Source of the DNA: Anaerolineae bacterium
GTDB taxonomy: Bacteria; Chloroflexota; Anaerolineae; JAAYZQ01
Assembly: GCA_023544525.1 (NCBI GenBank)
Contig: JAMJFU010000003.1
Location: 1 to 54,086 of the forward strand
Direction: 5' to 3'
Length of the DNA: 54,086 nucleotides
Under the pieces are notes generated by a model. That model did not search any database. It saw only the letters and a list, made by a program, of their open reading frames with translations, and was not told the DNA's origin. Below are positions 1 through 54,086 of the stretch, in pieces. The translations under genes were made by a program, and so were the position numbers. Positions within the stretch are counted from its first letter, which is position 1. Every line of letters begins with the position of its first letter.

Positions 1-1146
1 TGTGCTGCCACTGACGGTCGAGGCAATGATAGCCGTAGCCCCCAGTTCGGCCGCAATTTCGGTCGCCACCTGGCTGATGGCCTCGGTGACGTTCCGAAAG
101 CCCGACAGGAGGCTGCGATGGAGCCAGTCCTGGTAGGGCATGCTGCGCTCGGTCACCTCGGCGATGCGGGCCATCGTCTGGACGGCTTGTAGTGGATAAC
201 TCCCGACTGCCGTCTCGCCGGAGAGCATGATGGCGTCGGAGCCGTCAAGGATGGCATTCGCCACGTCCGATGCCTCGGCCCGAGTGGGCCGTGGGTTACG
301 CATCATCGAATCCAGCATCTGTGTGGCTGTGATCACCGGTTTGCTGGCGTTATTGCAGAGCTTGATGATCCTTTTCTGAAAGATCGGCACCTCCTCGGCA
401 GGTGCCTCGATGCCCAGATCCCCGCGCGCGACCATCATCCCGTCGGACACCTCCAGGATCTCTTCGATGCAATCCAGGGCCTCCGGCTTTTCGATCTTGG
501 CGATAATGGGCGTCTGCGAGTCCAGTTCCTCCAGGAAAGTGCGGAGTTGCTGCACGTCCTTGGGCGAGCGGACAAAGGACAGGGCAAAATAGTCGACGTG
601 CTGCTCGACGGCGAATCTGGCGTCAGCCCGGTCCTTCTCGGTCACGGAGGGCATCTTGATGCTTGTGTGGGGCAGGCTGATGCCCTTGCGTGATCCGAGC
701 ACCCCTCCGGTGATGACCTTCGTTTCGACCTGGCCTTCCTCCACGCTCTCGACTTTCAGCTCCAGCAGGCCGTCGTCCAGCAGGATGCGATCTCCCGGCT
801 CGACCTCGCGTAGAAGCTCGGGGTGGGGCACGGGGATCCTGCCCGGCTCGTCAGACGAGCCCGCCTCCACCATCGTAAACCTCTCGCCCCTCACCAGTTG
901 GACAGCTTGTCCAGGGAGCACGCCTACCCGTAGCTTGGGTCCCTGGAGATCGGCCAGGATGGCGATGGGCCGGCCTGTCTCTTTGGCTACCTGCCTGACT
1001 ATATCGATGCGCTCTGCCTGCTCCTCATGGGTGCCGTGGGAGAAGTTGATCCGAGCCACAGCCATTCCGGCGGCTGCAAAGGAACGGATCGTCTCCACGT
1101 CCCCCGATACGGGACCCAAGGTACAGACGATCTTGGTTCGTAACAT
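1..1146 (-). CDS. pyk: Pyruvate kinase, C-terminus cut by window edge
   Basis: Last step of glycolysis: phosphoenolpyruvate plus ADP to pyruvate plus ATP, in the cytoplasm. 382 codons are open to the window edge; the family is usually 470-590 residues, so the C-terminal allosteric domain is missing here only because the window ends. Visible signatures are the N-terminal TKIVCTLGP, the substrate-loop INFSHG, the active-site block IIAKIEKPEAL with its catalytic lysine, the metal-site MVARGDLG and the late SGETAVGSYP. The ATG at 1146 is preceded by AGGAGG at good spacing. It lies 15 bases after the MFS gene and is probably co-transcribed with it. The identification is secure. Confidence 0.97.
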   Translation of the reverse strand, partial: MLRTKIVCTLGPVSGDVETIRSFAAAGMAVARINFSHGTHEEQAERIDIVRQVAKETGRPIAILADLQGPKLRVGVLPGQAVQLVRGERFTMVEAGSSDEPGRIPVPHPELLREVEPGDRILLDDGLLELKVESVEEGQVETKVITGGVLGSRKGISLPHTSIKMPSVTEKDRADARFAVEQHVDYFALSFVRSPKDVQQLRTFLEELDSQTPIIAKIEKPEALDCIEEILEVSDGMMVARGDLGIEAPAEEVPIFQKRIIKLCNNASKPVITATQMLDSMMRNPRPTRAEASDVANAILDGSDAIMLSGETAVGSYPLQAVQTMARIAEVTERSMPYQDWLHRSLLSGFRNVTEAISQVATEIAAELGATAIIASTVSGST

Positions 1147-1161
1147 CTGGCTTTCCTCCTG

Positions 1162-2433
1162 TCACTCCAGAAGCGGGGGTTCTATATGGATCCCTTCCAA
1201 TAGCTGCTGCTCCGCTTCACGCAGGCTAAAGATAGAAGCCACACCTGCCAGTAGGACAATGATGCCAGTAAACATGAACACGTTTGACGGTCCGACGATG
1301 TCGCCCAGAATACCGGCCATGATGAGGGCACCCATGGTCCCGATGCCGATGACGGTGACCATCGCGCTTTCGACCCGGCCACGTTGAGAGTCGGGTACTA
1401 GGGCCTGGGTCATGGCCGCCAGCGTAGTCCGCGCCGAGACGACGCATAGCCCCACCACCAACGCGCCAACAAGGACCAACCAGTAGACCGGGGCGATAGC
1501 AAAGACCAAAATGCCCAAACCGAGGATGATCATCGTGATGCTGACGATCTGTCGCGAACGTGCCCAGGTGGCGTATGCGCTGATCAGAAGGGCGCCAAAG
1601 GCCATGCCTACGCCTTCTGTGGCCTGCAGCAGGCCGAGATACTCGGCCGAGATGCCCAGCAGTTGTTTAAAATAGGCAGCAGCCAGGAGGACGGTTGCGC
1701 TCAAGCCGAGGGTGGCCATGGTTGTGATGGCCATAAGCTGGAGCAAAGGCTTGTTGCTGCCGATATAGCGAACGCCATCGGTAAAGTCTGTCCAAAATCT
1801 GCGGAACTCACCAGCTGCCACCGAGGTGCCGGCCGGCGGCGTGCCGGAGGGGATACGGGCCGCCAGCAGAAGAGCTCCGGAGACCAGGAATGTCATCGAG
1901 TCTACTACAAAGGCGGTATAGGTCGAGGTTAGGCTGATGACCAGGGTTGCCAACGAAGCCCCGGCGATCAGAGAGATCAGTTCGGTGGCCTGGATGAGGG
2001 CATTGGCGGTCAGGAGGTGCTCGGCGGGCACCATGTTGGGAATAGAGGCGTTGCGTGCCGGGACAAAGACGGCGCCGACACCCATTACGGCAAAGGCCGT
2101 CAGGTAGAGGATGTACAGGTCCCCTGAGTCTTGCACCAAAAGGGCCAGGAGGATGAGGCCCGCACGCAGTATATCGGTGACGATCATGACCGTCTTGCGG
2201 CTGAAGCGGTCGACAAAGACGCCACTGGCCAATGCGAAGAGCTGAGGCAGGGTCATGGCGGTGGCGATGACCACCACAGCCAATCCAGATCTGGCGGCCA
2301 GCTCGTTGATCAGCACCAAAGCGGCGACAACGGCGAAATTGTCCCCAACTTTGGAAATGAGCTGGCTCAAGAACAGAGCCAGGAAATCACGGTTTCTCAA
2401 GACCGTCAACATACCGGCCCTGTGGTTATTCAT
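1162..2433 (-). CDS. MFS transporter (EntS/MFS_3-like exporter)
   Basis: 423-residue integral membrane protein with about 12 hydrophobic segments. The loop after the second segment carries GVFVDRFSRKTVMI, a form of the MFS motif A, and the N-terminus (RNRDFLALFLSQLISKVGDN) is typical of the MFS_3 / enterobactin-exporter-like branch common in Gram-positive bacteria and Chloroflexota. The substrate cannot be read from sequence; export of a small molecule or drug is the usual family role. The ATG at 2433 has AAGGA upstream. It sits between the YfhO-type gene and pyk on the same strand, with short gaps that allow one transcript. Confidence 0.85.
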   Translation of the reverse strand: MNNHRAGMLTVLRNRDFLALFLSQLISKVGDNFAVVAALVLINELAARSGLAVVVIATAMTLPQLFALASGVFVDRFSRKTVMIVTDILRAGLILLALLVQDSGDLYILYLTAFAVMGVGAVFVPARNASIPNMVPAEHLLTANALIQATELISLIAGASLATLVISLTSTYTAFVVDSMTFLVSGALLLAARIPSGTPPAGTSVAAGEFRRFWTDFTDGVRYIGSNKPLLQLMAITTMATLGLSATVLLAAAYFKQLLGISAEYLGLLQATEGVGMAFGALLISAYATWARSRQIVSITMIILGLGILVFAIAPVYWLVLVGALVVGLCVVSARTTLAAMTQALVPDSQRGRVESAMVTVIGIGTMGALIMAGILGDIVGPSNVFMFTGIIVLLAGVASIFSLREAEQQLLEGIHIEPPLLE

Positions 2434-2478
2434 GCCCGATCCTTAAAGGAAGAGTAGCCGATCCCGCCCATTATAGCC

Positions 2479-4809
2479 TCAAAGGGAAGCGTTGGCAAAC
2501 GCTTCCCCGGGCTCCGACTTTCGCTTCAGAGCCATGACTGCCAGGCAAGCGAGCAGCGTCAGCCCACTGAGGATGCCTGGCAGAAGCGGTACGTGATAGC
2601 GGATCTCGACCCGTTGGCTCCCGGCTGCTACCGTGACTGCCTGCAGGAAGTAGTCGACCCGGTGGATGGGCCGCTCGGCACCGTCCACCCGCGCCCGCCA
2701 ACCAGGATAGAAGGGCTGGCTGATGACGAGCAGTGCTTCCCTGGTAGCCGAGACGTCCAGAATCAACCGGCCTGGCCTGGCCTCTACGACCTGCACGGTG
2801 CCCGGCGGAGTGGCTGCGTCCCCTGGTCCTAGACCTTCAACGGTCCTGGGCGAGATGGCCGTCGTGCGCGGGGAAAACCCTTCAGCATTGAGCATCTCCA
2901 GTGCGCGGGTGTCGCTGGCGACGACAACCTCAGAAACCAGCCAGGCACGCGGCAGCGGATCGCCGACCTGGTAGATTTTTGTGGCTCCCTCCTCATAGAC
3001 GCGCACCAGGCCAGGGCCGTCCAGGTCCTCCTGGCTGAGCACGTAGCGCACGTTGAGCAACTGCCAGCGACGCCAGCTTTCCACTTGCTCTTCGAATACC
3101 TCGAAATGATCCAGGCGCAGCGGCGTATTGCCAGTGATGTCTTCGATCTGGTACACGATGCCTGCACTGGCCCCACCCGGCAGCCAGCCCGCGCTGGAGA
3201 TGCGGTAGGTGCCGGTCTGTGCTTTGAGAAAGCGGACTATCCCCGTTTCGGGGAACGGGCCGCCCGGCAACGGCTGGGCAAGGTTGTACTGCCAGTTGAC
3301 CGTGAACAGGTTGAGCCAGATGAGGCCCAGCGCCAAGGCCATCGACACGCCCCGCCGCGCTCGCCCGGCTAGCCGGGCTGCAAACAGCAGGGCCGATCCG
3401 CCGAGAATGAACAGCACCAGCACGTGGTGCCGCAGCAGGCCCTCGAAGAGGTTGACCTCGACGCCCTGCTGCTGTCCCTGCAGATAGCCAAAGTAGAACA
3501 GGGCGGTCAGCGCGATGAATGCCAGCCACAGCCAGATCAGTGCCCGACCAAAGCGCCGGAATCCTCTACGCACCAACCGATGCACTGGTTGCACGAGCGT
3601 CAACGCGCCATAGCCAGCCAGAACACTGATGGCAAAACCAAAGAGGTAGATGATTCGCTCCTGGTCCCGCACCGCGCCAAAGCCAGGCAGGCCCAGGTAG
3701 GCCAGGCTGTACAGGAACGTGTGCCGCCCAAAGGCCAGGAGAAAGGCGGCGACCGCCACCACGGTCCAAAAGACGACCTCGCGCCGCGACCGCTTCACAA
3801 GGAGGGCAGCGACCGCCAGGACCAAGGGCAGGATGCCCACGTATTGCGGCGACCCGCCGAAATAGCCGGGGTAGAGCAGGTGAGTGACCTCGGCCAGGGG
3901 GAACCCCCAGGACACGGCCTGGTAGTCCAGTCCGGTCCGGGTAGAGTGGGCAATGAACTGCAAGGTGGGCACAAGCTGGATCGCGGTTAGCAGGACCGCC
4001 AGCACAATGGGCAGCAGGACCCAATATGCAGCCAGAGCCAGTCCGGCAGCCAATCGCCTGCTGCGGGACGGTGAGCCTGCTCCTGACCGGACGTGCTTGT
4101 CCCTGCGGGACCAGACCAAAAAGAGGCCATAGGCAAACACGGCATAGATCACATAGAGGGCCGTCTGGGGGTGCCCTGCCAGAAGGGCGCAGGCCAGTGC
4201 CAGCCCTGCCAAAACGAGCTGGGATAACGGCTGGGTGCGTTCCGCTGCCCGGTCGAGAAAGAGCAGGATGAGTGGCAGCCAAACGGCCGTCTCGAGGATG
4301 GTGATCTGTTGCACGGGGAAGGAGGTGAGATAGCCAGCATAGGTGAAAGCAATGGCCGAGACGGCACCGGCAAAGCGTGCTGCTGCGAGGGACGAGCCTA
4401 CGCGGCGCGCCCGGTGGCGGACAAAAACGTAGGTAAACAGGCTGGCCAGTGAAAAGTGAAAGATGACCTGAGCCGTCAAGAGGCCTAACCCGAAGGAGAG
4501 GCCAGACAGGGCCAGGGCCAGATCGGGCAGCAGGTTGAACGGATAGAAAAAGCCGGTTTGGATGTCGGCCAGGCCGGGCTGACCCGCGTTGATGTAGGGG
4601 TTCCACGCCGGCAGGCGCCCTGCAGCCAGTTCTCGGGCGCCGAACAGATGGAGCGGGTAGTACTGGCTTGTAAAGTCGCCGGGGGGGATCACAGCCCGGT
4701 CGGCGGGATCAAGGGCCCACAACCGCCACCAGAAAAGCAGCGGCAGGAGCATGAGGCCGGCGACGAGGAGTCCTTCTACCAGCGCGTTTCGTCGTTGTCG
4801 ATGGGACAC
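2479..4809 (-). CDS. YfhO-type multi-pass membrane protein (putative GT-C glycosyltransferase)
   Basis: About 776 residues with one N-terminal membrane segment, an extracytoplasmic loop, many further membrane segments and a soluble C-terminal region before a last hydrophobic helix. The first loop (PGDFTSQYYPLHLFGARE, then AWNPYINAGQPGLADIQ) matches the YfhO / membrane glycosyltransferase-like family, in which an early acidic residue binds the lipid-phosphate sugar donor. In Firmicutes YfhO glycosylates lipoteichoic acid; here the acceptor is unknown. I chose the GTG at 4809 because AGGAG lies seven bases upstream. The frame is open back to 4959, but that stretch is basic, non-hydrophobic and overlaps the upstream ATPase gene. 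Confidence 0.82.
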   Translation of the reverse strand: MSHRQRRNALVEGLLVAGLMLLPLLFWWRLWALDPADRAVIPPGDFTSQYYPLHLFGARELAAGRLPAWNPYINAGQPGLADIQTGFFYPFNLLPDLALALSGLSFGLGLLTAQVIFHFSLASLFTYVFVRHRARRVGSSLAAARFAGAVSAIAFTYAGYLTSFPVQQITILETAVWLPLILLFLDRAAERTQPLSQLVLAGLALACALLAGHPQTALYVIYAVFAYGLFLVWSRRDKHVRSGAGSPSRSRRLAAGLALAAYWVLLPIVLAVLLTAIQLVPTLQFIAHSTRTGLDYQAVSWGFPLAEVTHLLYPGYFGGSPQYVGILPLVLAVAALLVKRSRREVVFWTVVAVAAFLLAFGRHTFLYSLAYLGLPGFGAVRDQERIIYLFGFAISVLAGYGALTLVQPVHRLVRRGFRRFGRALIWLWLAFIALTALFYFGYLQGQQQGVEVNLFEGLLRHHVLVLFILGGSALLFAARLAGRARRGVSMALALGLIWLNLFTVNWQYNLAQPLPGGPFPETGIVRFLKAQTGTYRISSAGWLPGGASAGIVYQIEDITGNTPLRLDHFEVFEEQVESWRRWQLLNVRYVLSQEDLDGPGLVRVYEEGATKIYQVGDPLPRAWLVSEVVVASDTRALEMLNAEGFSPRTTAISPRTVEGLGPGDAATPPGTVQVVEARPGRLILDVSATREALLVISQPFYPGWRARVDGAERPIHRVDYFLQAVTVAAGSQRVEIRYHVPLLPGILSGLTLLACLAVMALKRKSEPGEAFANASL

Positions 4810-4862
4810 TGTCGAGCTCCTACTCGGACGGTGAGTTGTTGGCAAACAGCGCCTGGGGTCAG

Positions 4863-6293
4863 TCAGCCGCTGCGGCGGTCGCGCTTGCGGTCCTTGCGGC
4901 TGGCACGGCGTTGTGGCGTGCCCCGGTAACTCGGGGCGAGGATGGCAAATACGGTACACCGTCCTACGTCGAGCATCCGGGTACGCAGCCGCGCATCGAC
5001 GTCGTCGATGGGCTGGGACATGGTGATGACGGTGGGCAGGCGAGCGTTGTACCGATGGTTGAGGAGCTGGAAGAGCTTCTCCTGGGCCCAGGGGCTGGTG
5101 CTCTCTGTCCCGAGGTCGTCAAGGACCAACAGCGGTGCTTTGCGCACTTCTTCGAACCGTGTGTCGAATCGAACGGTGCTGTGGGGGCTGAACGTGGCCC
5201 GCAGATGATCCAGGAGATCGGGTACGACGACAAAAAGCGCTGTCTCGCCCGAAGCCGTCCAGCTATTGGCGATGGCCGCGGCGAGGTGGGTCTTGCCGCT
5301 GCCATAGTCACCAGTCAGCACCAGCCAGTCTTCCGGGTGGCGGGCGTAGTTGCGGCACAGTTCGAGTGCACGCTTCAGATTGGCCTGTTCGTCCGCCGGT
5401 AGCTCATCCTCCCTGAGCTCAAAGGTATCGAAGGTCATATCCTGCATAATGGACAGGCTGGACAGGTCCGACCGGTCCTGGGCCACCCCACTCAGGCGAA
5501 AGTCCGGGGCGAGGATGGTCAGCAGGTGGGTCAGGTCTGGGTCGACCATGCGCGAGCGAATGCGCAGGTCGATCTCTTCCAGGTCATTGTTGGAGGTGAT
5601 GACGGTTGGCAGCCGGGCGTTGTAGCGGTAGTTCAAGATCTGAAAGAGCTTTTCTGTCGCCCAGCTGGTGCTGCTCTGCGTGCCCAGATCGTCCAGGATG
5701 AGCAACGGTGCATTTCGCACCTCTTCGAATCGCTGGTCGTAGCGGACAGGACTGGACGGGCTGTAGGTCGCTCGAAGATGGTCGAGGAGATCGGGCACGA
5801 CGACAAAGAGGACCGGTTGACCGCGTTTGATGGCCCTGTTGGCGATGGCCGCCGCCAGGTGGGTCTTGCCAGAGCCATATCCGCCGAACAGGATCAGCCA
5901 GCCCTCCGGGTTGTCAGCGTAGCGGCGTGCTTCCTCGTAGACATTCCGCAGGTTCTCCGCCTTGTCCGGTGGCAGGCCATAGCCTTCGGGCACAAAGGTC
6001 TTAAAGGCCATGCGGTGCAGGTGTTTGAGATTGCCCAAAGCCCGCAGTTGCTCCAGGCGCTGTTGCTCGAGGTTGGCGAGCTGACAGCGACAGGGAAAGA
6101 CCTTGCCAAAGTTTGGATGGTCTATCGGTACGTCTTCTCGCAGATAGCCGAGCCCACCACACAGGGGGCATTCGGCTGTTGCCTGTTCACCGTTCGGCGC
6201 GAGGTGCTCCGCGTCAGTGTTCGATATAGTCGGCATAGTCTCCTTCGATGAACCGGCGCCTGTCTCTCTCAGCACCTCGTCTAGACGTCTCAT
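4863..6293 (-). CDS. DnaC/IstB-like ATPase with two tandem AAA+ domains
   Basis: A 476-residue protein resembling primosomal helicase loaders (DnaC/DnaI), but with the AAA+ core present twice. The N-terminus has a probable zinc knuckle (CPLCGG, then CRC), as in DnaC-like proteins. Copy 1 has Walker A GGYGSGKTHLAAAIAN near residue 137 and Walker B LLILDDLG near 197. Copy 2 has GDYGSGKTHLAAAIAN near 328 and LLVLDDLG near 388. Both keep an R-x-R-x-R-M arginine-finger region. The sensor-1 block TVITSN of copy 1 is TVITMS in copy 2, so its asparagine is lost. Family members are usually about 250-330 residues with one core. The start at 6293 follows GGAGG; an alternative ATG at 6236 has its ribosome site only three bases away. 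It overlaps the DnaD-like gene, so the two are probably coupled. Confidence 0.88.
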   Translation of the reverse strand: MRRLDEVLRETGAGSSKETMPTISNTDAEHLAPNGEQATAECPLCGGLGYLREDVPIDHPNFGKVFPCRCQLANLEQQRLEQLRALGNLKHLHRMAFKTFVPEGYGLPPDKAENLRNVYEEARRYADNPEGWLILFGGYGSGKTHLAAAIANRAIKRGQPVLFVVVPDLLDHLRATYSPSSPVRYDQRFEEVRNAPLLILDDLGTQSSTSWATEKLFQILNYRYNARLPTVITSNNDLEEIDLRIRSRMVDPDLTHLLTILAPDFRLSGVAQDRSDLSSLSIMQDMTFDTFELREDELPADEQANLKRALELCRNYARHPEDWLVLTGDYGSGKTHLAAAIANSWTASGETALFVVVPDLLDHLRATFSPHSTVRFDTRFEEVRKAPLLVLDDLGTESTSPWAQEKLFQLLNHRYNARLPTVITMSQPIDDVDARLRTRMLDVGRCTVFAILAPSYRGTPQRRASRKDRKRDRRSG

Positions 6294-6918
6294 CCTCTCT
6301 TCCCTCCGCAGCCCAGCGTTCCAGAATACGCTGGACATACCGCCAACTGCGCTTGTTGAGCTCCACAGCTTCGCGGAAGGCGTCTTCGATCCATGCGGCA
6401 GGATAGGTATCCTCCGCTTCCATTAGTTCTTCAGCCAAAAGCGGCGTAAGGGCGCCAATGTTGTGCTCGTAGAGGACAAAGATGTTGGGCCGCTGGGCCT
6501 CGAGGCGCACAGTCTCTCGTGACTCGGCCGGTGTCCACCTGCCGCTAACGATGTGATCTACCGCCTGCCGGCCCTTCTCGCTGTTGACCAGGTACCAGTC
6601 CTGGCGGTCCTGGCCCTCTCCGGCGCTGACCCGCAACAACGAACGCCGGGCGACTGCCCGCTCCAGGGCGTCGCGCAAGGCCTCCTCGGGCGGGAGGCCT
6701 GGCTCAGCCAGGCCCTCAAGCAGGCGGCGGTCGCCGGCCAGTTCACGCCCACTGACGCAGGGAACCTCGTCGCGTCTCTGGGTGAACAACCAGAAGACGT
6801 GAAGTGTCACCTTCAGTTCACCCAGATGATCGATCGTGGGCAGTAGCTCAGTAAAAAACAGGTTCGGCACTGGCGTATACGGTTGTTTGCCGGCCGGAAA
6901 CCCGGCAAAACCCTTCAT
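6214..6918 (-). CDS. DnaD-like replication initiation protein
   Basis: 234-residue protein with the two-part layout of DnaD/DnaB-type primosomal proteins. The N-terminal winged-helix-like part contains PVPNLFFTELLPTIDHLGELKVTLHVFW. The C-terminal helical part contains WRYVQRILERWAAEG, which fits the Y-x3-I-x3-W core of the DnaD C-terminal family. In Firmicutes such proteins bridge DnaA or restart proteins and the helicase loader. The next gene downstream is the DnaC-like ATPase, so a helicase-loading role is likely. The ATG at 6918 is about 27 bases below a strong promoter. The frame is open further upstream to 7041, but that part would lie upstream of the predicted transcription start. Confidence 0.8.
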   Translation of the reverse strand: MKGFAGFPAGKQPYTPVPNLFFTELLPTIDHLGELKVTLHVFWLFTQRRDEVPCVSGRELAGDRRLLEGLAEPGLPPEEALRDALERAVARRSLLRVSAGEGQDRQDWYLVNSEKGRQAVDHIVSGRWTPAESRETVRLEAQRPNIFVLYEHNIGALTPLLAEELMEAEDTYPAAWIEDAFREAVELNKRSWRYVQRILERWAAEGREDETSRRGAERDRRRFIEGDYADYIEH

Positions 6919-6951
6919 GGTTGTCACCAGCCTTCTGTTCTCACTGGAGAG

Positions 6952-6980
6952 ATTATAGACCCCCTTGCCCTGTTCGTCAA
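6952..6980 (-). promoter_or_regulatory. Sigma70-type promoter for the DnaD/DnaC-like genes
   Basis: On the minus strand, TTGACG (6975-6980) and a perfect TATAAT (6952-6957) are separated by 17 bases. Transcription would start near 6945, leaving a leader of about 27 bases before the ATG at 6918. The -35 overlaps the stop codon of the Nudix remnant. Confidence 0.75.
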
Positions 6981-7084
6981 GAGGCTGCTTGCTGTACCCC
7001 GGCGTCGGTATCGTAGTGCGGCACGAGCAGGATGCACCCATCGTGGATCACGGCCAGCGCCACCCGGATCCGGATCTCGGCCAT
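6977..7084 (-). pseudogene. Nudix hydrolase N-terminal remnant
   Basis: A 35-codon reading frame whose first 29 residues (MAEIRIRVALAVIHDG, then ILLVPHYDTDAG) read like the start of a Nudix hydrolase: a beta strand with a basic start, the HDG turn and an ILLV strand. It stops before any Nudix box (GX5EX7REUXEEXGU) could appear. Its ATG overlaps the stop of the DUF2723 gene (TGATG), so it is positioned as a translationally coupled downstream gene. I read it as the 5' end of a gene whose remainder was deleted. It could instead be a chance coding tail, since the region of similarity is short. Confidence 0.45.
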
Positions 7085-8595
7085 CACTCGACCGCGCCCA
7101 CGATCCGCACCATCCCCGGCAGCTCCGGCACTGGCTCCTCGAGGTAGGCACTGTGGTAGCCGGCACCATCCTGCCAGGCGTAGATGGGGCGCGTACCCAG
7201 CCAGGTTCCGATCTCGCCCGGTGTGACCCAGCGGGCTGAATACCACTCCTTCTCGGCCCAGGCTACGTACAGGATTGCCTCCAGGTCGTCATAATGGGGC
7301 TCCGAATCCACCAGCACAAACTCGGGGCCTGCCTCGGCCACAAACCGCTCGGCCATGTCCTGGTAGTAGGTGTTGTCGCTCTCATCCACGTCGGCCCAGT
7401 TCTGCCAGAGGGGATAGAGCGGCATGGCCAGGATCACAGCGGCCAAGACCACTGACAAGGGGCTGGCCAGCCAGCCTGGTTGCTCGTGGAGCAGATCCCG
7501 CAGCCACTTGCGCAAAGCGCTCAAGCCACAGCCCAGAAAGACTGCAAAGATCAAATAAGACGGGACGAGATAGATGCGAAACGTGACCCCGCCATAGTTC
7601 ATGCCAAAGGTATAGAGGCCCAGGGCGGCCAATGCCAGGAAAGCGGTGCTCTTGAAATCGGCTTTGAGCCGTTCCCAGGCGCCGATCCAGCCCAGAATGT
7701 AGCCCCAGCGGAAGAACTGCTTCTCCAGGAGCTCCAGGTAGATGCGCAGGCGATCGACCTGGTCACCAAGGCCGAAGCCAAAGAACTGGCCCGGAAAGCG
7801 GTTCCTCGTCATCCAATGGATCCAGCCACGCCAGGAGAATGGCCCCAGCTCGTTCAACAGCGGCTGCTGGTGGGCGCGGATAATGACGTACAGGTACTGG
7901 GCAGCGCCCAGCAGCGCCAGCCCGGCCATGGCTGCCACGTGCCTGGGCTTGAGGAGCAAGCTGTAGTCGGTGACCAGTAGCAGGTAAAGGATGGCCGGCA
8001 GCAGTGTCACCACCGTCATATGATTGCCAAAGCTCAGCGCGTACAGGCCGAGGCCAAGATACAGCATCCCGACCCTGCGGGTCTGGTGCCAGACCAGCAA
8101 CGCCAGAATCACCGCTCCAATGAGGAAAGCGTTCAGCGTGTACACTTCGGCCACCACTGCCTGGCCCCACAGCGCCCGTGAGAAGGCGAAAGACAGGCCG
8201 GCAGACGCCGCAGCGATCCAGTCATTGGCCAGGTGCATGACGATCAGATACACCATGACCGCCGCGAGCGCTGCAAAGAAGGCGGACATCAGATTGGCGC
8301 GATAGGCATAGTTCTCGCCCACGGCGCCCAGCGGGCCGTTCACCGGCAGGTAGCCAAAGAGCCGGTTCAGGACGATGTACAGTGGATAGCCAAAACGGTG
8401 TGGGATGCCCCAGATGCGGGCTACGTACTGGAAGCGGGCGATGTCACCCCAGCCCACGCCCGGCAACAGGGTCTGCACGTATACCAGCAAGGCGATCAGG
8501 CCCAGGGCAAGAGGAGCGACCAGGCTGGTCATCCAGCGGCTAAGAGTGTGGACGGCTTCGCCCCTTGTCATGGTATCCACCGGCGGAGGGATCAC
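7084..8595 (-). CDS. DUF2723 membrane protein (putative protein O-glycosyltransferase)
   Basis: 503-residue protein with about ten membrane segments. The first loop carries VGWGDIARFQYVARIWGIPH followed by the FGYPLY block and YAYRANLMSAFFAALAAV, the hallmark arrangement of the DUF2723 family (acidic residue in loop 1, then HxxGYPLY and R-x-N). These are GT-C fold proteins related to protein O-mannosyltransferases; the donor would be a lipid-linked sugar and the reaction extracytoplasmic. The substrate is unknown here. The start is GTG at 8595; ATG at 8571 is an alternative and neither has a clear ribosome site. It follows dnaB by 21 bases, so it is probably on the dnaB transcript. Confidence 0.8.
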   Translation of the reverse strand: MIPPPVDTMTRGEAVHTLSRWMTSLVAPLALGLIALLVYVQTLLPGVGWGDIARFQYVARIWGIPHRFGYPLYIVLNRLFGYLPVNGPLGAVGENYAYRANLMSAFFAALAAVMVYLIVMHLANDWIAAASAGLSFAFSRALWGQAVVAEVYTLNAFLIGAVILALLVWHQTRRVGMLYLGLGLYALSFGNHMTVVTLLPAILYLLLVTDYSLLLKPRHVAAMAGLALLGAAQYLYVIIRAHQQPLLNELGPFSWRGWIHWMTRNRFPGQFFGFGLGDQVDRLRIYLELLEKQFFRWGYILGWIGAWERLKADFKSTAFLALAALGLYTFGMNYGGVTFRIYLVPSYLIFAVFLGCGLSALRKWLRDLLHEQPGWLASPLSVVLAAVILAMPLYPLWQNWADVDESDNTYYQDMAERFVAEAGPEFVLVDSEPHYDDLEAILYVAWAEKEWYSARWVTPGEIGTWLGTRPIYAWQDGAGYHSAYLEEPVPELPGMVRIVGAVE

Positions 8596-8616
8596 GCTGC
8601 CAGGGTCCGCCAGGCC

Positions 8617-9972
8617 CTAGACGATGTCAATCTCCCTGCGGCGGACCTCTGCCTCAAGGAACTGCGCCAGTTCCTTCTTGAAGAAGAGGGCCACGGTACC
8701 GGTTGGGCCATTGCGGTGCTTGGCGACGATGATGTCGGCGATGTTCTTCCGCTCGGTATTCTCGTTGTAAAGTTCATCCCGGTAGATAAAGATCACCACG
8801 TCCGCATCCTGCTCGAGCGCACCGGACTCGCGTAGATCGGACAGGATCGGCCGTTTGTCGGTCCTTGCCTCCACACCTCTGGACAGCTGGGACAGAGCCA
8901 ATATGGGGACGTTAAGCTCCCGCGCCAGGCCCTTCAGCGCCCTGGAGATGGACGAGATCTCCTGGACACGGTTCTCGGAGCGAAAATCGCCACGCATCAA
9001 CTGCAGGTAATCCACAACCAACAGGTCAATGCCAACCTCGGCGTGCAGGCGACGCGCCTTGGTGCGAAGCTCCAGGGCAGAGATGCCAGGCGTATCGTCG
9101 ATATAGAAGAGGCTCTCAGCCAGATCGCTGGCGGCCTTCATGAAGCGGCCCCATTCGTCCTGCGCGATCTCGCCCCGGCGCAGCCTTTGAGAGTTGATGC
9201 CGGTCTCGGCCGACATGAGCCGTTGCACAACCTGCTCGTTGGACATCTCCAGGCTGAAGAAGGCGACCCGCTGGCGGAATCGCTTACTCGCGTTGTGGGC
9301 GATGCTCAGGGCCAGGCTGGTCTTGCCCACGCTGGGGCGAGCAGCGAGGATGACCATGTCGGACCGTTGCAGGCCACCAAGGAGTTTATCCATGTCGGTA
9401 AAGCCGGTCGGGATGCCGATCATCTCGCCGCGATGCCGGGTCAGGTACTCGATCCGGTCATAGTACTCGCTGAGCACCTGCCTGATGGGCACCAGCTCTC
9501 GCGAAATCCGGCGCTCGGATACGCCAAAGAGAACCTGCTCTGCCCGATCGACGACCTCGTCGACGTCGTCCGCTTCCTGGTAGGCCAGTCCGGCGATCTC
9601 ACCCGCGGCCTCGATCAGGCGCCGGCGGGTTGCCGTCCGCTCAATGATGCGCGCATAGTGCTCGGCGTGGATCGACGTAGGCACGGCGTTGATGAGCGAT
9701 GTGATAAAGCCAGGCCCACCGACCTGGTCGAGCTGCTCGCGCCGCTCCAATTCATCACATACGGTCAGGAAATCGATGGGCTCCCGCCGCTCGTGAAGCG
9801 CAAGGGTGGCGTCATAGATCCAGCCGTTCTTCTCCCGGTAAAAGTCGCCGGGTTTGAGGATGGTCGCCACCCGGATGATGGCATCCGGATCGATCAGGAG
9901 GGCGCCCAGTACCGCCTCCTCCGCTTCCATGTTCTGCGGGGGCAGCCGCTCGATCTTGGTACTCTCAGCCAC
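8617..9972 (-). CDS. dnaB: Replicative DNA helicase DnaB
   Basis: Hexameric 5'-3' helicase that unwinds DNA at the replication fork. 451 residues, normal length. The N-terminal domain opens with [20 protein letters not shown]. The RecA-like C-terminal domain has Walker [12 protein letters not shown] near residue 211, the H2 region [10 protein letters not shown], Walker [12 protein letters not shown] and the late [24 protein letters not shown] and FIYR motifs. No intein interrupts it. The start at 9972 has AAGGTGAT upstream. The DnaD-like and DnaC-like genes lie about 2 kb downstream, which suggests that the loading system and the helicase are kept together in this genome. Confidence 0.97.
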
Positions 9973-10009
9973 GGTTCAGATCACCTTCATTAGCATATTT
10001 GCATAAAGC

Positions 10010-10046
10010 AGGCTCCCGCCGTGATGGTGCTACGGTGCAGGAGCCT
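10010..10046 (-). terminator. Hairpin between the BFN gene and dnaB (possible terminator or attenuator)
   Basis: On the minus strand AGGCTCC pairs with GGAGCCT, with an inner CCGT/ACGG pairing, followed by the short T-rich GCTTTATG. The T-tract is weak, so this may only attenuate read-through into dnaB. I found no convincing separate dnaB promoter. Confidence 0.35.
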
Positions 10047-10132
10047 TGCGCGTAACTCCTCAGGCCGACGGTAGAGTGGGCTGCTGGCCCATCCTGGCCA
10101 GCGATCGGCTGTCTTTGCCTGGGGCGTCTATG

Positions 10133-10633
10133 TCATTCTCCCAGATCGCCGAGATCCAATCCCTCAATAAAGTCCTTATATGGTGCCAGCTGCTCCTCTT
10201 CTTCAGGCGTAATCTCGTCCAGATCGATCTCCTCGTCGGGTACCACCCCTGCTCGCTCCATGACTGTTTCGTTGACAAAGATAGGTGCTTGCACGCGCAC
10301 GGCCAGGGCGATGGCGTCGCTGGGGCGCGAGTCCAACTCGACGAGCTCTCCGTTTCGATCCATCACCACCCGGGCGTAGAACGTGTCGTCTTGGAGGTCA
10401 TTGACCAGAACGTGGGATACGCGGGCCCCCAGCTTCTCTATGCTCTGGCGCAGAAGGTCATGGGTCAAGGGCCTGGCAATCTCGATGTCCTGCAACTTGA
10501 TGGTAATGGCGTCGGCCTCGTAGGGCCCAATCCAGATGGCCAGATAGCGTTCCATGCCCTCTTCTTTGAGGACCACGACCCGGTGTTGGGACAGCAAGCT
10601 GGCCCGAACACTGTCAATAGTGACCTTGATCAT
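10133..10633 (-). CDS. Bifunctional nuclease family protein (BFN/DUF151)
   Basis: 166-residue protein of the BFN/DUF151 family. The diagnostic block [21 protein letters not shown] is intact, as is the N-terminal [22 protein letters not shown]. Plant and mycobacterial relatives have been described as nucleases or stress-related proteins; the bacterial role is not settled. The C-terminus is very acidic ([16 protein letters not shown]), similar to the UvrB/UvrC-like tail seen in some family members but shorter. ATG at 10633 follows AGGAGT with five-base spacing. It has its own promoter and precedes dnaB by 160 bases. Confidence 0.9.
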
Positions 10634-10699
10634 GGTTGACTCCTATCCAATAGCCACTCGGCGTCCAGGTCCGCCATTCGGACCCGATGATGTGGTCCG

Positions 10700-10727
10700 A
10701 TTATACCACAAGACACGCTGGACGCAA
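10700..10727 (-). promoter_or_regulatory. Promoter of the BFN gene, extended -10
   Basis: Minus strand: TTGCGT (10722-10727), 16-base spacer, TATAAT (10700-10705), with TTGTGG directly before the -10 (extended TGn). Start of transcription near 10693, leader about 60 bases. Confidence 0.6.
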
Positions 10728-10903
10728 GTTAGCCACGCTCGCTCCTAAGGTGGCGCGGGCAGAGGTCGTGTCCTGCCTCCTCAGCGGTGAGCGCCGGCTG
10801 CCCATCGAGGGCATGAATCACGCCGCGCGATCTACATGGGGGACCCCTGGCCTTCCGCCGAGAGACGCAGGCAGGCCGTCTCACCTGGGGCACAGCGGGG
10901 CCA

Positions 10904-12049
10904 TCAGCGAAGCGTGGTCCTCAGCCATGCCTCGATCCACTGCTCGCGGTTCTCCTCGATAGCGTCGGGATCCACGGTCACAGGGTTCTCGGGGATCTGG
11001 GCGAACTTGACAAAGACCTCGGGCAGCTCTGCCTGGCTGTTTGCCGGGAAGACGAACATCCTGAGCGGGATGTCTTCCTGGAAAGTCACGCCCAGCATAA
11101 AGTCGATCCATTGCTCTGCCAGATCACGGTTCTCCGTGCCTCTCAGGATACCGACGAACTCGATCTGGCGAAAGCAGCTTTGGTCTGCCGTCACGACCCC
11201 GGTTGGCGCCTCCTCAAAAGGATCCTCGGCAAAGTAGACCTCCACGGGAGGGCTGCTGGCATAGCTGACGACGATCGGCCGGTCGCCGTCCGAGGCATAG
11301 GTGAAACTGCCATAGTAGGCGTCCTCCCAGCCGTCTGTCACCAGAACGTCGTTGGCCCGCAGGTCAGCCCAGTAGTCCAGGTAGGTATAGTCGCCGGATT
11401 CGCCGTAGCGTCCCACCGTGACGAGGAGAAAGGCCAGGCCGGGCGATGACGTGGCAGGGTTCTCGACCACGGTCAAGCCCGCGTAGTCAGGGCTGATCAG
11501 ATCGGGCAGGTCGCTGGGTGGGGCCAGCCCCTGCTCCTCGAACCAGGCCTTGTCGTAGTTCAGGCACACGTCGCCATAGTCCACGGGCAACATCCGGTGG
11601 CTGGGATCAAGCTCGAACTCATCCGGGATGTCAGCCAGGACGGGAGATTCATACGCCTCGAGGATGTCTCCCTGGAGAGCACGGCTCAGGAACGTGTTGT
11701 CGACGCCATAGATGACGTCGGCCAGGGGGTTATCCTTACTCAGCAGAGCCTGGTTGAGCATCAGGCCCGTGTCCCCCTGCTCGAGAAATTGGACCTGGCA
11801 ATTGCAGCTTTCCTGGAACGCCGCAATCACCTCTTCACTGGCGTCAAAGCTGCTGTGGGTCATTACCGTCAGCGTGCGCCCGGCTGCCCCGGCTGTGGGC
11901 TCTGGTAGGGGACTCTCAAGGGCCGTGGCCGGCGGCATGCTGCTGGGGGGCGAAGTGGCCGGTGCCTCAGCCGTTGGACTGGGCTGGGGCCCACAGGCAG
12001 CCAGGAACAATGCCAGCATGAACATGGTGAACACCAACAATCGTCTCAT
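10904..12049 (-). CDS. Thiamine-type ABC transporter substrate-binding lipoprotein
   Basis: 381 residues. A lipoprotein signal peptide ends in LAAC with the lipidated cysteine at residue 19, followed by a Pro/Ser/Thr-rich linker to about residue 55. The mature part matches the TbpA/ThiB periplasmic-binding family: LTVMTHSSFDASEEVIAAF, ADVIYGVDNTFLSRAL, LPVDYGDVCLNYDKAWF and WIDFMLGVTFQEDIP. It would capture thiamine or its phosphate esters outside the membrane. It is 30 bases after thiamine pyrophosphokinase and under the same TPP riboswitch, which supports the substrate. No permease or ATPase gene follows, so these must be encoded elsewhere. Confidence 0.88.
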   Translation of the reverse strand: MRRLLVFTMFMLALFLAACGPQPSPTAEAPATSPPSSMPPATALESPLPEPTAGAAGRTLTVMTHSSFDASEEVIAAFQESCNCQVQFLEQGDTGLMLNQALLSKDNPLADVIYGVDNTFLSRALQGDILEAYESPVLADIPDEFELDPSHRMLPVDYGDVCLNYDKAWFEEQGLAPPSDLPDLISPDYAGLTVVENPATSSPGLAFLLVTVGRYGESGDYTYLDYWADLRANDVLVTDGWEDAYYGSFTYASDGDRPIVVSYASSPPVEVYFAEDPFEEAPTGVVTADQSCFRQIEFVGILRGTENRDLAEQWIDFMLGVTFQEDIPLRMFVFPANSQAELPEVFVKFAQIPENPVTVDPDAIEENREQWIEAWLRTTLR

Positions 12050-12079
12050 CTCAGTACCTCCTTACATGGCACACTGCGT

Positions 12080-12730
12080 TCAGTCCGTTGGCTGGGGGCC
12101 ATGAACCAGCAGCAACTGGCCTTGTCTCACCGAAACCTCCGCTTCAGGGCCCACCATCTCGTTGCTCACGCCACGGCTGAATCCGAATCTCAACATGTCG
12201 TCTTCCAGAGCCCAGGCCAAGCCCTGGGTTGTGACGCCATGGACATCTCCGCCCCAGGGGAGAAGGGAGATGAGGTCTCCGGGCCTGCCCGACACCGCCA
12301 CCGTCTCGCCATCTCGGACTACGAGGATCTCTTCTGGGCCATGAACGACGCGGACGGTCACTTCCTTGAGCTCGGGCAGCGTCAACAGCAGCAGATTTGA
12401 GAGGGTGTGATCCAGCCTGCCTCCCAGGACGCCAAAGAGGATGATGTCCCGCGCACCCTGCTCACGCGCAAAGGACAGGGCCAACTCCAGATCGGTCTGG
12501 TCCTTGGCACGGGGGTGATCGACGAACTGTGCGCCTCTTGCTTCCAGTGCCTGCCGGGCACGCTCCGACAGAGAGTCCATGTCGCCGATGACGAACTTGG
12601 GAACCAGCCCCCAACGCAGTGCTTGGCCTGCGCCTCCATCGGCACCGATGATCAGATCCCCCTCACGGACCCAGGAACGCCAACTCGAATCATCTGCCGA
12701 ATGGCCGCTGGCAACGATGATGGCCCTCAT
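12080..12730 (-). CDS. Thiamine pyrophosphokinase
   Basis: Transfers pyrophosphate from ATP to thiamine, making TPP in the cytoplasm. About 216 residues, the normal size. Catalytic-domain motifs are DLIIGADGGAGQALRWG, VPKFVIGDMDSLS and DQTDLELALSFA, followed by the C-terminal TPP-binding domain with PWGGDVHGVTTQGLAWAL and SRGVSNEM. The ATG at 12730 has GGAGGGAGA upstream; the frame is open to 12793, but that would run into the riboswitch leader. It is the first gene after the TPP riboswitch, and the binding lipoprotein follows. Uptake and phosphorylation of thiamine thus appear to be jointly controlled by TPP. Confidence 0.92.
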   Translation of the reverse strand: MRAIIVASGHSADDSSWRSWVREGDLIIGADGGAGQALRWGLVPKFVIGDMDSLSERARQALEARGAQFVDHPRAKDQTDLELALSFAREQGARDIILFGVLGGRLDHTLSNLLLLTLPELKEVTVRVVHGPEEILVVRDGETVAVSGRPGDLISLLPWGGDVHGVTTQGLAWALEDDMLRFGFSRGVSNEMVGPEAEVSVRQGQLLLVHGPQPTD

Positions 12731-12787
12731 GTCTCCCTCCTCTGTTCTCCCCGAGCTTGTGGCCTTTACTCCGCGGAGCAATACCCG

Positions 12788-12822
12788 CAACAAGAAGACC
12801 GCCTAGCCTTTGGCCGGCGGTC
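12788..12822 (-). terminator. Riboswitch-linked intrinsic terminator
   Basis: Between the TPP aptamer and the start of thiamine pyrophosphokinase, GACCGCC (12822-12816) pairs with GGCGGTC (12803-12797) on the minus strand, followed by TTCTTGTTG. A 7-bp GC-rich stem plus T-rich tail placed here is what a transcriptional expression platform needs: terminator formed with TPP bound, read-through without it. Confidence 0.65.
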
Positions 12823-12845
12823 CGTTTGCCATTCTCTTTGGTCTT

Positions 12846-12937
12846 CCCTACGCCGGCATTACCCAGGTCAGGTTCAAAGGGTCGACAACGGCGACGGTTG
12901 CCCTCTCAGCCTGGCTCCCCCCAGGCTCCCCTAGCGT
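12846..12937 (-). ncRNA. TPP riboswitch (THI element)
   Basis: The minus strand carries the conserved THI-box parts in order: CTAGGGGAGCC at the 5' side, GGCTGAGAGGG (the CUGAGA core), then CCCTTTGAACCTGACCTGG and GTAATGCCGGCGTAGGGA. These are the P1-P5 elements of the TPP aptamer. It lies between a strong promoter and thiamine pyrophosphokinase. Confidence 0.97.
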
Positions 12938-12958
12938 CACTTGATTGTTAACATACAT

Positions 12959-12987
12959 AGTGTACCATTTTCCTCTGGCCGTGTCAA
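12959..12987 (-). promoter_or_regulatory. Promoter of the TPP-riboswitch transcript
   Basis: Minus strand: consensus TTGACA (12982-12987), 17-base spacer, TACACT (12959-12964). Transcription would begin near 12952, about 15 bases before the aptamer. The 12731-13170 interval has no gene; it holds this promoter, the riboswitch and the terminator. Confidence 0.72.
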
Positions 12988-13170
12988 ATGCTGAGACGGG
13001 CCTCAAGTTGTGACCCTGCCCTGCCCTCGACTGCAACAGCGCATTGCCCTGCAACCGTGAGCGCGGAATCGCGTATAGGAGGGCGAGTAGGAAAACGTGG
13101 AGAGCATTCCCCACTGCAATCGGCCGCCACGGCCGGTCGCAGTTGGCAAGGAATGGTGGAGGTGAGTGAA

Positions 13171-13815
13171 ATGTCGGAAGTTGAGCGAGATGTGAGCGCA
13201 GAGGCCGAGTCGCCGGGGGCCACCCAGAAGTTGGGGGCAGACAGCGGCCCGTCCGAGCCAGCAGCCAGGCGCGCAGAGACCCAGAAGCTGACTGATCCGC
13301 AGGAGCGACGCTCACGGGCGGTCGTGCCAGTGCCCCACCTGGGGCTGACGCGGGAGGAGATGACTTGGGCAGCCGCGGCCCACGCCAGCATCCTGGCCAC
13401 CCTGTTGTTAGGGATCTCTACGGGTGGCTTGGCGGCCATCTTTGGGCCGCTGATCCCGGCCCTGATCTGGTACGTATACCGGGACAAGTCCGAGTATGTC
13501 GTAGAGCAAGCCCGGCAGGCGACGATTTTCCAGGTAGCAGGCATCGTTGCCTTGCTGGCGCTGGCCACAGTCGGAACCGTGTTGGTGGCCCTTGGCTGGG
13601 CGGTCAGCGCAGTGATGCTCATCGTCCTGATCGGCTTGCTCCTGCTACCCGTCATGCTGATTGTTACGCTGTTGTGGGCGGCGGTGATAGTGGCCCTGCC
13701 GGTGGCACAGGTGGCCTATGGCTGCTTTGCGGCGGTAGAGACCTACCATGGACGTCCCTTCCGCTACCGCTGGATCGCCGACCTGATCGAGCGTTATCAA
13801 GCACAAACCGCGTAG
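13171..13815 (+). CDS. DUF4870-like membrane protein
   Basis: 214 residues. An acidic, disordered N-terminal tail of about 60 residues precedes a membrane domain: MTWAAAAHASILATLLLG, GGLAAIFGPLIPALIWYVYRD, then two or three more hydrophobic helices. The pattern of hydrophobic helix, short loop, P-x-I-W-x-x-(K/R) and the phrase QARQATIFQ match the DUF4870/Tic20-like family of small membrane proteins of unknown function. The ATG at 13171 has GGAGGTG six bases upstream; the frame is open to 12988 but lacks another good start site. It is a single-gene unit that converges on lgt across a bidirectional terminator. Confidence 0.75.
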   Translation: MSEVERDVSAEAESPGATQKLGADSGPSEPAARRAETQKLTDPQERRSRAVVPVPHLGLTREEMTWAAAAHASILATLLLGISTGGLAAIFGPLIPALIWYVYRDKSEYVVEQARQATIFQVAGIVALLALATVGTVLVALGWAVSAVMLIVLIGLLLLPVMLIVTLLWAAVIVALPVAQVAYGCFAAVETYHGRPFRYRWIADLIERYQAQTA

Positions 13816-13831
13816 AGCTGGCCGAAGAGCG

Positions 13832-13894
13832 CTCGGGTTAATCCCGAGCCTCCATGCGAAAAGCGCCCTCTGTCTCAATAGACGGAGGGCGCTT
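13832..13894. terminator. Convergent terminator region between the DUF4870-like gene and lgt
   Basis: Two hairpins. The first is CTCGGG/CCCGAG (13832-13849). The second is a 14-bp stem (13862-13875 with 13880-13893, one G-U pair, loop CAAT) with a GAAA run on its left and TGACTTT on its right, so it can stop transcription from both sides. Confidence 0.75.
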
Positions 13895-13941
13895 GACTTT
13901 GCCTGCACGCTCTACCGGCAGCGGCGAGTGCGGTTTGAGGG

Positions 13942-14853
13942 TCACGCCTGGGCCTGGCTGGTCTCCTCCTCAGGCGATGCTTCGTCACGGGAATCCTCTT
14001 CAGCGCCCGAGCGATCCCAGAATACGTGGCGCAGGACCAACGCCCCTGAACTCAAGACAACCATGCCGATGGCGATCCACTGGGCCGTTGCCAGCGAGCC
14101 GATGGTCCAGGCGTCGGGCCGGAAGAACTCGACAAAGAAGCGCCCCAGGGGATAGAGGATGAGGTAACCCAGGAACACATCCCCATCCCGAAGCCTGTGC
14201 GGCAAGCGGGCATGGATGTTGTACAGGAGGAGAAAGACGCCCAGCGACCACAAGGATTCGTACAGGAACGTGGGATGGAAACGGGTCTCGTAGGTCGTCC
14301 CCGGTGGCAGAGGCTGGTGCGGCAGGTTCGGGTTGATCTTGAGACCGAACCAGTCGGAGCCGGTCGGAGGCCCGTAAAGCTCCTGGTTGATAAAGTTGCC
14401 CCAGCGACCGATGAATTGGCCAAAGGCCAGGCCTGCGCCGCCCACGTCGAGCCACTGCAGGGGATTGAGATGCTGCCACCAGGCGTAGATGATGACCCCC
14501 AACGCACCACCCACAATGGCGCCATAGATGCCCAGGCCCATGAAGCCACCACTTTCCCAGATCTTGAACGCATCCAGGAAATGGTCCTTGTAGTAGGGCC
14601 AGCCACAAGCGTAGGTCGCATTGGGTGGGCAGCCGGCCGGTGTCGAGAAGACATGGTATAGCCGGGCGCCGAGGATGGCCATGATGACCGCCAGGAAGAG
14701 CGCGTTCCAGACATGGTCCGAATCCCAGCCTCGCTTGTTGGCCAGCCGGGCGGCAAAGTAGGCGCCCAGGGCCACTCCTAGCATGATGAGTACGCCGTAC
14801 CAGCGCACTTCGAAAGGTCCTATTTCAAAGATCACGGGAGGAATCGGGTTCAT
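13942..14853 (-). CDS. lgt: Prolipoprotein diacylglyceryl transferase
   Basis: Transfers diacylglycerol from phosphatidylglycerol to the lipobox cysteine of prolipoproteins in the cytoplasmic membrane. About 303 residues with seven hydrophobic segments. The Lgt signature is present as GRWGNFINQELYGPPT, along with the N-terminal FEVRWYGVLIMLG, the HPTFLYESLWSLGVF block and LGRFFVEFFRPD. The C-terminus has a short acidic cytoplasmic tail (SGAEEDSRDEASPEEE). The start ATG at 14853 has GGAG six bases upstream; the in-frame ATG at 14865 overlaps that site and is less likely. Several proteins in this window carry lipoboxes, so its substrates are evident. Confidence 0.95.
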   Translation of the reverse strand: MNPIPPVIFEIGPFEVRWYGVLIMLGVALGAYFAARLANKRGWDSDHVWNALFLAVIMAILGARLYHVFSTPAGCPPNATYACGWPYYKDHFLDAFKIWESGGFMGLGIYGAIVGGALGVIIYAWWQHLNPLQWLDVGGAGLAFGQFIGRWGNFINQELYGPPTGSDWFGLKINPNLPHQPLPPGTTYETRFHPTFLYESLWSLGVFLLLYNIHARLPHRLRDGDVFLGYLILYPLGRFFVEFFRPDAWTIGSLATAQWIAIGMVVLSSGALVLRHVFWDRSGAEEDSRDEASPEEETSQAQA

Positions 14854-14881
14854 TCTCCACTCCATCTATGGGAATTCTGGA

Positions 14882-14909
14882 ATTATACCACAAGTGGCAA
14901 CGGGCGCAA
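14882..14909 (-). promoter_or_regulatory. Promoter of lgt, extended -10
   Basis: Minus strand: TTGCGC (14904-14909), 16-base spacer, TATAAT (14882-14887) preceded by TTGTGG. It is nearly the same design as the BFN promoter at 10700. Confidence 0.6.
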
Positions 14910-14996
14910 CCCGCGACCCGGCTGGCCCAGCCATTCTCAACTTGGGCGTCTGCCTCGCAGGCCGGGGCGCCGGGCTGCGCAGTGTGCCTGCCCAGG

Positions 14997-16445
14997 TCAC
15001 TCGCCGGAGAGCTGGCCAAGTGCGCTGCGGATGAGCTTTGCCAGATTGCGCGCCCGCTGCGGCGCATCCCCGACGTAACCCCCCGCGTCCAGGAGGGCCC
15101 GCACCTGGTCCTCACCGAGAAAGGCCCGCACCACGGGATCGGCAGCCAGAAGGGCGACCAACGGATTGGATTCGGCGCGTTGGGTCTGCTCCAGGACCGC
15201 CCAGGCAGCCAGGCTGTGCTCTCGAATCCGCTCGTGCATCTCCTGGCGGTCGGCTCCGGCCTTGACCAGCTCCATCAGCAGGCGCTCGGTGGCAGCAAAG
15301 GTACCATAGACGGCCAGATGGTGGGCGACCCTCTCGTCGTGGATAACCAGCCCCTCCAGAATCGCCTGGGCCCGGTGCAGCAGCTCGTCACTGAGTAGAA
15401 ACGCCTGGGGCAGGACCAGCCGCCGGTTGCCCGAGTCGTCCAGGGTGCGCTCCAGGAGCGAGTGGGCAGCGTTGTCCCACGCGACGCGGGGCAGCGCGGC
15501 GACCAGCCGGGCCAGGCTGTCCATGTTCTCCGCGGCTACGGGATTCCGCTTAAAGGGCATGGCCGATGAGCCTACCTGGCGGCGTGCAAAGGGCTCGCTC
15601 CATTCGCCAAAGGGCTGGGACTGCAGGACCCGCAGGTCGAACGCAAACTTGTACAGCGAAGCGGCCAGCCCGGCCAGGGCATTCAGCACCAGCCAGTCCT
15701 GTTTGCGGGGGTAGATCTGTGTGGACACGGGAAAGGCTTCGATCCCCAACCTGGACATCACCTTTGCTTCCAGATCGCGAGCCTGAGCCTCTTCCCCTCT
15801 GCTGGCCCCTTCTTGAGGCGATGGCGGACTGAGGAGTTGCGTGTACGAGGCGGACGTTCCTGTCGCCCCGCTGATGCCCTTGCCCCTGATGCTGTCGCGG
15901 ACCCGCTGTAGCTCCTCCAGGTCCGTCAGGAGATCAAAGCCATACTGGGCCAGGCGGTAGCCAACGGTCGACGGTTCAGCGGGCTGGAGGTGCGTGTAGG
16001 CCATGCAGACCTGCTCCGCCCGGGCCTCGACCAGGGCGGCCAGGCTGGCCAACAGAGCGCGTAGTTGGTCGAGAATGAGATCCAATCCCTCGCGCAGGCG
16101 CAGGGCATCGGCGTTGTCTTCGATGTCCATGCTGGTGGCGCCGAGATGGATGATGCCACCGCCCACCGGACATTGCTCAGCGAAGGCCCTGATCTCGGCC
16201 ATCAGATCGTGGCGCGTCTCGGCCTCGATCTCGTGCGCACGTTCGATGTCCACCTCGCCAGCGCGGGCGTGCAGGTCGGCGACCTGCTCGGGCGTCACCA
16301 GGCCAAACTCAGCCTGGGCCTCCGCCAGGGCCACCCAGATGCGCCGCCAGAGCAGCCGTTGGTAAGCCATGCTCCAGATGCGGCGCATTTCGTCAGAGCC
16401 GTAGCGCCAGGTCAGTGGTGACAGGTAGGTCTCGTGGCCATACAT
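14997..16445 (-). CDS. purB: Adenylosuccinate lyase
   Basis: Cleaves SAICAR to AICAR and adenylosuccinate to AMP, each with release of fumarate. 482 residues. Fumarate-lyase family signature GSSAMPFKRNP is intact, as are GGIIHLGATSMDIEDNADAL and THLQPAEPSTVGYRLAQY, which include catalytic-region histidines. An odd Pro/Ser/Glu-rich insert (residues about 205-220, SPPSPQEGASRGEEA) sits between TGTSASYTQLL and LEAKVMSRLG. The ATG at 16445 has GGAGG upstream. It is divergent from the purSL cluster and shares its control region. Confidence 0.96.
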   Translation of the reverse strand: MYGHETYLSPLTWRYGSDEMRRIWSMAYQRLLWRRIWVALAEAQAEFGLVTPEQVADLHARAGEVDIERAHEIEAETRHDLMAEIRAFAEQCPVGGGIIHLGATSMDIEDNADALRLREGLDLILDQLRALLASLAALVEARAEQVCMAYTHLQPAEPSTVGYRLAQYGFDLLTDLEELQRVRDSIRGKGISGATGTSASYTQLLSPPSPQEGASRGEEAQARDLEAKVMSRLGIEAFPVSTQIYPRKQDWLVLNALAGLAASLYKFAFDLRVLQSQPFGEWSEPFARRQVGSSAMPFKRNPVAAENMDSLARLVAALPRVAWDNAAHSLLERTLDDSGNRRLVLPQAFLLSDELLHRAQAILEGLVIHDERVAHHLAVYGTFAATERLLMELVKAGADRQEMHERIREHSLAAWAVLEQTQRAESNPLVALLAADPVVRAFLGEDQVRALLDAGGYVGDAPQRARNLAKLIRSALGQLSGE

Positions 16446-16932
16446 GGTGCCTCCTTCTCCCGGAGCGGGACCCACGGACGCGCCCGAATTCGCACGTAGG
16501 CGACCCCGGCAAAGGGGTCAAACGCACCAGGACTGCGGTTGTCTCCTACGCTCATGCCTCTTGGCACGGGTCGCGTTCTGGGCCGGCAGTCCTCGGGCTC
16601 GGCGAGCACATTATACACGATTTTGGTTTTGCAGGAAAGAAAGAGCCCCCGATCCTCGGTCTGGCGTGACGAGTGCCCTTGGGCCAAGGCGCCATGCACC
16701 GAGTCCTTGCCACAGGTGTGTCTTCTGGGAGAGCGGCGCACGATGTCCCGTGGTCGTCAGGACCAGGTCCCTGGCCCCTGGCGCAGGCCCACGCCGCTGA
16801 TCGCACTACTTGACCGATCTCCTGCCTATGTGTATAATCGGCCAGTCATTTCCTCACCTGGCTAGATGCGCCCTACATATCGGGACAGGGCGGTACAACT
16901 CCATAAGGTGTGTCTGTTGGCAAGGGGGAAAC
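16446..16932. other. Divergent purB-purSL control region
   Basis: 487 bases without a gene. Towards purB there is a perfect TATAAT at 16610-16615 (minus), with no good -35; a start near 16603 would give a purB leader of roughly 160 bases that I cannot assign to a known riboswitch. Towards purSL there is a clear promoter at 16810-16838 and a leader of about 88 bases. I found no palindrome resembling the PurR box. Confidence 0.5.
16810..16838 (+). promoter_or_regulatory. Promoter of the purSL-purN cluster
   Basis: TTGACC (16810-16815), 17-base spacer, perfect TATAAT (16833-16838). Transcription would begin near 16845, 88 bases before the purSL ATG. Confidence 0.72.
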
Positions 16933-19900
16933 ATGGAGTTCCGCGTAGAGGTCTTTTGGTCGACCGATCTGCCCGACGGGCGTGCAACCCATCTGCTCGC
17001 CCGGCTTGAGCGCCTCGACATCCCTCCCGTCCCCCAGGTGCGCATCAGCGATCTCTATTTCCTGCGTGGCAACCTGTCAGTCACCGTTCTTGACCGCCTG
17101 GCGGTCGAGCTGCTGGTGGACCCCATCGTCGAGGGTTACCACCTGCAGCCGATCCACGCGCCGCGGGCCGGAGACGGGGCGCTGGCGGTCGAGGTGGGCT
17201 ACCTCCCTGGCGTGACGGACGCTGTGGCCGACAACCTGCTGCGACGCGCGCGCCTGATGGGCATCGGCGGCTTGGAGGCTGCGGCCACCGGCAAGCGCTA
17301 TGCATTCGGGGATTCGCTGTCGACGGATGACCTGCACACCATCGCCCGTGAACTGCTGTGTAACGACGTCATCCAGTCGTACAGCCTGGCGCCCTTCAGG
17401 CCTGCCTTTGTGCCCCACGCCGAGCCCAGCACCCACGTAGAGACCGTGCCTCTCCAGCCCCTCGGCGACAGTGAGCTGACCCGCCTCAGCTCCGAGCGCG
17501 TCCTTTCGCTGTCTTTGGCAGAGATGCAGACCATCCGGGACGAATTCGCCCGGCTGGGCCGTGAGCCCACCGACGTCGAGCTGGAGACTCTGGCCCAGAC
17601 CTGGTCGGAGCACTGCCAGCACAAGACCTTCAAGGCCGAGATCGACTATTCCTGTCAGGGTGGCCTCTCCCGCGTGTTGCCTGCCGGCTCGCAACCCGAG
17701 CCGCCGTACGATGAGCGGATCCCCGGCCTGCTAGGAAGTTACATCCGCGCCGCTACCGAGACACTGGCCCGTCCGTGGGTGCGCTCTGCTTTCGAAGATA
17801 ATGCCGGCATCATCGACTTTGACGACGACTTTGAGGTCTCGTTCAAGGTCGAGACCCACAACCATCCCTCGGCCCTGGAGCCGTTTGGTGGGTCCAACAC
17901 TGGCGTGGGCGGCGTGATCCGTGATGTGCTGGGGGTATCGCACCGGCCCATCGCCAACACCGATGTGCTCTGCTTTGGTCCCGGTGACCTGTCGCCCGCC
18001 GAGATCCCAGATGGGACCCTGCATCCCCAGCGCATCGCCCAGGGGGTTATCGCTGGCATTGAGGATTACGGCAACAAGATGGGCATTCCCACGGTCTCGG
18101 GCGCGATCCTGTACGACCGCGACTATGCCGCCAATCCCCTGATCTACTGCGGCTGCGTGGGCCTGGCGCCCAAGGGCTCGCACCGGCGCGATCCGCAGCC
18201 GGGCGACCTGTGCGTGGCCCTTGGCGGCCGGACGGGCCGCGACGGATTGCATGGTGCCACCTTTTCCTCGGCCGAGTTGACCCACGAGACCGGCGCCACC
18301 GTCGGCAGTGTGGTCCAGATTGGCGATCCCATCGTCGAAAAGGCCGTGCTGGAAGCGGTGATGATCGCCCGTGACGAGGGCCTTTACACGGCCATCACCG
18401 ACTGTGGGGCTGGGGGCTTTTCCTCGGCGGTTGGTGAAATGGGTAGGCACGTCGGCGCGGACGTAGAGCTACAAGACGTCCGGCTGAAATACCCCGGGCT
18501 GCGCCCCTGGGAGATCTGGCTCTCAGAAGCCCAGGAGCGCATGGTGCTGGCCACGCCCCCCGGCAACCTGCCGCGGCTGCAAGCCATCTGCGATGGTCTG
18601 GACGTGGAGTGGACCGTCATCGGTCGCTTTACCGGCGACAAGCGGCTGCGGGTGCGTTATGATGGGCAACTCGTGGCCGACCTGGACATGGATTTCCTGC
18701 ACGACGGCTGGACCGCCAGCACGATGCGTGCCGTGTGGACGCCGCCCGATTATGCCGAACCCGAATTGGGGTCGCAGCCGGATCTGACGCCGCTTCTGCT
18801 CCAGATGCTTGGCCATCCGGACGTGGCCAGCAAGGAGGCGGTCATCCGCCGCTATGACCACGAGGTGCAGGGGGCGACGGTCGTCAAGCCCATGGTGGGC
18901 GCCGCCAGCGATGGCCCGTCCGACGCTGCCGTGCTCAAGCCCCTGGAGACCGGAGGTTGGCAGGGCGTAGCCCTGGGCTGCGGCATCAACCCCCACTATG
19001 GGCGTGTGGATCCCTACGCCATGGCCTGGGCGGCGATCGATGAAGCCCTGCGCAACATTGTCTGCGTCGGCGCTGACCCTGACCGCGTCGCACTCTTGGA
19101 TAATTTCTGCTGGGGCAATCCGCGCCTGCCCGACCGGCTGGGCAGGCTGGTGCGGGCGGCCCAGGGCTGCCACGACGCAGCGGTTGCATACGGGACACCC
19201 TTTATCTCGGGCAAAGACAGCCTGAACAACGAGTACAAAGATCCTCAGGGTGAAAAGCGGGCCATTCCGCCCACATTGCTCATCTCCTCGCTGGGCATCG
19301 TGCCCGACGTGCGCCAGGCAGTGACGATGGACCTGAAAGCCGTGGGCAGCCTACTCTACGTCCTCGGCGAGACGCGGGCCGAGCTGGGCGGTTCACTCTA
19401 CTACCGTCTGCACGAGTCGCTTGGCTGCAGCGTGCCAGGGCCGCAGCCCGGCGCCGTTGAGACGATGCGTGCCCTGCACCGGGCCATGCGTGCCGGGCTG
19501 GTCCGCGCTTGTCACGATTGCTCCGAGGGCGGCCTGGCGGTCGCCGCCGCCGAGATGGCCCTCGCCGGACGATTGGGACTCGACCTGAGCCTGGCCCATC
19601 TGCCCCGCTCACCCGTCGTGGACCGGGATGACGTGGCCCTCTTTGCCGAGAGCAGCGGGCGCTTCCTGGTCGAGGTGGCGCCGGAGGACGCGGCGGCCTT
19701 TGAGGAGGCGCTAGCCGGACATCGTTTGGCCTGCCTGGGATCCGTCTCAGCCGCGGGCTCCGCGGAGGGGGGAGACCTCTCACCCGGCCCGCTGTCTGCC
19801 CCGGACCCCAACCCTTTGCCCGTGACGAGTTCGCAGCCTTCACCCCGTTTCCAGGTGCGCGGCCTGCACGGTGACACCGTGATCGACTGTGCGCTGGCCG

Positions 19901-19938
19901 ACTTGCTCCGGGCCTGGCAGCCGCCGGAGGAGCTATGA
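16933..19938 (+). CDS. purL: Phosphoribosylformylglycinamidine synthase, PurS-like plus PurL fused
   Basis: ATP-dependent conversion of FGAR to FGAM using ammonia from PurQ. About 1001 residues. The N-terminus holds two PurS-like repeats (residues about 1-75 and 85-165, each ending in an LL-x-(D/N)-x-(I/V) block: LLVDPIVEGY and LLCNDVIQSY). PurL follows with ETLAQTWSEHCQHKTF, the ATP-site KVETHNHPSALEPFGG, and ISGKDSLNNEY. This is the layout of large PurL without its glutaminase domain, which is encoded by the overlapping purQ. A Pro/Ser-rich insert (about 939-974) interrupts the C-terminus. The ATG at 16933 has GGGGGAA upstream; the frame is open to 16810 but that would cover the promoter. 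Confidence 0.95.
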   Translation: MEFRVEVFWSTDLPDGRATHLLARLERLDIPPVPQVRISDLYFLRGNLSVTVLDRLAVELLVDPIVEGYHLQPIHAPRAGDGALAVEVGYLPGVTDAVADNLLRRARLMGIGGLEAAATGKRYAFGDSLSTDDLHTIARELLCNDVIQSYSLAPFRPAFVPHAEPSTHVETVPLQPLGDSELTRLSSERVLSLSLAEMQTIRDEFARLGREPTDVELETLAQTWSEHCQHKTFKAEIDYSCQGGLSRVLPAGSQPEPPYDERIPGLLGSYIRAATETLARPWVRSAFEDNAGIIDFDDDFEVSFKVETHNHPSALEPFGGSNTGVGGVIRDVLGVSHRPIANTDVLCFGPGDLSPAEIPDGTLHPQRIAQGVIAGIEDYGNKMGIPTVSGAILYDRDYAANPLIYCGCVGLAPKGSHRRDPQPGDLCVALGGRTGRDGLHGATFSSAELTHETGATVGSVVQIGDPIVEKAVLEAVMIARDEGLYTAITDCGAGGFSSAVGEMGRHVGADVELQDVRLKYPGLRPWEIWLSEAQERMVLATPPGNLPRLQAICDGLDVEWTVIGRFTGDKRLRVRYDGQLVADLDMDFLHDGWTASTMRAVWTPPDYAEPELGSQPDLTPLLLQMLGHPDVASKEAVIRRYDHEVQGATVVKPMVGAASDGPSDAAVLKPLETGGWQGVALGCGINPHYGRVDPYAMAWAAIDEALRNIVCVGADPDRVALLDNFCWGNPRLPDRLGRLVRAAQGCHDAAVAYGTPFISGKDSLNNEYKDPQGEKRAIPPTLLISSLGIVPDVRQAVTMDLKAVGSLLYVLGETRAELGGSLYYRLHESLGCSVPGPQPGAVETMRALHRAMRAGLVRACHDCSEGGLAVAAAEMALAGRLGLDLSLAHLPRSPVVDRDDVALFAESSGRFLVEVAPEDAAAFEEALAGHRLACLGSVSAAGSAEGGDLSPGPLSAPDPNPLPVTSSQPSPRFQVRGLHGDTVIDCALADLLRAWQPPEEL

Positions 19939-20711
19939 TGAAACCGCACGTGCTCATCCTGCACGCCACCGGCACCAACCGCGACCACGAAGCCGCCTGG
20001 GCAGTCGAAGCGGCCGGTGGCCAGCCCAAGATCGTCCACGTCAACGAGCTGCACGATCGGCGTGCGTACTTGCAGGAGTTCCAGATGCTGATCCTGCCCG
20101 GGGGCTTTTCCTATGGTGACGCCCTGGGCGCCGGCCGGATGTGGGCCACTGACCTCCGCTGGCTCTTTCAGGACGAGCTGGCCCGCTTTATCGAGAGTGG
20201 CAAGCCGGTGCTCGGCATCTGTAACGGCTTCCAGGCCCTGGTTAAGAGCGGCTGGCTGCCCGGGCCACCCGAGCACGGCATCCAGGCCACGCTGACGCGC
20301 AATGCCTCCAATCGCTTCGAGTGCCGCTGGGTGTGGCTGGCAGCCGATCCTGGCAGTCCTTCGGTGTTTACCCGAGGCCTGGCCACGGCCGTATACTGCC
20401 CCGTGGCCCACGGCGAGGGACGCTTCGTGCCCAGGGACAGCGCCACGCTGGAGCGTCTGCGTACCCAGCACCTGATCGCCCTGACCTACACGAGCGCCGG
20501 CGGTGCTCAGGCGGGCTATCCCGAGAACCCCAACGGCTCGGTTGCTGGGATCGCCGGCATCTGCAACGAGCGCGGCAACGTCCTCGGCCTGATGCCCCAT
20601 CCCGAGGATCACATCCTGCCTGTGCAGCATCCACGCTGGATGCGTGGCGAGGGCGGGCACCTGGGGCTGCCGCTATTTGCGCAGGGGGTACGTTATGCAG
20701 CCGGGCACTAG
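19935..20711 (+). CDS. purQ: Phosphoribosylformylglycinamidine synthase glutaminase subunit
   Basis: Class I glutamine amidotransferase that hydrolyses glutamine and passes ammonia to PurL. 258 residues. The nucleophile is Cys96 in GKPVLGICNGFQAL, the oxyanion region is ILPGGFSYGD, and the His-Glu pair is in GLMPHPEDHILP. Its ATG overlaps the purL stop by four bases (ATGA), so the two subunits are translated together, consistent with a stoichiometric complex. Some PurQ proteins are about 225 residues; the extra length here is mostly the C-terminal tail and the interior loop around the FECRWVWL strand. Confidence 0.95.
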   Translation: MMKPHVLILHATGTNRDHEAAWAVEAAGGQPKIVHVNELHDRRAYLQEFQMLILPGGFSYGDALGAGRMWATDLRWLFQDELARFIESGKPVLGICNGFQALVKSGWLPGPPEHGIQATLTRNASNRFECRWVWLAADPGSPSVFTRGLATAVYCPVAHGEGRFVPRDSATLERLRTQHLIALTYTSAGGAQAGYPENPNGSVAGIAGICNERGNVLGLMPHPEDHILPVQHPRWMRGEGGHLGLPLFAQGVRYAAGH

Positions 20712-20749
20712 GCCGCGGAGTTGGCAAGGGCCGGAGGAAGGGATTGCTG

Positions 20750-21715
20750 ATGGATGATGCGACGTTGCGCCGGTTGATCCCCCAGGCTCTACAAGGCATC
20801 GACCTGGCCTGGCCCCATGCTCGGGCCCGCGGCAAGGTGCGGGACCTCTTTTCGCTTCCTGGCGGCCGCTATCTCATTGCCACCACCGATCGCCTGTCGG
20901 CCTTTGATCGAGTACTGACAGCAGTGCCCTTCAAGGGGCAGGTGCTCAACCAGCTCAGCGCTTTCTGGTTCGGACAGACCGTCGATATTGTGCCCAATCA
21001 CCTGCTCGAGGTACCAGATCCCAACGTCAGCCTGGTGCTCGATTGTGAGGCATTGCCGCTGGAGGTCGTCGTGCGAGGCTATATCACCGGCACGACGCAG
21101 ACGGCATTGTGGTACCGTTATGCGCTGGGCGAGCGCCACATCTACGGCTATGATTTTCCCGACGGCATGGTCAAGAACGAGCAGCTGCCGGAGCCGATCA
21201 TCACGCCCACGACCAAGGGGCGGGCTGGCGAACACGACGAGCGCATCACCTGCGATGAGGTGGTCGAGCGCGGGCTGCTGGACGCGGAGGCGTGGAACCA
21301 GGTCCAGGCGGCGGCGCTGGCAGTCTTTGGGCGCGGACAGGAGGTGGCCCGTAAAGACGGCCTCATCCTGGTCGACACCAAATACGAGTTCGGACGCGCA
21401 CCGGACGGCGAGCTGATGCTCATCGACGAGGTGCACACCCCCGACAGCAGCCGCTTCTGGCTGGCCGGTAGCTACGAAGAGAGGGTCAGCCAGGGGCAGG
21501 AGCCGGAGAATTTCGACAAGGAATTTCTGCGCTTGTGGTATGCTGAGCAGGGTTATCGTGGCAGCGGCGAGCCGCCCACAGCGACGGAAGACCTGATCGT
21601 CCAGGTTGCCCGGCGCTACATCTCGCTCTACGAGAAGCTGACCAGCCGGGCCTTTGAGCCGGCCACCGATCCAGCCGGGCCGCGCATCGCGCGTACCCTC
21701 CGGGAATACCTGTAG
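20750..21715 (+). CDS. purC: SAICAR synthetase
   Basis: ATP-dependent joining of CAIR and aspartate to SAICAR. 321 residues, longer than the compact bacterial PurC (about 240) and of the yeast Ade1 type. Motifs are ARGKVRDLFSL, IATTDRLSAFDRVL, the FKGQVLNQLSAFWF block, PLEVVVRGYITGT, EPIITPTTKGRAGEHDE and LIDEVHTPDSSRFWL. The ATG at 20750 has AAGGG seven bases upstream within a GGAGGAAGGG stretch. The frame is open upstream into purQ but without a better start. It is followed directly by purE, in the same order as the domains of metazoan PAICS. Confidence 0.95.
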   Translation: MDDATLRRLIPQALQGIDLAWPHARARGKVRDLFSLPGGRYLIATTDRLSAFDRVLTAVPFKGQVLNQLSAFWFGQTVDIVPNHLLEVPDPNVSLVLDCEALPLEVVVRGYITGTTQTALWYRYALGERHIYGYDFPDGMVKNEQLPEPIITPTTKGRAGEHDERITCDEVVERGLLDAEAWNQVQAAALAVFGRGQEVARKDGLILVDTKYEFGRAPDGELMLIDEVHTPDSSRFWLAGSYEERVSQGQEPENFDKEFLRLWYAEQGYRGSGEPPTATEDLIVQVARRYISLYEKLTSRAFEPATDPAGPRIARTLREYL

Positions 21716-21784
21716 GCTCATGCCCGAGATCGAGAAGCCGGGGACACTATCGCATCTATGCCGAGCAGATCGGAGGCAAGGCCA

Positions 21785-22270
21785 ATGTTAGCCATTATCA
21801 TCATGGGCTCGCCGAGCGACGAGCCACTGGGCCGCAAGGTGGCCGGCGCGCTGGAAGATCTTGGCATTCCGTGCGAGTTGCGTGTTGCCTCGGCGCACAA
21901 AGTGCCCGATGCCCTGCTAGAGATGTTGGCCGCATACGAAGCCGACGGGCGCTCGAAGGTCTATATCACCATCGCGGGACGCAGCAATGCCCTCAGTGGC
22001 CTGGTGGACGCCCAGGTAAGCGCCCCGGTCATTGCCTGCCCGCCCTACTCGGACAGGTTTGGCGGGAGCGACCTCTTTTCTTCCCTGCGGGTGCCCTCAG
22101 GGGTCGCGCCAGCCGTGGTCCTGGAGCCAGAGGCAGCAGCCCTGCTAGCGGCCAAGATGCTGGGACTGGCCCATGACGAGCTGCGACAGCGGATCCAGCG
22201 GGTACAGGCAGAGCAGCGCCAGCGCCTCTTGGAGGCTGACGCTTCGCTCCGAAAGTTGGGTGCGAAATGA
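21785..22270 (+). CDS. purE: Class II PurE: AIR carboxylase
   Basis: 161 residues. Most bacterial PurE are class I mutases that act on N5-CAIR made by PurK and have SAHR and an AGAGGAAHLPG loop. This protein has SAHK (36-39), IAGRSNALSG (63-72) and PVIACPPYSD, and the segment GIPCELRVASAHK is close to the AIR carboxylase domain of animal PAICS as I remember it. I therefore assign class II: direct carboxylation of AIR with CO2, no ATP and no PurK. No purK is present in the cluster. The ATG at 21785 follows GGAGG; the stop overlaps purF by four bases. Confidence 0.88.
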   Translation: MLAIIIMGSPSDEPLGRKVAGALEDLGIPCELRVASAHKVPDALLEMLAAYEADGRSKVYITIAGRSNALSGLVDAQVSAPVIACPPYSDRFGGSDLFSSLRVPSGVAPAVVLEPEAAALLAAKMLGLAHDELRQRIQRVQAEQRQRLLEADASLRKLGAK

Positions 22271-23682
22271 GAACGCCGTCTGCAGACAAGCCGGCCGAAG
22301 CGTGCGGCGTCTGTGGCATCTATGCGCCGGGCGAACAAGTAGCCCGCCTGGCCTTTTTTGCCCTGTACGCCCTGCAGCACCGGGGGCAGGAGAGTGCTGG
22401 CATCGTCACTTCGGATGGCCGGGTGGCCCACATCCACAAAGGGTTGGGGCTGGTGTCCCAGGTCTTTAACGAGGAGAACGTGCTCTATCTGCAGGGCCAC
22501 CTGGCCATCGGTCACAACCGCTACTCGACGACCGGCGGGTCGCGCCTGCGCAACGCCCAGCCTTACCTGATCGAGACGGCCCTGGGTCCGTTGGGCATTG
22601 CCCACAATGGCAACTTGACTAACGCCCCCGCGTTGCGCCGCGATCTGCTTGACAAGGGCGTGGGGCTGGTCTCGTCGTCGGACAGCGAGGTGATCACCCA
22701 GATGCTTGCCGGATCGCCAGGCGATACCTGGGAGGAGCGCATCGCCGCTCTTATGACGCAGGCACAAGGGGCCTACTCGCTGACGATCCTCACCAGGGAA
22801 GCCGTCTTTGCCGTGCGGGACCCGTTGGGCTTTCGCCCGCTGTGCCTGGGCCACCTGAACGGCAGTGGCTGGGTGGTGGCCTCGGAATCGTGCGCGCTGG
22901 CGACCATCGGCGCGACCTTTGTGCGCGATGTAGAGCCGGGAGAGATCATTCGCCTGGATGAGAACGGCGTGACCACGTGGCGAGGGGCAGAACCGGCCAA
23001 AGAACTGGCCCTGTGCATCTTTGAATACATCTATTTTGCCCGGCCCGACTCGGTACTGGAGGGACATGCCGTCGTTCACCGCGTGCGCCGCCACCTGGGC
23101 GAGCGCCTGGCCGAGGAGCAGCCAGCCGAGGGGGACATGGTCATTGCCGTGCCCGACTCGGCCACGGCCCATGCCATAGGCTACGCCTTCGGCTCGGGCA
23201 TTCCCTTTGGCGAGGGCCTGATCAAGAACCGCTATATCGGCCGCACCTTCATCCAGCCGGACGACCGGTTGCGGCGCCGAGGCGTCGCCCTCAAGTTCAA
23301 CCCTCTGCCTACGACACTTCAGGGCAAGCGCATCGTTCTGGTCGACGATTCTATCGTGCGCGGTAACACCAGCCAGCCGATCGTCGGGCTACTACGGCAG
23401 GCGGGGGCCGCAGAAGTGCACATGCGCATCTGCTCGCCGCCCATCCGCCACCCCTGTTTCATGGGTGTGGATATGGCCACCCGGCAGGAGTTGATCGCCC
23501 ACAACCTGTCCGTGGCGGCGATCGCCCAGCACATCGGCGTGGATAGCCTGGGCTACCTCTCATTGGAAGGTCTGCTGGATGTGGTCGGGCGCGGCGGCAG
23601 CGGGCACTGCCTGGCTTGTTTCTCGGGCAACTATCCCGTGGCAGCCCACTCAGGGACGGGCAAGGCGATGTTCGAGCCGTAG
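22267..23682 (+). CDS. purF: Amidophosphoribosyltransferase
   Basis: Commits PRPP to purine synthesis: PRPP plus glutamine to phosphoribosylamine. 471 residues. The N-terminal nucleophile is probably Cys13 (EACGVCGIYAP), exposed by removal of a 12-residue propeptide. Glutaminase motifs include LQHRGQESAGI, GHNRYSTTGG and IAHNGNLTN. The PRPP loop is KRIVLVDDSIVRGNT. Cysteines at CIFEYIYFARPDS, SPPIRHPCFMGVD and HCLACFSG match the [4Fe-4S] ligands of the B. subtilis type. Coupled to purE by an ATGA overlap. Confidence 0.97.
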   Translation: MRTPSADKPAEACGVCGIYAPGEQVARLAFFALYALQHRGQESAGIVTSDGRVAHIHKGLGLVSQVFNEENVLYLQGHLAIGHNRYSTTGGSRLRNAQPYLIETALGPLGIAHNGNLTNAPALRRDLLDKGVGLVSSSDSEVITQMLAGSPGDTWEERIAALMTQAQGAYSLTILTREAVFAVRDPLGFRPLCLGHLNGSGWVVASESCALATIGATFVRDVEPGEIIRLDENGVTTWRGAEPAKELALCIFEYIYFARPDSVLEGHAVVHRVRRHLGERLAEEQPAEGDMVIAVPDSATAHAIGYAFGSGIPFGEGLIKNRYIGRTFIQPDDRLRRRGVALKFNPLPTTLQGKRIVLVDDSIVRGNTSQPIVGLLRQAGAAEVHMRICSPPIRHPCFMGVDMATRQELIAHNLSVAAIAQHIGVDSLGYLSLEGLLDVVGRGGSGHCLACFSGNYPVAAHSGTGKAMFEP

Positions 23683-23701
23683 GAAAACAAGGGGGAGATC
23701 G

Positions 23702-26032
23702 ATGCGAGTACTGGTCGTCGGTTCAGGAGGGCGGGAACACGCCCTGGCGTGGAAACTGGCCCGGTCACCCAGGGTGGCCAAGCTGTTCGTTGCGCCGGGG
23801 AACGGTGGCACGGGTACCGTGGCCCAGAACGTGCCGGTCCGCGCCGGCGACGTCCCAGCCCTGCTGGCCTTCGCCCAGCACGAGAGGATCGACCTGACCG
23901 TCGTCGGTCCCGAGGCGCCGCTGGTGGCAGGTTTGGTGGATGCACTTGCCGGAGCCGGTCTGCGCGCCTTTGGCCCTAGCGCTGCTGCAGCCCAGTTGGA
24001 GGGCTCGAAGGCCTTTGCCAAGCGCTTCATAGTCGAGGAGGGCATCCCCACGGGTGTGGGCGCCATCTTCAGTGATTATGGGGCTGCGCTGGCCTACCTG
24101 CGCAGCCAGTTCTCTCGTCCTGGGCACGACGGGGGCATTGTGGTCAAGGCCAGCGGCCTGGCCGCGGGCAAGGGGGTCGCTGTCTGCCCGACCTTGGCCG
24201 AGGCGGAAGAGGCGCTGCAGCGGACGATGGTCGAGCGTGTCTTTGGCCCAGCGGGCGACGAGGTTCTCATCGAGGATTGCCTGGTGGGCGAAGAGGCCTC
24301 GCTACTGGCCTTTAGCGATGGGCGGACGGTGGTGCCCATGCCATCAGCCCGGGACTATAAAAGGGCGGGAGACGGCGATCAGGGGCCCAACACTGGCGGC
24401 ATGGGCTGTTACGCTCCGTCTCCCTATGTGCCTGGGGAGATGGTGCAGGAGGTGGTCGCCCGCGTGCTGCAGCCGGCGGTGGACGGCATGCGCCGGCGGG
24501 GCATGCCCTACACCGGTGTGCTCTATGCCGGGCTCATGCTCACCGCGCACGGCCCACGGGTCCTCGAGTTCAACTGCCGTTTTGGTGACCCCGAGACTCA
24601 AGTGCTACTGCCTCTACTGGACAGCGATCTGGTGGATATCTTCCTGGCTTGCATCGAGGGTCGACTGCACGAGCTTGCAGTACGCTGGCAGACGGCGCAT
24701 ACCGTGACAGTGGTCATGGCCTCAGGGGGCTATCCAGCCGCGTACGAGAAGGGCAAAGAGATCCGCGGTGTGGAAGCGGCGGGCAGCCTGGACAACGTCG
24801 TCGTGTTCCAGGCCGGGACGAGGGTCGATGGAGATCGGCTGCTGACGGATGGCGGGCGCGTGCTGGCAGTGACAGCCACGGCACCAAACGAGGTCCGGGC
24901 TCGAGAACGAGCTTATGCTGCTATCGAGCGCATCCACTTTGAGGGCGCACACTTCCGCCGCGACATTGCGCTCCCTAATCCGGACTTGGCCCCAACTTCA
25001 CCCGCTGGCGAGACAGGCAGTGCCTACGCTGACGCGGGGGTGGACATCGAGGCTGGCAACCGTGCTGTAACGCTGATGCGCGAGGCCGTGCGCAGCACCC
25101 ACAGCCCAGCCGTCCTGACCGATATCGGCCTTTTTGGGGGGCTGTTCGCCCTCAGAGAGGCCATACAGGGCCGTGACCCGGTACTCGTGGCCTCTACCGA
25201 CGGTGTTGGCACCAAGACGATGGTTGCGACGGCCATAGGCCGCTACGATACTATAGGACAGGACCTGGTCAACCACTGCACCAACGACATCCTGGTACAG
25301 GGTGCACGGCCACTGTTTTTCCTGGACTATTTCGCATCCAGCGTGCTGGACCCGGAGCAGGTCGCAGCCGTGGTGGCTGGTTGCGCCCAGGCCTGCAAGG
25401 CCATGGGCTGCGCCCTCATCGGCGGAGAAACAGCCGAGATGCCCGGCGTCTATCAGGCCGGCGAGTTTGACTTAGCCGGGACCATGGTCGGCTGGGTAGA
25501 GCGCGAGGAGATCATTGATGGGCGCCATGTCCGCCCAGGCGACGTCTGCCTGGGGCTGCCCTCGTCGGGCCTACACACGAACGGCTTTAGCCTGGCCCGG
25601 CGCGTCCTTTCTGGAGTAGGCTGGCAGACGCGGCTGCCTGAGCTGGATCTGCCTCTGGGCGAGGTCCTGTTGGTGCCACATAGGTCTTACTTGCGAGAAG
25701 TCGAGGCGCTGTGGGCCAAGGGCCTGAGTGTCAGGGCCATGGCCCACATCACCGGTGGGGGTTTTGTGGACAACATCCCCCGCGTGTTGCCCGATGGCGT
25801 GGCGGTCCAGATCGACCGGGCAGCGTGGGAGGTGCCTGCCATCTTTCGCCTGATCCAGGCTCGGGGCGCGATCGCCGAGGTCGAGATGTACCGCGTGTTC
25901 AACATGGGCATCGGCCTGGTGCTGATCCTCGCGCCTGAGGAGACAGAGCCAGCCCTGTCCCTGTTGCCTGAGGCGCTTGTCATTGGCCATACCACGGCCT
26001 GGGATGGCCGAGAGCCCCGAGTTCAGCTCTAG
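23702..26032 (+). CDS. PurD-PurM fusion: GAR synthetase and AIR synthetase
   Basis: One 776-residue protein with two complete enzymes. Residues 1 to about 427 are PurD: VVGSGGREHALAWKLARS, GPEAPLVAGLVDAL, KASGLAAGKGVAV, GGMGCYAPSPYV and EFNCRFGDPETQ. A short linker rich in Pro, Ser and Thr follows (428-440). Residues 441-776 are PurM: YADAGVDIEAGN, STDGVGTKTMVA, NHCTNDILVQGARPLFFLDY, CALIGGETAEMPGVY and AHITGGGFVDNIPRVLP. No stop, frameshift or start with a ribosome site occurs at the junction. The pair would make GAR and later AIR. The start ATG 23702 has GGGGGAG upstream; the frame is open into purF. The arrangement resembles yeast Ade5,7 and the first two domains of animal GART. Confidence 0.95.
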   Translation: MRVLVVGSGGREHALAWKLARSPRVAKLFVAPGNGGTGTVAQNVPVRAGDVPALLAFAQHERIDLTVVGPEAPLVAGLVDALAGAGLRAFGPSAAAAQLEGSKAFAKRFIVEEGIPTGVGAIFSDYGAALAYLRSQFSRPGHDGGIVVKASGLAAGKGVAVCPTLAEAEEALQRTMVERVFGPAGDEVLIEDCLVGEEASLLAFSDGRTVVPMPSARDYKRAGDGDQGPNTGGMGCYAPSPYVPGEMVQEVVARVLQPAVDGMRRRGMPYTGVLYAGLMLTAHGPRVLEFNCRFGDPETQVLLPLLDSDLVDIFLACIEGRLHELAVRWQTAHTVTVVMASGGYPAAYEKGKEIRGVEAAGSLDNVVVFQAGTRVDGDRLLTDGGRVLAVTATAPNEVRARERAYAAIERIHFEGAHFRRDIALPNPDLAPTSPAGETGSAYADAGVDIEAGNRAVTLMREAVRSTHSPAVLTDIGLFGGLFALREAIQGRDPVLVASTDGVGTKTMVATAIGRYDTIGQDLVNHCTNDILVQGARPLFFLDYFASSVLDPEQVAAVVAGCAQACKAMGCALIGGETAEMPGVYQAGEFDLAGTMVGWVEREEIIDGRHVRPGDVCLGLPSSGLHTNGFSLARRVLSGVGWQTRLPELDLPLGEVLLVPHRSYLREVEALWAKGLSVRAMAHITGGGFVDNIPRVLPDGVAVQIDRAAWEVPAIFRLIQARGAIAEVEMYRVFNMGIGLVLILAPEETEPALSLLPEALVIGHTTAWDGREPRVQL

Positions 26033-26111
26033 CCCGTCCTGGGTCCCTTGGGCTTGCGGCTGAGCCGGCTGGCAACGGGGACGTCACAGCCGTGGTCGAT
26101 GGGGGGACAGT

Positions 26112-26717
26112 ATGCCACGTATCGCGATTCTGATCTCAGGTTTTGGCTCTAACCAGCAAGCGATCATGGACGCGGCTCAGGAAGGCCGGCTGCCTGGCGT
26201 CGAGGTCGCATTGGTCGTCTCAAACCGGCGGGAGGCATTTGGCATCAAGCGGGCTGTCAAGCACGGCGTGCCTGTCATCTACTTTCCGCTGGCACCATAC
26301 ACCAGGGCCGGGCGAGCCCGTGAGGAGTACGATGCCGACCTGGCCCGCATCATCAGGGCCTTTGACGTCGAGTGGGTGGTCATGGCGGGCTGGATGCACG
26401 TCTGGACTGCGGCCTTCCTGCAGCATTTCCCCTCCAGGGTGGTGAACCTGCATCCGGCCCTGCCGGGCACCTTTCCCGGGATGCACGGCATCGAAGCGGC
26501 ATATGAGGCCTACCAGCGCGGAGAGATCGAGCACACGGGCGTCATGGTCCACCTCGTACCCGACCCAGGGGTCGACGCTGGTCCTGTGGTGGCCCAAGAG
26601 GTGGTGCCCATCCACCCTGACGACAGCCTGGATGAACTGGAAACGCGGATCCACGCTGTGGAGCACCGCTTGCTGGTGGAGGCACTGCGCAGCCTGCTGG
26701 CGAGCGACCCGGGCTAG
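26112..26717 (+). CDS. purN: Phosphoribosylglycinamide formyltransferase
   Basis: Formylates GAR to FGAR using 10-formyltetrahydrofolate. 201 residues. The phosphate-binding loop ISGFGSNQQA, catalytic Asn112 and His114 in VVNLHPALPGTFPGMHG, and Asp155 in GVDAGPVVAQ are present. It lies 79 bases after the PurD-PurM fusion with its own site (GGGGGGA) before ATG 26112, and is the last gene of the cluster. Together with the fusion it gives the GARS-AIRS-GART order of the animal trifunctional protein, here split into two genes. Confidence 0.94.
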   Translation: MPRIAILISGFGSNQQAIMDAAQEGRLPGVEVALVVSNRREAFGIKRAVKHGVPVIYFPLAPYTRAGRAREEYDADLARIIRAFDVEWVVMAGWMHVWTAAFLQHFPSRVVNLHPALPGTFPGMHGIEAAYEAYQRGEIEHTGVMVHLVPDPGVDAGPVVAQEVVPIHPDDSLDELETRIHAVEHRLLVEALRSLLASDPG

Positions 26718-26817
26718 AGCCTGGTGCTGGACGCCGGCCAAGTCAGCGTTTCGCAGGCTGCGCCGCATTCGGCTGCTAGCCAACGGACCAACGGCCCACC
26801 CCTCCAGTTTCTCGGTC

Positions 26818-26846
26818 TTGTCGCTCACTACGACTTGAGGTATAAT
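26818..26846 (+). promoter_or_regulatory. Promoter of the Crp/Fnr-type regulator
   Basis: TTGTCG (26818-26823), 17-base spacer, perfect TATAAT (26841-26846). Transcription start near 26853, leader about 44 bases. Confidence 0.65.
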
Positions 26847-26896
26847 CGGAATCGCCAATTGGCCGGTACGGTCCGGCGGTCACAGAGAGGAGCAAA

Positions 26897-27577
26897 GTGA
26901 GCGACGACTCATCCGATAAATACGGCTATCTGAAGATGGTGGACATCTTTCAGGACCTGACAGAGCAGGAAATCGAAGAGATCGACCGGGCAACGACCAT
27001 GACCACCGGCCGGCGTGGCAAGATCTTTTACATGCCCGAGGATACGAGCGAAGTTCTGTTCTTGCTGAAGAAGGGCCGGGTTCAGCTCTACCGGATCTCC
27101 CCGGATGGCAAAAAGCTGGTCATTGCGACGATCGGTCCCGGCTCGATCTTTGGTGAGATGGCTCTGATCGGCCAGGGCATGCACAACACCTTCGCCGAGG
27201 CTACCGAGGACTGCGAGCTGTTGGTCATGAGCCGGGAGGATGTGGAGCACCTTCTGATTACCAAGCCCAGGGTGGCTTTGCGCATCTTTGAAGCGCTCGG
27301 CACGCGCCTCAAAGAGACCGAATCTCGCGTGGAAGAACTCGCGTTCAAAGGCATTCCTGCCCGGTTGGCTTCCCTTCTCCTGCAACTGGCCGAAGAACGG
27401 GACACGCACACGATTACGGGGCTTACCCATCAGGACCTGGGGGAGCGGATTGGAACCTACCGCGAGACGACGACCCAGACCCTGAATATGTTCAAGTCAG
27501 AGGGCCTCATCGACATTGGCCGGAAACGGATCACTCTCCTCGACGTCGATGGCCTGCAAGAGATCGCAGAGACCTGA
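26897..27577 (+). CDS. Crp/Fnr-family transcriptional regulator
   Basis: 226 residues. N-terminal cyclic-nucleotide-binding-like barrel ([25 protein letters not shown], then [23 protein letters not shown]), a long dimerisation helix ([21 protein letters not shown]) and a C-terminal winged helix ([21 protein letters not shown]). The phosphate-binding cassette lacks the arginine-serine pair that binds cAMP in E. coli CRP, and no cysteine set for an Fe-S cluster is seen, so the effector is unknown. Start is GTG 26897 after GAGGAG with good spacing. It is monocistronic and converges on degV. The targets are not evident. Confidence 0.9.
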
Positions 27578-27644
27578 GGCGATAGACTGCAGCGCGGCAG
27601 AGCGAGCGGTAGCTGGAGAGAGGCGGCGCCCCCGTGGATATGAA

Positions 27645-27669
27645 AATCCCCTGACCAAGTCAGGGGATT
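27645..27669. terminator. Convergent terminator between the Crp/Fnr-type gene and degV
   Basis: Perfect 10-bp stem, AATCCCCTGA (27645-27654) with TCAGGGGATT (27660-27669), five-base loop. On the minus strand the stem runs into TTTTCATAT, so it ends the degV transcript best; on the plus strand the tail is poor in T. Confidence 0.75.
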
Positions 27670-27699
27670 CCTGCTGTGGGTACCATCCTGCCGGCGACG

Positions 27700-28539
27700 C
27701 TACTTGTATGCAGCGACAGCGATCACCCCAGGGCCGGTGTGAGTGCCGATGACGGGGCCCACGGGACTCACGCTCGGCTCGGCGCAACCCAACAGCCGCT
27801 GCAACTCCTGGGCGATGGCGGCCGCTTCGTCAGGCACCAGGGCCTGGGCGATGGCGGCTTTGGCATCGGCGGTCTCTCCGTCGAATCGTTCTGAGACGAT
27901 CTCTAACATGCGAGCCTTGGCCTTGCCCTTTGAACGGATCTGCTCCAGAGGTTCGATGGCGCCGTCTTGCAGGACCAAGATCGGTTTGACCTTGAGCAAA
28001 GTCCCCAGGAAGGCCTTGGCGTTGCCAATACGGCCCCCTTTGGCCAGATACTCGAGCGTGTCGACTACAAAGAGGACGAGGATCTTGGCCTTGATCTCTT
28101 CGATCCGGTCCACGACCTGCTGGCGACTTGCTCCGGCCTCGATGGCCTTCACGGCTGCCTCCACCATGAGCTGCAATCCAATCGAAGTGGAGAGGGAGTC
28201 TACTACGCTGATCTCAGCATCGGGGAGCATGTCCTTGGCGGCCATCGCCGAGTTCCACGTGCCGCTCAAACGGCTGGAGATGGTCACAGTGACGATCTCG
28301 TGTCCTGCTCTGGCCAGCTCCTCAAAGACGGCGTGGAACTCGCCGGCTGAGGGCTGGGAGGTGGTGGGCAGTTCAGGGGCTTCCTTCAAGCGGGCATAGA
28401 ACTCCTCGTACGACAGATCGACTCCTTCTTTGAAATCTCGGTCATGAAAATGGACACAGAGAGGCACCACGCGAATATCGTGCTCCCGCACAAAGTCCTC
28501 ATGCAGATAGGCAGTCGAATCGGTCACTATTTTGATCAT
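27700..28539 (-). CDS. DegV family fatty-acid-binding protein
   Basis: 279 residues, normal length. The DegV fold is shown by MIKIVTDSTAYLHEDF, the LPTTSQPSAGEF block (T-S-Q-P is the acyl-phosphate-side motif), TISSRLSGTWNSA, DTLEYLAKGGRIG and THTGPGVIAVAA at the C-terminus. Family members such as FakB bind a fatty acid and present it to a kinase (FakA) for incorporation into phospholipid. No fakA-type kinase is in this window. ATG 28539 has AGGAAG upstream. It is 34 bases behind the winged-helix gene on the same strand. Confidence 0.92.
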   Translation of the reverse strand: MIKIVTDSTAYLHEDFVREHDIRVVPLCVHFHDRDFKEGVDLSYEEFYARLKEAPELPTTSQPSAGEFHAVFEELARAGHEIVTVTISSRLSGTWNSAMAAKDMLPDAEISVVDSLSTSIGLQLMVEAAVKAIEAGASRQQVVDRIEEIKAKILVLFVVDTLEYLAKGGRIGNAKAFLGTLLKVKPILVLQDGAIEPLEQIRSKGKAKARMLEIVSERFDGETADAKAAIAQALVPDEAAAIAQELQRLLGCAEPSVSPVGPVIGTHTGPGVIAVAAYK

Positions 28540-28573
28540 ACTCTTCCTTTCTCTCTCCAGGGTTGTGTGGTGG

Positions 28574-29293
28574 TCAGTCCAGGGCCTCGAGGGCGTCTTC
28601 GAGGAACTGGACCAGCAATGAGCGAGCCTCTTCACTGAGCCGGCCGAGGTTTGCCTGATAGCGCTGGGCATGTTCGAGAAGGCGTTGGGTCAGCGAGCGA
28701 CCATTCTCATCCTCGGCCGACAGCGTCGCACCGACGCTCAGCCCGGCCAGGGTTTCAAGCCCGGAACTGCCTCCGCTGCGGAGGGCTGCCAGAGCACGGA
28801 AGGGGTTGAGCCCGGCGGCCCGGCCCTTGGCGCGCTGCATGTTGAGCAGGAGGGCGCCAACCATCTCGGTACAAAACGTCAGTGGGGCATTGGCCTCTGG
28901 CAGACGGCTCAGAAAATCGCTGAGGGCTTCGCGATAGCTCGTCTCCCGGGCGCTGCGGAGGCGGTTGAGGACCACTTCCCGTACGGTCTGCCACTCCTCG
29001 CTGACCTCGGTGGTGGCAGCAACCGGCGCCAGGACAGCGCTGGCCTCGGCAGTGGGTGCAAAGACGACCATGGAACGCCCCGGGCCCGAATGCCCCGCGG
29101 CCAGGGAATAGCTCGAGGCCGCGAATCCCTTCTTCTCCAGGACTTTGAGCATATCGTAGGCCGAAAAGCGGCTGACACCCAGCTTCTTGGCTACAGCGGA
29201 ATAGTGCACAGGGGCTTTGTGCTCTTGGTAAAGCTCCCAGAGCTTGTTGAGGAATGCCTTCTGGCGGGCGGTTAACCTGGAAGCAGATCCCAT
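28574..29293 (-). CDS. Winged-helix DNA-binding protein, function unknown
   Basis: 239 residues. The N-terminal 70 residues form a likely winged helix: LTARQKAFLNKLWELYQEH, then VHYSAVAKKLGVSRFSAYDMLKVLEKKGF with the recognition helix around VSRFSAYDML. The remainder is helical with no motif I recognise; it includes an Ala/Leu/Arg-rich segment and a Gly/Ser-containing linker and may sense a ligand. It directly precedes degV, so a lipid-related regulatory role is possible but unproven. ATG 29293 follows GGGGAG; a GTG six bases earlier is an alternative. Confidence 0.6.
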   Translation of the reverse strand: MGSASRLTARQKAFLNKLWELYQEHKAPVHYSAVAKKLGVSRFSAYDMLKVLEKKGFAASSYSLAAGHSGPGRSMVVFAPTAEASAVLAPVAATTEVSEEWQTVREVVLNRLRSARETSYREALSDFLSRLPEANAPLTFCTEMVGALLLNMQRAKGRAAGLNPFRALAALRSGGSSGLETLAGLSVGATLSAEDENGRSLTQRLLEHAQRYQANLGRLSEEARSLLVQFLEDALEALD

Positions 29294-29329
29294 TTTCACT
29301 CCCCAAAGAAACCAAAAAATCCCAGCCTC

Positions 29330-29358
29330 ATTTTACCGCTTTTGGGCAGATCTGTCAA
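29330..29358 (-). promoter_or_regulatory. Promoter of the winged-helix/degV unit
   Basis: Minus strand: consensus TTGACA (29353-29358), 17-base spacer, TAAAAT (29330-29335). Transcription start near 29323 and leader about 30 bases. Confidence 0.7.
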
Positions 29359-29454
29359 CTGGTAGGTGGGCCTTCTGGGGTTGCCCATGGATCGCGGAGG
29401 GAGCGTGGCCGGGATGCTGGCTGCGTGGTCGGGAAACCGTCCCAATCCGCAGGC

Positions 29455-29880
29455 TCACTCGCGTGGTCTTGGACGGGTCGCGGGCTCCATCTCTACCACG
29501 ACGCCGCCGGTCGCCGCAGCGAGCAGGTTGTAGGCGATCCCGACCAGGATGGTCATCAGTGCCAGCAGAACGCCTGTGACCAGGGCCATGAGCAGGACGG
29601 ACAGCAATAATACGGCGACAGAAGCGGAAGTCAGGACCTGTAACGTGTCCAGCACCCCTTCGAGGCCCAGGAGCCGGACGAAATCCAACGTGGTGATCTG
29701 CCGGCCCAACACAGTGAGGGTGACTTCCTGCCAGCCCTCCAGCCATTTGCGGGCGATCCCGGCCAAGCCAACACCCAGCAGGCCACAGAGCAAGCTGGGC
29801 AGGAAGGCTGCCACCACACCCAGCAGGCAGCCCATCTGCCCCAGGGAGGAGAGGTGGAAGCGGCGGATCGCGACCTTCAC
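29455..29880 (-). CDS. Small membrane protein, DUF3566-like
   Basis: 141 residues. Two hydrophobic regions: residues about 15-43 (MGCLLGVVAAFLPSLLCGLL) and 85-120 (a long pair of helices ending in GIAYNLLAAATGGVVVEME). The ending A-Y-N-L-x-A-x-x-G-G-(V/I)-x-V resembles the C-terminus of DUF3566 transmembrane proteins of Actinobacteria and Chloroflexota, and the start IRRFHLSSLGQMG fits too. No function is known. GTG 29880 overlaps the stop of the GalT-like gene by four bases and has GAGGAG upstream, so it is translationally coupled. Confidence 0.6.
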   Translation of the reverse strand: MKVAIRRFHLSSLGQMGCLLGVVAAFLPSLLCGLLGVGLAGIARKWLEGWQEVTLTVLGRQITTLDFVRLLGLEGVLDTLQVLTSASVAVLLLSVLLMALVTGVLLALMTILVGIAYNLLAAATGGVVVEMEPATRPRPRE

Positions 29881-31007
29881 CCGCGGCTCCTCTGTGCCGA
29901 AGCCAGTGCCGCAGCTACCCGGAATGGGTCACTGGCAACGACGCTCTGGGCAAAGAGCTCCATGGCACCCAAGTCCGATGTGCTGTCCAGCAGCCGGCCC
30001 CGGTCGATCAGCCGGACCATGGTTGGAAAACCTTCCCATGGCTCTGGGGTGGCGGCCAGGGGGCGCTGGTACAGGGCCAGGTTAAAACTCTGCATGCCGA
30101 ATTGCTCGATAAAGGTGCACAGGACATAGTAGATCGCCGCCTTCAGATCGTCATTCAGTTCAGGGGCGATGATGAGGGTCTCTTTTTCCTTGAGGGGAGT
30201 CAGAGAGGGCAGAATGCTAGCAGTGCCCTGATCGATGGCCAGACCCAGGGCACGATGGGTCTCGATCAGATCAGTGAAATAGTCCGTGGTGTACTGCTCG
30301 CGATAGCGGCGAGCCGCCTGGCGCAGCGCCTCAATTTTGACATAATGAGACCCCCGGGTCACGGTCATCTGGGCGTGTCCATGGAGGATCGACGCACCAC
30401 TGCGCCACAGGCAATTCCACAGAAAGAACGGGTAGCAGGCCTGCGGGTCTGCCTGGTGGGCCTTTCTTGCCCAGGCCTGCGCCGTATCGATATAGTCGGC
30501 CACCTGCTCTGCCGTGAACCGCAGCGGGTCATGATCGTCAAAGATGACGACCCCGTGCCAGCCATCGTACTTGGCTATGTTCGAGGCTGTGATAGCGTGC
30601 TGGCCTTGGACCCGGCCGAACGCATCGGCGGGTGTGGCCTCTTGCGGGTGGCAAAACGATCCGCCCTCCGTGCTGTGGATTATCTCTTCCAGATCACCGC
30701 CGCCTGGGGGTGCTTGGAGGGGACGGCGGGCGCGAAGCTCGTTAAAGAGCGAACCCTCGTGTGTGACCAGGTTGGTTATCTTGACAATGCGCTGCTCGAG
30801 GGCCGCCTCGACGGACCCAAAATGCTGTGCAATCCAGCCGTGCATCGTCTCTGGCGGGACCAGCTGGCCGCTGGTCAGGTGCACCTCAAAGATCTGCCCA
30901 AAGCGGGTGCGCTCCTGGCTGGACAAGCCCTCCAGTAGCAGGTCCAGGTCGGCGATGCCTGGCTGCTCAGCACGATGGGATCGGGCCCGGGCCGCAGAGG
31001 ATGGCAT
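29877..31007 (-). CDS. GalT-like HIT-superfamily protein
   Basis: 376 residues. The block FFLWNCLWRSGASILHGHAQM matches the active site of galactose-1-phosphate uridylyltransferases, where the second histidine of HxHxQ carries the nucleotide: here His-Gly-His-Ala-Gln. HAITASNIAKYDGWHGVVIF and IDTAQAWARKAHQADP match neighbouring strands and helices. I cannot see the usual zinc-ligand cysteines, and the flanks are divergent, so it may use a sugar phosphate other than galactose-1-phosphate, or act as a phosphorylase. It starts (ATG 31007) three bases after the glgA stop, which suggests a role in glycogen or nucleotide-sugar metabolism. Confidence 0.7.
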   Translation of the reverse strand: MPSSAARARSHRAEQPGIADLDLLLEGLSSQERTRFGQIFEVHLTSGQLVPPETMHGWIAQHFGSVEAALEQRIVKITNLVTHEGSLFNELRARRPLQAPPGGGDLEEIIHSTEGGSFCHPQEATPADAFGRVQGQHAITASNIAKYDGWHGVVIFDDHDPLRFTAEQVADYIDTAQAWARKAHQADPQACYPFFLWNCLWRSGASILHGHAQMTVTRGSHYVKIEALRQAARRYREQYTTDYFTDLIETHRALGLAIDQGTASILPSLTPLKEKETLIIAPELNDDLKAAIYYVLCTFIEQFGMQSFNLALYQRPLAATPEPWEGFPTMVRLIDRGRLLDSTSDLGAMELFAQSVVASDPFRVAAALASAQRSRG

Positions 31008-31009
31008 GG

Positions 31010-32503
31010 TCAGGCCTGGTAGCTCTCCAAGCCGGGTCGTGTGATGCGGCTGGCGATGGCCCGCCGATAGAGATCGATATACTTGTGGGCCGAACGGTCC
31101 CACGAAAAGTCAGCGCGCATGCCACGCAGCTGGATCCGCTGCCACAGATCGCGGTGCTTGAAGGTCTCGGCAGCGCGGACGATGGCCGCAAAGAGCATCC
31201 AGCGGTCATAGTCATGGAAGACGAAGCCGGTTCCCTGGCCCGTACGAGGGTCATAGTCTTGTACCGTGTCGGCCAGGCCGCCGGTGGCTCGCACAATGGG
31301 CACACTGCCGTAGTGCATGGCGACCAGCTGGTTTGTGCCACAAGGCTCCACGCGGCTGGGCATGAGGAACATATCACTGCCCGCGTGGATCCGCTGGGCG
31401 AGCGGAGTGTTGAACGTCAAAAAGATCGCCACCTGGCGGGGATACTGCTGCACCATGCGACTGAAAAGGTCATGATAGTGTTGCTCGCCAGTACCCATGA
31501 GCACGAACTGGACACCCAGGTCGAGGATGTGATCGATTGCCTCGCCCAGGATGTCAAATCCCTTCGAGTCGGTCAGCCGGGAGATGATGCCAATAAGAGG
31601 CCTGTCGGGATCCTCAGGTAGCTTGGCCTCGCGCTGCAGGGCGACCTTATTCTCGCTCCGCTGCTCAAGGCTGTTGCTGTCATAGTGAGTTGTGAGGTGT
31701 GGGTCCGTTGCCGGATTGGTTGTGTCATAGTCGATGCCGTTCAGGATGCCGAACAGGCGGTCGCGCCGGTCCCGCAGAAGGGGGTCCAGGCGTTCGCCGT
31801 ACTCTGCGGTCAGGATCTCCCGGGCATAGGTCTCGCTTACGGTGCTGATCAGGTCGGCCCAATAGATGCCCCGGCCCATCAGGTCGACAACTTCGTTCAG
31901 GTCCGCCATCTCGGGGTGGTACTGGAAGCCCCATTCGTCGATGCCGGCGATCTCGAGAACCCGGTAGCCAAAGATGCCCTGATAGGCCAGGTTATGAATG
32001 GTATAGACGGTGACGGTCTCGGCAAAGAAGGGATCCTTGCTGTAGATGGTGTTGAGCCAGTTGGGCACGATCGCTGTGTGCCAGTCGTGACAATGGATCA
32101 CGTCTGGCCGCCAGTCGAGATGCTTGAGGGCTTCGAGGATGGCCCGGCAGAAAAAGATGAACCGGTCGGCATCGTCGGGGTACATGTAGATGCCTTCCCG
32201 GTCAAAGTACCTGGCGTTGTCTACCATATAGACCGGTATGTCATTGCCGATGGTGGCTTGCAGGATGCGGGCTGGCTCGGTCGTCCGGTGTATGGGGACA
32301 GCGAACTCTGGTACGACCTCTTCGAGTTGGAACTTTTCGCGGTCGATGCGGCCATAGCGGGGCATTGCCACACGGATGTCATGCCCTTGGGCGCGGATCG
32401 CCTTGGGTAGAGCTCCGGCCACATCGGCCAGCCCTCCAGTTTTGGCAAAGGGCACGGCCTCAGCGGCGAGCAATAGGATCCTGAGCGAGCCATTGTCCTT
32501 CAT
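31010..32503 (-). CDS. glgA: Glycogen synthase
   Basis: Adds glucose from a nucleotide sugar, usually ADP-glucose in bacteria, to glycogen in the cytoplasm. 497 residues, GT5 family. The N-terminal donor-site KTGGLADVAGALPKAI, the acceptor-side VIHCHDWHTAIVPNWL, the GILNGIDYDTTNP block, GIISRLTDSKGFD and the C-terminal nucleotide-site SRVEPCGTNQLVAMHYGSVP, with ATGGLADTV, are all present. First gene of a three-gene transcript under the promoter at 32543. No glgB or glgC is nearby. Confidence 0.95.
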   Translation of the reverse strand: MKDNGSLRILLLAAEAVPFAKTGGLADVAGALPKAIRAQGHDIRVAMPRYGRIDREKFQLEEVVPEFAVPIHRTTEPARILQATIGNDIPVYMVDNARYFDREGIYMYPDDADRFIFFCRAILEALKHLDWRPDVIHCHDWHTAIVPNWLNTIYSKDPFFAETVTVYTIHNLAYQGIFGYRVLEIAGIDEWGFQYHPEMADLNEVVDLMGRGIYWADLISTVSETYAREILTAEYGERLDPLLRDRRDRLFGILNGIDYDTTNPATDPHLTTHYDSNSLEQRSENKVALQREAKLPEDPDRPLIGIISRLTDSKGFDILGEAIDHILDLGVQFVLMGTGEQHYHDLFSRMVQQYPRQVAIFLTFNTPLAQRIHAGSDMFLMPSRVEPCGTNQLVAMHYGSVPIVRATGGLADTVQDYDPRTGQGTGFVFHDYDRWMLFAAIVRAAETFKHRDLWQRIQLRGMRADFSWDRSAHKYIDLYRRAIASRITRPGLESYQA

Positions 32504-32542
32504 AGATGCGCCTCGCTTTCAGAGCAGTCTAGAGCCGCCCCG

Positions 32543-32571
32543 AGTCTAGCACAACTCCTGCCATTTCGCAA
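32543..32571 (-). promoter_or_regulatory. Promoter of glgA, extended -10
   Basis: Minus strand: TTGCGA (32566-32571), 17-base spacer, TAGACT (32543-32548) preceded by TTGTGC. Transcription start near 32536 and leader about 33 bases. Confidence 0.6.
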
Positions 32572-32626
32572 GTGCCATCGAGAAATCGAGGTAGCTGCGG
32601 CAAGGTGTGGCAGGCTGGTCGTGAGC

Positions 32627-33598
32627 TCAGCTGGTCGATGAGTGCTGCCCTTCGAGCTCTTCGCGCACGGTGCGGTACAGTTCGGCGGCCCTGAGCTCCG
32701 CCAGGCAGTAGCATGGTCCACGCAGGGCACGGGCCAGGTTTTTGGCCAGGCCTCGGTCGTAGGCCTCGTGCTCCATATTGACGACCACCGAATGGATGCC
32801 CGTCTGCCCGATCAGGTCGGCCATTCTCTGTGCTTCCTCCTGTGGTGGCGTATCGGTCAACGCTACGTTGCCGGCCCCATCGGTCAGAAGGATCAGCAGG
32901 GGCATGGCCTCTGGGTATAGGCGGAGTTCGCGGCGAAATACGCGATAGGCCATCATGAGGCCCGCCGACAACGGGGTCTTGCCACCCACAGGCAGGTGAT
33001 GCAGCGCTTGCTGAGCCAGCTCTACGCTTGAGGTGAAGGGGAGCACCAGGCGAGCCTCTTCCTTCTGGAAGACAACCAGACCGACGCGGTCGCGCTTCTG
33101 GTATGCGTCGACAAGGAGCGACATGATGGCTCCCTTGGTGGCTTCCATCCGCTGGGCACCGGCCATGCTCCAACTGGCATCCACTACGAAAAGGATGAGG
33201 TTAGAAGCCCGTCGAACGCGTACCTTCTTTTGCACGTCCTGCGGCAGGATGGTGAGCCTGCCTTGCTCTGCTTCTCGCTCCAGCTGCTGGAGGGCAGCCT
33301 GGCGGATGGTCGCGTCGAGGGCAATGTCGCTGAGCTCGCCGTCTGCTGGCCGGGCCTGGATGTACCGGCCCCGCTTGCGGCTTGTTCGGGTGCTGGACCG
33401 CTTTCCGGCGCTGCGTCGTGTCAGCCGGTCCATGGGGGTCTCGAGGCGGCGCGACTTGAACATCTCGCCGATGGGCACTACCATGTCGACCTCTTGTCCG
33501 CTGCCGAGGCCAAGGGGGTCTGTGGACTGCCCTTTAATGGGTGCGCCAGCCCCCCCGGTGTCGATTTCACCGGTTTCCGGGGGCTGGTCATCCGTCAC
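32627..33598 (-). CDS. ChlD-like VWA chelatase region (probably read as -1 extension of ChlI)
   Basis: 323 residues. A Pro/Gly-rich and basic N-terminal part (SAGKRSSTRTSRKRGRYIQA) leads to a von Willebrand A domain with an intact MIDAS: DASWSM, a later LPVGGKTPLSAGL threonine and LLTDGAGN. This is the C-terminal half of magnesium/cobalt chelatase medium subunits. The apparent GTG start at 33598 overlaps the chlI stop (ATGTGA) and has no good ribosome site. A slippery sequence precedes it, so the main product is probably a 695-residue ChlI-ChlD fusion made by frameshifting rather than a separate protein. Confidence 0.85.
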   Translation of the reverse strand: MTDDQPPETGEIDTGGAGAPIKGQSTDPLGLGSGQEVDMVVPIGEMFKSRRLETPMDRLTRRSAGKRSSTRTSRKRGRYIQARPADGELSDIALDATIRQAALQQLEREAEQGRLTILPQDVQKKVRVRRASNLILFVVDASWSMAGAQRMEATKGAIMSLLVDAYQKRDRVGLVVFQKEEARLVLPFTSSVELAQQALHHLPVGGKTPLSAGLMMAYRVFRRELRLYPEAMPLLILLTDGAGNVALTDTPPQEEAQRMADLIGQTGIHSVVVNMEHEAYDRGLAKNLARALRGPCYCLAELRAAELYRTVREELEGQHSSTS

Positions 33599-33607
33599 AT
33601 CTTTTTT
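33546..33607 (-). promoter_or_regulatory. Programmed -1 frameshift signal joining chlI and chlD
   Basis: The chlI frame reads A AAA AAG (33607-33601, inside a run of nine A), then ATG TGA. This is the dnaX-type slippery heptamer in the correct phase. Slipping one base back enters the chlD frame exactly. Thirteen bases downstream an 11-bp GC-rich stem (33587-33577 with 33558-33546, two-base bulge, 18-base loop) could stimulate the shift. Confidence 0.75.
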
Positions 33608-34713
33608 TTTCCAGGCGACGGTTCGACCATGGAGGCGCCCGGCGCTTTTGACTGGTCCGCCTCGCGGCGGGCTTCTTCCAGCCTGTTGGACAGCTCCTCC
33701 ATGCGATTTTCGGTCTCTTGGAACGGCATGCGTTTCAGCCGATGGGGCAGGGCTAGTTCGGCTGCAACGAGGATATCCAGTTGGGTGATTGCCCTCTCTG
33801 TTGCCCCTGTGCCGTTCTGGGCGAATCGCAGCGCTGCGTGGGCCAATGCTGTTTTCAGGATGACGATGTCTGCCCGGTGGCCGTCGACCTCGAAGCTGGT
33901 GGTGAGTTCGGCGATTGTGTACAGATCCTCTGGCTGGTAGGTGACCGAATGCAGGAGCTGGCGGGCACGGCTGATCTCGAGGCCGAGCTGCTCTTCGTAG
34001 GGCTCCCACTCGGCGCGAAAGCCCTCCGGGTCGCTCTCAAACTGGACAGTGCGTTCCAGGATGGCGACCCGGGCTTGGTGCGCTGGGATGCCCTGGATCT
34101 CGACGCACAGGGCAAACCGGTCGAGGAGCTGTGGTCGCAGCTCACCCTCTTCCGGATTCATCGTGCCTACGAGGATAAACCGAGAAGGATGGCCAAACGA
34201 GATGCCCTCACGCTCCACGACGTTGCGACCCATGGCAGCCGAGTCCAGGAGCAGATCGACGACGTGATCGTCCAGCAGGTTCACCTCGTCCACGTAGAGC
34301 AGCCCGCGGTTTGCCGCGGCCAGCACTCCTGGCTCGAATTTTTTCTGACCGGTCTTGAGCGCCGCCTCGATGTCGAGGGTGCCAACAACCCGGTCTTCGG
34401 TGGCACTCACAGGCAGATCTACGAATCGAGTGCGGCGCCGGCCGACCGGCAGGTCCTCGTCCCTGGCCAGGCGCGCGCGGCAATTGTCGCACAGCCGCTC
34501 CGGACGGCGGGGATCGCAGTTGAATGGGCAGTCGGCCACGACCTCGATCTCGGGCAGGAGAGCCGCGAGAGCGCGGGCCGCGGTAGACTTGGCAGTGCCC
34601 CGTTCACCACGGATCAGGACGCCGCCGATCTTGGGACTGATGGCGTTGAGGATCAACGCCGTTTTCATTGTGTCCTGGCCGACGATAGCCGTAAAGGGAA
34701 ATATGACGTGCAT
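33595..34713 (-). CDS. ChlI-like AAA+ chelatase subunit
   Basis: 372 residues. AAA+ ATPase of the BchI/ChlI clade: Walker A GERGTAKST near residue 36, Walker B GLLYVDEVNLLDDHVVDLLLD, sensor region ILVGTMNPEEGELRPQLLDRFALCVE. A four-cysteine set (CPFNC, CDNC; residues 62-80) may bind zinc. It would drive metal insertion into a tetrapyrrole with a ChlD subunit and a large catalytic subunit that is not in this window; cobalt and magnesium cannot be told apart here. The gene ends at ATG TGA right after the slippery A run. It begins six bases after rubrerythrin. Confidence 0.92.
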   Translation of the reverse strand: MHVIFPFTAIVGQDTMKTALILNAISPKIGGVLIRGERGTAKSTAARALAALLPEIEVVADCPFNCDPRRPERLCDNCRARLARDEDLPVGRRRTRFVDLPVSATEDRVVGTLDIEAALKTGQKKFEPGVLAAANRGLLYVDEVNLLDDHVVDLLLDSAAMGRNVVEREGISFGHPSRFILVGTMNPEEGELRPQLLDRFALCVEIQGIPAHQARVAILERTVQFESDPEGFRAEWEPYEEQLGLEISRARQLLHSVTYQPEDLYTIAELTTSFEVDGHRADIVILKTALAHAALRFAQNGTGATERAITQLDILVAAELALPHRLKRMPFQETENRMEELSNRLEEARREADQSKAPGASMVEPSPGKKKM

Positions 34714-34719
34714 GAAGGT

Positions 34720-35223
34720 TTAGAATACCTTGAATCGGTCTCGCTTGGCGTTACAGACCGGGCAGCGCTCGGGCGGCCCGCCAATGTGCGTAAATCCGCA
34801 GACTGGGCAGACATAGATCTCGGAGGCATCGATATCATCACCAGCCTCAGCCGCCTCTTTTGCGTCGGCGTACATGTCGGCATGGATCTTTTCAGCCTCC
34901 ATGGCGTAGGTCATGGTCCGCTCGGCGCCTTTTTCCTCTTGGACTTCAGCCACGGAGAGATAGGCCGCGTACATTTCGTCTACTTCAAAGTTCTCGCCGG
35001 CGATGGCCGCTTCGAGATTGGCGACGGTCTTGCCAACACCGCCTAGCTCCTTGAAATGGTTGATGGCATGCACTTGCTCAGCATGAGCAATCGCCCTGAA
35101 AAGGCGGGTGATGTTCGGTTTGCCTTCCTTTTCCGCCTGGGCAGCAAATGCCAGGTACTTGATGTGTGCCTGGCTCTCGCCGGCTAGCGCGCTCTTGAGG
35201 TTCTCTGTGGTCATTGCCTTCAT
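34720..35223 (-). CDS. Rubrerythrin
   Basis: Non-haem iron peroxidase that reduces hydrogen peroxide in anaerobes and microaerophiles. 167 residues: an N-terminal four-helix diiron domain with ExxH-type pairs (SALAGESQAHIKYLAFA, RAIAHAEQVHAINHF, EVQEEKGAERTM, YAMEAEKIHADMY) and a C-terminal rubredoxin-like domain with CPVCGFTH and CPVCNAKRDRF, the four iron-binding cysteines. ATG 35223 has GAAGGAGA upstream. It sits between a receiver-domain gene and chlI on one strand. This hints at oxygen-sensitive metabolism. Confidence 0.96.
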   Translation of the reverse strand: MKAMTTENLKSALAGESQAHIKYLAFAAQAEKEGKPNITRLFRAIAHAEQVHAINHFKELGGVGKTVANLEAAIAGENFEVDEMYAAYLSVAEVQEEKGAERTMTYAMEAEKIHADMYADAKEAAEAGDDIDASEIYVCPVCGFTHIGGPPERCPVCNAKRDRFKVF

Positions 35224-35277
35224 CGGTCGTTCTCCTTCTTTGGAATATGTGCTATCCGGAGCTACACAATGGCTTGC

Positions 35278-35658
35278 CTAGCTCGGCGTCCGCGGCGTAC
35301 CCAATAGCCTGCGCACCTGTTCCAACAAGCTCAGCACGCCGAACGGTTTCAGTAGATGGCCTGCCACTGGCCCCTTCTGCATGGTCTCGCGGCTGGGAGG
35401 CTCGGCAGACAACAGCACAACAGGCACTGGCTGGCTCGCGAACTGGAGCTCGAAGGCGTCGAGCAGGTTCCATGCTGCCCCATCAGGCAGATCGAGATCG
35501 AGCAGGATGAGATCAGGCCGGCCCTCGAGCAGCTGCTGCAACCCGTGCTCCTCGCTCACTGCCTCGCGCACTTGCAGCCCGAGCGCTTCCAGGTTGGCCC
35601 GGATCAGTTTTCGCATTTGCCAATTATGCTCGATTGCCAGTACGTATCGTTCCGCCAT
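35278..35658 (-). CDS. Stand-alone response-regulator receiver protein
   Basis: 126 residues, a single CheY-like domain with no output domain. The phosphorylatable aspartate is in DLILLDLDLPDG and the conserved lysine in LLKPFGV. The acidic pocket is not the usual Asp-Asp but Glu-His (VLAIEHNWQ), and the switch threonine/serine is in VVLLSAEPP. Binding of Mg2+ may be weakened, so it may be atypical or partly phosphorylation-independent. It has its own promoter and is near the kinase/regulator pair, so crosstalk is possible. Confidence 0.82.
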   Translation of the reverse strand: MAERYVLAIEHNWQMRKLIRANLEALGLQVREAVSEEHGLQQLLEGRPDLILLDLDLPDGAAWNLLDAFELQFASQPVPVVLLSAEPPSRETMQKGPVAGHLLKPFGVLSLLEQVRRLLGTPRTPS

Positions 35659-35760
35659 GCCCTCATTGTATCGCGACGGCTGTTAGAGGGCCATAAACGG
35701 GCGGCAGTCGTGTGTTAGAGTCCTATTAGAGATTGTGAAACCGGCCTCGAACCTGGGTCG

Positions 35761-35789
35761 ATCTTAGCACAAGCGCCAGCTAAAGTCAA
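35761..35789 (-). promoter_or_regulatory. Promoter of the receiver/rubrerythrin/chelatase genes, extended -10
   Basis: Minus strand: TTGACT (35784-35789), 17-base spacer, TAAGAT (35761-35766) preceded by TTGTGC. The leader to ATG 35658 is about 95 bases. I see no strong separate promoter before rubrerythrin. Confidence 0.6.
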
Positions 35790-35818
35790 AGACCAGTTGT
35801 CCCAGGGTCCTTGGCGGT

Positions 35819-36529
35819 TCAGGCTTGGTCTTCCTCCGGTTGGTAGAGCATATAGCCGGCTCCCGGCTGTGTCAAGAGATAGCGCGGCTCGGAGGGCTCT
35901 GGCTCCAGCTTCTGCCGCAGATACCGCATGTAGACCCGCAGATACTCGGTCTCCTCTCCATATTCCGGTCCCCACACCGCCCGGAGTAGCTCGCGATGAG
36001 ACACGACGCGGTTGGGGTTGCTGGCCAGGTAAGATAGGAGCCGGTACTCGGTCGGAGTCAGCTTGACCGCATCACCATCGACGGTGACCCGGTGTTGGGC
36101 AAAGTCGATTTCTACCGGCCCTACCTTAAAATGCTGGCGGCTGAGGATCTCCTCTGGCCACTTGGTGCGGCGCAAGACCGCCTGCACCCTCATGAGTAAT
36201 TCAGTCACGGAGAAGGGCTTGGTCAGATAGTCGTCGGCTCCGACTTCGAAGCCGTGGACGAGGTCGACCTGGGCACTGCGAGCGGTCAGCATGATCACAG
36301 GCACGACCGAGAACTCGCGGATGCGACGGCAGACGGCGTAGCCATCCATCTTGGGCAACATCAGGTCGAGGATGACCAGATCTGGAATCTCCTCCTCGAC
36401 CATTTTGACCGCCTGCTCCCCATCGTCAGCGAGCAAGACTCTGTAGCCCGATGATTCGAGGTTGGCTTTTACCAGCTTCTGGACATGGGGTTCGTCATCT
36501 ACGACGAGGATGCTGGCTTTCTTTGACAT
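35819..36529 (-). CDS. OmpR/PhoB-family response regulator
   Basis: 236 residues. The receiver domain has the acidic pair in ILVVDDEPH (Asp11/12), the phospho-acceptor Asp55 in DLVILDLMLPKMDGY, Thr in VIMLTAR and Lys in YLTKPFS. A winged-helix output domain follows from about 135: VKLTPTEYRLLSYLASNPN, VVSHRELLRAVWGPEYG and LRVYMRYLRQKLE. It is the partner of the histidine kinase 11 bases upstream. The targets are unknown; KdpE-type and PhoB-type regulators share this layout. Confidence 0.95.
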   Translation of the reverse strand: MSKKASILVVDDEPHVQKLVKANLESSGYRVLLADDGEQAVKMVEEEIPDLVILDLMLPKMDGYAVCRRIREFSVVPVIMLTARSAQVDLVHGFEVGADDYLTKPFSVTELLMRVQAVLRRTKWPEEILSRQHFKVGPVEIDFAQHRVTVDGDAVKLTPTEYRLLSYLASNPNRVVSHRELLRAVWGPEYGEETEYLRVYMRYLRQKLEPEPSEPRYLLTQPGAGYMLYQPEEDQA

Positions 36530-36540
36530 CGGTGTCCTCC

Positions 36541-38151
36541 TCAGCCTGACCGGGCAGGTCGGTGTGATGTCGGGCTAGCTTGTACGAGTGGTAGACTGAA
36601 ATGGAACGTGCTGCCAACGCCCGGCTCACTATCCGCCCAAATCGCGCCCTCCTGAGCCTCCACGATGGCTTTGGATATCGACAACCCCAGGCCGCTGCCG
36701 CCCACTTTTCGGGTCGAAGCGCTGTCTACCTGGTAGAAACGGTCGAATACATGGGCTAATTGGCCGGATTCGATGCCGATGCCCTCGTCGGCAACGCTTA
36801 CGACGAGCATCTCCTCTCCGGGCACAGCAGTGATGCAAATCGAGCCACCTCCAGGCGAGTACTTGACCGCGTTCTCCACGAGGTTCCGCAGCACCTGGCG
36901 CGTGCGACGAGGATCGGCCATAACCAGGGACGCTCGAGGTGGCAGCCGGAGCTGGAACTGGTGGTCCCGGGTCATCATCTGGAACTCGGCCGCAGTCTCC
37001 TGGATCATGGGGACCAGGTCCATGGGTTCCGGCTCAACGGGCAGTTCTCCTGCCTCGATGCGCGACATGTCAAGAAGGTTGCCGATCAATTCTGATAGGC
37101 GGTCGCTCTCCTCGTCAATGATCGATAGGAACTCACGGCGAGTGGTCTCATCCCACTCCACGTCTTCGCGCAGAAGGGTGGTGGCAAAGCCCTTTATGCT
37201 GGCCAAGGGGGTGCGCAGTTCATGGCTCACCGTGGAGAGCAGCCGTGACTTGATCTCATCCAGTTCTCGCTCGCGCGTGATGTCGTGTAGTAGCAAGCCC
37301 ACGCCCTGCGAGCCCCCTTCTGTATTGTGGATGGGAAAGCTCCGGACCTGCAGCGTGCGGGATTGTGGCTCGTTCAGCATGAACTCGACGGCGGGAGTAT
37401 CTTCGACGTTGGAGGCTGCACTTTGTAGCTCACGAAGCATCCGCTCGGGTTCCTCCACGCGACCTGCGATGGCGCGTCCCAGGTCTTCCAGTGTGCGTCC
37501 AATTAGCGTGAAGGCCGGGAGGTCGAGGATGGTCTCTGCCCAGGGGTTGGCATAGGAGATCCGGCCATGGTGATCCATCAGGATCAGGCCGTCCACCAGG
37601 CTGTTCATGACGCTGTCGAGGGTGGCCCGGCGCCGCTCGGCGTCGTCGATGAGCTGGGCATTGGCGATGGCGATGCCAATCTGATTCCCGATGGCGGTCA
37701 GAAGCTCGGTATCTTCCAGTGCAAAGTCCCGAGGGTTGCGACTCTGGATGTTGAGCAGCCCGAGTACCTCCCCCCGGGCCATCAGCGGCAGGCGCACACA
37801 GGAGCGAAAGCCCTCCCGCAGGCAGGCCGTGCGCGTCCGCGCACCGTGGCTGGCCAGGTCGCCAACGACCAACATCTGCCGTGTCTGGACCGCCCTGCCA
37901 CACAGGCACTCGTGAGAGCCGATGTGCGATTCTTCCTGGACATAGGTGTCGGAGACACCCTGGTAGGTGTGCAGCACGAGTTCGCCCGTCTCTTCGTCGA
38001 GCAAAAAGATCTCCCCGGACTGCTCTCCGATGACCTGCAGGGTTGTCTCGAGCGCACCCTGGAGGATCTCGTCCAGATCCTGGGTGCAGTTCACCTGAGC
38101 GGCAATCGCCGTCAGAGCGGCTAATTCTTTACCGCGCGTTGTCTCGGACAC
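36541..38151 (-). CDS. Cytosolic GAF-PAS sensor histidine kinase
   Basis: 536 residues with no membrane segment. A GAF domain (about 20-165) contains a Cys-Leu-Cys pair in SHECLCGRAVQTRQ, a PAS domain (about 175-295) follows, then the dimerisation/phosphotransfer helix with His310 (LLSTVSHELRTPLASIKG) and the ATPase domain: N box LRNLVENAVKYSPGGG, G1 VADEGIGIESG and G2 KVGGSGLGLSISKAIVE. It probably senses a cytoplasmic signal and passes phosphate to the regulator downstream. GTG 38151 is the likely start; the ribosome site is weak. Divergent from mutS. Confidence 0.93.
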   Translation of the reverse strand: MSETTRGKELAALTAIAAQVNCTQDLDEILQGALETTLQVIGEQSGEIFLLDEETGELVLHTYQGVSDTYVQEESHIGSHECLCGRAVQTRQMLVVGDLASHGARTRTACLREGFRSCVRLPLMARGEVLGLLNIQSRNPRDFALEDTELLTAIGNQIGIAIANAQLIDDAERRRATLDSVMNSLVDGLILMDHHGRISYANPWAETILDLPAFTLIGRTLEDLGRAIAGRVEEPERMLRELQSAASNVEDTPAVEFMLNEPQSRTLQVRSFPIHNTEGGSQGVGLLLHDITRERELDEIKSRLLSTVSHELRTPLASIKGFATTLLREDVEWDETTRREFLSIIDEESDRLSELIGNLLDMSRIEAGELPVEPEPMDLVPMIQETAAEFQMMTRDHQFQLRLPPRASLVMADPRRTRQVLRNLVENAVKYSPGGGSICITAVPGEEMLVVSVADEGIGIESGQLAHVFDRFYQVDSASTRKVGGSGLGLSISKAIVEAQEGAIWADSEPGVGSTFHFSLPLVQASPTSHRPARSG

Positions 38152-38191
38152 AAAATTGGCTCACTTTCTGTTTCGACCCTATTGCGGCTGA

Positions 38192-38220
38192 AGTATAGCA
38201 CGGTTGACAACAGATGGCAA
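38192..38220 (-). promoter_or_regulatory. Promoter of the histidine kinase operon
   Basis: Minus strand: TTGCCA (38215-38220), 17-base spacer, TATACT (38192-38197) with extended TGC. Transcription start near 38185, leader about 35 bases. Confidence 0.62.
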
Positions 38221-38319
38221 AGTGCGCTGCTGCCAGGCAGGCAACACCCTCGACGGCGAACAGATCTGGTTGCAGGTCTGGTGGGTGCCAGATGCTCTCC
38301 CTTTGGGTAGCGGCCTATC

Positions 38320-38348
38320 TTGCAGGGGCCGGGCACTGGTGGTACAAT
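38320..38348 (+). promoter_or_regulatory. Promoter of mutS, extended -10
   Basis: TTGCAG (38320-38325), 17-base spacer, TACAAT (38343-38348) preceded by TGG. Transcription would start about 38355. Confidence 0.6.
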
Positions 38349-38354
38349 ACCGCC

Positions 38355-38423
38355 ATGGTTGAACCCTGGACAGAGAACGGTGCACCCTTGGTCACCACGC
38401 GGAGGGGGGAGAGGCGAGGATGA
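38355..38423 (+). CDS. Possible 22-residue leader ORF of mutS
   Basis: ATG at 38355 coincides with the predicted transcription start, so it would be read leaderless. Its TGA overlaps the mutS ATG (ATGA), a coupling arrangement. The peptide is short (begins MVEPWTENG, ends in an Arg-rich RRGERRG) and has no known relative. It may control mutS translation, or it may be chance: mutS has its own good ribosome site inside the ORF. Confidence 0.3.
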   Translation: MVEPWTENGAPLVTTRRGERRG

Positions 38424-41038
38424 CCACGCCAATGCGCCAGCAGTACCTGCGAATCAAAAAGAAATATCCGGAGACGATCGTATTCTTCCGGCTCGGCGAT
38501 TTTTACGAGACCTTTGACGACGACGCCAAAATCGTTGCCCAGGTCTGCGACATCGTCCTCACGTCCCGGCCAGTAGGCAAGGATCACCGCGTGCCGCTGG
38601 CCGGCGTCCCCTACCATTCCGTGGAAGGCTATCTGGCCAAGTTGATCGAGGCCGGTCACAAGGTGGCGATCGTCGAACAGGTGGGGGATGTGACGGGTAA
38701 GGGCCTGGTAGACCGGGAGGTCGTACGTGTTGTAACTCCGGGCACGGTCGTGGAGCCCTCACTCCTCGACGAGCGGCGGAACAACTATGTAGCCGCTTTG
38801 GTGCTGGATGCCGGCCGGGCGGGCCTGGCCTACGCCGACATCACCACGGGCGAGTTCGCCACGACCCAACTGTCCGGGGAAGAGGTCACCACTACCGTTG
38901 TCGAAGAGATCGATCGCCTCAGGCCCGCAGAGATCGTAACCCCTGATCCGCAATTTCTGCATCAGAACCTGGAGGTCGGTACCGCACGCAACGGTCCCCG
39001 GGACACAGAGTCTGCCCCGCGCGGACCCATTGTGACCGAGTACGAGCGTTGGCCTTTTGAGCTGGAGACTGCCCAACAGGCCCTGCTCGATCACTTTGAA
39101 GTGGCGCGCCTGGATGGCTTTGGCGTAGGGGGCCAGCCACTCGCGATCCGGGCTGCCGGCGGCCTGCTGCACTACCTGGCAGAGACCCAGCGGGCCAGCC
39201 TGCAGCAGCTTTCCAATTTACGCACCTACTCCACGCAGCAGTTTATGGTGCTCGACGCAGCAACGCGGCGCAACCTGGAGCTTGTGGAGAGCCTGCGCCA
39301 CGGGACCACCCAGGGGTCGCTGCTGGGTGTGCTGGATCTCACGATGACCAGCCTGGGCGCCCGGTTGTTGCGGCGCTGGCTTACCCAACCTCTGGTCGAT
39401 TTGGAGCGGCTCAACGAGCGGCTGGACGTGGTGGATCTATTCTATCACGATACGCCGGCCCGGGTCCGCCTGCGAGCCCTCCTGAAGGACGTCTCTGATC
39501 TGGAGCGACTTGGTAGCCGGGTTGTACAGCGCGTCGCCAGGCCGAGGGATCTTCTGGGTATCCGCCAGACCCTGGAGACCTGGCCCGAGATCTGTGAAGG
39601 CCTGGAGCAGATGTCGAGTACGAACGCCTTTGTCCAGGAGCTTCTCGCTCTCGATGCGTGCCAGGATGTGGTTGACCTTGTGGCCCAGGCGCTGGTCGAA
39701 GATCCACCTGCAACGCTGGCTTCGGGCGGTGTGATCCGGCCTGGTTTCTCGGCCGAGCTGGACAACGTCACGGTGGCGGCCCGCAACGCCAAGGAATGGG
39801 TTGCCAACCTGGAGAAACAGGAGCGGGAGCGGACTGGCGTCAAGAGCCTCAAGGTCGGGTATAACAAGGTCTTTGGCTACTATCTGGAGGTGACCAAAGC
39901 CAATACGGGCCGGGTGCCCGAGGAGTATATCCGCAAGCAGACGTTGGTCAACGCCGAGCGGTATATCACGCCCGAGCTAAAGGAGTACGAATCGCTCATC
40001 CTGAACGCAGAGGAGCGCATTCTGGATTTAGAGGCCCGGATCTACGATCAACTCCTGGAACAGGTAGCGGCAGCATCGAAGCGGCTGCTGGCTCTGGCGC
40101 GCGCGTTGGCCCACCTGGATGTCTATGCCTGCCTGGCCGAAGTGGCGCTCATGCACCGCTATGTGCGTCCCGAGCTCTCCGAAGAGGGCGAGTTGCATGT
40201 GGTTGCCGGCCGTCACCCGGTGGTGGAAGTCACACAGCGGGATGAGCCCTTTGTGCCCAACGAAGTGCGTTTTTCGGCGGAAGAGGCCATTCTCATCGTG
40301 ACCGGACCCAACATGGCAGGCAAATCCACCTTTCTGCGCCAGGTGGCACTGATCGTGCTGATGGCCCAGATCGGCTCCTTTGTTCCGGCTGATGAGGTGC
40401 ATATCGGCCTGGTCGACCGCATCTTTACCAGGATTGGGGCACAGGACGAGATCAGTGCCGGACAGTCGACGTTCATGGTCGAAATGGTCGAAACGGCGAA
40501 CCTTCTGAACCACGCTACCTCGCGCAGCCTGCTGGTATTGGATGAGGTGGGGCGGGGTACCAGCACCTACGATGGCATATCGATCGCCTGGGCTGTGGTC
40601 GAGCATATTCACAACCACCCGCGGCTGCGGTGCAAGACCCTGTTCGCCACGCACTATCACGAGCTCACCCAGCTGGCAGACCTTTTGCCGCGCATCCGCA
40701 ACTACAACGTTGCAGTGGCCGAAGAGAAGGACAGGGTCGTGTTCCTGCGGCGCATCGTCCCCGGTGGTGCCGACCGCAGTTATGGCATCCACGTGGCACA
40801 GCTGGCTGGATTGCCCAAGCCGGTCATCCATCGCGCCAGGGAGATCCTCAAGGTGCTGGAGGAGGAAGCCCGGGCACCTGGGTCTACGAAAAAGACCATC
40901 GAGGTACGCCAGTTGCCCCTGTTTACCACCCGTAACCCCGTTGTCGAGGAGCTGGCGCACCTGGACGTCAGCGCCATGAGCCCTCTGGAAGCGATCACCA
41001 AGCTGTACGACCTGCAGAAGAAGGCCAAGGGAGATTAG
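38420..41038 (+). CDS. mutS: DNA mismatch repair protein MutS
   Basis: Recognises mismatches and small loops. 872 residues, the normal size of MutS1. The N-terminal mismatch-wedge motif Phe-Tyr-Glu is in RLGDFYETF, the connector, lever and clamp domains follow (for example the KVGYNKVFGYYLEVTKAN clamp block), and the ATPase has Walker A TGPNMAGKSTFLRQVA, Walker B LLVLDEVGRGTSTYDG and FATHYHELTQLA. The C-terminus lacks a long tetramer-forming tail. The start ATG 38420 has GGAG eight bases upstream. No mutL follows within the window. Confidence 0.97.
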   Translation: MTTPMRQQYLRIKKKYPETIVFFRLGDFYETFDDDAKIVAQVCDIVLTSRPVGKDHRVPLAGVPYHSVEGYLAKLIEAGHKVAIVEQVGDVTGKGLVDREVVRVVTPGTVVEPSLLDERRNNYVAALVLDAGRAGLAYADITTGEFATTQLSGEEVTTTVVEEIDRLRPAEIVTPDPQFLHQNLEVGTARNGPRDTESAPRGPIVTEYERWPFELETAQQALLDHFEVARLDGFGVGGQPLAIRAAGGLLHYLAETQRASLQQLSNLRTYSTQQFMVLDAATRRNLELVESLRHGTTQGSLLGVLDLTMTSLGARLLRRWLTQPLVDLERLNERLDVVDLFYHDTPARVRLRALLKDVSDLERLGSRVVQRVARPRDLLGIRQTLETWPEICEGLEQMSSTNAFVQELLALDACQDVVDLVAQALVEDPPATLASGGVIRPGFSAELDNVTVAARNAKEWVANLEKQERERTGVKSLKVGYNKVFGYYLEVTKANTGRVPEEYIRKQTLVNAERYITPELKEYESLILNAEERILDLEARIYDQLLEQVAAASKRLLALARALAHLDVYACLAEVALMHRYVRPELSEEGELHVVAGRHPVVEVTQRDEPFVPNEVRFSAEEAILIVTGPNMAGKSTFLRQVALIVLMAQIGSFVPADEVHIGLVDRIFTRIGAQDEISAGQSTFMVEMVETANLLNHATSRSLLVLDEVGRGTSTYDGISIAWAVVEHIHNHPRLRCKTLFATHYHELTQLADLLPRIRNYNVAVAEEKDRVVFLRRIVPGGADRSYGIHVAQLAGLPKPVIHRAREILKVLEEEARAPGSTKKTIEVRQLPLFTTRNPVVEELAHLDVSAMSPLEAITKLYDLQKKAKGD

Positions 41039-41041
41039 TCG

Positions 41042-41122
41042 ATAGGCACCTCTCCGGGGCACCGGGTGAGGTTCCTATTGTCGGCCAGGGCTCGTGGAGG
41101 ACCTGCCTTGGTGCCAGGTCCT
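41042..41122 (+). terminator. Two hairpins after mutS
   Basis: ATAGGCACCTC (41042-41052) pairs with GAGGTTCCTAT (41068-41078) with one mismatch; AGGACCTG (41098-41105) pairs with CAGGTCCT (41115-41122). Neither has a proper T-tract, so they may protect the mutS 3' end rather than terminate. Confidence 0.4.
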
Positions 41123-41190
41123 GTTCACCTGGGCCATCCCCGATGAGGCAGAGCCCGTTTCGACCTCCTGTTCGGACTCTGTTCGGGTTT

Positions 41191-41219
41191 TTGCGTTCCC
41201 GTCCAAGTTGTGGTATTAT
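41191..41219 (+). promoter_or_regulatory. Promoter of rex, extended -10
   Basis: TTGCGT (41191-41196), 17-base spacer, TATTAT (41214-41219) preceded by TTGTGG. Transcription start near 41226, immediately before the operator. Confidence 0.65.
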
Positions 41220-41230
41220 TCACGCGAGAC

Positions 41231-41249
41231 TATGTGAGACCTTTCACAA
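41231..41249 (+). promoter_or_regulatory. Rex operator (autoregulatory)
   Basis: TGTGA-GACCTT-TCACA (41233-41248) is a perfect five-base inverted repeat that fits the Rex consensus TTGTGA-N6-TCACAA with one change on the left (ATGTGA). It lies just downstream of the rex promoter, where binding would block elongation. The same pattern also fits Crp-type sites. Confidence 0.7.
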
Positions 41250-41264
41250 GGCCGCGGGAGGGGA

Positions 41265-41903
41265 ATGACGGAGATGGGGATGCTGCCAGACAAGGCTGTA
41301 CCGGACATTGTAATCGGGCGTCTGCCTATCTACTTGCGCGCCCTTGCCCACCTGGAGGCAGAGGGCCAGCGCATCATCGCCTCAAAAGACCTCGCAAAAC
41401 GACTGGGGATGAGCTCAGCACAGATACGCAAAGACCTGTCGCATTTTGGCGAGTTTGGCAAGCAGGGAATGGGCTACGACGTCACCTATTTGCGCGATCA
41501 GCTCAGAACGGTCCTGAACATAGACCGGCGATGGGACGTCGCACTGGTGGGTGCGGGTGATCTGGGCCATGCCATTGCCTACTATGGCGGTTTTGAGGGG
41601 CGGGGTTTCCACATATCTTGCGTGTTTGACAATAACCCCCAAAAGATCGGCCGCCGGTTGGGCCGTTTTGAGATCTTGGACGCGATAGAACTTCCAGCCA
41701 AGCTGAGGGAGCTGGATATCCGGATCGCCATCGTGGCTGTCCCGGCGAATGCTGCGCAGGCGGTCGTCGATGACCTGGTCACTGGCGGTGTCAAGGCGAT
41801 CCTGAATTACGCCCCCATAACAGTGACCGTGCCGGCGGGCGTGCACGTGCAATACATCGATCCCGTAGTTCATCTGCAGCGGATGTCCTACTACCTTGAA
41901 TAG
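41265..41903 (+). CDS. rex: Redox-sensing transcriptional repressor Rex
   Basis: 212 residues. The N-terminal winged helix reads RLPIYLRALAHLEAEGQ and then IASKDLAKRLGMSSAQIRKDLSHFGEFGKQG, the strongly conserved Rex DNA-binding block. The Rossmann domain has WDVALVGAGDLGHAIAYYGGF (GxGxxG) and VFDNNPQKIG, and the C-terminal swapped helix ends in DPVVHLQRMSYYLE. Rex binds NADH and leaves DNA when the NADH/NAD+ ratio rises, releasing fermentation and respiration genes. ATG 41265 follows GGAGG closely; ATG 41274 is an alternative. Confidence 0.96.
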   Translation: MTEMGMLPDKAVPDIVIGRLPIYLRALAHLEAEGQRIIASKDLAKRLGMSSAQIRKDLSHFGEFGKQGMGYDVTYLRDQLRTVLNIDRRWDVALVGAGDLGHAIAYYGGFEGRGFHISCVFDNNPQKIGRRLGRFEILDAIELPAKLRELDIRIAIVAVPANAAQAVVDDLVTGGVKAILNYAPITVTVPAGVHVQYIDPVVHLQRMSYYLE

Positions 41904-41925
41904 GCGCTCCTGAGGGGCAATCAAA

Positions 41926-41964
41926 CAAAAAAGGCGCAAGGGGTCCAACCCGTGCGCCTTTCGT
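41926..41964. terminator. Convergent terminator between rex and mreB
   Basis: AAAGGCGCA (41930-41938) pairs with TGCGCCTTT (41953-41961), with an inner GGGT/ACCC pairing. An A-run on the left and TTTCG on the right make it bidirectional. Confidence 0.8.
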
Positions 41965-41980
41965 CACCTCGGGCCAAGCC

Positions 41981-42985
41981 TCAGTAGGCGGGCAAGCTCC
42001 TCTTGATCACCTCATAGTCCTCCAGGGCCTTTCCAGCGCCCAAGGCGACGCAGGCGATGGGGTTATCGGCCACGTAACAAGGCACGCCTGTCTCCTTGGT
42101 CAGCAGTTGGTGAAAGTCACGCAAGAGCGAGCCGCCACCCGTCATGACGATGCCGCGGTCAATCACATCGGAGGCCAACTCGGGAGGCGTCTTTTCCAGG
42201 ACGTTCTTGACCACGCCCACGATGGAAGCCAGGGGTTCTGCGATGGCCTCGGTCACTTCCCCGGACGTAATCTGGATGGTCTTGGGCAGGCCAGATACCT
42301 GGTCCCGGCCTCTGACTTCCATGGTGAGTTCTTCTGCCAGTGGCAGGGCGCCGCCGATCTTGATCTTGACATCCTCCGCCGTCTGCTCGCCAATCATCAG
42401 GTTGTACTTTCGTTTCACGTAGCTGATTATGGCCTCGTCGATGCGGTTGCCGCCGATACGCACGGAGGCGAATTCCACGATCCCATTCATCGAGATGACA
42501 GCCGCCTCGCTGGTGCCACCGCCGATGTCGACGACGAGGTTGCCGGTAGGGGTATTGACAGGCATGCCGGCTCCGATGGCGGCGGCCAGCGGCTCAGGGA
42601 TGAGATAGGCTTCACGACCTCCGGCCTGGATTGCAGCGTCGTGCACCGCGCGGCTCTCCACGCTTGTCACCCCCACCGGCACGCTGATGGCGATGAGAGG
42701 CTTGAACAGGCGCAATCGTCCTGCCACCTTCTCGATAAAGTAGCGCAACATCGCCTCAGTCACTACATAGTCGGCGATGACACCATCGCGCAGCGGCCGG
42801 GCAACCTCGATGGTCTCCGGTGTGCGACCCAGCATGGCCCGCGCCTCGCTGCCCACAGCCACGATCTTGTTGTCGTTGATGGCAATGGCCACTACCGACG
42901 GTTCCTGCAGGATAATGCCCTTGCCGCGTACCCAGACTAGGACGTTGACGGTCCCCAGGTCTACCCCAATGTGCTTTGTCAGCAT
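41981..42985 (-). CDS. mreB: Cell-shape protein MreB
   Basis: Actin-like filament protein that guides side-wall peptidoglycan synthesis at the membrane. 334 residues. Phosphate-1 loop [18 protein letters not shown], connect-1 [17 protein letters not shown], phosphate-2 [16 protein letters not shown], adenosine region [12 protein letters not shown], and PLAAAIGAG are as expected. mreC and mreD do not follow within the window, so this may be a solitary homologue. It lies 74 bases after atpC on the same strand behind a hairpin; I see no clear promoter of its own. AGGGGAA precedes ATG 42985. Confidence 0.94.
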
Positions 42986-43024
42986 CTATTCCCCTATCCA
43001 CTTGCGAGTTTCGTTCAGCATGAT

Positions 43025-43047
43025 GGGGACGGGCTTTCCGCGTCCCC
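43025..43047 (-). terminator. Hairpin between atpC and mreB
   Basis: On the minus strand GGGGACG (43047-43041) pairs with CGTCCCC (43031-43025), loop of nine. No T-tract follows, so it may reduce but not end transcription into mreB. Confidence 0.4.
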
Positions 43048-43059
43048 GTGGCTATCAGC

Positions 43060-43521
43060 CTACTCCTGCGATCCGGTCATCTGCTGCCGGTCTGGCGGTC
43101 TCTCACGCGGGCGCCGCTGGCGTCTGGCTACCTTCAAGCGGATCACGGAGCGACGCAGGGCAGCCTCGGCGCGCACAAAGTCCACATCCTCCCGTTGTTT
43201 CTGCTCCATGGTCTGCTGGGCGCGCTGCCGTGCCTCCTCGGCGGCGGCGATGTCGATCTCTTCGGCGCGCTCGGCCGAGTCCGCAAGAATGATGACGTGC
43301 TCGGGACCGACCTCCATAAAACCCCCGCCGATGGCGATGAACTCGTCGGGCTGATTCTCACGGTGGATGACCAGTTCGCCGAACGTCAGAGATGTCATCA
43401 AAGGGGCGTGCTTGGGCAAGATGCCCAGTTGTCCTTCGATGCCAGGGGCCAGGACCATGTCGACGTCACCCTCAAAAACGGTGCGCTCGGCAGTCACGAT
43501 CTCGCAGCGTATCTGGGCCAT
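43060..43521 (-). CDS. atpC: ATP synthase epsilon subunit
   Basis: 153 residues. N-terminal beta-sandwich: MAQIRCEIVTAERTVFEGDVDMVLAPGIEGQLGILPKHAP, with FMEVGPEHVIILADSAERAEEID leading to a C-terminal helical hairpin. The C-terminal tail is long and basic (RLKVARRQRRPRERPP), which may affect its inhibitory movement. Starts directly after the atpD stop and is the last subunit gene of the operon. Confidence 0.95.
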   Translation of the reverse strand: MAQIRCEIVTAERTVFEGDVDMVLAPGIEGQLGILPKHAPLMTSLTFGELVIHRENQPDEFIAIGGGFMEVGPEHVIILADSAERAEEIDIAAAEEARQRAQQTMEQKQREDVDFVRAEAALRRSVIRLKVARRQRRPRERPPDRQQMTGSQE

Positions 43522-45021
<1,500 letters not shown>

Positions 45022-45270
45022 TCAGTCCAGATGCTCTCCAGGCACCACCAGGCAGGTGACTGTATCCCGCACGCCAGCCGCAGGGCGGATGTCCTCCATC
45101 ACAGCCCTGAGGATGGCCTCGGTCGTAGCCGCCTCGATGGACACGATCAGGTCGTACGGGCCGGTGATCATCTCGACAGAGCGGACGGCCGGGCTGATTT
45201 TCAGGCTACTGTAGATCGCCTTGGTGAGACCCGGTGCCGTTCTCAAGAGAATGTATGCCTTGGCTGTCAT
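45022..45270 (-). CDS. Stand-alone Lrp/AsnC ligand-binding (RAM) domain protein inside the atp operon
   Basis: 82 residues. MTAKAYILLRTAPGLTKAIYSSL, then SVEMITGPYDLIVSIEAATTEAI and a final VRDTVTCLVV fit the beta-alpha-beta-beta-alpha-beta RAM domain of Lrp/AsnC regulators without the DNA-binding helix-turn-helix. The G-x-Y-D-L motif of the effector site is present. Such single-domain proteins can form rings that bind amino acids. It lies between atpG and atpD, 14 bases after atpG, with GGCGGATGAG before ATG 45270. Its role with the ATP synthase is unknown. Confidence 0.85.
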   Translation of the reverse strand: MTAKAYILLRTAPGLTKAIYSSLKISPAVRSVEMITGPYDLIVSIEAATTEAILRAVMEDIRPAAGVRDTVTCLVVPGEHLD

Positions 45271-45284
45271 TGCTCATCCGCCTT

Positions 45285-46190
45285 TCAAGCCCGCGCCCTG
45301 GACAGTGCCTCAGCACCGCCCGCAATATCCAACATTTCCGTGGTAATCGCCTCTTGGCGGGCGCGGTTATACGTCAGGGTCAGGTCGCCCAAAAGCTCAT
45401 CGGCATTCTCTGTGGCGTTGCGCATGGCCACCATCCGGGCGCTGTGTTCGCTGGCCAGGGCCTCCAATACAGCCTGGTAGACCTGTAACTCGGTGAACCG
45501 GGGCAACACCGTGCCCAGGATCGTCTGCGGATCGGGTTCGTAGATGTATTCTACGGCCGGGGTTGGCGACCTCTGCTCCCGGTATTGGGACACGGGCGCA
45601 ACGCCCAACTGCAAAGGACGGATGGGCAGGAGCTGCCAAATCGCGGGCCGCTGGATGAGTGTGTTGATGAAATCGGTATGAGCCAGGTAGACGACGTCAT
45701 AGTGGCCTGAAATAAAGGCCTCCATCACCGTCCGGGCGATGGGCGTGACGTCCAGGAGCCCGGGCTGGGGTGGCAGGTCTGAGAACTCGGCGACGATGTT
45801 CTGACGCATGCGCCACATGGCGTCACGCCCCTTTCTGCCGACCGTTATCAGCTCCACCGGATAAGGCAACTCCTGGATAAAGCGCCATGTCGCCTGAACC
45901 ATGTTGTGATTGTAGCTGCCACAGAGGCCCTTATCTGCGGCGATCAGCACCATGCCAATGAGCTCAACCTCCCTGACCTGAAGCAGGGGGTGGACCTCTT
46001 CGTCAGCACCGCGCTGGGCGGCCAGATGGCCGAGTACGTCCCAGGCTTTCTCTGCATACGGACGCGTGGCAAGCACCTGCTCCTGGGCGCGCCGCATCTT
46101 GGATGCAGCGACCATCTGCATGGCCCGCGTCACCTGCGATATGTTCTTGACGCTGCGGATTCGCCGCCGGATCTCTCGTGTGCTGGGCAA
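45285..46190 (-). CDS. atpG: ATP synthase gamma subunit
   Basis: Central rotor stalk. 301 residues. N-terminal helix STREIRRRIRSVKNISQVTRAMQMVAASKMRRAQ and C-terminal helix ASEHSARMVAMRNATENADELLGDLTLTYNRARQEAITTE form the coiled coil inside the alpha-beta ring. The DKGLCGSYNHNMV block is the usual middle signature. No cysteine-containing thiol-regulation insert is seen. It lies between the lipoprotein gene and the RAM-domain gene. Confidence 0.96.
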   Translation of the reverse strand: MPSTREIRRRIRSVKNISQVTRAMQMVAASKMRRAQEQVLATRPYAEKAWDVLGHLAAQRGADEEVHPLLQVREVELIGMVLIAADKGLCGSYNHNMVQATWRFIQELPYPVELITVGRKGRDAMWRMRQNIVAEFSDLPPQPGLLDVTPIARTVMEAFISGHYDVVYLAHTDFINTLIQRPAIWQLLPIRPLQLGVAPVSQYREQRSPTPAVEYIYEPDPQTILGTVLPRFTELQVYQAVLEALASEHSARMVAMRNATENADELLGDLTLTYNRARQEAITTEMLDIAGGAEALSRARA

Positions 46191-46205
46191 TGGGTGCTCC
46201 TTGTC

Positions 46206-46925
46206 CTACGAGTCTCGGGGTTTGGGGTCGAGGATCAGCGTCCGCTCCTCACTGGAGGGGCTGATGTCGACGCCCACAGGCTTGCCGTCCTGACCCTCGC
46301 CTGTCTTGCGCACCACCCGGACCCACCAATAGACTACGCCCGACCCATGTTCGGCCGATGGATGGAAAGGATCCAGAAACGCATGGCTCAAGAGGTATCG
46401 ACTGTCCTTGGTAAAGACATAGTCCCCATACCAGGGCTCCAGGGCCGTACTGGGCCGCCTCTCAAGGTGAAGATGATAGTATTCATCGCTGGCCAGCCGG
46501 CCCACAGATTCCCATTCGAGCAGCACGGTGCTCTTCCAGGAGACCGGCCGCTCGTTTGGAGGCTCCAGGAGGGTCGGTGGCGGGTATTTGAGCTCAGCCG
46601 CAGCCGGCGTGCGACTGGGCGCCAGAGTGGCAGTGGGCGCTACAGCCGTCTCCTCTGGACCTCCGCTGCTCTGCTGCGAGCTTGTCGCCGTCTGCGTGGC
46701 AGGCAGCGCAGTCGCTCGACCCGGTGTTGGCGTGGCGATAATGATCCACGGGGTCTGCGTCGGCTGCGCCTTGGCCAGGGTCTCCCCCGCCGGCGTTGCA
46801 GTGACGACGATAATCCAGGGCGTTTGCGTGGCTGGCGGCCGGGTTGGCTCTGGTGTCGTGCCACAGGCGGCCAGGACAGCGACGAGTACGCTGGCAAGCA
46901 GCACGAGCCCCAAGTGCCTGCTCAT
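46206..46925 (-). CDS. Thr/Pro-rich lipoprotein of unknown function inside the atp operon
   Basis: About 239 residues. The signal peptide (HLGLVLLASVLVAVLAAC) ends at a lipidated cysteine, residue 21. A linker to about residue 110 is Thr/Pro/Ala-rich and contains a repeat of TQTPWII (two copies, each followed by V/A-T-(A/P)-T-P). The C-terminal domain (PPPTLLEPPN, VLLEWESVG, YYHLHLE, YWWVRVVR) looks like an fibronectin-III-like beta sandwich. No catalytic motif is visible. It starts two bases after the atpA stop and is co-directional, so it is almost certainly co-transcribed. It is not a subunit of known ATP synthases. Confidence 0.8.
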   Translation of the reverse strand: MSRHLGLVLLASVLVAVLAACGTTPEPTRPPATQTPWIIVVTATPAGETLAKAQPTQTPWIIIATPTPGRATALPATQTATSSQQSSGGPEETAVAPTATLAPSRTPAAAELKYPPPTLLEPPNERPVSWKSTVLLEWESVGRLASDEYYHLHLERRPSTALEPWYGDYVFTKDSRYLLSHAFLDPFHPSAEHGSGVVYWWVRVVRKTGEGQDGKPVGVDISPSSEERTLILDPKPRDS

Positions 46926-46926
46926 T

Positions 46927-48453
<1,527 letters not shown>

Positions 48454-48535
48454 TCGTGCCTCCTACGGGCAAACCCTGGAAGGCGGAACCCGGAAGGGTA
48501 CGCCTGGGGTCTTGGTCCCTCTGTTCTGGGCGATC

Positions 48536-49057
48536 TCAGGTTTCCAGGTAGTCTCGCATGGCAGACAGTTTCCCGGCCACACTCCCATCGATGACCTGGT
48601 CGCCCACGCGCAGATAGATCCCGCCAATGAGGGAACGATCCACTTCAAACTGGAAGTCCAGGTCTGGGCCGAAGCGACGCTCCAGCTTGGCCCGCAAGGC
48701 TTCTTTTTCCTCTTCCGCCAGCGGTACAGCACTGACCACTCGAGCTGCCCTGCGCTCTGGCCTACGGCGGACCAGGTTTTCGAACTCGGCCAGGATGGCG
48801 CCCAGCTGGCCCAGTTGGCCAGCTTCCAGCAGGGTGCCCAGAAACTTGCGCACGTCGGAGTCCAGGCCCCCGGGCACCGCCTGAGCAAGGCGCTGGAGCC
48901 TGTCCCGCGCCGAGACCCTGAGGTCCTGCATGGCCGTGCGCAGGGCAGGGTCCTTCTTGAGCACAGTATCGACGCGGCCAAGCTGCCGCGTCCAGTGCTC
49001 GAAGGCGAGCTCATAGATCGCAACCGCGTATTCTTTGGGTTGGGCCTGTACGCTCAC
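48536..49057 (-). CDS. atpH: ATP synthase delta subunit
   Basis: 173 residues. Peripheral stalk subunit joining F1 to b. N-terminal helical bundle AKEYAVAIYELAFEH-type start (here PKEYAVAIYELAFEHW) and C-terminal VVSAVPLAEEEKEALRAKLE, with DRSLIGGIYLRVGDQVIDGSVAGKL, are typical. GTG 49057 overlaps the atpF stop by four bases. Confidence 0.94.
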   Translation of the reverse strand: MSVQAQPKEYAVAIYELAFEHWTRQLGRVDTVLKKDPALRTAMQDLRVSARDRLQRLAQAVPGGLDSDVRKFLGTLLEAGQLGQLGAILAEFENLVRRRPERRAARVVSAVPLAEEEKEALRAKLERRFGPDLDFQFEVDRSLIGGIYLRVGDQVIDGSVAGKLSAMRDYLET

Positions 49058-49548
49058 TTCAGTTCCTCTGTCTCCTGCAGAAACTCCGCGATGAGTTGGC
49101 GCTGTCTCTGCTCGTCCAGCGTTGCGCCGACCAGCCTTTCAGAGATCGTTAAGGAGAGATCGGCTACCTCTTGGCGCAGCTCGGTCATGGCCAGGTCGCG
49201 CTCACGCGAGATCTCTTCCCGGGCTTTTTGGATCAACGCCTGGGACTCTTCGCGCGCCCTGTCCAGGATCTCCTGCCGGGCTTTTTCGCTCACCTGCGTG
49301 GCCTGAGCGATGATCTCTTGTCCCTCGCGGCGAGCTTCGGCGACGCGGCGTTCGAACTCCTGCTCCATCTCGGCTGCTCGCCTCGAAGCACTCTCGGCGT
49401 CCTCGAGCCCCTTCTTGATGCGGGCGGAGCGTTCGTCCAGCATGCGCAGGATTGGCTTGTAGGCCACAAAGTAGAGAAGTACAGCCAGCAGCGTGAAATT
49501 CACGATCTGGGAGAGTAGGTAGCCCGGATTTATGCCCAGTGCTTCCAA
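49054..49548 (-). CDS. atpF: ATP synthase b subunit
   Basis: 164 residues. One N-terminal membrane helix (LLSQIVNFTLLAVLLYFVAY), the KPILRMLDERSARIKKGL junction, then a long charged coiled coil. TTG is the start codon (49548), supported by GGAGG seven bases upstream. It is a single b subunit, so a homodimer is expected. Confidence 0.95.
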   Translation of the reverse strand: MEALGINPGYLLSQIVNFTLLAVLLYFVAYKPILRMLDERSARIKKGLEDAESASRRAAEMEQEFERRVAEARREGQEIIAQATQVSEKARQEILDRAREESQALIQKAREEISRERDLAMTELRQEVADLSLTISERLVGATLDEQRQRQLIAEFLQETEELK

Positions 49549-49650
49549 TCCTCAACCTCCTCCGATTTCAGATTCCAGATCCTCGATTCGGGACCCCCGG
49601 TCCTGGCGGACGCAGGCGCCCCAATCAGCACAGCACGCATCTGAAATCGT

Positions 49651-49878
49651 CTAGACGAACTTGATGATGAGGGCCGTGACCAGGGCATAGATGCCGATGG
49701 CCTCCGTGAAGGCCAGACTCAGGATGAGTGGCACAAAGATCTGGTCGGCTGCTTCTGGGTTGCGGCCCAAGGCCTCCATGGCCTTGGAGCCAATCATACC
49801 CAAGCCGAACGCCGGGGCGATGGCACCGATTGCGATGGCGAGAGCCGCGGCTACCTGGCGGGCGGTTTCAGGATCCAT
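49651..49878 (-). CDS. atpE: ATP synthase c subunit
   Basis: 75 residues, two membrane helices joined by the polar loop GRNPEAADQ. The ion-carrying glutamate lies in SLAFTEAIGIYALV. The Na+ ligands of sodium-type c rings are missing: the first-helix Gln position is Leu (FGLG) and the residues after the Glu are Ala-Ile, not Ser/Thr. I therefore expect proton coupling. Confidence 0.96.
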   Translation of the reverse strand: MDPETARQVAAALAIAIGAIAPAFGLGMIGSKAMEALGRNPEAADQIFVPLILSLAFTEAIGIYALVTALIIKFV

Positions 49879-49922
49879 GAGTAATCCTCCTTAGATTTGG
49901 TCTAGATTTGAATGTTTGCGTG

Positions 49923-50942
49923 CTAGTGTCCTTCACCGTGTCCGCTCACGGCGACGACAAAGAACGCGACGCTCAGCATCATAAAGACGAGTGCCTGCAC
50001 CAGGCCAACAAAGAGCTCCAGCCCGAAGAAGGGCAGGCTGACAATGTACGGGATAAGGAAAGCCATCACGCCGAGCAGCACTTCGCCGGCAAAGATATTG
50101 CCAAACAACCGGAAGGAGAAGGAAACGATCTTGCCGAACTCGCTGATCGTTTCCACGATGCCGATAAAGATGTCGATGACGCCCAGGAAGAAAGCGCCGA
50201 TCCTGCCAGCGCAGCCCAGGCCAGGTTGGCGGAAGGCTTTTGCCACCCCTCCCACCGCGATGAATTTGCTGAGGTATCCCAGGCCAAGGGACGAGAGCCC
50301 GAAATACTGGGTCAACAACACAGAGACGATGGCCAGGGCCAGGGTAAAGTTCATGTCCGTCGTCGAAGCGCGGAGCATGGGCGCCAGAATGTACTGCTCG
50401 GCTTCTGCCTCCCCTGCGTGTTCCCCCTCGACCGCTGTTTGCTCGCCTTTGACCAGGATACCGAAGCTATGCGAATTGTTCAGCCAGTTGACGTCGTAGC
50501 CTTCATGGCCGGCTTCGACGTGATGCAACACGCCCCAGCCGCCCATCAGGGGGGTGAGTCCCAGCCAGCTGGCCGTGATGACAAAAAGAAAGATGCTCAT
50601 GACGATGGGGAAGAAGCGGGGGGTCCACTTGGGGCCAGCTGCGCCCTCCACCATGTTGTAGAAGCCTTCGATGACCATCTCCAGTGCGGCTTGCCACCGG
50701 CCCGGAACCATGCTCATCTTGCGCGTGATCAGCCAGCAGCCGACGATAAGCAGTATCATGGTCAGCCACGCTGCCAGCAATGTGTTGGTAATGGTGAAGC
50801 CAAACAGGTCAAGGACTGGTTCGGCAGGAATCGAGATTTCCGGAAGGATGACGCCTGGGATCTTGAAAACAGCTTGGAAGATAATGGCTACGACCACAAT
50901 GGCTACCGGGACCAGGACTTTGGGCGATAGAAGCTTTGACAC
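49923..50942 (-). CDS. atpB: ATP synthase a subunit
   Basis: 339 residues, longer than E. coli subunit a (271). The essential arginine is Arg278 in SFSFRLFGNIFAGEVLL. An extracytoplasmic region of about 60 residues (136-195) with an acidic stretch (GEQTAVEGEHAGEAEAEQ) accounts for the extra length. GTG 50942 has GGAGG upstream and its first base overlaps the stop of the AtpI-like gene. Confidence 0.95.
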   Translation of the reverse strand: MSKLLSPKVLVPVAIVVVAIIFQAVFKIPGVILPEISIPAEPVLDLFGFTITNTLLAAWLTMILLIVGCWLITRKMSMVPGRWQAALEMVIEGFYNMVEGAAGPKWTPRFFPIVMSIFLFVITASWLGLTPLMGGWGVLHHVEAGHEGYDVNWLNNSHSFGILVKGEQTAVEGEHAGEAEAEQYILAPMLRASTTDMNFTLALAIVSVLLTQYFGLSSLGLGYLSKFIAVGGVAKAFRQPGLGCAGRIGAFFLGVIDIFIGIVETISEFGKIVSFSFRLFGNIFAGEVLLGVMAFLIPYIVSLPFFGLELFVGLVQALVFMMLSVAFFVVAVSGHGEGH

Positions 50943-51202
50943 TACTTTGGTTCCTCCTCGCCGTTTGCTTCTGCTGGTTGTTCTGATTCCTCGCCGGCAG
51001 CCGGTTGAAAGCTCCGTATGGCGATACGAGCGACCCCAACCGTGGCAGCCAGAACGCCCAGCACGGCACCGATCAAGGTAAATAGCGGCAGAGTGCCTAG
51101 TTTTCGATCGAGCCAGATGCCAACCAGGAGAGGGATCACAAGCGAGAAGAACATTGTCCAGCCCAGGTTGAGCGCCAGGCTCAATGCTTCTCGCTTATCC
51201 AC
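50942..51202 (-). CDS. AtpI/AtpZ-like ATP synthase assembly protein
   Basis: 86 residues with two membrane helices: LSLALNLGWTMFFSLVIPLL and LFTLIGAVLGVLAATVGVA, split by VGIWLDRKLGT, the conserved G-x-x-(L/I)-D-x-x-x-G loop of AtpI/AtpZ proteins. A short acidic tail ends the protein. AtpI helps c-ring assembly in some bacteria; AtpZ-AtpI can act as a Mg2+/Ca2+ channel. GTG 51202 with GGAGG four bases away is a better start than the ORF's upstream ATG at 51256. First gene of the operon. Confidence 0.85.
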   Translation of the reverse strand: MDKREALSLALNLGWTMFFSLVIPLLVGIWLDRKLGTLPLFTLIGAVLGVLAATVGVARIAIRSFQPAAGEESEQPAEANGEEEPK

Positions 51203-51331
51203 CCAACCTCCTGGATGACGTCGGGCTGAGAAAGGAAAACGTGCAGCCCGCGGCACGAGTAATTCCGTACGATAGCGGTGCGCGACAAGTCAAAAGCACA
51301 CGCGTGGGCCCTTTGGCCGGCTCGATTGAAG

Positions 51332-51360
51332 ATTCTAGCATAAGCTGGCTCAAATTGCAA
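51332..51360 (-). promoter_or_regulatory. Promoter of the ATP synthase operon, extended -10
   Basis: Minus strand: TTGCAA (51355-51360), 17-base spacer, TAGAAT (51332-51337) with extended TGC. The leader to GTG 51202 is about 120 bases; I recognise no regulatory RNA in it. Confidence 0.6.
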
Positions 51361-51516
51361 AAAGAGGCCAGCACAAGTGCCACCGATCGGTGGGGTCCCA
51401 ATCGCCGGATCCCCTGGCCTCTGCATGCCCGGCCAGCCCCGGCAGGCAGCGGCGCCCGGAGGAGATGCTCCGAACGGAAGGGAGCGCCCTCGAGGTCAGA
51501 CCACCGGCGCGAGGTG

Positions 51517-51556
51517 AAGAAAAAGAGCCCGGGTACCGAACCTGGCCCGGGCTCTT
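51517..51556 (-). terminator. Terminator of the M42 peptidase transcript
   Basis: Perfect 11-bp stem on the minus strand: AAGAGCCCGGG (51556-51546) with CCCGGGCTCTT (51533-51523), 12-base loop, then the T-rich TTTCTTC. A classic intrinsic terminator. Confidence 0.85.
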
Positions 51557-51587
51557 GTAGCAAAGAGGCGGAAGATGGCTGCTCAGC

Positions 51588-52658
51588 CTATGGCGTGAGG
51601 CCTGCCACAGTCCCGGCATCCAGTTTCTTGACCAAGGCAACCACGAGCTTCAGCGCCTGGTCATAATCCTCGCGGAGCAGGATGGCGTTGTGGCTATGGA
51701 TGTGCCGTGTCGGCACGCCGATCACGACCGTGGGCACGCCCTCGTTGTGCAGGTGGATCTGCGCACCGTCGGTGGCGCCGCCAGGCATGGCCGAGAACTG
51801 CAGGTCCATCTCCAATTCCTCGGCTGTGGCGATGACCAGGTCACGCAGTTTGAGGTTTGGGATCATGCGGGCATCGTAGACCAGCATGGTTGGACCGCCG
51901 CCAAGCTTGATGGCGGACTCCTCGGGCTTGATGCCGGGCACATCGCCGGCGATGTCGACCTCCAGGACGATGCCCACGTCCGGATTGATGGCAAAGGCCG
52001 AGGTCTTGGCCCCACGGGTGCCGACCTCTTCCTGCACGGTCCCCACGGCATATACGACGTTGGGGTGGCCCTCGCTGGCCAGTGCGCGGACCGCTTCCAC
52101 CGCCAGTGCGCAACCGACGCGGTTGTCAAACGCCTTGGAGAGGTAGCAGCCCGGTTTGCTCATGACCTCAAAGTTGCTTACCGGGATGATCGGGTCGCCG
52201 GGCCGGATGCCCATCTCACGGGCTTCCTCCTCTGAGGAAGCCCCGACGTCGATGTACATATCCTTTTTCTCGACGATCTTTTTTCGCTCTTCATCCGCCA
52301 GGAGGTGTGGCGGCTTGGCCCCAAGCACACCGACGACGTCCCCGTTCGAGGTTTTGATGACGACGCGGTGGCCCAAGAGGACCTGATCCCACCAACCGCC
52401 GAGCTGGACGAATTTCACGAAACCTTCCTTGGTCACCAGCCGCACCATGAAGCCGATCTCGTCCATGTGGCCAGCAAGCATAACACGGGGGCCTTGGTCA
52501 TCGCCCACGTGTTTGCCAATAAAGCTGCCCATCTTGTCCTGCTGAATCTCGGCTATGGCCTCCAGGTGGCGGCGCATGATGCCCCGCACCTCGCTCTCAT
52601 AGCCTGGAACCCCACTTGCTTCCGTGATCTCTTTCAGGAACTCTTCTCTTTTGTCCAT
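51588..52658 (-). CDS. M42-family metalloaminopeptidase
   Basis: 356 residues. Large self-assembling aminopeptidase family, often annotated as endoglucanase M or glutamyl aminopeptidase. Metal-site residues are visible: VMLAGHMDEIGFM (His64, Asp66), SKAFDNRVGCA (Asp), TVQEEVGTRGA (Glu-Glu pair), VLEVDIAGD (Asp) and THIHSHNAI-type end (TRHIHSHN, His). It would trim peptides in the cytoplasm. ATG 52658 is 64 bases after the small membrane-protein gene. Confidence 0.94.
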   Translation of the reverse strand: MDKREEFLKEITEASGVPGYESEVRGIMRRHLEAIAEIQQDKMGSFIGKHVGDDQGPRVMLAGHMDEIGFMVRLVTKEGFVKFVQLGGWWDQVLLGHRVVIKTSNGDVVGVLGAKPPHLLADEERKKIVEKKDMYIDVGASSEEEAREMGIRPGDPIIPVSNFEVMSKPGCYLSKAFDNRVGCALAVEAVRALASEGHPNVVYAVGTVQEEVGTRGAKTSAFAINPDVGIVLEVDIAGDVPGIKPEESAIKLGGGPTMLVYDARMIPNLKLRDLVIATAEELEMDLQFSAMPGGATDGAQIHLHNEGVPTVVIGVPTRHIHSHNAILLREDYDQALKLVVALVKKLDAGTVAGLTP

Positions 52659-52722
52659 CCTAGTTGCTCCCGATGAGTGTTAGCCAGGTGATTGACCTGG
52701 ACGGTGCTCGATGCCGAACCGG

Positions 52723-52905
52723 TTACCCTTCTCCAGCTTCTTTGCTCTCGTCGAGGCTGTAGTCGGCTGTGTCGGCTGGCTCCTCTCGGACTGCATATTG
52801 GGCGATGACGCCTAACTTGACCAGGACCACGATCAGCCCTGCTACTGCAGCCAACAGGCCCAGGCCAGCCACAACGAGGACGATCGGTATACAGACCGCC
52901 TCCAT
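52723..52905 (-). CDS. Small single-pass membrane protein, unknown
   Basis: 60 residues. One hydrophobic helix (IPIVLVVAGLGLLAAVAGLIV) near the N-terminus, then an acidic soluble tail with ADTADYSLDESKEAGEG. No family recognised. ATG 52905 has GGAG seven bases upstream and lies two bases after the AIM24-family stop, so it is probably a real gene on that transcript. Confidence 0.6.
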   Translation of the reverse strand: MEAVCIPIVLVVAGLGLLAAVAGLIVVLVKLGVIAQYAVREEPADTADYSLDESKEAGEG

Positions 52906-52907
52906 GT

Positions 52908-53810
52908 TCAGTCTCCACCCAGGAGGCCGCCGACGTCGATCTTCATTCCGCCGCCAGAGCTCCCCCCCTGCGTCTTGGGCAAGAACTGGGCCACCTTCTG
53001 TGCCAGTTTCGACATGGGCATGGTCTGCAGCCAGACCTTGCCAGGGCCCCGCACGCTGGCCAGGAATAGGCCCTCGCCACCGAGCAGTATGTTGCGGAAT
53101 CCTTTGAGCATGGTCACGTCAAAGTCGACCGTTGCCTCCATGGCGGCCAGGTGGCCGGTATCGACCTTGAGCTGCTGTCCCGGCTCCAGGTCGTACTCGA
53201 CGATCTCGCCATCGACTTCGATAAAGGCCAGGCCGGGACCGGTGACGCGCTGCATGATAAAGCCTTCGCCCCCAAAAAAGCCCGTGCCCAGCCTCTTGCG
53301 GAAGTGCAGGTCCATGTCCACGCTTTTTTCGGCGCACATGAAGGCGTCCTTCTGGACGATGATGCTTTCGCCGGGCTTGAGATCAAAGGGGATGATCTTG
53401 CCGGGGAACTCGGAGGCAAAGGCCACCGTCCCGCGGCCGCGGTCTATGTAAAAGTCGGTGATGAAGAGCGATTCGCCGGACAGGGCCCGTTTGACGGCGC
53501 GGCCCAGCCCTCCGCCGGAGTGGGTCTTCATCTCCACGTTACCGCTCATCCAGGACATACCACCAGACTCGGAGTAGATGACCTCGCCGGGCTCCAGCTC
53601 GATGGTGACCACCGGCAACGTCGTCCCGTCGATCCGGTAGCTGATGCGGCCGCGGCCTCCGGCAAACTCCTGCGCCGCATGATCGACTTCTGTATCCAAG
53701 GGCTTCAGACCGGATTCCCCCGCAGATTCCATTACCTGGAACGGGGATCCACAGCTTGTGCAAAACCTGGCCGAAGCTTCATTCTCGGCACCGCATTCAG
53801 GGCACTTCAT
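52908..53810 (-). CDS. Zinc-ribbon plus AIM24/TIGR00266-family protein
   Basis: 300 residues. An N-terminal zinc ribbon (MKCPECGAEN, then FCTSCGSPF) precedes the AIM24-like double-psi beta domain: TIELEPGEVIYSESGGMSWMSGNVEM, GRGTVAFASEFPGKIIPFDL, EGFIMQRVTGPGLAFIEV and GLFLASVRGPGKVWLQTMP. The biochemical role of the family is unknown; it appears with membrane or envelope proteins. ATG 53810 has GGAGG upstream; the frame is open to 53846 but lacks a better site. First gene of a transcript that includes the small membrane protein and the M42 peptidase. Confidence 0.9.
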   Translation of the reverse strand: MKCPECGAENEASARFCTSCGSPFQVMESAGESGLKPLDTEVDHAAQEFAGGRGRISYRIDGTTLPVVTIELEPGEVIYSESGGMSWMSGNVEMKTHSGGGLGRAVKRALSGESLFITDFYIDRGRGTVAFASEFPGKIIPFDLKPGESIIVQKDAFMCAEKSVDMDLHFRKRLGTGFFGGEGFIMQRVTGPGLAFIEVDGEIVEYDLEPGQQLKVDTGHLAAMEATVDFDVTMLKGFRNILLGGEGLFLASVRGPGKVWLQTMPMSKLAQKVAQFLPKTQGGSSGGGMKIDVGGLLGGD

Positions 53811-53848
53811 AGTCGATTCCTCCCTCTCTATGCTGGCTAGCGACACCC

Positions 53849-53877
53849 ATTATACCACCCCTCCTCCCTGAGGGCAA
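53849..53877 (-). promoter_or_regulatory. Promoter of the AIM24-family/M42 unit, extended -10
   Basis: Minus strand: TTGCCC (53872-53877), 17-base spacer, TATAAT (53849-53854) preceded by TGG. Confidence 0.62.
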
Positions 53878-53984
53878 AGGCGATCCTGGCGGAGGGATTC
53901 CAGCCAGCTCAGAGAAAAGGGATAGCCGCTGCACCAGGAAATCCTCTCCTGCCCAGCCATCGCCGGGGAACGGCAGGCACCTTC

Positions 53985-54013
53985 TTGCCTTTTGCCTGGG
54001 CCTGCGGTATAAT
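53985..54013 (+). promoter_or_regulatory. Promoter of the truncated right-end gene
   Basis: TTGCCT (53985-53990), 17-base spacer, perfect TATAAT (54008-54013). The leader to the ATG at 54060 is about 40 bases. Confidence 0.62.
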
Positions 54014-54059
54014 CACGCACGTTGGGAGAGAGGAGTCCACTCCCCTAGAACGGAGTCCC

Positions 54060-54086
54060 ATGAATCGAACCTACGTCGCCCTGGAT
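54060..54086 (+). CDS. Start of a gene cut by the window edge
   Basis: ATG at 54060 with GGAG four bases upstream and a promoter about 50 bases away. Only nine codons are inside the window (MNRTYVALD). The beginning YVALD is typical of DEDD-family exonucleases and DinG-type helicases, where it continues as LETTG, but the evidence here is too short for a firm name. Confidence 0.5.

Follow-up and report, generated by a model that had tools for sequence, protein, structure and literature searches.

A chlI–chlD gene of an Anaerolineae bacterium predicted to yield two products by slippage on nine adenines, and its counterparts across Chloroflexota

In the 54,086-nucleotide stretch of Anaerolineae DNA analysed here (contig JAMJFU010000003.1, hereafter the window), a single gene on the minus strand carries adjacent ChlI-like N-terminal and ChlD-like C-terminal regions that lie -1 apart and are joined by a run of nine adenines. 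We consider it probable that slippage on this run would allow the one gene to supply both a 372-residue ChlI and a 695-residue ChlI-ChlD fusion, with RNA polymerase being the likelier slipping machine than the ribosome. We infer both the slippage and the level at which it would occur from the gene itself and from the pattern displayed by its relatives throughout the phylum. The features of the locus are the following.

32627..34713, minus strand: whole gene, predicted fusion of 695 residues, best NCBIfam match TIGR02442
33595..34713, minus strand: chlI frame, a 372-residue AAA+ ATPase and predicted short product, best PDB match ChlI 6l8d (E 1.1e-100)
33602..33610, minus strand: putative A9 slippage run (T9 on the plus strand), next base G, with A_AAA_AAA and A_AAA_AAG in phase
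33596..33598, minus strand: ChlD-frame GTG that overlaps the chlI stop, a candidate start for a separate ChlD with no SD-like 4-mer before it
33595..33597, minus strand: chlI stop codon TGA
33546..33587, minus strand: bulged hairpin of 9 bp + 6 bp, starting 14 nt past the run
32627..33601, minus strand: ChlD half (linker and VWA domain with DASWS MIDAS motif), -1 relative to chlI, 324 codons plus stop

The initial annotation had the chlI frame entering nine A's and then reading ATG TGA, with the -1 frame open as ChlD for 324 codons beyond the run, and had predicted products of 372 and 695 residues; the sequence at 33602-33610, the reading frames and the frame lengths bear this out. The chlI frame closes with P-G-K-K-K-M-stop (GGA AAA AAA AAG ATG TGA from the glycine on), and apart from the T9 no A or T homopolymer in the window (54 kb, 62% GC) reaches a length of seven. 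Both halves are intact and retain their Walker A and MIDAS motifs. As predicted from the sequence, the 695-residue fusion would result either from a -1 slip or from one A added to the mRNA, and the junction G-K-K-K-D would be the main product of both, so that junction peptides alone cannot tell the polymerase from the ribosome. The fusion matches TIGR02442 (putative cobaltochelatase) nearly end to end with 766.5 bits, short of the curated cut-off of 779.45, and scores higher with this family than with BchD.

For comparison, we assembled 279 distinct junctions, the window's class contributing 205 and then 15 more, and other parts of the phylum 59; the loci were best-scoring matches of searches together with hand-picked places (27 + 80; 60 for the phylum), so that proportions among these 279 junctions are not population frequencies. 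The first set started from 239 loci and kept 205; 20 were dropped as duplicates, 6 because one half was missing, 2 as partial or of low identity, 2 as non-adjacent and, by subtraction, 4 for want of any match. The second set retained 74 of 86 loci (11 duplicates and 1 without one half were dropped). L060, which was kept, is not an orthologue but an additional copy from the genome G001. As controls we used 20 loci (L306-L325) picked because their genomes hold two ChlI matches, both of which lie in the stretch examined in 19 cases. RNA structure was evaluated in 50 nt beginning 4 nt past the run and expressed as z against shuffles. Loci were clustered into units at 75% identity, with the structural contrast repeated at 80 and 85%, and frame changes were counted by parsimony on one quick ChlI tree.

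The ChlD frame lies at -1 in 177 of the 279 junctions, in frame in 96 and at +1 in 6, and an A-run of at least seven is present in 176/177, 50/96 and 4/6 of these, respectively. The conservation of the run, which the initial annotation had proposed to look for in related genomes, is thereby observed at 230/279 junctions (176 at -1, 50 in frame, 4 at +1), and, as in published frameshifted chlD (fs-chlD) genes, an A-rich slippery site sits at the overlap of two frames and is conserved in relatives. Run lengths in these 230 loci peak at nine (38 A7, 10 A8, 154 A9, 27 A10 and 1 A11). Among the loci with ChlD at -1, one whose record is named Anaerolinea thermophila (L124) carries A9, and one whose record is named Thermoflexus hugenholtzii (L140) carries A7. 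By comparison, the first 56 loci contain, outside the junction (232,185 bases), not a single A or T homopolymer that reaches nine, and shorter runs there number 43 of length six, 5 of length seven and 1 of length eight. The junction A-run is therefore more than a product of chance.

These counts also bear on the explanation that the frame break stems from a sequencing error or a decayed gene. The window does come from a 515-contig assembly; however, the same frame and the same A9 recur in a genome of the same family, that of the nearest relative (L002, ChlI 84% identical), A9 is found in 124 of the 177 loci with ChlD at -1, and both halves preserve their motifs, which leaves this explanation scarcely credible.

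The run is missing at 49 of the 279 junctions, including 10 of the 205 class loci and 16 chosen loci outside the class whose genomes have one ChlI match (E up to 1e-90), so slippage would be common, not universal. None of the 20 control loci, chosen from genomes with two ChlI matches, carries the run. A second ChlI match nevertheless coexists with a run kept in the compared locus in 5 of 60 class relatives (G001, G004, G033, G041, G045), and in family f71, probably Chloroflexus-like, all 13 loci keep A8-10 with ChlD in frame, 8 of the 13 genomes holding another ChlI match. The link between a second ChlI and loss of the run is thus not strict.

Length divides the runs into two groups that differ in phase. 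In 38/38 loci (9/9 units) the first A of an A7 run falls on codon position 3, the sole phase in which A7 yields A_AAA_AAA, and the base following A7-8 runs is always G (42/42 in the first set, 6/6 in the second). A9 runs, by contrast, are spread over codon positions 1, 2 and 3 in 17, 10 and 15 units. Taken by itself, this freedom of phase is still compatible with the ribosome, since A9 contains an in-phase A_AAA_AAA in every phase.

The two groups differ likewise in the RNA structure downstream of the run. A7-8 loci (n=48) have a mean z of -2.24, with 75% below -1.5, compared to -0.40 and 15% for A9 and longer (A9+; n=182) and -0.34 and 12% for junctions without a run (n=49). Counted by units, the contrast between A7-8 and A9+ (12 vs 34) gives p 2.4e-5 at 75% clustering, and p 6.2e-5 and 4e-5 at 80 and 85%. 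Upstream structure is the same in all groups (15-17% below -1.5). A tree-paired test went in the expected direction (3.5 vs 0.3 of 9 pairs), nine pairs being too few to give significance. Parsimony on the quick ChlI tree implies no fewer than 14 switches between A7-8 and A9+. Among loci with z < -1.5, the stem starts 5-8 nt past the run in 19/30 A7-8 loci and in 13/35 A9+ loci. SD-like 4-mers upstream of A7-8 runs show no excess (18/48 vs 16.2 in the control); upstream of A9+ runs they do (83/182 vs 53.2), an excess inseparable from relatedness or from GAG/GAA codons. The A7-8 relatives, taken together, bear a ribosomal signature of phase lock and adjacent RNA structure.

Structures that stimulate programmed -1 ribosomal frameshifting lie about 5-9 nt downstream of the slippery site. 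Against this background, we examined the window's own hairpin, which the initial annotation had described as a single 11-bp stem 13 bases from the run and had assigned the role of assisting a programmed ribosomal -1 slip. A stem-loop is indeed present, although it consists of 9 bp + 6 bp separated by a 5-nt bulge and begins 14 nt away. It beats shuffled sequences (z -2.74, 4/200 shuffles equally good; -4.87 and -2.32 with other sequence cuts) and is strong by the standards of A9+ loci, ranking 3rd of 153 on one measure and 11th of 182 on another. Its spacing departs from the 5-8 nt at which most structured A7-8 stems start, and in the nearest relative the hairpin is missing (z -0.87). We conclude that the hairpin may add some ribosomal slippage or may be incidental.

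A ribosomal account of the window would have some ribosomes stopping after the run to give ChlI and others slipping by -1 on A_AAA_AAG or A_AAA_AAA, stimulated by the hairpin, to give the fusion. We hold this to be possible, albeit rather unlikely as the main route. It gains from the heptamers of the X_XXY_YYZ type in the zero frame of the A9, from a hairpin strong enough that it could stimulate despite its distance, from published chlD cases that are described in these terms in the parts of the sources we draw on (PMC9227772; PMC5009743), from the marks of ribosomal slippage in the A7-8 relatives, from the skew of A10 runs toward codon position 2 (10/15 units) and from the structured A9+ loci whose stem does start at 5-8 nt. 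It loses, however, on the observations that A9+ loci as a group are no more structured than background, that the window's hairpin is distant and not conserved in L002, and that phase lock and adjacent structure typify the A7-8 relatives, not those with A9. Of the initial proposal, the part that would let one gene supply ChlI and ChlI-ChlD by slippage on the A-run is retained, and the hairpin-assisted ribosomal slip as its mechanism is not.

RNA-polymerase slippage appears the likelier main route in the window because the relatives' pattern places it in the A9 group. A homopolymer of about nine A/T is present, as in transcriptional slippage (PMC1088944, PMC5009743 for the length), and across relatives the run is independent of codon phase and of genomic frame (A9 in all phases, A9+ with ChlD in three frames), with A10 alone being skewed. 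In the proposed mechanism, RNA polymerase copying the T9 would generate mRNAs in which the run has nine A's or is longer or shorter. The nine-A mRNA, translated in the ordinary way, would meet a stop soon past the run and release ChlI, and mRNAs with one extra A, or two fewer, would bring the ChlD half in frame and encode the fusion. As such slippage would provide mRNAs in all three frames, the genomic ChlD frame would hardly matter, and this would account for relatives that keep the run with ChlD at -1, 0 or +1. In the A7-8 lineages, a ribosomal -1 slip on A_AAA_AAA, with RNA structure mostly 5-8 nt downstream, would lead to the same two products. Both proteins would then act jointly as an AAA+/VWA complex.

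The relatives with ChlD in other frames are informative in this respect. Of the 50 in-frame loci that have a run, 49 meet a -1 stop within ten codons, where local stop density would predict 15.7. The same holds when the run groups are separated, with a -1 stop within 10 codons in 39/40 A9+ loci (13.6 expected) and 10/10 A7-8 loci (2.1 expected). The +1 frame behaves differently in the two groups, being closed within 10 codons in 29/40 in-frame A9+ loci (6.5 expected) and in 1/10 A7-8 loci (1.0 expected), and in-frame loci without a run show no early-stop excess in either frame (-1: 10/46, 8.8 expected; +1: 3/46, 7.7 expected). Such a pattern would be expected were A9+ runs to supply every frame and A7-8 runs the -1 frame alone, and the early closure of the +1 frame in A9+ loci stands against a purely ribosomal -1 slip. 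The +1 comparison is weaker than its raw counts, as the in-frame A7-8 loci come from few lineages (4 units; 7/10 loci have near-identical junctions); by units, closure is early in 8 and late in 3 for A9+, and early in 1 and late in 3 for A7-8. Moreover, +1 closure separates the run groups solely in the in-frame class, since among loci with ChlD at -1 a +1 stop within 5 codons is common to both groups (A7-8 21/33, A9+ 94/122). A further argument against the ribosomal reading is provided by four A9+ loci with ChlD at +1, which a -1 slip would not reach; three of the four belong to family f42, so that these loci could be assembly errors.

Frame changes have occurred repeatedly, at least 22 being counted by parsimony among the 230 loci with a run. 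Two pairs illustrate how small the steps are. In L012 (A10, in frame) and L113 (A9, -1), the ChlI parts are 98% identical and the runs differ by one A; L229 (-1) and L234 (in frame) are 96% identical and share the same A9, with a 2-nt indel beside the run. If slippage did not supply both products, a flip of this kind would cost the gene one of them. That many relatives retain the run under a different arrangement of the two frames suggests that the run itself, rather than the frame, is preserved.

The first of these pairs is also what phase variation at the DNA level might look like, in which run length would vary within a population and the fusion would be switched on and off, no slippage at the RNA level being involved. 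We regard this as very improbable, given that run length peaks at nine phylum-wide (154/230 run loci), that the second pair changed frame through an indel beside an unchanged A9, and that A7-8 loci are phase-locked and structured.

Translational coupling would offer another way of doing without slippage, ChlD being made as a separate VWA protein from its own GTG, which in the window overlaps the chlI stop. The initial annotation had already remarked that this GTG has no good ribosome site, and indeed none of AGGA, GGAG or GAGG occurs in the preceding 4-16 nt. The GTG is missing in the nearest relative. In 146 of the 176 -1 loci with a run, no ChlD-frame start exists between 60 nt before and 30 nt after the chlI stop; among the remaining ones, 29 have a start without an SD-like 4-mer and 1 has a start with one. 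Coupling, furthermore, needs no run and leaves the in-frame relatives that keep one unexplained. A separate ChlD start is accordingly judged unlikely, and we see only a slim chance that coupling explains the locus.

Returning to slippage as the preferred reading, we propose for Chloroflexota as a whole, and with slightly better than even confidence in all its parts jointly, a frame-agnostic cassette in which a slipping A-run, not the frame, would be under selection. Most lineages that have a run would rely on RNA-polymerase slippage on A9-10 with ChlD in any of three frames, including in-frame fusions that would hide a short product; a minority would use ribosomal -1 slippage on A7-8 with a hairpin; the two would have replaced each other repeatedly, and the products would form an AAA+/VWA complex without CobN/ChlH.

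The basic find is already published for relatives, in agreement with the earlier mention of reports on chlD frameshifting. In 2013, 23 frameshifted magnesium-chelatase genes were listed from six genera including Herpetosiphon (PMC3711429), and Chloroflexi and spirochaete fs-chlD cases lacking the large subunit have been published (PMC9227772), with species that have neither large subunit nor chlorophyll or B12 pathway, among them Brevefilum fermentans of the Chloroflexi, placed at the start of the family (PMC9227772). The new part is the phylum-wide pattern. Our genes resemble the fs-chlD genes (Antonov 2013, 2020; Kuznetsov 2022) in having chlI- and chlD-like frames, a -1 shift at an A-run and one gene for small and medium subunit. 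They differ from what the literature surveyed describes in that in-frame and +1 relatives also keep the run, that phase-locked, structured A7-8 runs stand opposite unstructured A9+ runs, and that the frame flips between near-identical genes. Part of these features may already be contained in Antonov 2020. Within the literature surveyed, we found no description of an in-frame chlD gene that retains its slippery run. Three chlD cassettes placed in E. coli changed frame at 63% with 11 A's, at 40% with nine and at 10% with seven (PMC3711429). These figures concern genes other than the window's, and polymerase and ribosome are not separated in the section of that source concerned.

The closest parallel for the proposed mechanism is dnaX, in which one gene likewise gives a short and a long product (gamma and tau), by ribosomal slippage in Escherichia coli and, in Thermus thermophilus, by a polymerase that slips on nine A's, with a reversed arrangement in fewer bacteria, as described in the parts of the two sources used here (PMC5009743, PMC1088944). 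It is the Thermus route to which we liken that of the window's A9 (PMC1088944, PMC5009743). The protein is a different one, and here both run types and three frame arrangements occur in one family within one phylum. If our proposal is correct, genes annotated as plain ChlI-ChlD fusions would conceal a second product, and the relatives would constitute a natural series in run length, phase, structure and frame for the trade-off between polymerase slippage and ribosomal frameshifting, two mechanisms whose contrast is familiar mainly from dnaX (PMC1088944). They would also open a comparative route to recognising protein-shortening slippage, which has been called difficult to predict by comparison (PMC1088944).

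As to the function of the pair, magnesium-chelatase ChlI/BchI and BchD (PDB 6l8d, 8osf, 1g8p, 2x31) are sequence relatives of both halves; the differences are that this genome has no ChlH/CobN match and that the fusion is closer to TIGR02442 than to BchD. Searching the genome (G000; 4.53 Mb, 515 contigs, 91.6% complete) for the large subunit (PF02514) gave no match, which renders the 'cobalt chelatase' label used initially doubtful. At the same level of completeness, a separate small-subunit gene is absent, as in fs-chlD genomes; besides the window, the ChlI search picked up just a 530-aa PF01078 ORF (E 6.9e-5) that is likely of the YifB/ComM type. Precorrin-8X isomerase (PF02570, CbiC) turned up in 4 of 60 relatives but was missing from G000, a scarcity that does not favour B12 synthesis. 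No gene family lies beside chlI-chlD in most of the 75 flanked loci, the window included; the neighbour family found in the largest number of clusters occurs in 24/75 loci, and the window has none of the 16 most widespread families. With no neighbour conserved, the upstream rubrerythrin was dropped as a functional clue.

In the 2022 paper (PMC9227772), insofar as we draw on it, the role of a ChlI/ChlD pair without a large subunit is posed as an open question. Our proposal, if true, would sharpen it, since 347 of the 396 genomes of the class have a ChlI match (E up to 1e-80), as do 56 of 60 relatives, and CobN/ChlH exceeds the cut-off in 5 of these 60. Three of the five CobN genomes (G004, G041, G045) have a second, different ChlI no more than a few kb away from CobN, so that even in these genomes CobN could be served by a gene other than the one compared.

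Sequences resembling Shine-Dalgarno motifs, scored as 4-mers, were enriched within the 20 nt preceding the runs of nine or more A's at the ChlI/ChlD joint (83 of 182 loci, as against 53.2 in the control). When similar loci were clustered and each such unit was counted once, runs of ten A's favoured codon position 2 (10/15 units), a skew not seen for runs of nine. The proposed slippage of RNA polymerase on runs of nine or more A's, being independent of codon position, does not account for this skew.

In one family of genomes (f71; loci L286-L296, L304 and L305), ChlI and ChlD are fused in frame across a run of 8-10 A's, and the -1 frame encounters a stop 1-5 codons past the run. Judging by inferred naming, this family is likely Chloroflexus/Roseiflexus-like, and a cultured test case may therefore exist. 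In-frame fusions without an A-run were also found (L278-L285 and L274-L276; families f69, f65 and f118), with one ChlI match per genome.

Genome G001, from the window's own family, carries a second, more distant ChlI/ChlD gene (L060), likewise with nine A's and the -1 arrangement. L010 has a TAA inside ChlI and no A-run, yet its halves lie in the -1 frame, which looks like decay or an assembly error. L083, whose ChlI gene is 63% identical to that of the window, comes from a record labelled Halieaceae and is probably mis-binned.

Upstream of chlI, on the same strand and ending 6 nt before its start, lies:

34720-35223, minus strand: rubrerythrin gene

The two genes possibly form an operon; rubrerythrin was absent from the recurring neighbour families of chlI-chlD among the 75 loci with flanks compared.

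Elsewhere, the window encodes two consecutive purine genes:

23579-26032, plus strand: single 817-aa ORF with PurD (GARS) and PurM (AIRS) domains
26112-26717, plus strand: PurN-type formyltransferase ORF, next in order

The domain order of the eukaryotic trifunctional purine enzyme is identical to that of these successive ORFs.
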